From a virus, in the IMG/VR virus record IMGVR_UViG_3300029319_000163, positions 1-37,485 of that record: a stretch of DNA of 37,485 bases; one strand, given 5' to 3'. Below the pieces are notes generated by a model, which had not been told where the DNA came from, ran no database searches, and worked only from the letters and a program-made list of their open reading frames with translations. The position numbers and the translations under genes are program-made. Numbering within the stretch: the stretch's first letter is position 1; the number at the start of each line of letters is the position of its first letter. Shown piece by piece: positions 1-37,485 of this stretch.

Positions 1-279
1 CTTGCAAAGTTCCTCGTTCTGGATGACCTCATAGCCGAGGCTGACAGTACCTAACTGATCGCCTGTGTCTGTCCTGTATGTCGCACATCTGTGCTCAGAG
101 GCCGACTCAACACCTGTAACAGGGTTGCGGAAGATCAGTGGTGCTTTCTCGACTGTGAAGAGTGCATTGGCTCGGGTGAATGCCTCCCTGGCGGGGAGTG
201 TGCCATCTACAACTTGTCCGAGGTCATGCCAGGCTTTCTCGCCTTGCATCATGACTCCATCGGTGAACTCGTGTGACAT
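1..279 (-). CDS. DUF932 / phage-plasmid-like protein, N-terminal part (runs off the window)
   Basis: An open frame starts with ATG at 279 and stays open for 93 codons to base 1, so only the N-terminus is present. It starts MSHEFTDGVMMQGEKAWHDL, then reads PAREAFTRAN, VEKAPL, a YRTDTGDQLGTVS stretch and GYEVIQNEEL. This matches the usual opening of the DUF932 (TIGR03299) family: a W-H-x-L-G motif, a cofactor-like 'VEKxPL' strand, then 'vRtDtg..LG.Vg..Y.viQN.e'. The family is common in phages and plasmids and its biochemical role is unknown. The gene sits downstream of a strong terminator for the preceding operon, so it probably has its own promoter in 280-344. Recognition is from memory of the family pattern. 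Confidence 0.8.
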   Translation of the reverse strand, partial: MSHEFTDGVMMQGEKAWHDLGQVVDGTLPAREAFTRANALFTVEKAPLIFRNPVTGVESASEHRCATYRTDTGDQLGTVSLGYEVIQNEELCK

Positions 280-344
280 AGTTAGTCGGGGAATGTAGAA
301 CAGTCAGTCGGTGTGTGATCAACTGACAATGTAAACATAACATT

Positions 345-368
345 AAAAAAGGCCCCTGTCAAGGGGCC
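345..368 (-). terminator. Rho-independent terminator of the left minus-strand operon
   Basis: On the minus strand, GGCCCCT pairs perfectly with AGGGGCC around a 4-base loop (arms at 351-357 and 362-368). A run of six T follows (345-350 on the plus strand is AAAAAA). It lies 6 bases beyond the stop of the 374-595 gene and would end the operon that starts near 2704. Confidence 0.9.
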
Positions 369-373
369 GGCAG

Positions 374-595
374 CTATAAGCCTATGAGCGATTCTGATGG
401 GTTATGTTTAGCCCTCATAAATTGGATTTTTAGTTTCTGTTTGATGTTCTCAAAATAGTCTGGAAGATCATAAGTACCATCGGGTTTTAATTTACCTCTT
501 AAATCCTCCATCATGATCACCAAAGTGTGGATCTCATTGTCATCCAACTCCCACGGCTTACGTGTGAAGTCATTGAGCGGTTGTGGGTACTGCAT
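374..595 (-). CDS. hypothetical protein, 73 aa
   Basis: I do not recognise this protein. It is soluble-looking, mixed charged, with an amphipathic helical middle (HTLVIMMEDLRGKL) and a basic C-terminal half. Its ATG shares a base with the stop of the upstream gene (TAATG). A purine-rich GAGGAG lies just before the junction, so translation is probably coupled. It is the last gene before the terminator at 345-368. Tight packing and a good ribosome-binding site make it very likely real. Confidence 0.75.
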   Translation of the reverse strand: MQYPQPLNDFTRKPWELDDNEIHTLVIMMEDLRGKLKPDGTYDLPDYFENIKQKLKIQFMRAKHNPSESLIGL

Positions 596-882
596 TAGCT
601 CCTCGGCAAAGGTGTGACCATTTTGATGCTGCCGCCTGCACCCCAGACCATGTAACTCATGCCGTCGGGTACTTTGCTCTCAACCCTCCAATAGGTCGCG
701 GCCTTCTTACAGGCATCATCGAATGATGTAGCCCATAATTCGTGAGAAAAGCCATGTTCTTTTCTCGTGTCATTGAGGCAAAGTTGAGTCCAGAAAGGCG
801 CCTCAATTTTTTGCTGATGTTCGATTGACTCAAGATGTTTCTTGAGTTTGTCGGTGTTGATTTTGGTGACGTAGCCCATCAA
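595..882 (-). CDS. hypothetical protein, 95 aa
   Basis: Unrecognised. The sequence starts with a basic helix (TKINTDKLKKHLESIEHQQK) followed by a mixed alpha/beta region. That region has aromatic residues in 'HELWATSFDDACKKAATYW' and a 'PDGMSYMVWG' turn. The 'FDDACKKAA' segment looks like the short strand-helix unit of small phage accessory proteins, but I cannot name a family. The first two codons are both Met (MMGYV), so the true start could be 879. It overlaps its upstream neighbour by 4 bases and is coupled to the next gene through TAATG. Confidence 0.75.
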   Translation of the reverse strand: MMGYVTKINTDKLKKHLESIEHQQKIEAPFWTQLCLNDTRKEHGFSHELWATSFDDACKKAATYWRVESKVPDGMSYMVWGAGGSIKMVTPLPRS

Positions 883-1262
883 TACTCCTGCGGGAAAAGA
901 ACGGTTGTGTAGCAGTAGTCAGGACCGAGATGCTGATGTCCATAACCTGCGGTCAAGATCCACAATCTTGTTCCATCAAAGGTCTTGTAACATCCGAGCA
1001 ACTGGCCTCCATCAGCGGCCTTGCAGGTGTCAATGTTAGACTGCCAATCGTGCTCATCAAGATCACCCCAATCGCCTTTGCGAAAAAGTTGCAAAGCCTT
1101 CGAGACATGATCACAGAAAAGCGCGTCATGCTCAGATCTGGCATGGACTAATTGACTGATAACAAGGCGACCCAGAGCATGAAAATCTGGGCAAGTTAAA
1201 ACCGGACTGCATTTCATAGATTTGTCGAAAGAAAAGTCAGAGAAGAACGAACTTGTCATCAC
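879..1262 (-). CDS. plasmid-related-type protein (GDWG ... TTVLFPQEY family)
   Basis: The C-terminal two thirds carry the ordered motifs of a small family widespread on plasmids and phages. 'H' is followed by 'GDWGDLDEHDWQSN', 'GGQLLGCYKTFDGTRLWILTA' and a terminal 'YTTVLFPQEY'. Family members usually read GDWG..D...N...RLLSxY....G..IWIIT..DR..TTVLLPxEY. The N-terminal 'LGRLVISQLVHARSEHDAL' is also typical. The function is unknown. This copy has an extra ~10 residues between the WILTA strand and the TTVL strand. It overlaps both neighbours by 4 bases, which supports an operon. Confidence 0.8.
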   Translation of the reverse strand: MMTSSFFSDFSFDKSMKCSPVLTCPDFHALGRLVISQLVHARSEHDALFCDHVSKALQLFRKGDWGDLDEHDWQSNIDTCKAADGGQLLGCYKTFDGTRLWILTAGYGHQHLGPDYCYTTVLFPQEY

Positions 1263-1615
1263 TTTTTACGCGGACGGCCCGGCCCACGCTTTTTGGGTAG
1301 CTCGACAACTGTGACCTCTTTGCTCTCAATAGTCGGCGGAGCAAAGAACTCATTAAGTCCAGCTTGTATCTCCTGCAGGTAGGCGATCTCCTGTTCAGAA
1401 AGATCCTCTACGCTCCACTTACGTGGGAGGACAGGTTCGGACGTTGTGTGCAGAAACAGGAAGTTCCGAGCAAACCTGATCATCAAGCGTCGGGGAACAT
1501 CATATAAGTTCACCGAGTCATCATTCTGATCACCGAGCATGAGCGTGTGATGCTCATCGCAATAATGAGCATTCACCCAGTCGGCGTGAAACTCGTGAGA
1601 AATGGTCTTTTGCAT
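1259..1615 (-). CDS. hypothetical protein with C-terminal AT-hook-like tail, 118 aa
   Basis: Unrecognised globular N-terminus with His/Cys-rich 'HADWVNAHYCDEHHTLMLG', then a helical segment 'DLSEQEIAYLQEIQAGLNEFF'. The protein ends in KKRGPGRPRKK. A GRP core flanked by basic residues is the classic AT-hook that binds the minor groove of AT-rich DNA, so a DNA- or nucleoid-binding role is plausible. The rest gives no function. The start codon is ATG 2 bases from the stop of the upstream gene, and it overlaps the downstream gene by 4 bases. Confidence 0.7.
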   Translation of the reverse strand: MQKTISHEFHADWVNAHYCDEHHTLMLGDQNDDSVNLYDVPRRLMIRFARNFLFLHTTSEPVLPRKWSVEDLSEQEIAYLQEIQAGLNEFFAPPTIESKEVTVVELPKKRGPGRPRKK

Positions 1616-1617
1616 GA

Positions 1618-2142
1618 TCAGTCAGCGGAAGATTTGAATGCGGCAGCAAGGCCGACGTGGGCAGAGTAAACAGCTTGCTCCTGTGGATGTGGAGCTTTTG
1701 GAGGTAGGGGACGAGGAAGTGCCTCCTCTATGTCGGCTATCTCTAGACGACCTGACACCCAACCAATCGAACCAAACTCTTCATCAAATCCATTTACATG
1801 GAAAAGATGTACGTGGTTGCCGCTCCAATCACCTCTGGAAAGGCATCGGACAAGACACTCAACATGTGAGTCTTTGGTGTCGGCAAAAGGATCTTGATCC
1901 CACCGAGCCATGTGAGTGCCGCACTTGTGAACAATCCACAACCAAGACGAGCCAAGAGGCAGTCCTTCGGTGAGAATCTTACGATCGTGTAAATACAGAT
2001 CGTCTTTGTAATGTTCCAGCACGCCTTTGGCGAGCAGAAGCAAATTGTTGTAGATCAATGGATCGCCTGAAGGGCGAACTTGCCTTGCAATCATTGAATT
2101 AAGTCGGGAGAGAGTGTGTCTCAGGTGAGACGTGCTGATCAT
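1618..2142 (-). CDS. hypothetical protein, 174 aa
   Basis: No family recognised. It has a helical N-terminus (LRHTLSRLNSMIARQVR) and a Trp/His-rich centre ('SSWLWIVHKCGTHMARWDQDPF' region). It ends in a proline-rich stretch (ALPRPLPPKAPHPQEQ) and a helical tail. It is part of the compact minus-strand operon, with only 2 bases to the next gene. The His/Cys residues could bind metal, but their spacing does not match a motif I know. An accessory role in host takeover is inference from position only. Confidence 0.7.
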   Translation of the reverse strand: MISTSHLRHTLSRLNSMIARQVRPSGDPLIYNNLLLLAKGVLEHYKDDLYLHDRKILTEGLPLGSSWLWIVHKCGTHMARWDQDPFADTKDSHVECLVRCLSRGDWSGNHVHLFHVNGFDEEFGSIGWVSGRLEIADIEEALPRPLPPKAPHPQEQAVYSAHVGLAAAFKSSAD

Positions 2143-2179
2143 AGGATCAAATTCTGTGGTGTCTATTAAGCGATTCTTA

Positions 2180-2704
2180 TCAGGCTGCTGCAGCAGTTAA
2201 GATCCTCTTATGAGTGGATTTAAGCCGCTGGCACATCTGTGGAACGTTGAAGTCGCCAGAGGTGCGCAGTTCTGACAATGAGATCGGCTCAAAAGACCTC
2301 ACATCTTTAACTTCGACTCCATAAGCCCAGGCACGTCGTCGGAAATAGCCAAAGTAGCTATCGAAGTCAATGCCAAAATCTTCGGAGTACATTTCCCAGG
2401 CATCATTCGGTGTCAGCCGAAAGGTTCTGCCTGCTTTGAAGATCGTCTGGATTGCCTTTGTCGGAGCTGATTCATACAGAGCAACCCAGCTACCTGGCAG
2501 GATTCCAGGTGGGTAAGTCCTGAGTTCAAAAGTCTTGGATCGATCTCTGATTCTGTCAGCAAAGATCGGCTTGATAGCCAACGACTTAATTTCGTCATTG
2601 TTGATGCTGGTCGGGAGATTTAGGAACAAAGTGTTAAGAACACTGTGCAATTTGATTCTATCTAGTCGAAAAGTTCTTTCAAATAATACTTTTTTATATA
2701 ACAC
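2180..2704 (-). CDS. ASCH-domain protein (PUA-like fold)
   Basis: Residues ~43-150 fit the ASCH pattern. 'SLAIKPIFADRIRDRSKTFELRTYPPG' is the usual [LIV]xIKPxxAxxIxxGxKxxExR opening. A 'GSWVALYESAP' strand, a 'TPNDAWEMYSEDFGID' helix and 'YFRRRAWAYGVEVKDVRSFEPISLSEL' follow. ASCH domains bind RNA or modified nucleosides, and some family members are ribonucleases or amidohydrolases; the substrate here is unknown. The start is GTG at 2704. An ATG at 2706 is out of frame, so the first ~40 residues are less certain. As first gene of the left operon it is probably transcribed from 2705-2863. Confidence 0.75.
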   Translation of the reverse strand: MLYKKVLFERTFRLDRIKLHSVLNTLFLNLPTSINNDEIKSLAIKPIFADRIRDRSKTFELRTYPPGILPGSWVALYESAPTKAIQTIFKAGRTFRLTPNDAWEMYSEDFGIDFDSYFGYFRRRAWAYGVEVKDVRSFEPISLSELRTSGDFNVPQMCQRLKSTHKRILTAAAA

Positions 2705-2799
2705 ATTAGTTTTATTTATCGAGAGAAAAATCAGAGCCGAAAAAAATGGCCGTAAGGTCCCGACTCCCTACGACCATCAGCTCCACAGACCCGAGTCAC

Positions 2800-2849
2800 A
2801 CACTCAGGGTTGAGTTGCTTCGTTCATGCAAGCTCAACTTACAGAGTGT
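2800..2849. promoter_or_regulatory. long imperfect hairpin between the ASCH and helicase genes
   Basis: The outer arms ACACTC (2800-2805) and GAGTGT (2844-2849) and the inner arms TTGAGTTGC (2810-2818) and GCAA-g-CTCAA (2828-2837) form one two-part stem with a 9-base loop and a single bulged G. It lies 15 bases past the helicase stop codon, so it may terminate or stabilise the helicase mRNA. There is no T-run in either direction, so it is not a standard terminator. The rest of 2705-2863 holds no gene I can support and probably contains the promoter of the left operon. Confidence 0.55.
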
Positions 2850-2863
2850 AGCACAGCTAAGAC

Positions 2864-4402
2864 TCAGAACTCAATTTCCTCCTCGGTGTCTGCTGTCCCG
2901 AACACATTGTCAGATCGCCTAAGGTCAATACCCCATCGGCAGTTCCTGATGACGTACATCGGGTTACCTAGCTTCTCAATCGCCACAGCGTGAGGGTTGG
3001 TCGCATCTTTGATCAGCCAGCCCGACTGCCAGGTTCCATCAGCCATCAGCCGCTCAACAGAAGTCGAGGGTGATAAACCACTCTCCGCCGAGTTGAGTTT
3101 GTAAGGTGATAAAGGTGAGAAACTTTCTATTTCATGCGTGAGAGCCGGTGTTTCTAACGTTTCGCACGTTTCTAACCCGGGTTCTGCAGAGGGTCGATAG
3201 AGCGTACTCGGCCTACCACCGTCAAGGCCCGGCTCAGTTTGACCACAAGGCGAGATAAGGCCCTTTGTAACGAGTTGTTTCACGTATCGGCTGACCTTGT
3301 TCGTCGTGAGGTTAAAGTTCTGCCCCAGCTCACTTGCACTTACAGCAAAACTTCCCAACTGCCAGCGCATTTCTATGTAGTCAAAGAAGTCGGCCTGTCT
3401 CCCACTCAACTCATTCGCCACTAGCTGCAAGCGTTCCGCCTCTTCCACGCTCTCTCCATCACCGTGACTTACCCAACCCCCATCAGTACGCTCGATCAAC
3501 AGGTTCACTGGCGTTCCAGATCGTCCTTGCGTCTTCATGGTGATCCTCTTATCCCTCTTGTTCTCCGACTGAAGAAAGCTCATGTGGATGAGCTGGGACG
3601 GAATGGCAGTCAATGCGGTGGTGCCACGCGAACTGGTGACGATATTTGCACCGACGCCTTTGTTGGCATGGTGGATCACGCAAGTAGTGGCTCGCGCCTT
3701 AGCAGTAACAGTCAGAAGTGCCGCAAGAGGATTGGCATACGTGGAGCCGCTGTCTTCTTGGCCGAGTGGACTAACGCAACTGTGATACGAGTCAACAATC
3801 AGTAGTGGCGAGTCATGCTTCTCAAGTTCAGCGGACAAAGCCTCGAAGCCTTTCTCGTTGAAATGCAGCGGGTCAGCCGCAGTCCAAATTCTCTTTATTG
3901 GTGCTAAGATCGTCCCATCATCTTGGATGAGTCCAACGGCGCTAAGCATTGTGCCCCAGTCGGCTTCACTCTGATCAGTCCCAACAATGACAACCGGCGG
4001 GCAATCACCAATAAAGTCGTGACCCAAAAAATCTCTCGCACCATCCTTCCATTTGCCGATCATTTCCAAAAGCAGAGCAGTCTTGCCGACTTTTGGCTGT
4101 GCAATCAGCAGGTTCATCCTCGCCTTCATGATTAAGCCGGACCAAGCCCAAGGAATTGGAGTTAGATCGAGCTTGTCACCTGTGCTTTTGCCGACGCCTT
4201 CGGGTGCAATTTTTGCAACGGCCGCGGCCAAGAATTGACGTAGATCGTAGTCACGAACGTCAAGATCGACGCTGAAATAACTAGCCGCATTTCTCATCAA
4301 TGGAAGCCAGTCGCACTCTGGCTCTCCACTTACGATCTCTTCTGCTCTGGCCTTCAGGCGAACCAGTGCTTGCTGAAACTCGGGTACATTTTCTGAGTTC
4401 AT
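2864..4402 (-). CDS. RepA/KaiC-like hexameric replicative ATPase (AAA_25-type helicase)
   Basis: RecA-fold core: a segment 'IPWAWSGLIMKARMNLLIAQ' leads into Walker A PKVGKT. Walker B is 'SPLLIVDSYHS', and the sensor strand 'TTCVIHHANKG' replaces the HHxxK/R strand of plasmid RepA and phage AAA_25 helicases. The C-terminal third has a winged-helix segment ('SASELGQNFNLTTNKVSRYVKQL') and a small beta-rich end. It likely unwinds DNA at the phage origin; no separate primase is visible. The frame is open to an ATG at 4471, but ATG 4402 (MNSENVPEF) is preferred because it lies in the tail of the upstream gene. Neither start has a good ribosome-binding site. Confidence 0.85.
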   Translation of the reverse strand: MNSENVPEFQQALVRLKARAEEIVSGEPECDWLPLMRNAASYFSVDLDVRDYDLRQFLAAAVAKIAPEGVGKSTGDKLDLTPIPWAWSGLIMKARMNLLIAQPKVGKTALLLEMIGKWKDGARDFLGHDFIGDCPPVVIVGTDQSEADWGTMLSAVGLIQDDGTILAPIKRIWTAADPLHFNEKGFEALSAELEKHDSPLLIVDSYHSCVSPLGQEDSGSTYANPLAALLTVTAKARATTCVIHHANKGVGANIVTSSRGTTALTAIPSQLIHMSFLQSENKRDKRITMKTQGRSGTPVNLLIERTDGGWVSHGDGESVEEAERLQLVANELSGRQADFFDYIEMRWQLGSFAVSASELGQNFNLTTNKVSRYVKQLVTKGLISPCGQTEPGLDGGRPSTLYRPSAEPGLETCETLETPALTHEIESFSPLSPYKLNSAESGLSPSTSVERLMADGTWQSGWLIKDATNPHAVAIEKLGNPMYVIRNCRWGIDLRRSDNVFGTADTEEEIEF

Positions 4403-4676
4403 CGGTGTAATATCCGTCTTTTGCACGACTTGGAGAGAAGTAAATGTCGGGTGTGAAGATGCCAAGGTCATGGAGAGTTCTGAATGCTTTTAGTTCGGGG
4501 CCAGATTCGTATCTATTGTCCGCGCAAAATTCATCAAATGCGTAGTCGCTTCTTTGTTTTTGCAACTTCGTATAATGATTTTTGAGTGCGAGACTTAGAT
4601 CGTAATCAGAGGGGAGACTATATGCGACCCACTGGAGCAGGTCATAGGCGCGTCTTTCTTTAACAAGTTCCACCAT
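4281..4676 (-). CDS. hypothetical protein upstream of the helicase, 131 aa
   Basis: Unrecognised. It is a plausible globular protein rich in Tyr/Asp ('AYDLLQWVAYSLPSDYDLSLALKNHY', 'DYAFDEFCADNRY', 'LHDLGIFTPDIYF'). The last ~40 residues lie inside the helicase reading frame, are Arg/Ser-rich and look like out-of-frame sequence, so the real gene may be only partly conserved. Its ATG (4676-4674) shares CATG with the ATG of the divergent RusA gene. A Met at 4715 is also in frame but would extend into RusA. Moderate to low confidence that it is translated. Confidence 0.5.
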   Translation of the reverse strand: MVELVKERRAYDLLQWVAYSLPSDYDLSLALKNHYTKLQKQRSDYAFDEFCADNRYESGPELKAFRTLHDLGIFTPDIYFSPSRAKDGYYTDELRKCTRVSASTGSPEGQSRRDRKWRARVRLASIDEKCG

Positions 4677-5133
4677 GCCTAAGCCGCAAATTCTGTACGT
4701 TGCTGTTAGCGACATTGAAGCCGCACCGCAAGGCAGTAAGAAACATGTTGGTCGGGGAAGGCTGGTGGAGACGTGTAAGCGACTTAAGCCGTGGCGTCGG
4801 GCCGTGGCAGAAGCAGCACGTGTTCAGATGAACGACCAGAAACTACCGATCTTTGATGTACCTGTCGATGTTCAATTACTCTTTAGATTTAATAGACCGA
4901 AGTCTCATTTCAGGGCAAATGGCGATTTAAGGCCAAATGCTCCTAAACATTACTTCGTGAAGAAGAATGACATTGACAAAATAACCCGATCAACACTGGA
5001 TGCTTTGGTTATGGGCGGTGCCATGAAAGACGATTGTCTAGTAGTGCGTCTTATTGCAGAAAAAAGATATTGTCACTTATTTGAGCCGCCTGGTGTGTTG
5101 ATTACTGTTTCGACGTTGCCAGATAGTCCCTGA
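4675..5133 (+). CDS. rusA: RusA-like Holliday junction resolvase
   Basis: RusA-family endonucleases cut four-way DNA junctions as homodimers using a cluster of Asp residues. Here 'IEAAPQGSKKH' matches the N-terminal [I/V]xG.PxxK.RPR strand region. 'PKHYFVKKNDIDKITRSTLDALVMGGAMKDDCLVVRL' matches the family core KPDiDNl.K.ilDAL.g....DD..V, carrying the Asp residues. The length (152 aa) is slightly above the usual ~120-130. It is the first gene of the plus-strand recombination operon. In a phage with an exonuclease and annealing protein it would resolve branched replication intermediates before packaging. Confidence 0.85.
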   Translation: MPKPQILYVAVSDIEAAPQGSKKHVGRGRLVETCKRLKPWRRAVAEAARVQMNDQKLPIFDVPVDVQLLFRFNRPKSHFRANGDLRPNAPKHYFVKKNDIDKITRSTLDALVMGGAMKDDCLVVRLIAEKRYCHLFEPPGVLITVSTLPDSP

Positions 5134-5167
5134 GGCGATACCTTCTGCTGGTCTCAGCTCCCATCGC

Positions 5168-5965
5168 ATGATCAGCAATGCGGACTATCACAGCGACCCG
5201 GCCATCTCAGCCTCGCATTTGCACGCAGTAAGCAAGTCGCCGTGGACCTACTACAAACGCTTCATTGACCCAGATCGTCCGACTTCAGCGCCTACTGCAG
5301 CGATGAAGATTGGGACTTTTGTCCACACAGTCGTACTGGAACCAGACGAGGTTGCGGGCCGCTATGGCGTCATTCCATCTCGGACAACCAAGGCAGGCAA
5401 AGAGAAAATTGCCGCACTTGAGCAACGGAACATTGAACCTGTCACTCAGACCGAGTGGGATCAGGCACATCTCATGGCAGATGCCGTGCGTTCGCATCCA
5501 GAAGCGGCGTATCTTCTTTCCGAAGGTGAGGCAGAGCGGTCACTTTGGTGGGATGATCTCAGTTATTCCACACCTCTAACCTGCAAATGCCGTCCTGACT
5601 GGTGGAATGGCGATGTTGTCATTGATCTTAAGACAACACGTGACGCATCACCGAGTGGCTTCGCAAAATCTTGCGCAACATTTCGCTACCACGTGCAGCA
5701 AATGCACTACATGCGCGGCACCAAGTGCAAAAGGTTTGTGTTCATCGCCGTTGAGAAGGAATATCCCTTCAACGTCGGCGTCTATGAACTCGACTCTGAT
5801 GCCATGAAACTTGGTGAAGGTCTGCGTGACGCAAACATGCGCACGATCGCAATCTGTAAAAAGAACAATGATTGGCCGAGCTTTGGTGGTGGACCACTAG
5901 CTTTGCCCCGTTGGGCGTTCTATCAAGACGATGAACCCCAAAATGCTCCCGGCTTAACTTTCTGA
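5168..5965 (+). CDS. RecE-like PD-(D/E)XK exonuclease
   Basis: Features of the phage RecE/exonuclease VIII-like family are in order. N-terminal 'YHSDPAISASHLHAVSKSPWTYY' is followed by 'KIGTFVHTVVLEPD' (His53). The catalytic core is 'CRPDWWNGDVVIDLKTT' (Asp144, Asp153-x-Lys155), followed by 'YHVQQMHYMRG' with the motif-IV Gln. The family degrades one strand of linear duplex DNA to leave 3' overhangs. The next gene encodes the annealing partner, separated by only 2 bases, which is the usual Red/RecET arrangement. All catalytic residues are present. The 265 aa length is typical. Confidence 0.9.
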   Translation: MISNADYHSDPAISASHLHAVSKSPWTYYKRFIDPDRPTSAPTAAMKIGTFVHTVVLEPDEVAGRYGVIPSRTTKAGKEKIAALEQRNIEPVTQTEWDQAHLMADAVRSHPEAAYLLSEGEAERSLWWDDLSYSTPLTCKCRPDWWNGDVVIDLKTTRDASPSGFAKSCATFRYHVQQMHYMRGTKCKRFVFIAVEKEYPFNVGVYELDSDAMKLGEGLRDANMRTIAICKKNNDWPSFGGGPLALPRWAFYQDDEPQNAPGLTF

Positions 5966-5967
5966 TT

Positions 5968-6603
5968 ATGTTTTCCGACGAAACCAAAAAGGCGCTATCA
6001 GCGCCGATGGACAAGAAAAATGTCAGCCAAAGGCCCGGTCCTGGCGGCAAAAAGCTCAATTACATCGAAGCGTGGTTTGCGCTCGATGAAGCCAACCGCA
6101 TTTTTGGCTTTGATGGGTGGTCTAGTGAGACGGTCACTATGGAATGTGTCTCATCCCAGCCAGTCAGCTACATTTCCAAAGTGCGCGTCACATGTGATGG
6201 TGTCACCCGAGAGGGCTGGGGCGCAGGTCATGGAACCGGCAAAACTGAGGGCGAAAAGCATGAGTCTGCAGTAAAAGAAGCCGAGAGTGATGCTCGCAAA
6301 AGAGCATTGATGACTTTTGGAAAACCACTCGGACTGGCCTGCTACGACACCTCAGGCGAAAGCTTTGAAAGCTCGGCACCGCAAGCTAAGGCGGATACTA
6401 AAGCGGCTTTCAAGGCGGGCTTATCTGCCATCAGTAAGTGCAACAATCTTGCTGATCTGGCTAAGGTTACGGCTCGAATGCAGGAGAGACAAAAAGAAGG
6501 CTCTCTCACGGACAAAGATGCTGCAGAGCTGGCGCGAATGACAACTGTTCGCGAAGATTGGATCAACAAACAAAAAACCGCCAAAACTGCCCAAGCTGCC
6601 TGA
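5968..6603 (+). CDS. Rad52/22-type single-strand annealing protein
   Basis: Residues ~28-135 match the Rad52/Rad22 double-strand-break repair domain. 'GKKLNYIEAWFALDEANRIFGFDGWSSE' is the family's opening, then a 'YISKVRVTCDGVTREGWGAGHG' beta sheet, and 'KHESAVKEAESDARKRALMTFGKPLGLACYD' is the signature helix-loop. Such proteins form rings that anneal complementary single strands. The C-terminal ~70 residues are a helical, charged tail that may bind the following SSB. It lies 2 bases after the exonuclease gene and forms the annealing half of the phage recombination pair. Confidence 0.92.
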   Translation: MFSDETKKALSAPMDKKNVSQRPGPGGKKLNYIEAWFALDEANRIFGFDGWSSETVTMECVSSQPVSYISKVRVTCDGVTREGWGAGHGTGKTEGEKHESAVKEAESDARKRALMTFGKPLGLACYDTSGESFESSAPQAKADTKAAFKAGLSAISKCNNLADLAKVTARMQERQKEGSLTDKDAAELARMTTVREDWINKQKTAKTAQAA

Positions 6604-6608
6604 TCATC

Positions 6609-6956
6609 ATGCTCAACATCACCGCAAATGGCTACCTCGGCTCTGATCCTGAAGAGCGCCAATTTAACGGCAACACTGTCGTCAACTTCAGCCTTGGCAG
6701 CAAAGACCGAAAGCAAAACACGCTTTGGTTGAATTGCTCCGTCTGGGGTAACTCCGGCAATGCCGCAAAACAGTGGCTCAAGAAAGGGTCACAAATTACT
6801 GTGCATGGTCGGCTGTCACAGAACTCCTACAGCAAAGACGGTCAAGAACGCACATCACTAAATGTCGATGTTCAAGACTTCACTTTGCCTCCAAAAATGG
6901 AGCCTCAGGTTGACAACTCCTCAAACGATAGTTTTGATGAGGATATACCGTTCTAG
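6609..6956 (+). CDS. ssb: single-stranded DNA-binding protein
   Basis: An OB-fold SSB of 115 residues: 'MLNITANGYLGSDPEERQF', 'VVNFSLGS', 'LWLNCSVWG', 'KKGSQITVHGRLSQ' and a strand 'TSLNVDVQDFTL'. It ends in the acidic tip DEDIPF, nearly identical to bacterial DDDIPF, which recruits host or phage repair proteins. I start it at ATG 6609, not at 6558, because OB strand 1 begins at once and the longer version overlaps the Rad52 gene by 46 bases. It protects strands between exonuclease resection and Rad52 annealing. Confidence 0.92.
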   Translation: MLNITANGYLGSDPEERQFNGNTVVNFSLGSKDRKQNTLWLNCSVWGNSGNAAKQWLKKGSQITVHGRLSQNSYSKDGQERTSLNVDVQDFTLPPKMEPQVDNSSNDSFDEDIPF

Positions 6957-6962
6957 CCTAAA

Positions 6963-7829
6963 ATGGCTGATTCGCTTCAGTTTTACTTGAACCAAGTCGG
7001 CAAATATCCGCTGTTGACGGCTGAACAAGAGATTCAGCTATCTCGGCGGATTTTTCGTTGGCTCGAATTAAAAGATATGCCTGGTCAGCGCACAAAAGAA
7101 GAGCTGACTGAAATGCGATCTGGCAGGAGAGCAAAAGACAAATTTATTCGCCACAACTTGCGCCTTGTTGTGACAGTTGCCAAAAAATACATGGGCAAGA
7201 TCGAAGGCACAAGTATGGAGTTAGACGATCTTATCCAAGAGGGCTACAAGGGCCTTGATCGGGCCTGTGAGAAGTTTGACGGCACTCTAGGGTATAAGTT
7301 CTCGACTTACGCTTATTGGTGGATTAGACAGGCAATAGTCCGCGCCATAGCGACTCAAGTGCGGATGGTTTATGTGCCACATGGCACGATGCAGCAAATG
7401 AAGAGTTTGACGGACTACAAGGCAGAATTTTTCTCTAAACACGACAGAAATCCAACAATGCAAGAGCTGAGCGATTATTTCAATCGGTCAGAGGAGCAAA
7501 TTTTGATGTGGGAGGAAAGATCCCTTCCACACACAAGCCTGGATCGCCTTTGCCATGATGATGGCTCAGCAATTGTGTCGCAAATACCAGACACTCGGCA
7601 TCAGATGTTTGATGCAGATGAGACTGTCAAGTCTGACTCGCAAGAGCGACTAGAGCGAGCATTGGATCAGCTGACAGATCGAGAATATGACATTATTTCT
7701 CGCAAATACTTTGGCAAAGATCGCGTCACTCTTATTGAGATTGCCAAAGATGTTGGCTTGTGCCGTGAAACAGTGCGCAAAATTTTACGAGACGCTACTG
7801 AAAAACTTAAAGATTTAGCCGACGCTTAG
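6963..7829 (+). CDS. RNA polymerase sigma factor, cyanobacterial group-2-like
   Basis: This is a complete sigma-70 without region 1.1. Region 1.2 is 'DSLQFYLNQVGKYPLLTAEQEIQLSRRI' (2-29). Regions 2.1-2.4 are 'AKDKFIRHNLRLVVTVAKKYMG', 'DLIQEGYKGLDRACEKFD' and 'YKFSTYAYWWIRQAIVRAI'. Region 3 runs to 'LPHTSLDRL', and region 4 has 'LTDREYDIISRKYFG' and the recognition helix 'CRETVRKILRDATEKLKDL'. The start pattern is that of cyanobacterial primary/group-2 sigmas. It should bind host core polymerase and steer it to phage promoters. It is last in the recombination operon, 6 bases after ssb, which suggests an early-to-late switch. Its TAG overlaps the stop of the convergent gene. Confidence 0.93.
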   Translation: MADSLQFYLNQVGKYPLLTAEQEIQLSRRIFRWLELKDMPGQRTKEELTEMRSGRRAKDKFIRHNLRLVVTVAKKYMGKIEGTSMELDDLIQEGYKGLDRACEKFDGTLGYKFSTYAYWWIRQAIVRAIATQVRMVYVPHGTMQQMKSLTDYKAEFFSKHDRNPTMQELSDYFNRSEEQILMWEERSLPHTSLDRLCHDDGSAIVSQIPDTRHQMFDADETVKSDSQERLERALDQLTDREYDIISRKYFGKDRVTLIEIAKDVGLCRETVRKILRDATEKLKDLADA

Positions 7830-8095
7830 TTTGTAGTGATCGTCTTCCAAAGGCGCATCATCGCGCCCTTAGGCTTTTTTGCTTCAAGTACCTCCACTGT
7901 TTGCTCTAATTCAGCAATTCTGGTGACAGCTTGACGGAGCAAAGTTTTCTGCAATGTGGCCGAACGCAACAATTGTCCGCAAAGTTTGCGCACCTCATCA
8001 ACATCATCGCAGTTTTGGGCCGCTCTAATTTGCTGCTCTACAGTTAATTGCTCCTCTAAGGGCAGATCAACAATCATCCAGTCGGCCCAACCCAT
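7826..8095 (-). CDS. small helical hypothetical protein, 89 aa (weakly NblA-like?)
   Basis: A 50-residue helical core begins 'DLPLEEQLTVEQQI' and continues with 'DVDEVRKLCGQLLRSATLQKTLLRQAVTRIAELEQ'. It ends in a short basic tail. The order 'LxLEqx..' then two helices with 'L..QLLR...Q..LL+.A' resembles NblA/phycobilisome-degradation-like proteins and other small cyanobacterial proteins. The match is loose and I would not assign the function. It is convergent with the sigma gene (stops overlap) and divergent from the 8094 gene, sharing a CATG start. It is probably real, since the coding sequence fills the gap exactly. Confidence 0.6.
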   Translation of the reverse strand: MGWADWMIVDLPLEEQLTVEQQIRAAQNCDDVDEVRKLCGQLLRSATLQKTLLRQAVTRIAELEQTVEVLEAKKPKGAMMRLWKTITTN

Positions 8096-8312
8096 GTCAA
8101 GTGATCATCTGAACCATCCTAGCTCCAAAACTAGACCGATGTTTCAAGTAGTACAAACAGATCAAGGCAAGCTCTATCGAGTCACCTATGCCGGCATGGT
8201 TAAAGAACATTACCAAGAATGGCAGGCGAAGTGTTTTTATGAGCAAGCTATGGACATGTGGCGAATGCGTCACTGCCTAAAACCCGGCTCACAACAAGCA
8301 ATGGACTGGTGA
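8094..8312 (+). CDS. hypothetical protein, 72 aa
   Basis: Unrecognised. A short beta segment 'FQVVQTDQGKLYRVTYAGMV' leads into a helix rich in Tyr, Trp and Met ('HYQEWQAKCFYEQAMDMWRMRH'). ATG 8094 overlaps the divergent ATG of the neighbour. An internal ATG at 8139 (MFQVVQT) would skip a low-complexity start and is an equally good candidate. The TGA at 8310-8312 shares a base with the next ATG, indicating coupled translation. Confidence 0.55.
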   Translation: MSSDHLNHPSSKTRPMFQVVQTDQGKLYRVTYAGMVKEHYQEWQAKCFYEQAMDMWRMRHCLKPGSQQAMDW

Positions 8313-8482
8313 TGGTTGGTATTGTTCGCTTTTACGCGCACAAAGATGGCGCTTTCCACCTGATTGATGTTGAAGCAAGCAGTATTGACACAGCTCGGCA
8401 AAAGCTAGCTAATCAGGGCTACACATTCGACCTTGTAGAAGGCGGTGACGCTTATTGGATCGAGCACATTGACACTGTGTAG
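8312..8482 (+). CDS. hypothetical protein, 56 aa
   Basis: A small beta-alpha-beta protein with 'MVGIVRFYAHKDGAFHLIDVEASSIDTARQKLANQGY' and an acidic end. The pattern of a beta strand followed by 'A.S...AR..L...G' resembles small single-domain phage proteins, but no family is certain. The start ATG overlaps the upstream TGA (TGATG). I reject a longer start at 8258 because it lies inside the previous gene. The stop abuts the convergent HNH stop with no spacer. Confidence 0.6.
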   Translation: MVGIVRFYAHKDGAFHLIDVEASSIDTARQKLANQGYTFDLVEGGDAYWIEHIDTV

Positions 8483-8845
8483 TCACTGATCCATCCACTC
8501 ATCAATCCACCTTTCTCGACACTCAGAGTAATAGTCGCGACTTTTATACCACTCTTTCCACTCACGGCCTGATTTGTGTGAGTTGCAGGCGAAGCAACAG
8601 GCGACTAAATTTTTACGCTCGGTCAAGCCACCTGCATGTCTTGGATGAATGTGATCTAAAGTTGCATCATGTTGACTGAGCATCTTGCCGCAATAAGCAC
8701 AACACCATCCCCAGGCAAGAAAAACACTGTCGCGGAATCTGAGCTTCGTCTGTTTCTTCGGAACAAGTGTCGCCTCAACAATTTGATGTTGCACGATGAT
8801 TAGTTCTTGATATGACAAAGCACCCGCCGCACATGTGTGCGCCAA
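8483..8845 (-). CDS. HNH endonuclease
   Basis: A standard HNH (beta-beta-alpha metal) nuclease: zinc knuckle CAYCG (C49/C52), catalytic 'TLDHIHPRHAGG' (D64-H65), 'NLVACCFACNSHKSGREW' with the central Asn and the second Cys pair. This is the McrA-like/phage subtype that nicks or cuts DNA with a divalent metal. In many HK97-like phages such a gene lies beside terminase and aids packaging. Here it is ~24 kb away, in the mixed-strand middle region, which is closer to a homing-endonuclease setting. The start is TTG 8845; GTG 8794 is an alternative because there is no upstream ATG. Confidence 0.88.
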   Translation of the reverse strand: MAHTCAAGALSYQELIIVQHQIVEATLVPKKQTKLRFRDSVFLAWGWCCAYCGKMLSQHDATLDHIHPRHAGGLTERKNLVACCFACNSHKSGREWKEWYKSRDYYSECRERWIDEWMDQ

Positions 8846-8903
8846 GTGTCAGCTACAGCGACTTAATGCGCCATAGAATTTGCGGGTAGAAAAACTTAAG
8901 TTT

Positions 8904-9086
8904 TTACTTAACCTGGCAGTTGCCTGTCATACAGGGGAACAAATTCACTTCGACATATTGCACAATTGAATCATCGACAGTATTGTCAGTTGCTGCTGCA
9001 GCGGCCTTCAAAAGGTCTACAACCAGTTTTTTGACTCCTTTGCTGCCGATAAATTGCATCAAGATCGGCCTAATCAACGCAATCAT
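8904..9086 (-). CDS. small hypothetical protein, 60 aa
   Basis: The protein has an N-terminal hydrophobic helix 'MIALIRPILMQFIGSKGVKKLVVDLLKAAAAATDNTVDDSIV'. This resembles a small family found in cyanophages and cyanobacteria ('KQVKeLvvdLLea..k.TDNtvDD'), recognised from memory only. The function is unknown. It could be membrane-associated, although the apolar stretch is short. It is divergent from the holin-like gene across a 44-bp gap, which probably carries promoters for both directions. Confidence 0.65.
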   Translation of the reverse strand: MIALIRPILMQFIGSKGVKKLVVDLLKAAAAATDNTVDDSIVQYVEVNLFPCMTGNCQVK

Positions 9087-9130
9087 GTTTGCTTCGACTG
9101 ATTACAGTTGAATCGTAGCGTATCTTAGTG

Positions 9131-9394
9131 ATGTCTTCTGAAAAAAACGACAACATTGAGGAAAAAGAGGGACATTGTATTGCAGATCTAGTCAAATGTG
9201 CGGTGCTTGTTTGGTCTGCCTCGCTACTTACAATGTCTTATTTATCCATTTTCCCTAGCATGAAGATGGATAATACATTTGTCGCCAGTTTGTTGACAGG
9301 TTCGATGGCATCTTTCGGCATTGAGCGCAAAACAAATGGCAATGGCAACAGCAAGAAAAAAGTTGACCCAACAGAGCCGAAACCAAAGGTCTAA
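9131..9394 (+). CDS. putative holin (two hydrophobic segments), 87 aa
   Basis: It has an acidic N-terminus (EKNDNIEEKEGHC), then two apolar segments, 'LVKCAVLVWSASLLTMSYLSIF' and 'TFVASLLTGSMASFGI', and a basic, hydrophilic tail ending 'KKKVDPTEPKPKV'. Two short membrane spans plus a charged C-tail is a class II holin-like layout. A holin would form the inner-membrane lesion at lysis, but no endolysin was found in the window, so the call is by topology only. A GTG three bases upstream is possible; ATG 9131 is preferred. Confidence 0.5.
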   Translation: MSSEKNDNIEEKEGHCIADLVKCAVLVWSASLLTMSYLSIFPSMKMDNTFVASLLTGSMASFGIERKTNGNGNSKKKVDPTEPKPKV

Positions 9395-9398
9395 AAAC

Positions 9399-9752
9399 AT
9401 GAAACATGCCATCTTAGTTCTGCTGCTTTTTGGCGGTTCTGCCTCAGCTCAAAGCATCACGCCGGCCTTTACACAAGGGTCCATGCAGGCGACTACAACA
9501 ACAACCCAAACAATCGAGGAGACCATTGCGCATGAAGTGTTCGGTTCCAAGGTGACAAGTTACAGTGGAGAAAATGTCACGCCTAGTTCGGACATTTTGA
9601 ACTCAACGACCACTTGGTCCATTACCACTGCAGGTGATCCTTGGACGCTGGAGATAACAGAACGTGCGGCTGGAATCGTCGAAACAATCGACATAGATCG
9701 CACAATAGAAACCGAATCAACAACCACCTCTTTGTCGGTCTTCTCGCAATAG
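9399..9752 (+). CDS. secreted Thr-rich cyanophage-type protein, 117 aa
   Basis: A clear Sec signal peptide 'MKHAILVLLLFGGSASAQS' with likely cleavage after SASA. The mature chain is rich in Thr/Ser, with 'FTQGSMQATTTTTQTIEETI', beta-type 'TTWSITTAGDPWTLEITERAAGIVETIDI' and a Thr-rich end. Similar Thr-rich secreted proteins are, to my recollection, common in marine cyanophages; the role is unknown. I start at ATG 9399, four bases after the holin-like stop, because the frame upstream (from 9321) is the holin gene's own coding region. The next gene overlaps it by 112 bases in another frame. Confidence 0.7.
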   Translation: MKHAILVLLLFGGSASAQSITPAFTQGSMQATTTTTQTIEETIAHEVFGSKVTSYSGENVTPSSDILNSTTTWSITTAGDPWTLEITERAAGIVETIDIDRTIETESTTTSLSVFSQ

Positions 9753-10339
9753 CGATAGGTGGGCCAGCTTCGGCTGAAACAAGCGTGAATGCCAGACCAC
9801 AGGCCGCGGCCACGAGTAACAATACAAATCAGAGCGTACAAATCAATCAACAGGGCTCTAGCAGTCGCCAGTATTTTGGCAATAATGTGTCCTGCAATGG
9901 ACCTACTCTAAACATCACGCCCTTTTACATGGGCAATGACACAATTTCTGAATCGTATGTTCGCAGCAATAACTATGGCATTCAGTTCGGCATTGTGATG
10001 CCCTTGGATGGGTCGATCACACGCATGTGCAAAGAGCTTGTCACCCGAACACTGGAGCGAGAAAGGTTATCTTTTGAATTGACGCGCCTAAAGGAGTGCT
10101 CAAGACTGCTCGAACTTGGTTATACAATCAGACCCGACTCTGACCTCTATGTACTTTGCGGCCACGTTGTCTCCATTTCTGCCTGGCGTCGCTCTCAGCC
10201 GGCCTCTTCCCCCGTAATTTTGCAAGACGCTTCAAAGCCGTCTTCATCACAGGCTTCAAAAACCGCTGCAAATGCTGCAGCACCTGACCAGCCGCGAGAG
10301 TTCCAGCAACAGCTGCAACAGAAGAAGCCCCAGCAGTAA
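9641..10339 (+). CDS. secreted hypothetical protein with TTG start, 232 aa
   Basis: The informative part is a second signal-peptide-like segment 'NNHLFVGLLAIAIGGPASAETSV', then an Asn/Gln-rich mature region ('TNQSVQINQQG', 'QYFGNNVSCNGPTLNITPF'). A paired-Cys segment ('CKELVTRTLERERLSFELTRLKECSRLLELG') and a Gln/Ala-rich tail follow. The start is TTG 9641, with AGGTGA 3-8 bases upstream, but the first ~30 residues are Arg/Asn-rich and overlap the preceding gene, so the start is uncertain. The tail overlaps the convergent 10128-10682 gene by 212 bases. The function is unknown; it is probably periplasmic or virion-associated. Confidence 0.6.
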   Translation: MDAGDNRTCGWNRRNNRHRSHNRNRINNHLFVGLLAIAIGGPASAETSVNARPQAAATSNNTNQSVQINQQGSSSRQYFGNNVSCNGPTLNITPFYMGNDTISESYVRSNNYGIQFGIVMPLDGSITRMCKELVTRTLERERLSFELTRLKECSRLLELGYTIRPDSDLYVLCGHVVSISAWRRSQPASSPVILQDASKPSSSQASKTAANAAAPDQPREFQQQLQQKKPQQ

Positions 10340-10682
10340 CAACAGCAGTTGAGACTATTTCGGCACGTGGCACTGCAATCTCAATGTCGGTGCCAGGTAA
10401 AGTGACGGTGGTTATCTCATTTATTTGTGTCGAAAGCTCTGTGGTTGGCGGCGGGGACTTTGATTGGGGTTTCTCTTCCTCTCGTTTTTTTGTTGCCTCT
10501 TTTTGACGCTCTTCTTCTTCTGCGGCCATTTGACGCATCTGCGCCGCCGAAGGCATTACCAAAGGTCGATATGAAGGAACTGCAGCATCTGGAGCCAGCA
10601 GAGTCATCCTGGGCGGAAGTACAGGCGGCTTGGGAAGAATCAGGTTTGGCAGATTCAGATTTAGAGCCGGTAGTTCGTCCAT
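10128..10682 (-). CDS. proline-rich protein with C-terminal membrane segment, cyanophage type
   Basis: N-terminal proline-rich beta segment ('LPALNLNLPNLILPKPPVLPP', 'VPSYRPLVMP'), then a Glu/Lys-rich coiled segment ('AAEEEERQKEATKKREEEK') and 'TLPGTDIEIAVPRAEIV'. A hydrophobic Ala/Val-rich stretch ('STAVVTAGASSVAAVAGTLAA') and a very basic tail follow. This Pro-rich/TM/basic layout is, from memory, a recurring structural-type protein of marine cyanophages. It may be membrane-bound or in the virion. It follows a terminator (10717-10741), so it needs its own promoter. Its 3' end overlaps the convergent secreted protein gene by 212 bases. Confidence 0.65.
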   Translation of the reverse strand: MDELPALNLNLPNLILPKPPVLPPRMTLLAPDAAVPSYRPLVMPSAAQMRQMAAEEEERQKEATKKREEEKPQSKSPPPTTELSTQINEITTVTLPGTDIEIAVPRAEIVSTAVVTAGASSVAAVAGTLAAGQVLQHLQRFLKPVMKTALKRLAKLRGKRPAESDARQKWRQRGRKVHRGQSRV

Positions 10683-10716
10683 ATTGGCCTGGAATGAGTC
10701 TGCCCTAACGCATAAT

Positions 10717-10741
10717 AAAAAACCCCCGCAGAGCGGAGGTT
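10717..10741 (-). terminator. Rho-independent terminator of the late block
   Basis: On the minus strand AACC pairs with GGTT (10721-10724/10738-10741), then, after a C/A mismatch, CCGC pairs with GCGG around an AGA loop. Six T (10717-10722) and an AT-rich tail follow. It lies 20 bases after the DUF4278-like gene and 35 bases before the next minus-strand gene. It therefore likely ends the late transcript that carries the tail genes. Confidence 0.85.
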
Positions 10742-10760
10742 AATTACTGTTTTAGGCTCA

Positions 10761-10862
10761 TCATTTGGTGTAAGGTACACCGCGATAAACGAGCTTAACT
10801 TTTTTCTCGCCGTCTTGAGTAAGAGGGCGCTCTTTTGTAGTCGGCTGAACAGTTTGTAGCAT
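10761..10862 (-). CDS. tiny DUF4278-like protein, 33 aa
   Basis: A 33-codon frame (MLQTVQPTTKERPLTQ, then DGEKKVKLVYRGVPYTK). The ending 'VKLVYRGVPYTK' matches the LxYRGxxY signature of DUF4278, a small domain largely restricted to cyanobacteria and their phages. Its function is unknown. The frame lies between the outer-membrane-like gene and the terminator and fills an otherwise empty 212-bp gap. It was found by reading the gap on the minus strand. Confidence 0.65.
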   Translation of the reverse strand: MLQTVQPTTKERPLTQDGEKKVKLVYRGVPYTK

Positions 10863-10894
10863 CTGATACCAAAGCGAGTGGCAATGGTAGTATA

Positions 10895-11242
10895 TCAGAG
10901 TTTTGACTTAAAACCCATCTTGATGCCGTAAGAAGTCTCCGAATCTGCAAAATCTGCAAAGCTAACTTCGCCATAGACATCTGTATTGGAGTCCATGGGA
11001 ATGCTTAGACCAGTTTTGCCAGATACGCCCCAATTTGTGTCAGAAGTGCCATCCAAAAGAGCTGGGCCGCCTTGAATGTACCAAGCGCCGTTTTCATAAC
11101 CAACATGTGGTTCGAGAGTTGCGCCAAGATAGTCGCCGCCAGAGAAACTGGAGTTGTACTCGGGGTTGATGTAGAATCCATCGGCCATGGCAGGTGAAGC
11201 CAAGCCAAAGGCGGCTGCAAGAGCCAAAACAGATCGAAGCAT
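10895..11242 (-). CDS. secreted outer-membrane-like beta-barrel protein, 115 aa
   Basis: Signal peptide 'MLRSVLALAAAFGLASPAMADG' with probable cleavage after AMA. Alternating beta strands follow: 'FYINPEYNSSFSGGDY', 'ATLEPHVGYENGAWYIQGG', 'WGVSGKTGLSIPM', 'TDVYGEVSFADF', ending 'YGIKMGFKSKL'. The amphipathic strands and Phe/Leu-type terminus suggest a small porin/opacity-like fold. Such proteins occur in marine cyanophages and hosts. I start at ATG 11242 because the signal peptide begins there; the longer frame starts in the neighbour. Cell-surface alteration during infection is a guess. Confidence 0.75.
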   Translation of the reverse strand: MLRSVLALAAAFGLASPAMADGFYINPEYNSSFSGGDYLGATLEPHVGYENGAWYIQGGPALLDGTSDTNWGVSGKTGLSIPMDSNTDVYGEVSFADFADSETSYGIKMGFKSKL

Positions 11243-11271
11243 GAAGCTAAGTAAAAGTACCGCGCTGTATG

Positions 11272-11397
11272 TTAGAGCGGGTCTGGCAGTCCTGCAAGTA
11301 GGGCACAAGCACGCTTGTAATACCAATTGTCGGTGTGACCTGTTTCCTCAAGATGTTTCTTGATTCGTTCCCAGTTTTTGCGAGTTAGCTTGTCCAT
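11272..11397 (-). CDS. small conserved-type protein, 41 aa
   Basis: A basic N-terminal helix (MDKLTRKNWERIKKHLEETG) is followed by 'YYKRACALLAGLPDPL'. It resembles short cyanophage proteins with LT..NW..IK..LE..G.TD..YYKRA.A...G..DP, recognised from memory. The start ATG overlaps the upstream TAA (TAATG). Too short for confident fold prediction. Confidence 0.7.
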   Translation of the reverse strand: MDKLTRKNWERIKKHLEETGHTDNWYYKRACALLAGLPDPL

Positions 11398-11522
11398 TAG
11401 CGGCGGCCTTGGCCTCTGAGTTTTTTGCGGCCATGAGACGGCTTTGAATGCTGTCCATGGCCCTGGCGTGTTTTCTTTGGTTTGCCGACAACATAGTTGC
11501 TGGCATTTAATGACTTTGCCAT
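11397..11522 (-). CDS. small basic protein, 41 aa (AKSLNASNYVVGKPKKT type)
   Basis: A highly basic protein beginning MAKSLNASNYVVGKPKKTRQ and ending 'GRKKLRGQGRR'. The N-terminus matches a short, strongly conserved basic protein that I associate with marine cyanophages. The charge suggests DNA or RNA binding. It is translationally coupled at both ends (TGATG upstream, TAATG downstream). Function unknown. Confidence 0.75.
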   Translation of the reverse strand: MAKSLNASNYVVGKPKKTRQGHGQHSKPSHGRKKLRGQGRR

Positions 11523-11713
11523 CAGTATCCGTCAGTTGAGTCGAGATTTTTGTATGTCTCGGCTAAACCAGTGAACAAGCCGCGCATAGGATGATTGGGT
11601 TTGTCGCGTCCATCTAGATGAAAAAGTTCTTCCAGCCAGATTTGACGATTCATCATTGCTATGCGATCCTCTGCACCAGGTTTACAGGGAATCATCGGAT
11701 CAGGGCGTTGCAT
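11522..11713 (-). CDS. hypothetical protein, 63 aa
   Basis: Unrecognised in function. It runs from ATG 11713, four bases after the stop of the DUF7936-type gene, through 'RPDPMIPCKPGAEDRI' and 'MMNRQIWLEELFHLDGRD' to 'MRGLFTGLAETYKNL'. The helical 'rQiWLEELf..DGR..p.H.m' segment resembles a small cyanophage protein family from memory. A start at 11770 would overlap the upstream gene by 53 bases, so 11713 is chosen. The stop is shared with the next start. Confidence 0.7.
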   Translation of the reverse strand: MQRPDPMIPCKPGAEDRIAMMNRQIWLEELFHLDGRDKPNHPMRGLFTGLAETYKNLDSTDGY

Positions 11714-11717
11714 CAGA

Positions 11718-12047
11718 TTACCAGCTAGAAGGTTTGCCAGATGCTTGGGTTGGCGTGATCTTCTCAGCAATGAGTTCGGCCAGTGAATTCTGATATTCGG
11801 CGACCTTTTCAGAGCCGAGCTTGGCCTGAACAGCTGCCACGATGTCAGCTTCAGTCAGGTCTTCAAAGTCAGCCAATGTGTCGGGACGATCAAGGCTGAT
11901 ACTGCCGTAACCACTTGAGTTGTAGGGGTTACCCTCTGAATTCACCTGATCGCTGATACCAACCACAACCCAATGGGCCGTATGGACAAAGCCGTCACTG
12001 AGATTACGGTTAAGGTCAGTAATCTTCCAGACGTAAGTGTTAGCCAT
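11718..12047 (-). CDS. DUF7936-type protein, 109 aa
   Basis: A beta-rich N-terminus 'ANTYVWKITDLNRNLSDGFVHTAHWVVVGISDQ' with 'YGSISLDRPD' and a helical C-terminal half ('EADIVAAVQAKLGSEKVAEYQNSLAELI'), ending 'TPTQASGKPSSW'. This matches the DUF7936 pattern (Y.W.I..l......d.V.tvhW...) seen in cyanophages. It directly follows the tail fibre gene (32-bp gap), so it may be a small tail or fibre-associated protein; that is inference from position. Confidence 0.75.
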   Translation of the reverse strand: MANTYVWKITDLNRNLSDGFVHTAHWVVVGISDQVNSEGNPYNSSGYGSISLDRPDTLADFEDLTEADIVAAVQAKLGSEKVAEYQNSLAELIAEKITPTQASGKPSSW

Positions 12048-12079
12048 AGTGAACCGTAGTCAGGACAAGTTTAGACGAA

Positions 12080-14197
12080 TCAGCAAGCCATCAGCACACA
12101 AGGCACGCAATAACTCCCATCTGAGTAAGTAGTTGAGACCGTGGTGCTAGTCACCTTGGCAATGGTTTTTGAACGCACGATGTCGTCATCCTGAGGCTTT
12201 GCCGTTCCATCACCAGCAGACATCAGCAGATCACCGCGTGCAACGGTTGTGCCCTGTGCAATGCGGATAACAAAATCACCCGTCATCGCGCAGTAGAAGT
12301 CGTTGGTGTAGGTGTCATCATCATCGTCCCAGCCTTGGAATACGCCTGCCACATTGACATCGCCTTCAACATCACTGACCTTCATGCGGTTCAGCTGTTC
12401 GTTGTCTTCCGTGCCTGCATCACGAGCAGGTGTTTTTACATCGCCAACACTGACGCCCTCAGGCAGCTCATCCTCTTCGGTGTAGAGCACTGCATCTTGC
12501 GCCTCATAGGCCCATTCGCACATCTCATCAAGGTTGCTCAGCACAGAACCACGCAAGATCTCTGTACGTTCTGCACCGCCTGCAAGCTGTGACCAACGCG
12601 CTAAGTGAGCACCATTGTAAGAAACGGTGCTGCCAGAAACACTTATGGATCCTTCATTGTTTCCCGCCTGATAAAAAGATATAAGATTGCCATCATTGCC
12701 AATCCTATTTACAGCCATGGGCGTACCACTGGCCCGTGCAACTTGTAACTTAAAAGAACCGCTTCTATCAATATAAACACCATCGTTAGTTGAGTTTTGA
12801 AAGACTGAACTATCGGCAAAGTTACCCATGGCAATTTTTACGTCGCCATCCTGAGTTATCCGCATCCGATTCTGCATACTGGTTGAGCCATTCGGTGCAG
12901 TCGAAAATCTCAACGCCGTAGGTTTAGAGCTGCTGCTCCAAGTGCCTCCATCTCTAAATGCTTGTATTTGCGCGGAAACTGTTTGAGTGTCGTCCCCAAA
13001 TCCTACAAGTCCGAGGTTTTGACCATTTGCAGGCGTTGTTGAACCTCTGCACAACAAGATGTCTCCGCCAGCAGCAGCATTGCCTGCATTCCCTTCAAAA
13101 ACTGCACGGAAATTGCCACTGCTGCTTCCCACTCCCAACAACATCCGTCCACCATCGTCCAACGTCATGCGCGTCGTTGGTGTGCCCGAACTACCTGCTG
13201 TAGTAGCAAATTCGAGTCTTGAGGGTTTATCGTCGTTACTGTGTGGACCTACTGCTTCACACCTGATATTCGCACATTGTTGATAACCACTGTTATCGTT
13301 GCCCATCCATCGAATTTCACCTATTAAGTTATTTGCCGAAATGCTTTGATCATTTCGCCCCAATACAATCCTTGGTCCTGAGTCAACATCAACAACTTGA
13401 AGCAATGATGCCGAATCACCTGTAACATCAGCAGACGCGCCAATAATCGTTCGGCCAACCCGATCGATTCTCATGCGCTCGACTACGTTTCCTCCAGAGG
13501 CAGCCGTATTGAAAGTAAGATGGCCGTCATCTTTGTTAGAAGTATCGTCGCCTGCCTTAGCCTGTATTGAGGCAACATTTGAGTCATTCCATTGAAACCT
13601 AAGCTGCCCAATAACTTGTTCTGCTGAGCCTCTATTGGCGTTCATTGTTACTGAATAACTCGCGTCAACAGGCGAGGAAGAACCAATCTGGATGTTGCCA
13701 TTAACATGCAATCTTTCTTCAGGACTTGATTCGGCAAGGCCAACGCGACTATTTCCACCGTTGATAAAGAAACAATGAGTCTGAGCGTCTGATTCAACGC
13801 GGAAATCAACATCACCGCCGCCGTCGTTAAATACAGTCAGATCGTTCTTAAACAGAACACGCTGTGTGCCGCCAGTAGTAATTCCAAAATGATCTGCTGC
13901 AGGGCTGTGAACGCCAGTGTCTAGGTCGTCCTTAAAAGCTAGTCCTGGAGCGGCAGCAGTGCCGTCTTCCATCAACTGGGTGCCATCAAGCTCAAATAGT
14001 GAGATCCATGCGTCATTTGCGCTATTCCTAATCTTCATGCGGCCGAGATTAGTGTCGGCCCAGAGTTGATAGGCGTATCGGGTAGCTGGCTGTGTACTGC
14101 TGCTGTTGTTGCTGACGATTGCTGCTAAGGCATTATTTAAGTCGGAACGGACCGCGGCTCCAGTTCCATTAGCAATCACATAATCGTGGGTAGCCAT
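12080..14197 (-). CDS. modular tail fibre with Peptidase_G2-like self-cleaving C-terminus
   Basis: N-terminus 'THDYVIANGTGAAVRSDLNNAL' and 'RYAYQLWADTNLGRMKIR' is typical of cyanophage fibre base domains. Residues ~90-120 ('DLDTGVHSPAADHFGITTGGTQRV') are a fibre shaft motif. Three ~100-residue repeats follow, each with 'IGxIxW' and ending RMRI/RMTL-x-x-x-G-x-x-xxG (RM at 241, 343, 444). The C-terminal ~160 residues ('GAHLARWSQLAGGAERTEIL', 'DVNVAGVFQGWDDDDD', 'SYCVPCVLMAC') match Peptidase_G2-type intramolecular chaperones, which cut themselves off after trimerisation. It is probably the host-recognition fibre, right after J. Confidence 0.85.
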   Translation of the reverse strand: MATHDYVIANGTGAAVRSDLNNALAAIVSNNSSSTQPATRYAYQLWADTNLGRMKIRNSANDAWISLFELDGTQLMEDGTAAAPGLAFKDDLDTGVHSPAADHFGITTGGTQRVLFKNDLTVFNDGGGDVDFRVESDAQTHCFFINGGNSRVGLAESSPEERLHVNGNIQIGSSSPVDASYSVTMNANRGSAEQVIGQLRFQWNDSNVASIQAKAGDDTSNKDDGHLTFNTAASGGNVVERMRIDRVGRTIIGASADVTGDSASLLQVVDVDSGPRIVLGRNDQSISANNLIGEIRWMGNDNSGYQQCANIRCEAVGPHSNDDKPSRLEFATTAGSSGTPTTRMTLDDGGRMLLGVGSSSGNFRAVFEGNAGNAAAGGDILLCRGSTTPANGQNLGLVGFGDDTQTVSAQIQAFRDGGTWSSSSKPTALRFSTAPNGSTSMQNRMRITQDGDVKIAMGNFADSSVFQNSTNDGVYIDRSGSFKLQVARASGTPMAVNRIGNDGNLISFYQAGNNEGSISVSGSTVSYNGAHLARWSQLAGGAERTEILRGSVLSNLDEMCEWAYEAQDAVLYTEEDELPEGVSVGDVKTPARDAGTEDNEQLNRMKVSDVEGDVNVAGVFQGWDDDDDTYTNDFYCAMTGDFVIRIAQGTTVARGDLLMSAGDGTAKPQDDDIVRSKTIAKVTSTTVSTTYSDGSYCVPCVLMAC

Positions 14198-14231
14198 GCC
14201 TTAGCCTGCTTTCAACAACACTCCTTTTATG

Positions 14232-17200
14232 TTAAACCGCTTTGCCATAACCCACAGCCGTGTAGGTGAAGTTGCGATCCACGTTGTTATCGTTGGAATC
14301 TAAGATCGCGACATTAAAGCCCGTGCCAGTGACACTGTGCACATTTACGCGTTCGCCGGCAGCAAGGTTTTGAACAGCCACACCAACGCTCGGTAAATAG
14401 GCATTTGTTCCTCCTAAGGATCCTGTGCCTGTAAAAAATGCCTTATCGAAAGTTACCACTTTAGTGGTAGTGCCAGAAGCGATTGCACCATTACTGTTCT
14501 CTTGCCGGCGCTGGAAGCTTGCAACATAGCCAAGCTCATCAACCAAAATGTTTTGGGCAATGTCAGAGCTGCTTAGTTCTACTTTGAACTGGAACGCTCG
14601 CGCTTCAAATGTACCATTAACAAACTCTCGCCATGGTCCAAAGGGATTGGGGACAGTTGTCGGATCAGAATCAGTGCTTCTGAAATACAGCTTCGCGTTG
14701 ACTGCATCAGCCTCACTACCATCAAAATCGTTCCAAGTGTCAACGTTTGCTGTGCGTGAATCAATGAGATCATTAGGGAAAAATGCTCGCGAAACAAGAC
14801 GGCGCTGTAAATCAATTGGAAATTTTGCCTCAAGATCTAACGTGGCGGCAAATTGATAATTGGCAGAACTAAGAATGTCGCCAAGAGTATCGAATGAACT
14901 AATGTCGTCAAAATCAGTTTGATCATCTATATTCTCATCCCCGTCAATAATCAGTGCATCAAGGTCCTCATCATAGAAACAATCGGTCGCCTGACCCTGA
15001 AATGGCGGAGTGTCTTGATCCTCTCTGCGAGATTGAATAATTAACTGTCCAAGAGTGTCTGGAAGCTGCACAACGACACTTGTCGCGTTTGCACTCTTAT
15101 TGCCTAGGTCATCCTCAAATTTGGCAAAAATCTCGCCAGCAACTAACGGCACAATTGCTTCAGTTGAGTTGCCTGCTACGGCAGGAATAAGGTCAACAGA
15201 ATTAGGCCACGTTGCTGAGCCATCGGTCAAGTTGCTGTGCTTGATGTGAACAAGGCCGTTCACTTTCACGTCAAGATCGACAGTTTTGTCCCAACGCAAG
15301 CGCGCACTGTTTGCACTTATCGGCTCAATAGACAAATTCTGAACATCGCCAGGAACTGCTGTTTTGCCAACAAGCGTGAACGTTGCTGTTGATATTTTGC
15401 TTTGCTTGCCCAGATAATTGCGAGCCAGAACTTGCACGCTCAACGTTCCAGCCCGTAATGCTCGTAAAGTTATTGATGGATTCGATGTAGTTAGAGTTGT
15501 AAAATTGTCATTGTCAATCTTGTACTTAACTAAGAAATCATTGGTATTGGCTCGATCATGAGTCCAACTAAAATCGAAACCTGTATGAACTGTTTGACCC
15601 TCTTGATACAAGAACTCAGTGCCTGTAAGGCCTTCTGGGGCGTTTGGCGCTGAGGAAAGATTAGAAATATCTCGTTGCCTAATTGCCACATCTTTTTCAA
15701 TAGCCGCATAAATTGATTCATTGTATGCAATAGCACTAACGCCATAAACGCCATCTCCAGACTCTGATACCGACAGAACACGAAACTGTTGAGACTGAAT
15801 ATCTGTAGTTTGAATTAGATAAACGGCTCCTGCATTTGGCGCTTCACTAAAAGCATCACTAACAGTAATAGCCGCTCCAGAAATACTTGAGATCGCCTTA
15901 GTTTCCACTAAACCGGTCGGCATTAAAACTGAAAGCGAAGGGCTACTCGCGAGATTGACTGATAGATTAGTATCGCTATCAATTGTGATAACTGTTGTTG
16001 TTGCCGAGTTGACTCGCCCGCTTCTTCGTGTTCCTCCACGTAACGGATCGGCAATGTCAATCACCATTCCTGGTCTAAGAATGATCCCGCTTTCAACAGC
16101 AACTGCAAACTGACAAGTCTCAGTTAAGTTTTGCTCGGACAGCAGTGTCCACTTGCCCAAGCGGTGAGCTTGACCTTGACTATAACAACCGATAGCTTTC
16201 ATTTCTTTTTTGATAATGCCGTGCTTTGCAACAGCAGCATGATCTTCTACATATTCATATTCAATATCGCCACGTGTGTCATATGACTGCCAGGCCACAA
16301 CAGCAACAGTATGACGAACTTTTTGACCAGTACCTGAATAAGAAAATGTTCCATCAACAACGTTGGATGGACCAAGCAAGTATTGTGCGTCAGTCGGCTT
16401 ATCTTGCAGTAAGACTAACGATCCAGCTCCATAATATGCAATGCCACGGAAAATGGCAGTCAGCTGTTGAATTACGTTGTAAACCTCATCGCGTTGATTA
16501 ATAAGGATATTGAGGCTAAAGCGTGGTTCTTTTCCACCTTTGCCATCATCTACAAGTGTGTTGCAATACTGGCTGATTGCAAAAAAGTCATAGCGATCGA
16601 GCGTAGCTTCTGTAATGCCTGCACCATAACGATCATTAATGAGAAGATCGTATAAACACCATGCCGGGTCATTTGTCCAAGTCGCAGCTTGAAAGGTCCC
16701 GTCCCAAACTCCAGAATATGTGATCCGCCCTAGATGAGTTGTAGTGTCTACCGTTGCATTGCTGGGAATCTTGACCTTAATGCCGCGTATCAGATACTTG
16801 CGAGACGGAATGCTGCCAAACTGACGAGAGTCAAATCTTAGCCCGACTAAAGCAGTGTTTGGGTAACGAAACTTTTCATCAATAATTTCAGTGTAAGCCT
16901 GAAAAAATGTTGAACTAGCGCGACGTGTACTGGTTTCATTGGCGCTAACGCGCACCATGCGAATGTCAACAGGAAAAGCTCCAGTAAGCGCAATTAGATA
17001 ATCACGTTGATACCTCGCGCTGCTTTTACCCTTTATCGTGTCAGAAATTACGTCGTTAAAACCACCGCCGTTGTACTGAACTTGGATCTTGATGCTGACT
17101 TCATGGCCGGTAATATCGCCATCATCTTCAACGATGCGAAGCGAAGGAATCGTCAGCGTTACACGCACCCGGTCTACATCTGTATCTGTAATTGATCGCG

Positions 17201-17972
17201 TAACAGGTGTGCCATTAACAACCTCAGAATTAACGGCTTTTTCAGACTGAGTAGCGCCAAAATTGCCAGTTATGTGAGTTTGGGCCTGTGTTCCATTCCG
17301 CGTAGCAACTGAAAATGACTTGAAGTTGTTTGTTCCGTCAGCATTTTGTATTGGCGTATCTTCGAGAAAAATGCTTTTGTTGCCGTCTTCTAAGCCTTGA
17401 ATTTCACCTTCACTTATTACATCAAGAACACTGGCAAACTGAACTGACTGAAGCGTATCATCGGCCTCCGTAGGTGTATGAGAACCTCCACCACCTTTAC
17501 CACCACCTCCACCAGCACCAGCTATCCTTTGGCCGATGCCAGCATTATGAACACGGATGTTGTTGGCAATAAAAGTGTGCTGGCGCTCAACTGTTAAGTT
17601 GTAAACCGTAGCTGTGCCAAGGTCTTCTCGACTTGTTATTGGGCGCAGATGTCCCATAACATCGACCAAGCAATCATCGAAACCAAGACTTCCAATGGCG
17701 ACAAATGCGTTGTATTGATTGAGAACCCAGTGATTTGGCGTCGCATCTACATACTCATCGCCCCAAAAACCATACCGATAAACTTGTTCATTCTCATGAA
17801 TGTGGACTTTTAACACCTTTGCAACGTGAGTGTTGCCCTTGTCGTCAAAGCTAATTACTTCACTGCCTACTTTAAGTTCAGCGATCTTTACCTGGCCATC
17901 AGGCGTGGAAACAAGTGTGTCGCCTGTAAAACAACCACCACCAGAACCAGCTATGTATTGAGCTTGTGTCAT
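14232..17972 (-). CDS. tail tip / host-specificity protein J with N-terminal Hint domain
   Basis: Lambda gpJ-like central tip protein of 1,246 residues. After an N-terminal Hint domain (residues ~14-143) comes Gly-rich 'GAGGGGGKGGGGSHTP', then the J core 'TEADDTLQSVQFASVLDVISEGEIQGL' and the tip domains. Fibronectin-III-like modules lie roughly at 780-1000 ('PEGLTGTEF', 'VPGDVQNLSIEP...RLRWDKTVDLDVK'). The C-terminal part is variable. It sits at the J position, 4 bases overlapped by the I gene, and is followed by the fibre. J binds the host receptor in lambda. See the separate Hint entry for the oddity. Confidence 0.9.
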   Translation of the reverse strand: MTQAQYIAGSGGGCFTGDTLVSTPDGQVKIAELKVGSEVISFDDKGNTHVAKVLKVHIHENEQVYRYGFWGDEYVDATPNHWVLNQYNAFVAIGSLGFDDCLVDVMGHLRPITSREDLGTATVYNLTVERQHTFIANNIRVHNAGIGQRIAGAGGGGGKGGGGSHTPTEADDTLQSVQFASVLDVISEGEIQGLEDGNKSIFLEDTPIQNADGTNNFKSFSVATRNGTQAQTHITGNFGATQSEKAVNSEVVNGTPVTRSITDTDVDRVRVTLTIPSLRIVEDDGDITGHEVSIKIQVQYNGGGFNDVISDTIKGKSSARYQRDYLIALTGAFPVDIRMVRVSANETSTRRASSTFFQAYTEIIDEKFRYPNTALVGLRFDSRQFGSIPSRKYLIRGIKVKIPSNATVDTTTHLGRITYSGVWDGTFQAATWTNDPAWCLYDLLINDRYGAGITEATLDRYDFFAISQYCNTLVDDGKGGKEPRFSLNILINQRDEVYNVIQQLTAIFRGIAYYGAGSLVLLQDKPTDAQYLLGPSNVVDGTFSYSGTGQKVRHTVAVVAWQSYDTRGDIEYEYVEDHAAVAKHGIIKKEMKAIGCYSQGQAHRLGKWTLLSEQNLTETCQFAVAVESGIILRPGMVIDIADPLRGGTRRSGRVNSATTTVITIDSDTNLSVNLASSPSLSVLMPTGLVETKAISSISGAAITVSDAFSEAPNAGAVYLIQTTDIQSQQFRVLSVSESGDGVYGVSAIAYNESIYAAIEKDVAIRQRDISNLSSAPNAPEGLTGTEFLYQEGQTVHTGFDFSWTHDRANTNDFLVKYKIDNDNFTTLTTSNPSITLRALRAGTLSVQVLARNYLGKQSKISTATFTLVGKTAVPGDVQNLSIEPISANSARLRWDKTVDLDVKVNGLVHIKHSNLTDGSATWPNSVDLIPAVAGNSTEAIVPLVAGEIFAKFEDDLGNKSANATSVVVQLPDTLGQLIIQSRREDQDTPPFQGQATDCFYDEDLDALIIDGDENIDDQTDFDDISSFDTLGDILSSANYQFAATLDLEAKFPIDLQRRLVSRAFFPNDLIDSRTANVDTWNDFDGSEADAVNAKLYFRSTDSDPTTVPNPFGPWREFVNGTFEARAFQFKVELSSSDIAQNILVDELGYVASFQRRQENSNGAIASGTTTKVVTFDKAFFTGTGSLGGTNAYLPSVGVAVQNLAAGERVNVHSVTGTGFNVAILDSNDNNVDRNFTYTAVGYGKAV
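17544..17933 (-). other. Hint (intein-like, BIL-type) domain inside J
   Basis: A 130-residue Hint module spans J residues 14-143. Block A is CFTGDTLVSTPDG with catalytic Cys at 14. Block B has T and H in 'DATPNHWVL', and blocks F/G read 'VYNLTVERQHTFIANNIRVHN'. No homing-endonuclease insert is present, so it is a mini-intein size. The residue after the terminal Asn is Ala, not Cys/Ser/Thr, so standard protein splicing is blocked. This is the A-type bacterial-intein-like arrangement, known for N- or C-terminal cleavage. Both flanks are Gly-rich (IAGSGGG / IAGAGGGG). Confidence 0.92.
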
Positions 17973-18628
17973 GCGCTCACCTCATCAACGTCAAGGCCAC
18001 TAGAAATAGTTGCCGATCCAACAAACACTCGTCCATACGCTATTGGCACTGGCAAGCCCTGCCTGGATGTATTAACTACGTTGGAGAATGAAAATGATTC
18101 GAGCTGAACTGATTCATCAATTGATGATAGGTTTGGTTGAGGAGAGATCGATTGGGCAATTCCCATAAACACCAAGCCAATACCAACATTACCTGCAAAT
18201 GCAGCTGCTGCTCCAGCAAATGTTGCTGCACCAGTAGCCGTAACGCCAGCACCAGTCGCAGTAAATCCACCAGCGGCAGCACTAAAGCCAGCTACGGGAG
18301 CCAAAACCGCAACAGTAATTAGTGCAACTCCTGCCAAAATCGATCCAAACCCCCGACCTGCACCAGCAATAACGGGAGTGATGCTGAGAACATCTTTCTC
18401 ACTCCAAGGCATAATTAACGGGCTCACATCTTGCTCGGTTGCCTTTTCTTTGCTAATTGTTACGCGATAGCCAATGCCATCTTTTTCGCTATCAATAAGC
18501 CATTTGTCCAAGCCAGGAAAATTTACACATAACGCTTTAATTGCTTGCGCTGGCGTTGCTGCCTCAAGTTCAAACCGGCATTGGCCCAATCGCTTGCGTA
18601 GTGCGCCATAGACCTTAACGACTTTCAT
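17969..18628 (-). CDS. tail assembly protein I (TipI-like)
   Basis: N-terminal ubiquitin-like beta-grasp domain (~1-80): 'MKVVKVYGALRKRLGQCRFELEA', 'QAIKALCVNFPGLDKWLID', 'EKDVLSITPVIAGAGR'. A very hydrophobic Ala/Gly-rich helix region follows (~98-175). This is the standard lambda gpI layout; I helps J fold and join the tail tip and is not in the mature tail. It lies between K and J and overlaps both (14 and 4 bases). Confidence 0.9.
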   Translation of the reverse strand: MKVVKVYGALRKRLGQCRFELEAATPAQAIKALCVNFPGLDKWLIDSEKDGIGYRVTISKEKATEQDVSPLIMPWSEKDVLSITPVIAGAGRGFGSILAGVALITVAVLAPVAGFSAAAGGFTATGAGVTATGAATFAGAAAAFAGNVGIGLVFMGIAQSISPQPNLSSIDESVQLESFSFSNVVNTSRQGLPVPIAYGRVFVGSATISSGLDVDEVSA

Positions 18629-19334
18629 GCCTTAAGGCGCAATCAGTGCTTTTTCCATAGTAGCTACCGCCAATAGTGTAAACATCCCTGCTTGATAGTC
18701 GCCCCTGCACATGATGCAAAATCTGAGAGTCGCCTATATAAATTGCAGCATGATTTGGAACAGGTGAGACTAAATTCATTAACAATGCGTCGCCAGGTTG
18801 CAGCTCTTCTACTGGAATCTTGTGAAAGCCTTCTTTCTGGAAGTTTTCTAAATAAAGATTCTCGCCATGATCCCACCATTGATCCCGACGCTCATAATCT
18901 CGTAGCTCTAGTCCCCACTCTCTTGCATACCAATCACGGCAAAGGCTGTAGCAGTCAACAATCCCATGGACAAATTCACGCCCCACATATGGAAGCTCAA
19001 AGCCTTCTGGCTCGCAGTAACCCCAGGCTTCGGTCTTTGGATTGACAATAAACCAAGGTAAACCTGACTTTTCGCAAGCAACACGATCTGCAGGCGATGG
19101 AGCAGGATTTGTTACTGGATGGCTGTGAACAACAGCAACCACCTCGCCCTTGTCTTCTACTTCATTCCAACCGTCAAGGACAAAGTGCTCATCAGGCGTT
19201 TCGGCAATGTTGCGACAGGGAAAGTAACGCCGACGCCCTTTGACAACAGCAACTAACCCGCAACTTTCACGAGGAAACTCGTCTTTTGCTTGCTGAAGAA
19301 TCTCAGCCTGCAACCTTGCGGTCAGCTTCATCAT
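18615..19334 (-). CDS. tail protein K: JAMM/MPN peptidase plus NlpC/P60 domain
   Basis: Two fused hydrolase domains. The N-terminal MPN domain has the full JAMM signature: Glu23 ('RESCGLV'), H70-S-H72, seven residues, then S80-x-x-D83. The C-terminal NlpC/P60 domain has 'VDCYSLCRDWY' (nucleophile Cys128) and 'NHAAIYIGD' (His195) with a downstream 'HH'. This is the lambda gpK architecture; the MPN domain may process tail proteins and the NlpC/P60 domain cuts peptidoglycan during DNA entry. Order L-K-I-J is conserved. Start ATG 19334 or 19331 (MM). Confidence 0.92.
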   Translation of the reverse strand: MMKLTARLQAEILQQAKDEFPRESCGLVAVVKGRRRYFPCRNIAETPDEHFVLDGWNEVEDKGEVVAVVHSHPVTNPAPSPADRVACEKSGLPWFIVNPKTEAWGYCEPEGFELPYVGREFVHGIVDCYSLCRDWYAREWGLELRDYERRDQWWDHGENLYLENFQKEGFHKIPVEELQPGDALLMNLVSPVPNHAAIYIGDSQILHHVQGRLSSRDVYTIGGSYYGKSTDCALRHESR

Positions 19335-20224
19335 TTTGTCAGACCAGCTCCAGGAAATGATCCAAAAGGCAAATCGCCGTTATTGCCAAACCTTAGTTTG
19401 CAGCTTTCGACTCTCTTGCCACAAACATCTTGTGCTGCTGTGCTCACCTCATTGCCATTCACGTCGTAATAATCGGTGCCTGTATAGCTGCACTCTGAGC
19501 TGCGGTAAACCCACTGACAGATGTTCGCCACAATTTGACGTTTTGGTATTTTTTGACCAGCAAGATCAAACTTGCTAGCCAGCTCAAATGTCACACTATC
19601 TCGTGACTCATTTGATTTGCGATCAATAAACCATCGCTCATCAGGAAATTTGGCATTTGGATCAGCACTTGATTCGCCATCCAAAAACTTCTTAAGTGTT
19701 CGAATCCGACGAACTTCTGCACCACCAAGGTCATTACCTGCAGTAGTTGCGTTTACCAACAGCAGCAATGTAGTTATTGTGCCGTCAAGGTTGCTGATTG
19801 TTAGAGTTGGCCGCGGCAGTGACCCTGTATTTGTCATCTCAAAGCCATCTGCTTTGACAGGAATGCGAGTGTAAGTATTGCCGTCAAAAACAATGTTGCC
19901 AGTCACTGCTGCATTTGCACCCGCATGAAAGCGGTAAATGTCTGTACTTCCATGGAGCGTGCTATCTAAATGGACTTCAAACAGCTCAATAATTGCACTT
20001 GGGTTGAGCTTTGCCAGCTCTTCATATGCAGAAGCAATAGCGGTCCAGACACAGGTGTTGTCCGTGATTGTACTGCCAATATCTGTCGGCCAGCTTGGTT
20101 CAGACGATGCTGACGTGCCGGCTGTAGTGCATTGAAAGAACAGGCCAGATGCTTGATCTGTTGTGGCGCGTCTGATGTCACCAACAGAAAATGCGGTGCT
20201 AGCGGCCCAAGCTGCTACTGCCAT
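19331..20224 (-). CDS. tail tip protein L with four-Cys (Fe-S type) C-terminal domain
   Basis: The C-terminal ~65 residues have four Cys (236, 245, 268, 275) in the gpL pattern 'ICQWVYRSSECSYTG ... DVCGKRVESCKLRFG'. In lambda these ligate a [4Fe-4S] cluster. The middle (~70-200) is the tail-L beta domain. The N-terminal 60 residues ('AWAASTAFSVGDIRR', 'TTDQASGLFFQCTTAGTSA', 'TCVWTAI') are an extra module resembling CBM5/12-like chitin- or glycan-binding folds, which lambda lacks. It may help adhesion to the cyanobacterial surface, as inference. It overlaps M by one base. Confidence 0.88.
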   Translation of the reverse strand: MAVAAWAASTAFSVGDIRRATTDQASGLFFQCTTAGTSASSEPSWPTDIGSTITDNTCVWTAIASAYEELAKLNPSAIIELFEVHLDSTLHGSTDIYRFHAGANAAVTGNIVFDGNTYTRIPVKADGFEMTNTGSLPRPTLTISNLDGTITTLLLLVNATTAGNDLGGAEVRRIRTLKKFLDGESSADPNAKFPDERWFIDRKSNESRDSVTFELASKFDLAGQKIPKRQIVANICQWVYRSSECSYTGTDYYDVNGNEVSTAAQDVCGKRVESCKLRFGNNGDLPFGSFPGAGLTK

Positions 20225-20565
20225 TAGGGTTCAAAAACTTGACGGAACGTTGTTTGTATTGTGGCACGGTTCTTGTATGTAATCGACTTGCTCCACTGTT
20301 CACAAACAAACTTGGAGCTACTGCTTTCGCCAGGTGGTGTAAAGTCAAAGCTCGCATAATCTGCAGCTCTTGCATCCAAAAATGTCTCAATTGTGTCGGC
20401 ATCAGTCTCTGAAACTTCAAATGTCAGATTGAAGATCTTTGGATTTTGATTGATGCCATAGGTGAGCCTGGCCTCATAACCATCGCCAAACTGCACTTTG
20501 CGAATGTTTGGTGCGCTGCTTTTTTGTACCCCATATGTCGGCGTTATTGACGGAAAAGTAGCCAT
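20224..20565 (-). CDS. minor tail protein M-like
   Basis: 113 residues of the phage-tail M/DUF2460-related type: 'PSITPTYGVQKSSAPNIRKVQFGDGYEARLTYGINQNPKIFNLTFE', then 'ETFLDARAADYASFDFTPPGE' and 'SITYKNRATIQTTFRQVFEP'. It forms the first ring of the tail tip after the tape measure. Positioned between H and L, as in lambda, with one-base overlaps. Confidence 0.88.
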   Translation of the reverse strand: MATFPSITPTYGVQKSSAPNIRKVQFGDGYEARLTYGINQNPKIFNLTFEVSETDADTIETFLDARAADYASFDFTPPGESSSSKFVCEQWSKSITYKNRATIQTTFRQVFEP

Positions 20566-22892
20566 TAGCTTGCAAGTAAACCGCCAGGTCGTTTTTGTTT
20601 CACAAGTTCTTGCTGAACGGCTATACCAATTGCCTTGCCAAGTTGTCCAGCTTGATCGGCGTCGCCTTCAACAGATGAACCAGAAGCATCAACATTTACT
20701 GTTATGTTAGATCCGCCTATTTGATGATTGGGAACAATTGTTCCTGCCCGAGAAGGAACAAACAATTCAGGTCCTTTCTCGCCCACAAGTGATGCTTTGC
20801 CAACTGGTGGTCTGCCACCATTCGCAAATGTGAAGCCACTAGGAAAATCACCTAAAGACGGCAAACCCAGGTCGGTATTGAATAATGCTTTTGAGTCCAG
20901 CCCTGACTTCATGCTGCCGCGAAAAAACCCTGAAAGAGGGTTTGACCCGAAACCAAGTGCGCTAAAGATTGACCCCATAATACCGCCAGACCCTTGGGGA
21001 CCCATAATCGCCATTTGAAGGAACTGACTTGCGAGTCGCTTCAATATGCTGCTAGCAACGTCGCCAAGAGACTTGGTGCCCTCAATCATGCCCTCAATGC
21101 CAGTGATAATCTCATTGTTGATCGTGTTAGCTAATGTGATGGCTTCATCAGAAAGTTGTCTCTGCTGAAATGTCAAAATTTGAGTTGCATCAGATTGGGC
21201 ATAGATATTTTCAAGAGTTTTGACATAAGTGTCATATCTCTTCTGGGCGAAGTCGGCTCTTACCTGATCATTTTCCAGTTGGAAAATTGAATCTACAAGT
21301 TCGCGATTCTGTATTCTCTTGGTCCCATTTTCAGTTTTGTTAATATCAGCAAGTATGTCGGCACGCTCATGTTCTAATCGCTTGATCTCACGCTCCTCAT
21401 CAGATGTGATTTGCAGCAGTTCAAGGCGACGAGACAACCTTTGATTGATGCTTCCGCCCTGATCTTGATCCTGATCAATATCCAACACTGTTTTAATTTT
21501 TGTCTCTTGTGTCGGCTTACCAAGATCTTGCATCCGATTAATGAGAAGATTTATGTTCTTCTTTGAATTCTCAAGTTGAGCATTTAGATCGAGCAAGGTT
21601 CTGTTTCTGGCACCAGCTCCACGCGATCCAACTCTTTGCACAATCTCGTCTCTTTTTTCTTGCAGATCTAAGTTCCGCTCAAGTTCTTTGTTAAGCAACC
21701 GCTGTGCAGTTTCATAATTGCCGCCTCTGAGTGCTTGATTAAGTTCTTCCTGATGTATGGCAGCTTCTTGCGCTTTAAGTGCCATTTTTCCGTAATGACC
21801 TGCAATCGCCAGAATCGGCAAACTAACTAAGGCCGTTTTTAGAATCAATGCCTTGACTCCAGCTATTGCTAGAAAACTTGCTACAGCACCGACACTCTTG
21901 ATAAACACTGCAAGTGCTGGAAGAACAACCGCCAACGCACCTGCTAGGCCAATTGCGGCTGCAGCAATACCTTTGACTTCGCTCGGCAAAGTATCAAACA
22001 TTTTTACTACTTTTGTTATTTGCTCCACAACTGGCACGATCACAGGAAGCAAAGCTTGTCCTAAGCTTGTACTTAAACCTTTGACTGCATTATTTAGCGC
22101 CTGGAACTTTTGAGCAGGCGATTGTGCGATCAATGCCTTGACTTTTTCTCCATTAACTTCAAAGCCTTGTGCCAAAGCGTTTATAAGCACGTCGGCAGTA
22201 ATTTTGCCCTGTTTCGCCAATTCCCTGAGCTGACCCTCTTGCACACCCATTTCATCGGCAACAAGACTCAAGATCCCTGGAAGCTGCTCAGAGATGCTTC
22301 TAAATTCATCGCCCTGCAGTCTGCCTGAGCCCAAAGCTTGACTTAACTGTCTAAATGCCGCCGATGCCTCTATTGCACTTGTGCCACTCGCCAGTGCTGT
22401 GGCGTTAAAGCCGGCATAAACACTTTGAATGTCTTCCAGTGAGACGCCAAGAGGACGTAGACGTGCAAAAATGTCGGCAAATCCACTGCTTGAGTCCTGC
22501 AGCGACAAGTTAAAGTCTCTTGCATTTTGGCGAACTAATTGCTGTACGCGACCATATTCGCCAAATTCTTGTGACAGCAGCTTTAGTCGTAACTGTGTCT
22601 GCTCAAATGTCGCAGCCTGTTGTACAATACGTCGCGAAAATTCAGCTACACCAATACCAACTAATACATTTCTAAGATTGCCCATCTTGTCGGCAAACTT
22701 ATCTGCGCTACGAGCCGCCTTATCAAGTCCACCTTTGATTGCCCTACCTGCCCGCGCACCTTGCCTTCCAGCCGCGTCTAGAGCATCCTGGGCGCTTTTT
22801 ACACCCTTCTTGAGCCGATTAGTAGCTCCAGTTATTCGATTGAATGCCTGGACGGGTTGAGCCGCCTTAACAATAATCTCAACCGCTGCCAC
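20565..22892 (-). CDS. tail tape measure protein H
   Basis: 775 residues with the usual N-terminal tape-measure domain ('RLKLLSQEFGEYGRVQQLVRQNARDF', 'SIEASAAFRQLSQALGSGRLQGDEFRSISEQLPG' region). A hydrophobic multi-helix segment (~315-370) follows, then a long coiled middle, and a C-terminal Gly/Phe-rich end with 'GEKGPELFVPSRAGTIVPN', a common tape-measure end motif. It sets tail length; at ~0.15 nm per residue a tail of about 110 nm is expected. It follows the G/GT frameshift pair in the standard order. The start is ATG 22892. Confidence 0.92.
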   Translation of the reverse strand: MAAVEIIVKAAQPVQAFNRITGATNRLKKGVKSAQDALDAAGRQGARAGRAIKGGLDKAARSADKFADKMGNLRNVLVGIGVAEFSRRIVQQAATFEQTQLRLKLLSQEFGEYGRVQQLVRQNARDFNLSLQDSSSGFADIFARLRPLGVSLEDIQSVYAGFNATALASGTSAIEASAAFRQLSQALGSGRLQGDEFRSISEQLPGILSLVADEMGVQEGQLRELAKQGKITADVLINALAQGFEVNGEKVKALIAQSPAQKFQALNNAVKGLSTSLGQALLPVIVPVVEQITKVVKMFDTLPSEVKGIAAAAIGLAGALAVVLPALAVFIKSVGAVASFLAIAGVKALILKTALVSLPILAIAGHYGKMALKAQEAAIHQEELNQALRGGNYETAQRLLNKELERNLDLQEKRDEIVQRVGSRGAGARNRTLLDLNAQLENSKKNINLLINRMQDLGKPTQETKIKTVLDIDQDQDQGGSINQRLSRRLELLQITSDEEREIKRLEHERADILADINKTENGTKRIQNRELVDSIFQLENDQVRADFAQKRYDTYVKTLENIYAQSDATQILTFQQRQLSDEAITLANTINNEIITGIEGMIEGTKSLGDVASSILKRLASQFLQMAIMGPQGSGGIMGSIFSALGFGSNPLSGFFRGSMKSGLDSKALFNTDLGLPSLGDFPSGFTFANGGRPPVGKASLVGEKGPELFVPSRAGTIVPNHQIGGSNITVNVDASGSSVEGDADQAGQLGKAIGIAVQQELVKQKRPGGLLAS

Positions 22893-22920
22893 AATATCGC
22901 ACTAAATGTCTAAAAACACT

Positions 22921-23450
22921 CTACCTGCGCTGCGCTTTAGCACGCTCTTGTGCTTGTCGCTCACGCTCATTTTTAAGATCAAAGTACGCCGCCCAATATA
23001 CAAACTCCTCCTGTGTCATGTCACGCCGAAGCTGGCTGACAGTCATGCCAAGTTCGCAGGCCAAAAAGAACTCAAAGTAGAGCCAGTTGTCCTGCTTTAG
23101 TCGTTTTTTGATTCATCGACCTTTTCTTCCTCAAGGTCGAACAAGAACAGCTCAAGCTCATTGAGGATCTTTTCAGGCAGCTCACGCTGTAGTTTTGGCA
23201 CATCAGCCGAAGCAAATGCTTTACTTCCATCCTCACGCTCGGCCATTTGACACAGCATCTGAGTGCTGATGTCGAGAGCTTGGTCCGAGTTGGCAAGAGA
23301 CTGAGCACGTTTGCGATCTGCACGTGTGATCGCCTTGAAGTACAAAGTCATCCCAACAGAACCATCAGGTTTTTTGACTTCAAATTTGCGGCGCTCAGAC
23401 AAGTCAAACATGCCGACGAGCATGTCAACTGTTCTTTCCTTCTGGGTCAT
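22921..23450 (-). CDS. tail chaperone GT (-1 frameshift product)
   Basis: The G frame continues through a -1 slip at A-AAA-AAC (23103-23109) into a 60-residue extension. This runs from 'LKQDNWLYFEFFLACELGMT' through 'QLRRDMTQEEFVYWAAYFDL' to a basic 'KNERERQAQERAKAQRR' and stops at 22921. The total is ~176 residues. The 'T' domain in lambda links G to the tail tube protein and gathers tube subunits on the tape measure; the ratio of G to GT is set by slip frequency. The extension has no start codon of its own and fills the otherwise empty G-H gap, which strongly supports the call. Confidence 0.9.
23097..23450 (-). CDS. tail assembly chaperone G (unshifted product)
   Basis: 117 residues: 'RRKFEVKKPDGSVGMTLYFKAITRADRKRAQ', helical 'DISTQMLCQMAERED', and an acidic end 'NELELFLFDLEEEKVDESKND'. 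It coats the tape measure during tail assembly and is absent from the mature tail. It lies between the tail tube and tape measure genes, as in nearly all long-tailed phages. The normal stop (23097-23099) is just past the slip site, so most ribosomes make this form. Confidence 0.92.
   Translation of the reverse strand: MTQKERTVDMLVGMFDLSERRKFEVKKPDGSVGMTLYFKAITRADRKRAQSLANSDQALDISTQMLCQMAEREDGSKAFASADVPKLQRELPEKILNELELFLFDLEEEKVDESKND
23103..23109 (-). promoter_or_regulatory. programmed -1 ribosomal frameshift slippery site
   Basis: The minus strand reads A-AAA-AAC in the G frame (TCA AAA AAC GAC TAA). It is a canonical X-XXY-YYZ heptamer and lies two codons before the G stop. Slipping one base back opens the 60-codon T extension. 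No downstream pseudoknot could be worked out by eye. Confidence 0.9.
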
Positions 23451-23872
23451 CAGATACCGTTAGTAATCGTGCCGTTGCAGGTGAAGTTGACCGAGATCAC
23501 TTCAATCTCGCCCACTGTAGCCGCATACTCCGCAGAAGTGATTAGTGCCGCAAAGCTGATCTTTTTGTCGCCAGTTTCGTCAAGATACAGCTCAAAGTTG
23601 GCGTTGGCAGGATCCTCAGTGGTCAAAACCTCGTTGATAAGGTCGAGCTTGTCTCCTGAACCTGGAGCGTCATAGAGCATCTCAACAGTTCCTGAGCCAC
23701 CCACAAGACCACCGACATAAGCACGGAAAGTATCGCCGTGATCTGTGACCTCAAGCTGCTCTTTCTCGACACTTAGTGACCAAGACCGCACAGCAGCGAC
23801 CTCTCCAAGTGCCGCACCAGCAGCATCTTTGTCAAACTTGACAGTTCCTTGTTGTCCGCGATAGAAAGCCAT
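23450..23872 (-). CDS. major tail tube protein, second copy
   Basis: 140 residues, beta-rich, tail-tube/gpV type. It opens 'MAFYRGQQGTVKFDKDAAG', then 'VRSWSLSVEKEQLEVTDHGD', 'FELYLDETGDKKISF' and 'EVISVNFTCNGTITNGI'. It is a clear paralogue of the neighbouring 23875-24291 gene, similar along its full length (about half identical by eye). It overlaps the chaperone G start by one base. It may be the tube subunit itself or a variant that forms the proximal or distal rings; the sequence does not decide. Confidence 0.85.
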   Translation of the reverse strand: MAFYRGQQGTVKFDKDAAGAALGEVAAVRSWSLSVEKEQLEVTDHGDTFRAYVGGLVGGSGTVEMLYDAPGSGDKLDLINEVLTTEDPANANFELYLDETGDKKISFAALITSAEYAATVGEIEVISVNFTCNGTITNGI

Positions 23873-23874
23873 GA

Positions 23875-24291
23875 TCAGATAGCAGTAGTGATAGTACCGT
23901 TAGTAACAAAATTAACGGTGATGATCTCAAGCTCACCGATAGTTGCGCCCATTTCGGCAGAAGTAACTACACCATCAAAACTGACTTTTTTGTCGCCTGA
24001 AGTATCAAGGAACAACTCGAATGATGCTGTGCCCTCATCTGTTGCCGTATTGATGTGATCAACAAATGCTGCCGTCTCATCAGAGGATGAAGCGGTGTAA
24101 ATCACTTCTACACTGCCAGAACCACTAACAATGCCACCGACGTTGCCTGCATAAGTGTCGCCCATAGAGGTGGTCTCAAGGACGGCCTTATCAAGAGTCA
24201 AAGACCAGGATCTCGTGCTAGTGATTGCAGAGTTGGAGGAGCCAGCATCATCAAATTTGACGCTTCCCTCCTCACCGCGATAAAAGGCCAT
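23875..24291 (-). CDS. major tail tube protein, first copy
   Basis: 138 residues. It opens 'MAFYRGEEGSVKFDDAGSS', then 'TRSWSLTLDKAVLETTSMGD', 'NVGGIVSGSGSVEVIYTA', 'FELFLDTSGDKKVSFDGVV' and 'LEIITVNFVTNGTITTAI'. The fold and position correspond to lambda gpV, which polymerises into the tail tube. It lies 2 bases upstream of its paralogue and 2 bases after the tail terminator gene. Both copies are intact with matching ends, so neither looks like a pseudogene. Confidence 0.88.
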   Translation of the reverse strand: MAFYRGEEGSVKFDDAGSSNSAITSTRSWSLTLDKAVLETTSMGDTYAGNVGGIVSGSGSVEVIYTASSSDETAAFVDHINTATDEGTASFELFLDTSGDKKVSFDGVVTSAEMGATIGELEIITVNFVTNGTITTAI

Positions 24292-24293
24292 AG

Positions 24294-24719
24294 TCAGAGT
24301 TCCTCAATAAATTCAAAGGTGACGCGAACTTGTGTCTGAAAAAATCCACCTGGTAATGTGGTTGTAATTACAGATGGTCCAGTTGGCGCGTCAAAATAAA
24401 CATCTGACACGTTAATCCTATTATAGAGATCACGAATACGCTTCCCTACGGTGTAATTAGGGCCACTACCTACACCAGGTGCGGAGAATATATTGATAAC
24501 AATAAGTCCGACAATAAGGTTGTCACTGCCGGTCGCCTCATTAAGTGTTAGATACTGACTTTCGTCAAATGAAACTTCGCACTGCACCCAAGTTGAGTTT
24601 GGTGTCGGCTCATATGGCAAGTTGTTGAAGACAACAGGTATCGCAGGACTGTCTGCCAACTCAGTAGCCAGCCGACCCTCAATAACTGATCTGATTGTGT
24701 TTAAGTTTGCGGCTGCCAT
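24294..24719 (-). CDS. tail terminator / completion protein (lambda U-like)
   Basis: 141 residues: 'NTIRSVIEGRLATELADSPAIPVVFNNLPYEPTPNSTWVQCEV', 'VGLIVINIFSAPGVG', 'VGKRIRDLYNRI', 'FFQTQVRVTFEFIEEL'. This matches the DUF4128/gpU-type alpha-beta tail-terminator family, which caps tail growth and joins the head. The position between the gp10-like protein and the tail tube gene fits. One-base overlap with its upstream neighbour. Confidence 0.85.
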   Translation of the reverse strand: MAAANLNTIRSVIEGRLATELADSPAIPVVFNNLPYEPTPNSTWVQCEVSFDESQYLTLNEATGSDNLIVGLIVINIFSAPGVGSGPNYTVGKRIRDLYNRINVSDVYFDAPTGPSVITTTLPGGFFQTQVRVTFEFIEEL

Positions 24720-25183
24720 TACCTCTTACCATTGATAATTTCGTCATAAGCCCTAGTCACAAAGCGTTGCATCGACTTTGCAATCAAATCTGGGTAACCC
24801 TTTTTAATCTGATTGTTTTTAGAACGCCAGCCAGCTGGCTTTGCATTACGCCATGAACGAGGCAAATTAGTGCCGAAGATTACAGGCTCAGCATAGGGTT
24901 GGTTGTTAAAACAATGATAGTTATTGCCAAGCTTCTCATTGCCGGCTATGTAATTCACGCCCTCAGGTGGCAGAATTGTTTTGCCATACTTTGCCTTTTC
25001 CTTAATTGGCCCAGTGTCTGTGTTCTCACCGATCTGCCAGCTAGCTCTAAGAGTGCCTGTATCGACTGAGGTGCCTTTCTTAAGTCGTCTATCAGTCTCA
25101 AAAACAACACTACGCAAAAGTTTCTCGACTGAGTTATACAGATAGTCGTCCAGATCATCTAGTTTTACTAGCTGTTTCGCCAC
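24719..25183 (-). CDS. HK97 gp10-like / tail completion (Z-like) protein
   Basis: 154 residues. The N-terminal helix 'LDDLDDYLYNSVEKLLRSVVFETDRRLKKGTSVDTGTLRASWQIG' is the typical HK97_gp10 / gpZ motif (T.VDTG.LR.S). It is followed by 'YNN'-type aromatic residues ('NNYHCFNNQPYAEPV') and a basic C-terminus. The protein completes the tail-side connector. It is flanked by the closure protein and the terminator, in the expected order. Confidence 0.87.
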   Translation of the reverse strand: MAKQLVKLDDLDDYLYNSVEKLLRSVVFETDRRLKKGTSVDTGTLRASWQIGENTDTGPIKEKAKYGKTILPPEGVNYIAGNEKLGNNYHCFNNQPYAEPVIFGTNLPRSWRNAKPAGWRSKNNQIKKGYPDLIAKSMQRFVTRAYDEIINGKR

Positions 25184-25563
25184 TATGCCACCAGATAGAG
25201 TTCATAAGTGATTGCTTGATTGGCTTGCTGTGTCGTCTCAACACTGATAATTTGGTAAACTTTGCTTAAGATAGTTACCTTGTCATCTGGAAGCGGCTCA
25301 TTGTCAAGTGACAAAGCCGAGACAGTTAGGCGCTTGGTGACCTTAAAATGCCCGACTTGATTTGCTCCGTAGGCTAAATTATTTATCTCACTCTTCTTCA
25401 CATTTTCTAAAACACCTTTCACCGTCTCAGAAACAATTGTCTCGTCTGCCTCACCAGTTGAGGTATTGTATGCTCCACGTGTTACAAAGTTGATAGTTAC
25501 GTCGCCGCCAACCTCCTTAATTGCCGAATCAGCACTTTTCCGTAGCGAGTCAACAACTGACAT
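25183..25563 (-). CDS. head closure / head-tail joining protein
   Basis: 126 residues, beta-rich: 'GGDVTINFVTRGAYNTSTGEADETIVSETVKGVLENVKKSE', then 'VGHFKVTKRLTVSALSLDNEPLPDDKVTILSKVYQIISVETTQQANQAITYELYLV'. The 'D.V.i....y.I..V......g..i.Y.L.l' end is typical of small head-closure (stopper) proteins. Assignment is by pattern and by its place between adaptor and gp10-like genes. Overlaps both neighbours by one base. Confidence 0.8.
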   Translation of the reverse strand: MSVVDSLRKSADSAIKEVGGDVTINFVTRGAYNTSTGEADETIVSETVKGVLENVKKSEINNLAYGANQVGHFKVTKRLTVSALSLDNEPLPDDKVTILSKVYQIISVETTQQANQAITYELYLVA

Positions 25564-25787
25564 TAGATTCTGTAAGCAATTGCGGCTCCACCACTCAAAG
25601 TGATGCTTGTAATAGTGCCGTACAAGTAAGAATCAGCAGGAAACTGTTCGTTGACGAGAGAGTTACCAGTCAGATCCTCACTAGAAATGGCACTGATAGT
25701 GCTGGCCTCATAGAAGTAAATAGCGCAAAAGCGGCCTGTATGTGCTGCCGTGTCAGTAATTACTTCTGCCCCACTGGCATACATCAT
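25563..25787 (-). CDS. small beta-rich virion-region protein, 74 aa
   Basis: 74 residues: 'DTAAHTGRFCAIYFYEASTISAISSEDLTGNSLVNEQFPADSYLYGTITSITLSGGAAIAYRI'-type repeating beta strands. The pattern 'hTG....i.........i.s.....l.G..ltg..fpag..l.G..tsItL..G..iaY' is a known small phage structural family, probably head decoration or trimer spike, recalled from memory. Start could be either Met of MM. Location among head-tail genes supports a virion role. Confidence 0.75.
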   Translation of the reverse strand: MMYASGAEVITDTAAHTGRFCAIYFYEASTISAISSEDLTGNSLVNEQFPADSYLYGTITSITLSGGAAIAYRI

Positions 25788-25789
25788 GA

Positions 25790-26350
25790 TTAACTCCGCT
25801 TTACTGAAATGTTACCCGGCCCACTAATTCTAAGTCCAGTCAAATAACGCTCCACCATCGGTGGAATGCGATCTGCACCAGTAGCGCCGCCCAACTGAGT
25901 ATCAAGCCTGATGTTGCCGACCTTGATGTTGCTAAAGTCTTCCAGATTGCTTAGGCCAATACCATCTTTGTTGTTATTGAGGTAAACGGCTAGTTCCACC
26001 TGAGCACGCTCGATCTCATATGGGATCTCAGTATCGGTGTAGTAATCTGTCGTGACTCTAAAAGGAAAGCCGACAGAGTAAGTATTGATATAGGTATCTG
26101 GCTTGCGCACGCCAGTACGCGGCCATTGCAATGCCTGGGTGTCAGTCGCCCTTGCACCTATAAATCTTTCACGATCAAGCCGCTGTGTCGCGTAAGTAAG
26201 AGCGCGATTTTTTTGGTCATCAGTAGCAGAAGCCCATGCGGCTACATCTGTACCTTCAACCATCGCGTCAATATAATCATTCGCTGCTGCCAGAGTCAGG
26301 TAGCTGTTTGCGCTTGCTCCTCCCGCTGTTGCGTCGATTGTTACTGCCAT
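25790..26350 (-). CDS. head-tail adaptor (DnaT-like / gp6-like connector)
   Basis: 186 residues: 'ANSYLTLAAANDYIDAMVEGTDVAAWASATDDQKNRALTYATQRLDRERFIG' is the characteristic start of the DnaT-like/head-tail connector family. It continues 'ALQWPRTG', 'PYEIERAQVELAVYL' and 'ERYLTGL'. The helical bundle forms the 12-fold adaptor below the portal. It follows the capsid and decoration genes by position and precedes the closure protein. The 26277-26450 small gene overlaps its start by 74 bases. Confidence 0.85.
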   Translation of the reverse strand: MAVTIDATAGGASANSYLTLAAANDYIDAMVEGTDVAAWASATDDQKNRALTYATQRLDRERFIGARATDTQALQWPRTGVRKPDTYINTYSVGFPFRVTTDYYTDTEIPYEIERAQVELAVYLNNNKDGIGLSNLEDFSNIKVGNIRLDTQLGGATGADRIPPMVERYLTGLRISGPGNISVKRS

Positions 26351-26450
26351 TCTTAGTTTCAGGCTTAGTTTTCTTGACTTCAGGGGTGGAGGCCGCCGCT
26401 TGCGCAGCAGCCTCTTGTGCCCTAAGTCGCTTAAAAGCGAAGTAACCCAT
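26277..26450 (-). CDS. small Ala/Lys-rich protein, 57 aa
   Basis: A 57-codon frame from ATG 26450: 'MGYFAFKRLRAQEAAAQAAA' helix, 'STPEVKKTKPETK' and a basic Arg/Ser tail. The first 20-30 residues, 'MGYFAFkRLReQEAAA.AAASTPEVKKTK', match a small structural-region protein I associate with phages of this kind. Its final 25 codons overlap the adaptor gene in another frame, so the real length is less certain. The start overlaps the preceding gene's TGA region. Confidence 0.6.
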   Translation of the reverse strand: MGYFAFKRLRAQEAAAQAAASTPEVKKTKPETKNGSNNRRNSGRSKRKQLPDSGSSE

Positions 26451-26815
26451 CAGGAACTAGCGCCCTTCAGAGCCACATAGTTCAGGACGATTGCCTCGCC
26501 CAAAGAACCTGCGGAGACATTGGCGACAGTGATCGCAAAGGATCCGTCAGCAATGGTGTTTGCCTGAACCAGGTAGCTGCCAGCAGTGCCGCCAGAACCA
26601 TGGTTTACAATCACAACGTCGGTTGAAGAAACTTCACTGTTGGTGACAGTGAAAGAAACTTCCGCTGCAGCAGCAAGTGCCGCATCATCCATTGTGATTT
26701 GACCGGATGCAGCATTAAGCGTCACGCCGGTTGACTTGCTGGTGGCCTGAGTGACAGTACCGCCAGTGGTGGGGCCGATCAGTTTGCCCGCTGTTGCCTC
26801 AAAGATAGATGCCAT
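26450..26815 (-). CDS. head decoration-type protein
   Basis: 121 residues, beta-rich, Gly/Thr/Ser-rich: 'GGTVTQATSKSTGVTLNAASGQITMDDAALAAAAEVSFTVTNSEVSSTDVVIVNHGSGGTAGSYLVQ' and 'VANVSAGSLGEAIVLNYVALKG'. The GxGGTVTQxTSKxTGVTLN...GQITM motif is a common phage structural family placed right after the major capsid. It likely decorates or stabilises the capsid. Spacing to the capsid gene is 11 bases. Confidence 0.8.
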   Translation of the reverse strand: MASIFEATAGKLIGPTTGGTVTQATSKSTGVTLNAASGQITMDDAALAAAAEVSFTVTNSEVSSTDVVIVNHGSGGTAGSYLVQANTIADGSFAITVANVSAGSLGEAIVLNYVALKGASS

Positions 26816-26826
26816 GATTAGTTACC

Positions 26827-27876
26827 TCAATCCAAGTTGGAAGTAACAGTGGCGCGAACAATGCCGAGGTTTTTAGTCTCGTACACTTTCGACCAGTTGC
26901 CCACAGTTTCAAGCTGAGAGCGGGTCGGGTTCACAGTGGTGACAGCCCACTTAGCACCAACAGGGTGATAGCAATAGTGGAGGTCAAGAGCCATTGCGTC
27001 CGACTTGGCGAGCACATCGCGATCAGTCTCAGTACGCAGGGCCAGTTGTTCGCCAGAAGCGACTGCACCTTGAGTAAAGAAGTAGGTCGCGTACTCAGTG
27101 CTGCTGCCAGAACCGGCAGTTTGCACATCGTCAGAGACAATCACACGCAGACCCATGTAAGTCGCGAAAGTATTCGCATCTTCATAAGCACGTGCAACAG
27201 AACCACCGAAAGCATTGATGGTGGATGCGCCAGTGGCTGAGGTGTCAAGACGAGCCTCAGTGTTAGTCACATAATCAATTGCGCGACGCTCAACCAGGCT
27301 GTAGAAAACCGAGCTGTGCATACAAACGGCGGTCAGCTTTTCACCTTGGTCGCCCAGCAGAGACTTGGCCTCAGCAATGTGACGAGGAGAAAGCATGGTG
27401 GGTGAATCGCCAGACTCACCATCAATGGTCAGCGGGAAGAAAGCAGCAGAAGAGCTAGTGGAGCCCAGGCTTCCAAACACGCCGGCCAAGCAAGAAAGCA
27501 GATCCTTTTGGCGTTGATTAGCAACATAATCAGCAACCTTTTGGCCGATAGCAGCCATAGGATCAGAACCGGCAGCCAGAGCGGCGAGGTCGCGGCTTTC
27601 AAAGGCGCGTCCACGATGGAGCATAACTCCAATCTGATTGTCGGCAGTAATCTTGCCAGGAGTCAGTGAAGAGCTGTCAGTCAGCACTTCAAAGTCGCCA
27701 GACAGATTAGCTTTGTAGAAAGGGATCTTGATAAAATCGCCGCCCTCTGTAGCATTCAGCTCCGCAAGAGGCTGAACAACACCCGATGACAAAAAGGCAT
27801 CGCGTTGGGTGGTTTGCTCAATAACATACGGAGTAAATACCTCGGGGACGATAATATCAGAGCGAAGAGTCGCCAT
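26827..27876 (-). CDS. major capsid protein
   Basis: 349 residues of the HK97-fold coat group that begins 'ATLRSDIIVPEVFTPYVIEQTTQRDAFLSSGVV'. Motifs: 'GDFIKIPFYKANLSGDFEVLTDSSSLTPGKITADNQIGVMLHRGRAFESRDLAALAAGSDPM' and a C-terminal 'YHPVGAKWAV'. It forms the icosahedral shell. It follows the scaffold gene with a 71-bp gap that carries a weak promoter candidate, and precedes the decoration protein. Moderate size and no protease nearby imply a scaffold-dependent, uncleaved capsid. Confidence 0.9.
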   Translation of the reverse strand: MATLRSDIIVPEVFTPYVIEQTTQRDAFLSSGVVQPLAELNATEGGDFIKIPFYKANLSGDFEVLTDSSSLTPGKITADNQIGVMLHRGRAFESRDLAALAAGSDPMAAIGQKVADYVANQRQKDLLSCLAGVFGSLGSTSSSAAFFPLTIDGESGDSPTMLSPRHIAEAKSLLGDQGEKLTAVCMHSSVFYSLVERRAIDYVTNTEARLDTSATGASTINAFGGSVARAYEDANTFATYMGLRVIVSDDVQTAGSGSSTEYATYFFTQGAVASGEQLALRTETDRDVLAKSDAMALDLHYCYHPVGAKWAVTTVNPTRSQLETVGNWSKVYETKNLGIVRATVTSNLD

Positions 27877-27939
27877 GATACAGTCAGAGAAATTTACTTA
27901 TGCCCCACAGAGGCGTCAGCGCAGCACAGCCTTGCCGTA

Positions 27940-27945
27940 GTTATA
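27940..27945 (-). promoter_or_regulatory. possible -10 element upstream of the capsid gene
   Basis: Minus-strand TATAAC lies in an AT-rich tract (AATATATAAC) between the scaffold stop and the capsid ATG, ~64 bases upstream of the ATG. No recognisable -35 is present. It could give extra capsid mRNA. Weak evidence. Confidence 0.3.
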
Positions 27946-27947
27946 TA

Positions 27948-28622
27948 TTAACTATTAGCCGCAGACCTAAATCTTTCATAGAGGTCGCGGTCAGTTCTAA
28001 ACAGTCGTGATTGCTCTGTCAGGTTGTAACTTTCACGTGCAAATGGATTCTTCATTCCAGGTGGAGTCTCTGCACTTGAACGCGATGATGGTGCTCCACC
28101 ACCTGTCGGACGTGGCGACTTTTGCATCCAGTCAGGAAGACTATTCTTTGCCCACTCACTAACAGGCCGACGCTCATAACCATCAACAACAACCACCGTG
28201 CCGTCTTGCTCACGCTCAATGCGATCAGGAGACAGCTTGGTCTTTAGAACCATGTCTGGGTCATGAACAACATCGGCCAATGCACTGATTGCAGGCGTGA
28301 TTAGTTCCAGCTCTTTGACCCTTGCTTCTAATTCGGCAATACGTTGATCTTTCTCAGCCGTTGCATCTCTGAATTGCTGTTCAAGTGCTTGCCGAGCTTC
28401 TGTGTATTTGCCTTGCGACTCAAGTTGTGATTGTTCGGCTTTTTGCTTGAATTCAATTAGCTCCTGAATATCCACGCCATCTGGAACGGCCTTTGCCTGC
28501 TGTTTAGCTCGCTTGTACTCATCCAACAGCTCAGCATTTTTGCGCCGCATTGCTTCTAGTTCTGCAATAAGTGCAGAATTGTCGGCACCTTGCTCCACAG
28601 GAGTGGTTTGCTCTTCTGACAT
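27948..28622 (-). CDS. capsid scaffolding protein
   Basis: 224 residues, strongly charged, Glu/Gln/Lys-rich coiled coil from ~15 to 110 ('ALIAELEAMRRKNAELLDEYKRAKQQAK', 'EQQFRDATAEKDQRIAELEARVKELEL'), then a Pro/Ser linker ('KSPRPTGGGAPSSRSSAETPPG') and a basic C-terminal helix ('ESYNLTEQSRLFRTDRDLYERFR'). Coiled coil plus short basic C-tail directly before the capsid gene is the classic scaffold. It would be recycled or degraded after assembly. Confidence 0.88.
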   Translation of the reverse strand: MSEEQTTPVEQGADNSALIAELEAMRRKNAELLDEYKRAKQQAKAVPDGVDIQELIEFKQKAEQSQLESQGKYTEARQALEQQFRDATAEKDQRIAELEARVKELELITPAISALADVVHDPDMVLKTKLSPDRIEREQDGTVVVVDGYERRPVSEWAKNSLPDWMQKSPRPTGGGAPSSRSSAETPPGMKNPFARESYNLTEQSRLFRTDRDLYERFRSAANS

Positions 28623-28655
28623 ATGTAAGCGGATTTAACAAGCCATATTATCCGC

Positions 28656-28784
28656 CTATTGCTGATTGCCGATTTTTTGGTGGATCTTGTCGGCCTTTTG
28701 AATGATCTTTTGTGCCTTTTCTCGTGATAGACAGTCTTCGGCTTTCTGCAAACACTTCGCCAGCTTTTTGTGCTGCTTGTCCAT
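28656..28784 (-). CDS. small charged helical protein, 42 aa
   Basis: Lys-rich helix 'MDKQHKKLAKCLQKAEDCLS', then 'REKAQKIIQKADKIHQKIGNQQ'. Starts on the TGATG overlap with the upstream gene, so translation is coupled. No function is visible. Reading of a small gap by eye. Confidence 0.65.
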   Translation of the reverse strand: MDKQHKKLAKCLQKAEDCLSREKAQKIIQKADKIHQKIGNQQ

Positions 28785-29068
28785 CACCACTTAACCTTAT
28801 TTGCCCACCAAGCTCCGCTCATCTTTCCACGTGCAATGTTCTTCGCGTGTCTAGCCTTGAAAGCTTTGCGCCTTTTGCGATTGGCTTCTGACTCGCCCTC
28901 TCTGGCAGGACTTCCTTTCTCGCCTTGCTGACCAAAGCGTATCAGTTTTACCTTGTCACCCTCTTTGGCAAGGACTACATGAGATTTACTCGGATGACTT
29001 GGCGTGCGCTTCGGCTTGTTAAATCCAGATAAGCCATATCTTTCAAGTCGTGGGTCTTTCTTGCTCAT
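28784..29068 (-). CDS. DUF6321-like protein, 94 aa
   Basis: Conserved pattern 'LERYGLSGFNKPKRTPSHPSKSHVVLAKEGDKVKLIRFGQQG' and basic 'EANRKRRKAFKARHAKNIARGKMSGAWWANKVKW'. The GFNKPKRTPxHPxKSHxVxAKxGxxVKxIRFGQQG...AWWANKVKW pattern is a well-preserved small protein family common in cyanophages. Function unknown; charge and placement next to the capsid genes suggest a virion or DNA-associated role. ATGA overlap with the upstream gene. Confidence 0.85.
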   Translation of the reverse strand: MSKKDPRLERYGLSGFNKPKRTPSHPSKSHVVLAKEGDKVKLIRFGQQGEKGSPAREGESEANRKRRKAFKARHAKNIARGKMSGAWWANKVKW

Positions 29069-29250
29069 GACTGCTGATCGTATAAAGTTTCCAGCATCAT
29101 TGCTGACAAGATCGACTTAAGTTCCCTTAGATTCTCCTGTTCCTCTGGGTCAGGTCCACCGGGCCATTTTGCATAATAGAAACTTACTGACCGATGCAGA
29201 AGCCGTACAGCGTCCGCAGTGACAGTAAGTTCCCAGCAGTCATCAGTCAC
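29065..29250 (-). CDS. hypothetical protein, 61 aa (GTG start)
   Basis: GTG start at 29250 inside the overlapping GTGA with the upstream stop. It is helical: 'TVTADAVRLLHRSVSFYYAKWPGGPDPEEQENLRELKSILSAM'. The 'YyaKWPGGDPEEQe.L..Lk' segment resembles a short cyanophage protein from memory. Function unknown. Confidence 0.7.
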   Translation of the reverse strand: MTDDCWELTVTADAVRLLHRSVSFYYAKWPGGPDPEEQENLRELKSILSAMMLETLYDQQS

Positions 29251-29366
29251 TTTTTCTTCCTTTTTTTGTCGCGCAACTTTTTAAGGTCAGCGGCAGTAAT
29301 TTTGTCACGTGGTGGAGCCAACGCTGCCATCTTGCGTTGTTTTGCCGAGTATTTAGACTTTGGCAT
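29247..29366 (-). CDS. small basic protein, 39 aa (PKSKYSAKQRKMA type)
   Basis: 'MPKSKYSAKQRKMAALAPPR' followed by 'DKITAADLKKLRDKKRKKK'. This matches a very short, strongly basic protein common in marine cyanophages, from memory. It lacks any fold clue; the charge suggests nucleic acid or virion contact. Overlaps its neighbours (ATG at 29366, TGA at 29247). Confidence 0.75.
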   Translation of the reverse strand: MPKSKYSAKQRKMAALAPPRDKITAADLKKLRDKKRKKK

Positions 29367-29608
29367 TACTTTTTGCTCCTCTTGGCGGCTTTGCTCAGCT
29401 CAGATTGCTTTTTGAGGACAGGGTTGCCCGTGCTATCTGACTTGATACGGATGACAGGATCATCTTCAGTGCCGACCCTAGTGACAGTGCCACCTGAGGG
29501 ACCCTTGACGCTGCCTCTTTTTCCCGCAGAACCTGTAACCACGCCATAAGTTCTCACTCCGCGATAGAGCCAACTAACTCTGGTCCCTTTGCTCGGCTTT
29601 GTCTTCAT
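29366..29608 (-). CDS. TUDOR/HVA1-like small protein, 80 aa
   Basis: 'KPSKGTRVSWLYRGVRTYGVVTGSAGKRGSVKGPSGGTVTRVGTEDDPVIRIKSDSTGNPVLKKQSELSKA'. This is the hypervirulence-associated TUDOR pattern: [KxGdxVsW...G...G.V........G..vtr.GteddPa..I......G..vlk..seL]. It is a small SH3-like beta-barrel. The molecular role in phages is unknown. Starts in ATGA overlap with the next gene. Confidence 0.8.
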   Translation of the reverse strand: MKTKPSKGTRVSWLYRGVRTYGVVTGSAGKRGSVKGPSGGTVTRVGTEDDPVIRIKSDSTGNPVLKKQSELSKAAKRSKK

Positions 29609-29688
29609 TTCTTGCCACCCTTTTTCATCTTTTTCTTCTTTGGTGGACGGCCCACTTTTGAGCCGTAAGTTCCAGGACCTTGAGGCAT
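29605..29688 (-). CDS. tiny basic protein with AT-hook-like core, 27 aa
   Basis: 'MPQGPGTYGSKVGRPPKKKK' then 'MKKGGKK'. The GRP/PP-K core is AT-hook-like. The opening PQGPGTYGSK is conserved in short proteins I associate with marine cyanophages. At 27 codons it needs outside support, but the ATGA overlap with its neighbour fits a real gene. Probably a DNA-binding or packaged basic peptide. Confidence 0.7.
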   Translation of the reverse strand: MPQGPGTYGSKVGRPPKKKKMKKGGKK

Positions 29689-29711
29689 TTTTTCAATGCG
29701 AATAATTCATT

Positions 29712-29987
29712 CTAAGTTATCATCTTTGTGTTAGCGGTTGGGTCATCTTCAGGCGTCGGCTTTTCAGGCTCAGGCTGTGCTTTCGGCTCAAATGATTGCA
29801 ACCATTCACGCAATGCGTCGCCAGTTGGCGTGCCTTTGGGCCACTTTACATGTTTTAAGATCGCTTTGTGATCTGTGAAGCATCGCGATGAGTTTTTGGC
29901 GTAGACGGTATATACAACTTTGGGACCTTCACGCCGACGGCTTCTCTCAATCCACAGAGTCCGAGTGACAAACTTAGTTGTTTGCAT
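29712..29987 (-). CDS. hypothetical protein, 91 aa
   Basis: Beta-alpha protein: 'KFVTRTLWIERSRRREGPKVVYTVYAKNSSRCFTDHKAILKHVKWPKGTPTGDALREWLQSFE', then a Pro/Glu-rich tail. I recognise no family. It overlaps the MuF-like gene by 14 bases and likely belongs to the head operon. Confidence 0.65.
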   Translation of the reverse strand: MQTTKFVTRTLWIERSRRREGPKVVYTVYAKNSSRCFTDHKAILKHVKWPKGTPTGDALREWLQSFEPKAQPEPEKPTPEDDPTANTKMIT

Positions 29988-31266
29988 TGATTGGGCCGTA
30001 CCTGTTTCTTAGCTCTTCGAGGGTAACTTCACTTCCATCATCACGCACGAGTTTTTGCAGCGCCTTTTGCGGGTTCATGCCTGGTTGGCGTCGCAGCTTG
30101 TCAAAATAATCGGCCCTGCCTTTGCCTAAAGCCTTGACTCTGATGGAAACATTCTCAGGTTGTGCGATCCAATCACCATATTTCATGTCAGCCGGCACCA
30201 TGCCACCTATAGCAGCACGCTCACCTTCGTCGTCTGGAGCCGAGAATGGCAGATTGTCATAGTCAACTACAGCGGCAATAGTAGATCGGCAATTGAAGTG
30301 CTGTGGTGGCTCAGGTCCCTTCCCATACTCAAACTGTTGGCCGTCAAGCGCCATACAAATAGCCGTTGTTCTTGCATCCAACGTGGCGATGTATTCATAC
30401 TTTTTTGTGATGTCATTGTTCGCCTCATACACATTCATGGCAGCCGTGTTTGTCACCTGATTTACGCTTGTTCGGACAAGAGTCATGACTTGATGGTTTG
30501 CCACTGCCGTCAACTCACCACCGGCCTGCTGTAGCTGTTTCATTGACAAGCCAGCCGCTCTGACCTGACCAACTGACAATGGTGCATAGTCGCCAAACTT
30601 CAAGCGCCCTTTGAGCCGACGTGTAATCTGCGGAAGTGTCTGCCCTGACAAAAGTCCCTGTCTGACAATTTGGCCGAACAATGCAGCTTGACTTTCTGCC
30701 AAGCCACGAAAAGCTTTTGCGACTGTTTTGCCGTTCGGCAGCGTGATTGTTGTGCCTTGAGTCGCTGTCAGGTTGAATGTTGCTCGACCCACAACACCCT
30801 GGACACCAGGATCAGGCACGCCATAAACCGCTTTGTAAAGGTCATCGCTTAGTGCAACAACATTCACATCTGTAGGATCGGTCAGAACAACAGATTGAGC
30901 AAAGTCAGCCGACACCTCAACAGTATTAACAAGAGATCGCTCGCCTCTTGGCAGAACATTGCGCAGTTGCTGTGTCACGAACTCGCTTTGTAGCTCGGCG
31001 ACACCTTGCAGTTGTAAGACTGTGAACTGTGTTGCATCACCGGCCCAACCATCAAGCGATGCCTTCAGTTGTGCGAGAATGCTTCTTAGTCTTGCGGCGC
31101 GAAAGAGCTGACCATCATCGTCCAACCCAAGGTCATCAATGATCCTCAGCTCATTAACAGCGCGAATGATAATATCGTTGTAAACGTTAATAATGCGCCG
31201 AGCAACACCATTGCTAAACCGATTGAGATCGATCGCGTTTCTGTAAAGCTCGGCAGGGACAGTCAT
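29974..31266 (-). CDS. MuF-like head morphogenesis protein
   Basis: 430 residues. The N-terminal helical part precedes the Mu gpF domain. 'QQAGGELTAVANHQVMTLVRTSVNQVTNTAAMNVYEANNDITKKYEYIATLDARTTAICMALDGQQFEYGKGPEPPQHFNCRSTIAAVVDY' is the diagnostic ending: R...N.......y........y...a..D.RT...C..ldG..f......P..H.nCRs. Such minor head proteins ride with the portal and may be ejected. It comes right after the portal, as usual, with a 4-base overlap to the small gene upstream. Confidence 0.92.
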   Translation of the reverse strand: MTVPAELYRNAIDLNRFSNGVARRIINVYNDIIIRAVNELRIIDDLGLDDDGQLFRAARLRSILAQLKASLDGWAGDATQFTVLQLQGVAELQSEFVTQQLRNVLPRGERSLVNTVEVSADFAQSVVLTDPTDVNVVALSDDLYKAVYGVPDPGVQGVVGRATFNLTATQGTTITLPNGKTVAKAFRGLAESQAALFGQIVRQGLLSGQTLPQITRRLKGRLKFGDYAPLSVGQVRAAGLSMKQLQQAGGELTAVANHQVMTLVRTSVNQVTNTAAMNVYEANNDITKKYEYIATLDARTTAICMALDGQQFEYGKGPEPPQHFNCRSTIAAVVDYDNLPFSAPDDEGERAAIGGMVPADMKYGDWIAQPENVSIRVKALGKGRADYFDKLRRQPGMNPQKALQKLVRDDGSEVTLEELRNRYGPINANN

Positions 31267-31517
31267 TGTTCTTCTAAGCCAATATCCTCGGGGTCATATG
31301 GTGAAATGATGGAAACATCAGCGCCAGCCTCGACTGCAGCTTTCATCGCGTCAATGAAGCCATCAATAGTGTCCTGACCCTCATCAATGATCCGAACCTC
31401 TTCCACATTGTCCACCTCGCCGTCGTAGAACCAAGTCATGCGCACAATGGCGAAAGTGTTTTTTGGGAGTTTGCGTTGAATGTACTGCAAAGTCCGCGAC
31501 TCAATCTCATGATCCAT
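31263..31517 (-). CDS. hypothetical protein between portal and MuF, 84 aa
   Basis: Alternating beta and helix: 'ESRTLQYIQRKLPKNTFAIVRMTWFYDGEVDNVEEVRIIDEGQDTIDGFIDAMKAAVEAGADVSIISPYDPEDIGLEE'. Acidic C-terminus. I do not recognise the family. Position suggests a minor head component or chaperone. 4-base overlap with MuF. Confidence 0.7.
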   Translation of the reverse strand: MDHEIESRTLQYIQRKLPKNTFAIVRMTWFYDGEVDNVEEVRIIDEGQDTIDGFIDAMKAAVEAGADVSIISPYDPEDIGLEEQ

Positions 31518-31556
31518 GGCGAAAGCCTGACTGCATCTATTCTGCCGCAGAACATA

Positions 31557-32960
31557 TCAGGTGTTAAGTTGGGGTTCCTCCACTAGAGTGCTTTCCTCAC
31601 TTTCCAATAACCCGCCATTTTGGGTCGCATCAAGCTCTTGATCCACGTCAAAATCATCGCCAAGCACTTCGCCCTCACTTAGCTGCATCAGCAGCGTTTC
31701 TTGCGTGATGGTTCCAGCCGTATAAAGCTGTAGCAAAGCCTGGATCTCTTGCGGTTCAAGTCTGCTGCCGAGGAAGTCGCGGTTTACATAACAACTGCCA
31801 GGTTGATTGTCGCCAAGGTACTGTGCATGAAACTGCAGGCAATTGTCGATCATGTCTTGCATGTTTTGAGCGATGACCATCATGTTGCTATCGCCCTGAC
31901 TGCGATCAATTCTCTTGGCCTCAGCCGTCTCTGCACTCAGTTTTTGCCCTAACACTGCCGACAAACCCAGTTCATTGATTTGCGTCTCAATCTGACTAAG
32001 CCGCTGGAACTGGGAAGCAAATGCGTCAGATGGTGGAGAAATATACTCGGCACTTCCATCAGAGGGAAATGCAATCGCTTCACCCGGCCCTGCAGTTACT
32101 TCCTCGGCAGAGGTTGGAAAGCCGAAAAATGCCAACATTGGCACCGCACTAATGTGCAGTTGATTGTCTAAGTCAGACTGAACCTGATATGCCTTCAGGT
32201 TCAACATTGCAATATCTTCTAATGGCGGCCGAGACTCAAGATAATCGACGCGGTTACTATAAGCGATGCTAAATGGAATTTTATTGAGAGATGTGCGACC
32301 CTCATCCACAATGGCATAATCGCTGTTCTTTTCAGTGCGCCGATAGACCTTGTACTCTCCTGGCGTAAGTACCCGAACCTGTTGTTCCTGTTTCTCCCCA
32401 AACTCGCCATCAGCTACGGTTACTGTCTCTTGAAGTCGTAATTGCGTTAGAACTTGTTGTCCGTCTTGAATCTCAACTCTCCAACCTAGGATCTGGCGCG
32501 GAGTATATCGGACCCAATAGGGTCGGCCTTTGCCATCAGTCGGTGCATCTACTAAGACGCCAACGTGCCCATAACGAATGGCTTGACGCGCAGTTTCATA
32601 AGTCCAAACATTTAGATCGTCTTGCAGATCAACATTGAAGAGTTGCTCGCGAATTTGATCTGATGTGTCATTAAGTCGAACAGGCTTGCGAGTCAACATG
32701 CCCGCCAACATGCGCTCTAGCCGCTGATAGTAAGGTGGACAAATGGATGTAGCCAGCCGACGATCATATGACTCATCACTTTCTCGCAGTTCTTGTGGCA
32801 AATAACGCCGATGCCTTCGCCTAATTTCATAAGTCCCACCAATTAGATCCTCAATTAGGACCCAATGTGGTTGCATGTTATGCCATGCGCTATTTTCGTC
32901 TTGAACTTTGGCGACAGTCTTGTGATGCTGCCGATCATAATGCTGAAAGCCAGAATACAC
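31557..32960 (-). CDS. portal protein (DUF4055 type)
   Basis: 467 residues. 'WVLIEDLIGGTYEIRRRHRRYLPQELRESDESYDRRLATSICPPYYQRLERMLAGMLTRKPVRL' is the typical DUF4055 opening (i.D...G...vr..g..YLP.......e.Y..Rl..a...n...rtl..l.G.v..kp). It continues with 'ARQAIRYGHVGVLVDAP', 'ILGWRVE' and an adaptor segment. It forms the 12-mer portal at the capsid vertex. Order TerL-portal-MuF is standard. Confidence 0.92.
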   Translation of the reverse strand: MYSGFQHYDRQHHKTVAKVQDENSAWHNMQPHWVLIEDLIGGTYEIRRRHRRYLPQELRESDESYDRRLATSICPPYYQRLERMLAGMLTRKPVRLNDTSDQIREQLFNVDLQDDLNVWTYETARQAIRYGHVGVLVDAPTDGKGRPYWVRYTPRQILGWRVEIQDGQQVLTQLRLQETVTVADGEFGEKQEQQVRVLTPGEYKVYRRTEKNSDYAIVDEGRTSLNKIPFSIAYSNRVDYLESRPPLEDIAMLNLKAYQVQSDLDNQLHISAVPMLAFFGFPTSAEEVTAGPGEAIAFPSDGSAEYISPPSDAFASQFQRLSQIETQINELGLSAVLGQKLSAETAEAKRIDRSQGDSNMMVIAQNMQDMIDNCLQFHAQYLGDNQPGSCYVNRDFLGSRLEPQEIQALLQLYTAGTITQETLLMQLSEGEVLGDDFDVDQELDATQNGGLLESEESTLVEEPQLNT

Positions 32961-32991
32961 AGTGCTATCGCGCCCAGTGCTTATAGTTTAA

Positions 32992-34335
32992 TCAATAAAT
33001 CCTAATGCCAGTGCCACGACCAGCACGAGCATGAAGCGGATTAAATTGTCGCCAGACTAAATAACCCAGCGCATCATTCATGTGATCATAGCCGGCGTCT
33101 TTATCTGGGTCGCCATTGTCTTTGTAACTTTGTAGTTCGAGGCACTCAATTAGTCGCTTACAGTTTTCTTGCACTTGGAGCCGCACTTCTCCTTTCCCAT
33201 TCTCCAACACAGCTTGAACAGAAGATACCCGATCACGTACTGGAGGATTAGCACGGGGAGATTGATTGCTGAATCCATAGGATTCGAGAATCTGGATGTC
33301 TGTGCGCGAGGCATTTGTGCTGCGGTTGCCACCAGAGGCATCAGGGTAAATGTACGTTTTGCGGCCACTGTATCTGCGCTTAATCTCTTGGGCAAGTGAG
33401 TCGGTGTCTTTTGAGCCCGAGACCTCATCGATCACCACAAGCTTATTGTCAAGCCTTACGGCGATCACTGCAGACATATTGTTAATGTTGAAGTCCAAAC
33501 CACAGTGAATCGGCTCAGTTGCTGCTGAGACGGCTTTGCACACATGCTTTTCTCGGCTAAACCTGTCATAAACTTGCCCCATTGTGAGGTTCGTAAATTC
33601 TCCGTTTAGATATGCCTGTAAAGTCTTCGGATCATAATTACTGCGCATTCTGTCAATAAAATCCATCGGCAAATGTGGATTATCGGTAGTGCGCATCTTG
33701 ATCAGCTTGCGATCATCTCGCTGTTGCGCCTCTTCCGTGCCAAATGTCTGCCACATCCACCTGAAGCCCTCAGGCGTCGATGATGCTGCAAATTGCCGCT
33801 GATTACCAGAACGTAGTCGGCCCAAGATCTTAGGAAAAGCCTTGTTGGCAATACTTGGCGCGACAGTATCAATCTCATCGCACAAGACCCAGGCGAGGTT
33901 CAAGCCCACAATGCGGCTCCAACTCTCAAAACTACGGCAAATTATTTTTGTATCTCCGCCTGGCAAATGCAAAACATATTCTGGCAGTGGCGATGATCTA
34001 AAACTATGTGGGATGCCATGGCGATCTAAAAAGTCGTCAAAATCATTCAACCAAATATCGCGTACAAGTGGGCCAGTTGGTTCCATCACGCAGCCAATAA
34101 ATCCTTGATTTGCAAGCGCCAAGATCACAGCTTTTGCGCACATTGCAAAAGTTTTACCCGATCCATAGCCTGCACTTAAGCCGAGAATTTCTGTGCTGTT
34201 GTCATTAACAAAGTCCAGCTGACCTGGATGCAACTCGGCTTTTATGTTGTCGAGCAACGTCGCAGCATGAACCCGCTTGCCACCACTATCAAGGCGGTCT
34301 AAAACGCACCCAACCCTATCTGACAGAATCGACAC
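32992..34335 (-). CDS. terL: terminase large subunit
   Basis: 447 residues: ATPase with 'GLSAGYGSGKT' (Walker A ~56-62) and 'LAWVLCDEIDT' (Walker B, catalytic Glu ~154), and coupling segment 'SSTPEGFRWMW'. C-terminal RNase-H-like nuclease: 'HCGLDFNINNMSAVIAV' (Asp281), 'VVIDEVSG' (Glu304), 'YIYPDASGGNRST' (Asp332), 'NDALGYLVW'. It drives DNA packaging and makes the genome cut. It overlaps TerS by one base. All catalytic positions are intact. Confidence 0.95.
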   Translation of the reverse strand: MSILSDRVGCVLDRLDSGGKRVHAATLLDNIKAELHPGQLDFVNDNSTEILGLSAGYGSGKTFAMCAKAVILALANQGFIGCVMEPTGPLVRDIWLNDFDDFLDRHGIPHSFRSSPLPEYVLHLPGGDTKIICRSFESWSRIVGLNLAWVLCDEIDTVAPSIANKAFPKILGRLRSGNQRQFAASSTPEGFRWMWQTFGTEEAQQRDDRKLIKMRTTDNPHLPMDFIDRMRSNYDPKTLQAYLNGEFTNLTMGQVYDRFSREKHVCKAVSAATEPIHCGLDFNINNMSAVIAVRLDNKLVVIDEVSGSKDTDSLAQEIKRRYSGRKTYIYPDASGGNRSTNASRTDIQILESYGFSNQSPRANPPVRDRVSSVQAVLENGKGEVRLQVQENCKRLIECLELQSYKDNGDPDKDAGYDHMNDALGYLVWRQFNPLHARAGRGTGIRIY

Positions 34336-34685
34336 TATTTATCAACTTGGCCGAGCCTGGCAAGTGTGTTGACAGCGCCTAGTGCGATATTTAGCTGATT
34401 AGTGCGACGCGCTTCCATCTGAATACTGGCGGCTTGCTGCATAAGTTCGGCAACAAATTGTGCGCGATCAACCTCAAAATCTTTCATAATCATCTCCTTC
34501 ACATGCGGCATATATTTCTTCGCAGTTTCTTCACTAATTCCCCACTGTTGTGTAGCAAAGCGAATACAATCCGCAGTTGTGCCACCGTTTCTAATTAGAT
34601 TAAATAACCGATTGTAACGATAAAGTTTTTCTGCCGCAGATGCACGCCGAGAAACTGGTTTTCCATCTTTCCGGGGACGTGGCAT
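34335..34685 (-). CDS. terS: terminase small subunit
   Basis: 116 residues: basic N-terminus ('MPRPRKDGKPVSRR') with helices 'LYRYNRLFNLIRNGGTTADCIRFATQQWGISEETAKKYMPHVKEMI'. The middle is an HTH-like TerS DNA-binding unit, and the helical end 'AELMQQAASIQMEARRTNQLNIALGAVNTLARL' is the oligomer part. It recognises the packaging start on the DNA. Start overlaps ABC-GNAT stop by one base, indicating coupled expression. Confidence 0.87.
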   Translation of the reverse strand: MPRPRKDGKPVSRRASAAEKLYRYNRLFNLIRNGGTTADCIRFATQQWGISEETAKKYMPHVKEMIMKDFEVDRAQFVAELMQQAASIQMEARRTNQLNIALGAVNTLARLGQVDK

Positions 34686-35827
34686 TACTTAATTCCTAGT
34701 GCTGCGGCTCCTGCAGGGTTCCTAGGTCCACAATAGCGGAAACTTGCCGTAATTCGGTCTGTGCCCAATGCTTGTCGCCACTGCGTCATCTCTTGCGTCT
34801 TAGCTTTTGTCGCCCTTCTGGCCCTCTGATCGCAATTATTTGAAGGTTTTCGGGTCATATTCCATAGTGGCGACTTCGCCCTATATGCAACCATTGCCGG
34901 GTTAGCTGTGACCGAGAGATAATATCGGCCACGAGTTCCATGGAAACAAGAGGCGATGAAGTTTGACATTGCATTGCCGATGCCTACACCTTGGAAGTCA
35001 GGATGACACACGGTTCGGTGTTCTTTCCACCTTGTTCCTTGCGGACATGGCATCGTGAGCACCGCAGTAAATGCGACAGGTCGGCCCTGATAGAAAGCGC
35101 AAAAACATTTCGCGCCGTTGTGAATATCTCGGTTTAGATAGTGAAACTTACTGAAGATCGGCCAGTATTGCTTGCCTGATACGGGTTGAACCGAGAGAGT
35201 GATTTGGGGTCGGTGAAGACAGTCCCGCGCAAAGCGGGAGGTAGATGGATCAAACACCCAGTCGGGTTGCAACCAGTCGAGGATGTCATAATGGCAGGCG
35301 ACTGCTACAAATTTTTGCCCGCGTTTACGAACTGCTTTGGCGATCGCTGCACTACCAATTTGTGCAACGGTACGATCAACAACAGATGTAAACTCGTCAA
35401 CGACAAACAAGTCAGGCGACTCGGCTAAACCTCTGGCGATACCGACTCTAAATTGTTCGCCATTGGAAAGAACATGATACGGCCTCAACCAGTTTGGTGG
35501 CGAGCTAAAGCCAACAGATGACAGCAAAGCCGTGATGTCCTTGATAGGCATCGACTTTGGGAAAGAATCTACGATGCTTTTATCGCCTGCCCAGGTAAAG
35601 TCTTGGTCAATTTTGTCGCCAAATAGTTCCCTGGCAATAGTCGTCTTACCACTGCCACTAGGGCCGACAATAACGCCAATGTTCCAATCGAACGTTTCGA
35701 TAGGTACATCGATGTCATAGGAAACTGTGGACTTTGGGGATGGAACAATGTCAAAAAGTCCCTCCAATTGCGCGACCCTAGCCGTCCTTTTGATTTCAGA
35801 CGACTTAGAAAAATTAAGATGCGGCAT
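34685..35827 (-). CDS. ABC-type ATPase fused to a GNAT acyltransferase domain (COG2401-like)
   Basis: A fusion of 380 residues. N-terminal ABC ATPase (~1-200) is complete: Walker A GPSGSGKT (55-62), signature 'HVLSNGEQFRVGIARGLA' (LSNGEQ at ~120-125), Walker B 'DLFVVDEF' (catalytic Glu145), H-loop His179. C-terminal GNAT (~215-380): 'FSKFHYLNRDIHNGAKCFCAFYQGRPVAFTAVL', motif A 'HPDFQGVGIG' (acyl-CoA pyrophosphate loop), then beta-rich end. No membrane segments, so not a transporter. The architecture matches COG2401 (function unresolved). It lies between ParB and TerS with overlaps, suggesting DNA modification or packaging control. Confidence 0.9.
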   Translation of the reverse strand: MPHLNFSKSSEIKRTARVAQLEGLFDIVPSPKSTVSYDIDVPIETFDWNIGVIVGPSGSGKTTIARELFGDKIDQDFTWAGDKSIVDSFPKSMPIKDITALLSSVGFSSPPNWLRPYHVLSNGEQFRVGIARGLAESPDLFVVDEFTSVVDRTVAQIGSAAIAKAVRKRGQKFVAVACHYDILDWLQPDWVFDPSTSRFARDCLHRPQITLSVQPVSGKQYWPIFSKFHYLNRDIHNGAKCFCAFYQGRPVAFTAVLTMPCPQGTRWKEHRTVCHPDFQGVGIGNAMSNFIASCFHGTRGRYYLSVTANPAMVAYRAKSPLWNMTRKPSNNCDQRARRATKAKTQEMTQWRQALGTDRITASFRYCGPRNPAGAAALGIK

Positions 35828-35829
35828 GT

Positions 35830-36414
35830 TCAGGCATTCATAGCTTTACAATCGAGCCCCTGACCCATCAAGTAGTCAAGAGTCGCCGTTTGTTCCTCTT
35901 CATTGCGGCAGTTGACAATGATCTGAAAGACGGCATCAATCTTGCCTGATTGATCGTCTACTTCCTCATCTTCATTGAAGTCCGACTCATTATCAGCAAG
36001 AATTGCCATAAGCTCGTCATCAGAGAACCACGGCTCAATGTCATGCTCACTCGACAGAGTGTTAAGCATTTCTTTATCCCATTCGGCCAACTCAGCAGTC
36101 CTATTGTCGGCCAATGCAAGGCCCACTTTCGACTCTTCAGTTAGTCCAGTCCGACGTACAGCAATTACTTCGTCGCCGTCGGTCTCAATGATTCGGACTT
36201 TATCAATACCCGAAGCGGCTGCTGCTTCAACCGTGCCGTTCCCAGCAAGAATGCGGTTCGATTCATCAATAACAATCGATCGGGCAGCACCATAGCGGTT
36301 AATGGACTCCTCAATCAGATTTTTCGACTGAACAGTGCGTTTTCTGGCGTTCTTATGGTCCTGTTTTAGGGATGAAAGCGGTTGTAATGCGCCATCTTTG
36401 CCGCTCATCTGCAC
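35830..36414 (-). CDS. ParB-like nuclease/partition-domain protein
   Basis: 194 residues. 'LQPLSSLKQDHKNARKRTVQSKNLIEESINRYGAARSIVIDESNRILAGNGTVEAAAASGIDKVRII' fits the ParB/Sulfiredoxin-like fold: 'l.p...N.R....l..SI...G....iv.d....i.aGhg...Aa...G...v'. 'ALADNRTAELAEWDKEMLNTL' is the usual continuation in phage copies. The C-terminal part is acidic ('DESDFNEDEEVDD'). Such phage ParB domains often pair with DNA-modifying enzymes and may bind or nick DNA. It is first in the late block. MQMSG offers two starts (36414 or 36408). Confidence 0.85.
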   Translation of the reverse strand: MQMSGKDGALQPLSSLKQDHKNARKRTVQSKNLIEESINRYGAARSIVIDESNRILAGNGTVEAAAASGIDKVRIIETDGDEVIAVRRTGLTEESKVGLALADNRTAELAEWDKEMLNTLSSEHDIEPWFSDDELMAILADNESDFNEDEEVDDQSGKIDAVFQIIVNCRNEEEQTATLDYLMGQGLDCKAMNA

Positions 36415-36435
36415 AAATACTGCAATAACCCGACC

Positions 36436-36441
36436 ATTATA
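36436..36441 (-). promoter_or_regulatory. consensus -10 element of the late block
   Basis: Minus-strand TATAAT exactly matches the sigma-70 -10 box and lies ~21 bases before the ParB ATG. The upstream region lacks a TTGACA-type -35 at 17 bases (AAAGAA there), as in cyanobacterial promoters that rely on the -10. It probably starts the ParB-ABC/GNAT-TerS-TerL mRNA, with a very short leader. It may depend on the phage sigma factor. Confidence 0.55.
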
Positions 36442-36613
36442 GGGGTAAAGCCGAAAGCTTCTTTTTTCTGCATCAATTGCACCAGGTAGGTTAGGTCATC
36501 CAAGACCTTATATCAAAAAAAAATTGATTCGGAAGCTGGGATGCAAGGCCACCACTGGACGGAAAAGGTCCGCTGTGGACACTCTGGTCCACCTGGTAGA
36601 CAGCCACAGAAAA

Positions 36614-36633
36614 CCCTGGATTTTACCCCAGGG
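36614..36633 (-). terminator. terminator of the right-end small-gene operon
   Basis: CCCTGG (36614-36619) pairs with CCAGGG (36628-36633) around an 8-base loop. On the minus strand the stem is followed by TTTTCTG. It lies 15 bases past the stop of the 36649-36849 gene. The T-run is short, so efficiency may be partial. Confidence 0.65.
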
Positions 36634-36648
36634 CTGTTAGTTGGATCT

Positions 36649-36849
36649 TCAGTTGTTTGTGAGCTTGTCTAGTGCGGCTTGAACCTGTTCAATTTTTTTA
36701 GTTAGATCGTCATGCTCAGTGTCAAACTTTCGGCGTATGCTGTGACATAACACCTCATAGTCGTCTCTAAGACAGTCACGCTCGACTCTAAGCTCATGGA
36801 GTTTGCCGATTAGTTCATCAGCAGATTGTTGAGGGTCGAGTTTAGTCAT
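36649..36849 (-). CDS. coiled-coil hypothetical protein, 66 aa
   Basis: Starting at ATG 36849 (MTKLDPQQSADELIGKL), it is one amphipathic helix with heptads ('LHELRVERDCLRDDYEVL', 'DDLTKKIEQVQAALDKLTNN'). It probably dimerises. The upstream frame to 36951 overlaps the next gene and has no helical pattern, so the shorter start is chosen. It overlaps its upstream neighbour by 8 bases. Unknown function. Confidence 0.65.
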   Translation of the reverse strand: MTKLDPQQSADELIGKLHELRVERDCLRDDYEVLCHSIRRKFDTEHDDLTKKIEQVQAALDKLTNN

Positions 36850-37063
36850 GAAGCTTGGAGGGATCAATTGCTGGGACTGAGTCTTGAAGGTCGGCAAGGA
36901 TGTCATTTTGAAAGTCGGAAAAGTGTTCAAATAGACCCGAGTAATGGTCACGCTCTGTGTCCGTCATAAGCTCCTCTAGTGCTTTTCGGAGCCTGGTGGC
37001 ATACAGAAGTCGGTTGCCAGGTGACTTGGGCTTCGGAGGGTTGAGATCAGGTAAGTACGGCAT
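36842..37063 (-). CDS. hypothetical protein, 73 aa
   Basis: Proline-rich start ('MPYLPDLNPPKPKSPGNRLL'), then helix 'YATRLRKALEELMTDTERDHYSGLFEHFSDFQNDILADL'. Family unrecognised. The ATG overlaps the TAA of the upstream gene (TAATG), a sign of coupled translation. Right-end operon. Confidence 0.65.
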   Translation of the reverse strand: MPYLPDLNPPKPKSPGNRLLYATRLRKALEELMTDTERDHYSGLFEHFSDFQNDILADLQDSVPAIDPSKLHD

Positions 37064-37227
37064 TAGTTGGCCTCCAGTCGGTGAAGTGCTTGATTGATGC
37101 GCTTGTTGAGCCGATCAAGAGTCTGATTTTCCTCTTGAGTACGAAGTTCTGGAAAGACTGCTTCCACGGAATCAAGCAAGCCAAGAAGTTCGGTATGAGT
37201 GAGACGAAGAGTGGTGTACTTCGGCAT
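37063..37227 (-). CDS. hypothetical protein, 54 aa
   Basis: 'MPKYTTLRLTHTELLGLLDS', then 'VEAVFPELRTQEENQTLDRLNKRINQAL'. A small two-helix protein, probably oligomeric. The start shares a base with its upstream stop (TGATG) and the end shares one with the next start (TAATG). Function unknown; not similar to anything I can name. Confidence 0.65.
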   Translation of the reverse strand: MPKYTTLRLTHTELLGLLDSVEAVFPELRTQEENQTLDRLNKRINQALHRLEAN

Positions 37228-37442
37228 CAGAGACCTCCATGGTGGATTGCAGTAATGACCATGTTGTGCATCTGGTCGGCAAGAGCATTCTCAATAAGTT
37301 CGACGTAGTTGTGGAACTGTTCAGAGTTGTCGGGGCAACTGAGATCAAAGGGCAGATCCTCGGCGTTGACCTCATGCTTGAGAACGGCTGCCTTGGCACA
37401 AAGTGTCAGTGCAGTTCGGATGTCAGAGGTGTGAATAGTCAT
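37227..37442 (-). CDS. hypothetical protein, 71 aa
   Basis: 'MTIHTSDIRTALTLCAKAAV' followed by 'LKHEVNAEDLPFDLSCPDNSEQFHNYVELIENALADQMHNMVITAIHHGGL'. Mixed helical, acidic. It is the first gene of the right-end operon in this window and overlaps the next by one base. The 43 bases to the window edge hold no gene on this strand. No family recognised. Confidence 0.65.
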   Translation of the reverse strand: MTIHTSDIRTALTLCAKAAVLKHEVNAEDLPFDLSCPDNSEQFHNYVELIENALADQMHNMVITAIHHGGL

Positions 37443-37485
37443 GTGGGTCGGGAAATGATGGGACGTTGGTGCGGATCAGACAGTG

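Follow-up and report, generated by a model that had tools for sequence, protein, structure and literature searches.

The locus described here raises the question of why a phage should encode an ABC ATPase fused to a GNAT acyltransferase, and this between a ParB-like gene and the genes of its terminase. The window, i.e., the whole stretch of DNA analysed, is a virus record of 37,485 bases. We consider it likely that the two genes constitute a ParB-guided, ATP-dependent cassette by which phage DNA is acylated. The core of this idea is not new, as the passages of Iyer et al. 2021 (PMC7824862) considered here cite an earlier prediction (Iyer et al. 2013) according to which ABC-coupled GNATs acylate a DNA base. 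Described here in addition to those passages are a ParB/tail partner, cassettes with a formyltransferase or with PanD, and positions in the slots of mom and of TET/JBP-type enzymes. The gene content, the integrity of the domains, their conservation, their linkage and the exchange of genes in one slot are observations, which are presented in turn.

Organization of the locus

All genes concerned are situated on the minus strand, in the order ParB, ABC-GNAT, TerS, TerL and portal, which confirms the position at the head of the packaging operon described in the sequence-only reading. The ParB-like gene (35830-36414; 194 aa, GTG start) is separated by only two bases (TGA-AC-ATG) from the gene of the ABC-GNAT fusion (34685-35827; 380 aa), and the latter overlaps by one base (TAATG) with the gene of a TerS-like protein (34335..34685); both open reading frames, the gap and the overlap were found exactly as that reading had placed them. 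The TerS-like protein is recognized by its position preceding TerL, by phrog_34910 and by its similarity (33% identity, E 4e-28) to CPAG_00036 of phage MED4-184, the orthologue before TerL in that phage. The terminase large subunit (32992..34335; Terminase_6N, 5.6e-12) and the portal protein (31557..32960; phrog_145, 1.9e-113; DUF4055) follow. TerL is 68-74% identical to that of the marine cyanosiphoviruses S-H1, KBS-S-2A, MED4-117 and MED4-184; the host is therefore probably a marine picocyanobacterium. HIP1 sites are not enriched.

Upstream of the ParB-like gene, a terminator-like hairpin (CCCTGG...CCAGGG, 36614-36633) may insulate the cassette and the packaging operon from the preceding genes. 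At a distance from the locus, positions 6963-7829 of the plus strand encode a sigma-70 factor with regions 1.2, 2, 3 and 4, near genes for RusA, a PD-(D/E)XK nuclease and a Rad52-like protein.

The ABC-GNAT fusion protein

The ABC ATPase domain comprises residues 1-200 (35228..35827, minus strand) and the GNAT acyltransferase domain residues 201-380, with the stop codon (34685..35227, minus strand). Both exceed their Pfam cut-offs (ABC_tran, 4.2e-9; Acetyltransf_1, 7e-5). The complete set of ABC motifs previously claimed is present, with Walker A (GPSGSGKT, 55-62), the signature LSNGEQ (120-125), Walker B with the catalytic glutamate (D144-E145) and the H-loop (H179), and G55, K61, S121, E145 and H179 are invariant in the alignment of 45 homologues. 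In the GNAT domain, F225, H229-Y230-L231, R271, P276, Q279-G280-x-G282, P310 and F363 are invariant among the same homologues, and the acyl-CoA binding motif R/Q-x-x-G-x-G/A, likewise claimed before, was recovered as Q279-G280-x-G282-x-G284. AlphaFold predicts a two-domain protein (mean pLDDT 85), of which residues 201-380, when modelled separately, adopt a GNAT fold (pTM 0.81). The protein is a full-length member of phrog_11143 (3.3e-107 over residues 9-369), a family listed with unknown function. A related GNAT of phage Cyrano is annotated as an MK0520-type ABC ATPase fused to a predicted acetyltransferase, which is the description of COG2401; a full-text literature search for COG2401 yielded no paper.

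Two more familiar roles of such proteins were considered and rejected. No permease gene adjoins the fusion, the neighbours being the ParB-like, TerS, TerL and portal genes, and the fused partner is a GNAT and not a permease, which argues against a membrane ABC transporter. Concerning a restriction-modification system, no cognate restriction enzyme is found next to the cassette, where only the ParB-like and packaging genes are situated. PADLOC returned only partial ABC matches (mad3).

The best fold matches of the GNAT part (Foldseek, VIA; VIA Z up to 12.6) are generic GNATs, among them many protein N-terminal acetyltransferases, and this speaks against DNA acylation. The protein might instead acetylate RNA polymerase, a ribosomal protein or a defence protein during host takeover, with ParB as a mere neighbour. 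The matches include Naa50, Ard1 and RimI, in hhalign the GNAT profile prefers SpeG (2e-4) and RimI (8e-4) to Mom (E 0.31, 37 Mom representatives), and RNA polymerase is a known target of phage GNATs such as Rac (PMC7824862). A resemblance to RimI and Nat enzymes is, however, generic among GNATs, and a protein substrate would leave unexplained the fixed ParB/tail partner of a type shared with Mom, the mom-like position, the exchange with ParB/methyltransferase/TET-JBP-like genes, and the formyltransferase and PanD genes, all of which are described below. We therefore regard protein acetylation as possible, yet unlikely.

An RNA substrate would be a further possibility, in that the ATPase-GNAT protein might acylate a base of tRNA or rRNA in the way TmcA forms N4-acetylcytidine. 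TmcA (2zpa) appears at rank 30 of the Foldseek matches and likewise combines an ATPase with a GNAT, and some loci contain, near the fusion, a cluster of ORFs one of which encodes an ASCH-domain protein. The ATPase of TmcA is, however, of the helicase type and not an ABC ATPase, and the partners of the present family are linked to DNA (ParB, Mom-type loci, the TET/JBP-like slot), such that modification of RNA, although possible, appears rather improbable.

The ParB-like partner and its tail

The ParB-like domain (35938..36414, minus strand) is assigned on the basis of PHROG families (phrog_620, 2.3e-27) and of the survey's own ParB HMM; Pfam ParB_N is not reached by the window copy, and homologues score over or near its cut-off. 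The remainder of the gene (35830..35937, minus strand, including the stop codon) encodes a C-terminal tail, which is recognized by its alignment and by phrog_28816 matches and which ends with FQIIVNCRNEEEQTATLDYLMGQGLDCKAMNA. The common form of this tail is approximately YxVVVxCxDExxQxxxYxxLxxxGxxxKVxxV. The protein thus shares a ParB-like domain with the ParB partition protein, but it is only 194 aa long and possesses a different C-terminal tail, and no ParA gene was noticed next to it. For the nicking activity that had been suggested for it, nothing was found in support.

The linkage between the two genes, proposed from the window alone, holds across the family. Of 90 loci, 79 offer more than 600 bases of upstream sequence, and in 68 of these a ParB HMM match is situated just upstream of the fusion. 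Clustering at 70% identity left 42 testable non-redundant loci, and a ParB/tail partner is found directly upstream in 33 of them, compared to a baseline of 1/581 for other ORFs; some of the nine loci lacking the partner (e.g., L130 and L029) represent effects of ORF calling. Overlaps between partner and fusion mostly amount to 22 bases (11 loci) or 4 bases (10 loci). Jumbo phages, T4-like phages and some other carriers possess no ParB partner near the fusion gene. Transposable phages lack the ParB domain and possess a short protein consisting of the tail only (mostly 47-66 aa), which overlaps the start of the fusion. The tail is kept where the ParB domain is lost and is therefore the more constant element; it probably binds the ABC-GNAT protein.

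Genes with a ParBc domain accompany many phage base modifiers, including the proven cytosine modifier CmoX, and their role is called unknown (PMC12783734). CmoX and CmoY of Synechococcus phage S-B43 are similar to the present system in being phage base modification enzymes often found with a ParBc-domain gene, whereas CmoX is a carboxymethyltransferase using carboxy-SAM and not an acyl-CoA enzyme (PMC12783734). Proteins in which a ParB-CTPase fold is joined to a modifying domain, with a methyltransferase or acetyltransferase as partner, are also described, and a bacterial ParB-acetyltransferase fusion bound GTP (PMC12704722). Despite this similarity in partners, the ParB-like protein studied here is short, is encoded by a gene of its own, ends in a conserved tail and has an ABC-GNAT as its partner.

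Distribution of the family

The two domains are not always fused. Separate ABC and GNAT genes exist in phages of Lactococcus, Streptococcus and Oenococcus, still behind a ParB-like gene, and in the Tenacibaculum phage pT24. The pT24 system, which represents the published ABC-coupled GNAT system and is a direct homologue of the window protein, has the same two domains as the latter, but with split genes and no ParB gene beside them. In SSU5-type phage-plasmids and in phages of Rhizobium and Pseudomonas syringae, an ABC gene and a divergent GNAT are accompanied by two ParB genes.

In cellular genomes, a scan of contigs with generic ABC patterns recovered only four true members, and sampled phyla were searched for the family instead. 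Members were present in 16 of 246 sampled genomes from the Planctomycetota, the phylum of Aeoliella, and in 1 of 398 from the phylum of Sodalis; weak matches came from 2 of 398 genomes in the phylum of Sporosarcina and from 1 of 295 in an archaeal phylum. In the strong cellular cases examined, the ParB gene or its tail is present. Two loci from the phylum of Aeoliella (L310, L311) contain ParB and ABC-GNAT among conserved neighbours that are not phage-like (PIG-L-like and NagB-like by eye); these copies are perhaps host-domesticated.

Concerning the packaging genes, TerL is situated within 4 kb of the fusion in 28 of the 46 loci with enough sequence. The linkage to the terminase reported for the window is thus real in many relatives, yet it is not general, as transposable phages carry the fusion at the genome end, opposite the transposase, and jumbo phages in unrelated regions. 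This bears on the packaging checkpoint that had been proposed as an alternative, in which the ABC ATPase and ParB would mark or license DNA for the terminase and acylation would regulate TerS or TerL. The operon with TerS, TerL and portal in the window and many relatives would fit such a factor. The gene is, however, often far from the packaging genes and is absent in some close relatives (KBS-S-2A and S-H1 possess no such genes before TerL), and for this reason a role in packaging is very improbable.

Comparison with Mom

Mom of phage Mu (PDB 8bv8), which forms N6-carbamoylmethyladenine, is a GNAT superfamily enzyme as well, and the sequence-only reading had drawn on it for comparison. With regard to homology, this comparison failed: the hhalign value of 0.31 is not significant, membership in the Mom family or a Mom-like sequence origin was rejected by this profile comparison, and a PHROG search with the window fusion found no match to the Mom family phrog_1384. 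The Mom structure is absent among the best 50 fold matches, in which generic GNATs rank first, and a Mom model reaches rank 17 with a TM of 0.48 in the BFVD fold search. An HY motif shared in register (KHYSR in Mom, FHYLN in this family) was discarded, the alignment being non-significant. In the control search with phrog_1384, Haloferax volcanii also matches.

What does stand is a similarity in partner and in genome position. With Mom of Microbacterium phage Antuna as query, 80 loci were retrieved, and a ParB-like gene is situated directly upstream of mom in 65 of the 68 with enough upstream sequence. Among the matches listed, this gene overlaps mom in all loci and the tails of the ParB proteins end in a CPxC zinc-ribbon-like motif. 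The same ParB domain thus appears, by sequence, to serve Mom, a DNA modifier by homology, with another tail, i.e., a zinc ribbon in place of the YxVVVxCxDExxQ tail of the fusion partners. No ABC domain was found at the Antuna-type mom loci examined (L166-L245), where the pair of ParB-zinc-ribbon protein and Mom resembles a longer version of Com-Mom.

In Mu, com-mom is located at the right end. Of 37 records in which the locus is tail-only or of the formyltransferase type, 13 contain a Mu-type transposase domain, and in complete-looking transposable records the fusion is situated at the end opposite the transposase; in one record of 35.4 kb, for example, the transposase lies at 3.4 kb and the fusion at the end. 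These relatives thus share with Mu the genome-end position and a short upstream gene that overlaps the next. None of the 23 tested carriers of the fusion contains a member of the mom family, whereas Mu, the positive control, does. Jumbo phage PX29 possesses both Mom and the fusion, and the two are therefore not strictly exclusive. Mom lacks an ABC domain. Since it has no profile-level match to this GNAT, the relation is one of functional analogy and not of membership.

Exchange of genes in the slot before the terminase

In the cultured Prochlorococcus phages MED4-184 and MED4-117, the slot before TerS and TerL is occupied by a ParB-domain protein, an FkbM methyltransferase and a TET/JBP-like oxygenase. 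The domain search was carried out on the MED4-184 copies; the match to the TET/JBP oxygenase family (3e-6) is below the Pfam cut-off, and HQD and RHG motifs are present in the sequence. In the annotation of MED4-184 (L318:1791-3915), the ParB-domain protein CPAG_00033 is named a DNA methylase, and the oxygenase-like CPAG_00035 a queuine tRNA-ribosyltransferase. This cassette is similar to that of the window in its position before orthologous TerS and TerL and in being led by a ParB-like gene, whereas its enzymes are the FkbM methyltransferase and the 2OG-Fe oxygenase-like protein, with neither ABC nor GNAT. KBS-S-2A and S-H1 possess neither cassette before TerL, and none of the four cyanosiphoviruses is among the fusion carriers listed. 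In these sequences, a ParB-led slot is thus occupied by differing enzymes, which probably modify DNA.

Accessory genes

Several relatives carry additional enzymes next to the fusion. The formyltransferase (Formyl_trans_N) of Pseudomonas phage Komp_PAO1_1, used as sole query, retrieved 25 loci, in all of which the fusion is situated directly upstream. Among solved structures, it is closest to 10-formyl-tetrahydrofolate dehydrogenase and other formyltransferases, and FHPSLLPRHRG as well as the aspartate of DDGxDTG are retained. Fusions with this gene cluster on the tree (26 of 30 leaves, at a weak support of 0.41), and the window falls outside the group. The product gp3 of Gordonia phage Axumite (L088:1805-2452), annotated as a tRNA-methyltransferase, is such a formyltransferase (PF00551, phrog_9240) tied to an ABC-GNAT gene.

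PanD (aspartate decarboxylase) follows the fusion directly in 4/4 loci retrieved with a PanD query, including ones that are 52% identical; the copies contain the GS cleavage site and match solved PanD. In the Rhodococcus phage Jace and in loci L128-L130, PanD is followed by a CoA-transferase III-like protein of 227-232 aa. The activity of the latter is doubtful, because the proteins are short, the family match (2e-8 for Jace) is limited to the N-terminal part, and matches to solved structures are weak or lacking (none for the L130 copy, which is similar to that of Jace).

The simplest reading of these genes would be the supply of a donor, i.e., of a formyl group or of beta-alanine, the latter perhaps activated as a CoA ester. 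Alternatively, PanD might supply CoA, and the formyl group might be added to an amine already attached to DNA. Considered as metabolic enzymes, PanD, the formyltransferase and the CoA-transferase-like protein would also suit the acylation of nucleotides or another metabolite during infection, as a form of auxiliary metabolism. The ParB and ABC domains have no obvious use for a free metabolite, however, and the association with Mom-type and TET/JBP-like loci is likewise at odds with it; we attach hardly any probability to a small-molecule substrate. The literature searched contained no papers joining PanD, CoA-transferase and ParB in phage DNA modification, and the text of the MetaGPA study does not mention these enzymes.

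A phage protein of 214 aa named aspartate 1-decarboxylase (BFVD A0A8S5PZ92) matches the GNAT model in fold, and might possibly reflect a further link between PanD and GNAT or a misannotation. Of 47 non-redundant loci, 5 have in the vicinity of the fusion a group of ORFs that includes an ASCH-domain protein (e.g., L035:7088-7537, minus strand); such domains have a connection with modified bases.

Proposed function and its implications

Between the two functions previously suggested for the locus, DNA modification is the best supported, by the linkage to ParB, the mom-like position and the exchange of genes in the slot, whereas the packaging checkpoint is not. From these observations we infer DNA as the substrate, together with a role for each part, the kind of acyl group and a benefit of protection. 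The ParB-like protein would probably bind or track along phage DNA, and its C-terminal tail would probably recruit the ABC-GNAT protein, the ABC domains of which would, with ATP, probably dimerise on the DNA and open the duplex or hold it in position. Acyl-CoA would be the donor for the GNAT domain, which would acylate an exocyclic amine on a base, and the acylated product would shield the phage DNA against host nucleases. No accessory donor gene is situated next to the cassette in the window, so that it may use host acyl-CoA, probably one such as acetyl-CoA. In relatives, the additional genes apparently provide a particular donor or complete the group, which would be formyl from 10-formyl-tetrahydrofolate, or PanD-made beta-alanine perhaps activated by the CoA-transferase-like protein.

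If DNA acylation is correct, phages of cyanobacteria, Lactococcus, Streptococcus, Pseudomonas and Gordonia, SSU5-type phage-plasmids and others would carry an uncharacterised base modification, encoded by genes that are mostly annotated as hypothetical protein or iron transporter, and the accessory genes would give specific predictions of mass shifts. More tentatively, and in our judgement somewhat less likely than not, these systems might constitute a modular class of DNA hypermodification. A ParB protein would act through its tail as the adaptor that brings an ABC-powered GNAT to phage DNA, and the chemistry would depend on interchangeable donor genes (formyl; beta-alanyl, from PanD plus a CoA-transferase) or on host acetyl-CoA as in the window; by means of other tails, the domain of the adaptor would also work with Mom and TET/JBP-type enzymes. 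The ParB domain common to these systems, with a tail specific to each, offers a clue as to why ParB-like genes accompany many DNA modifiers of phages.
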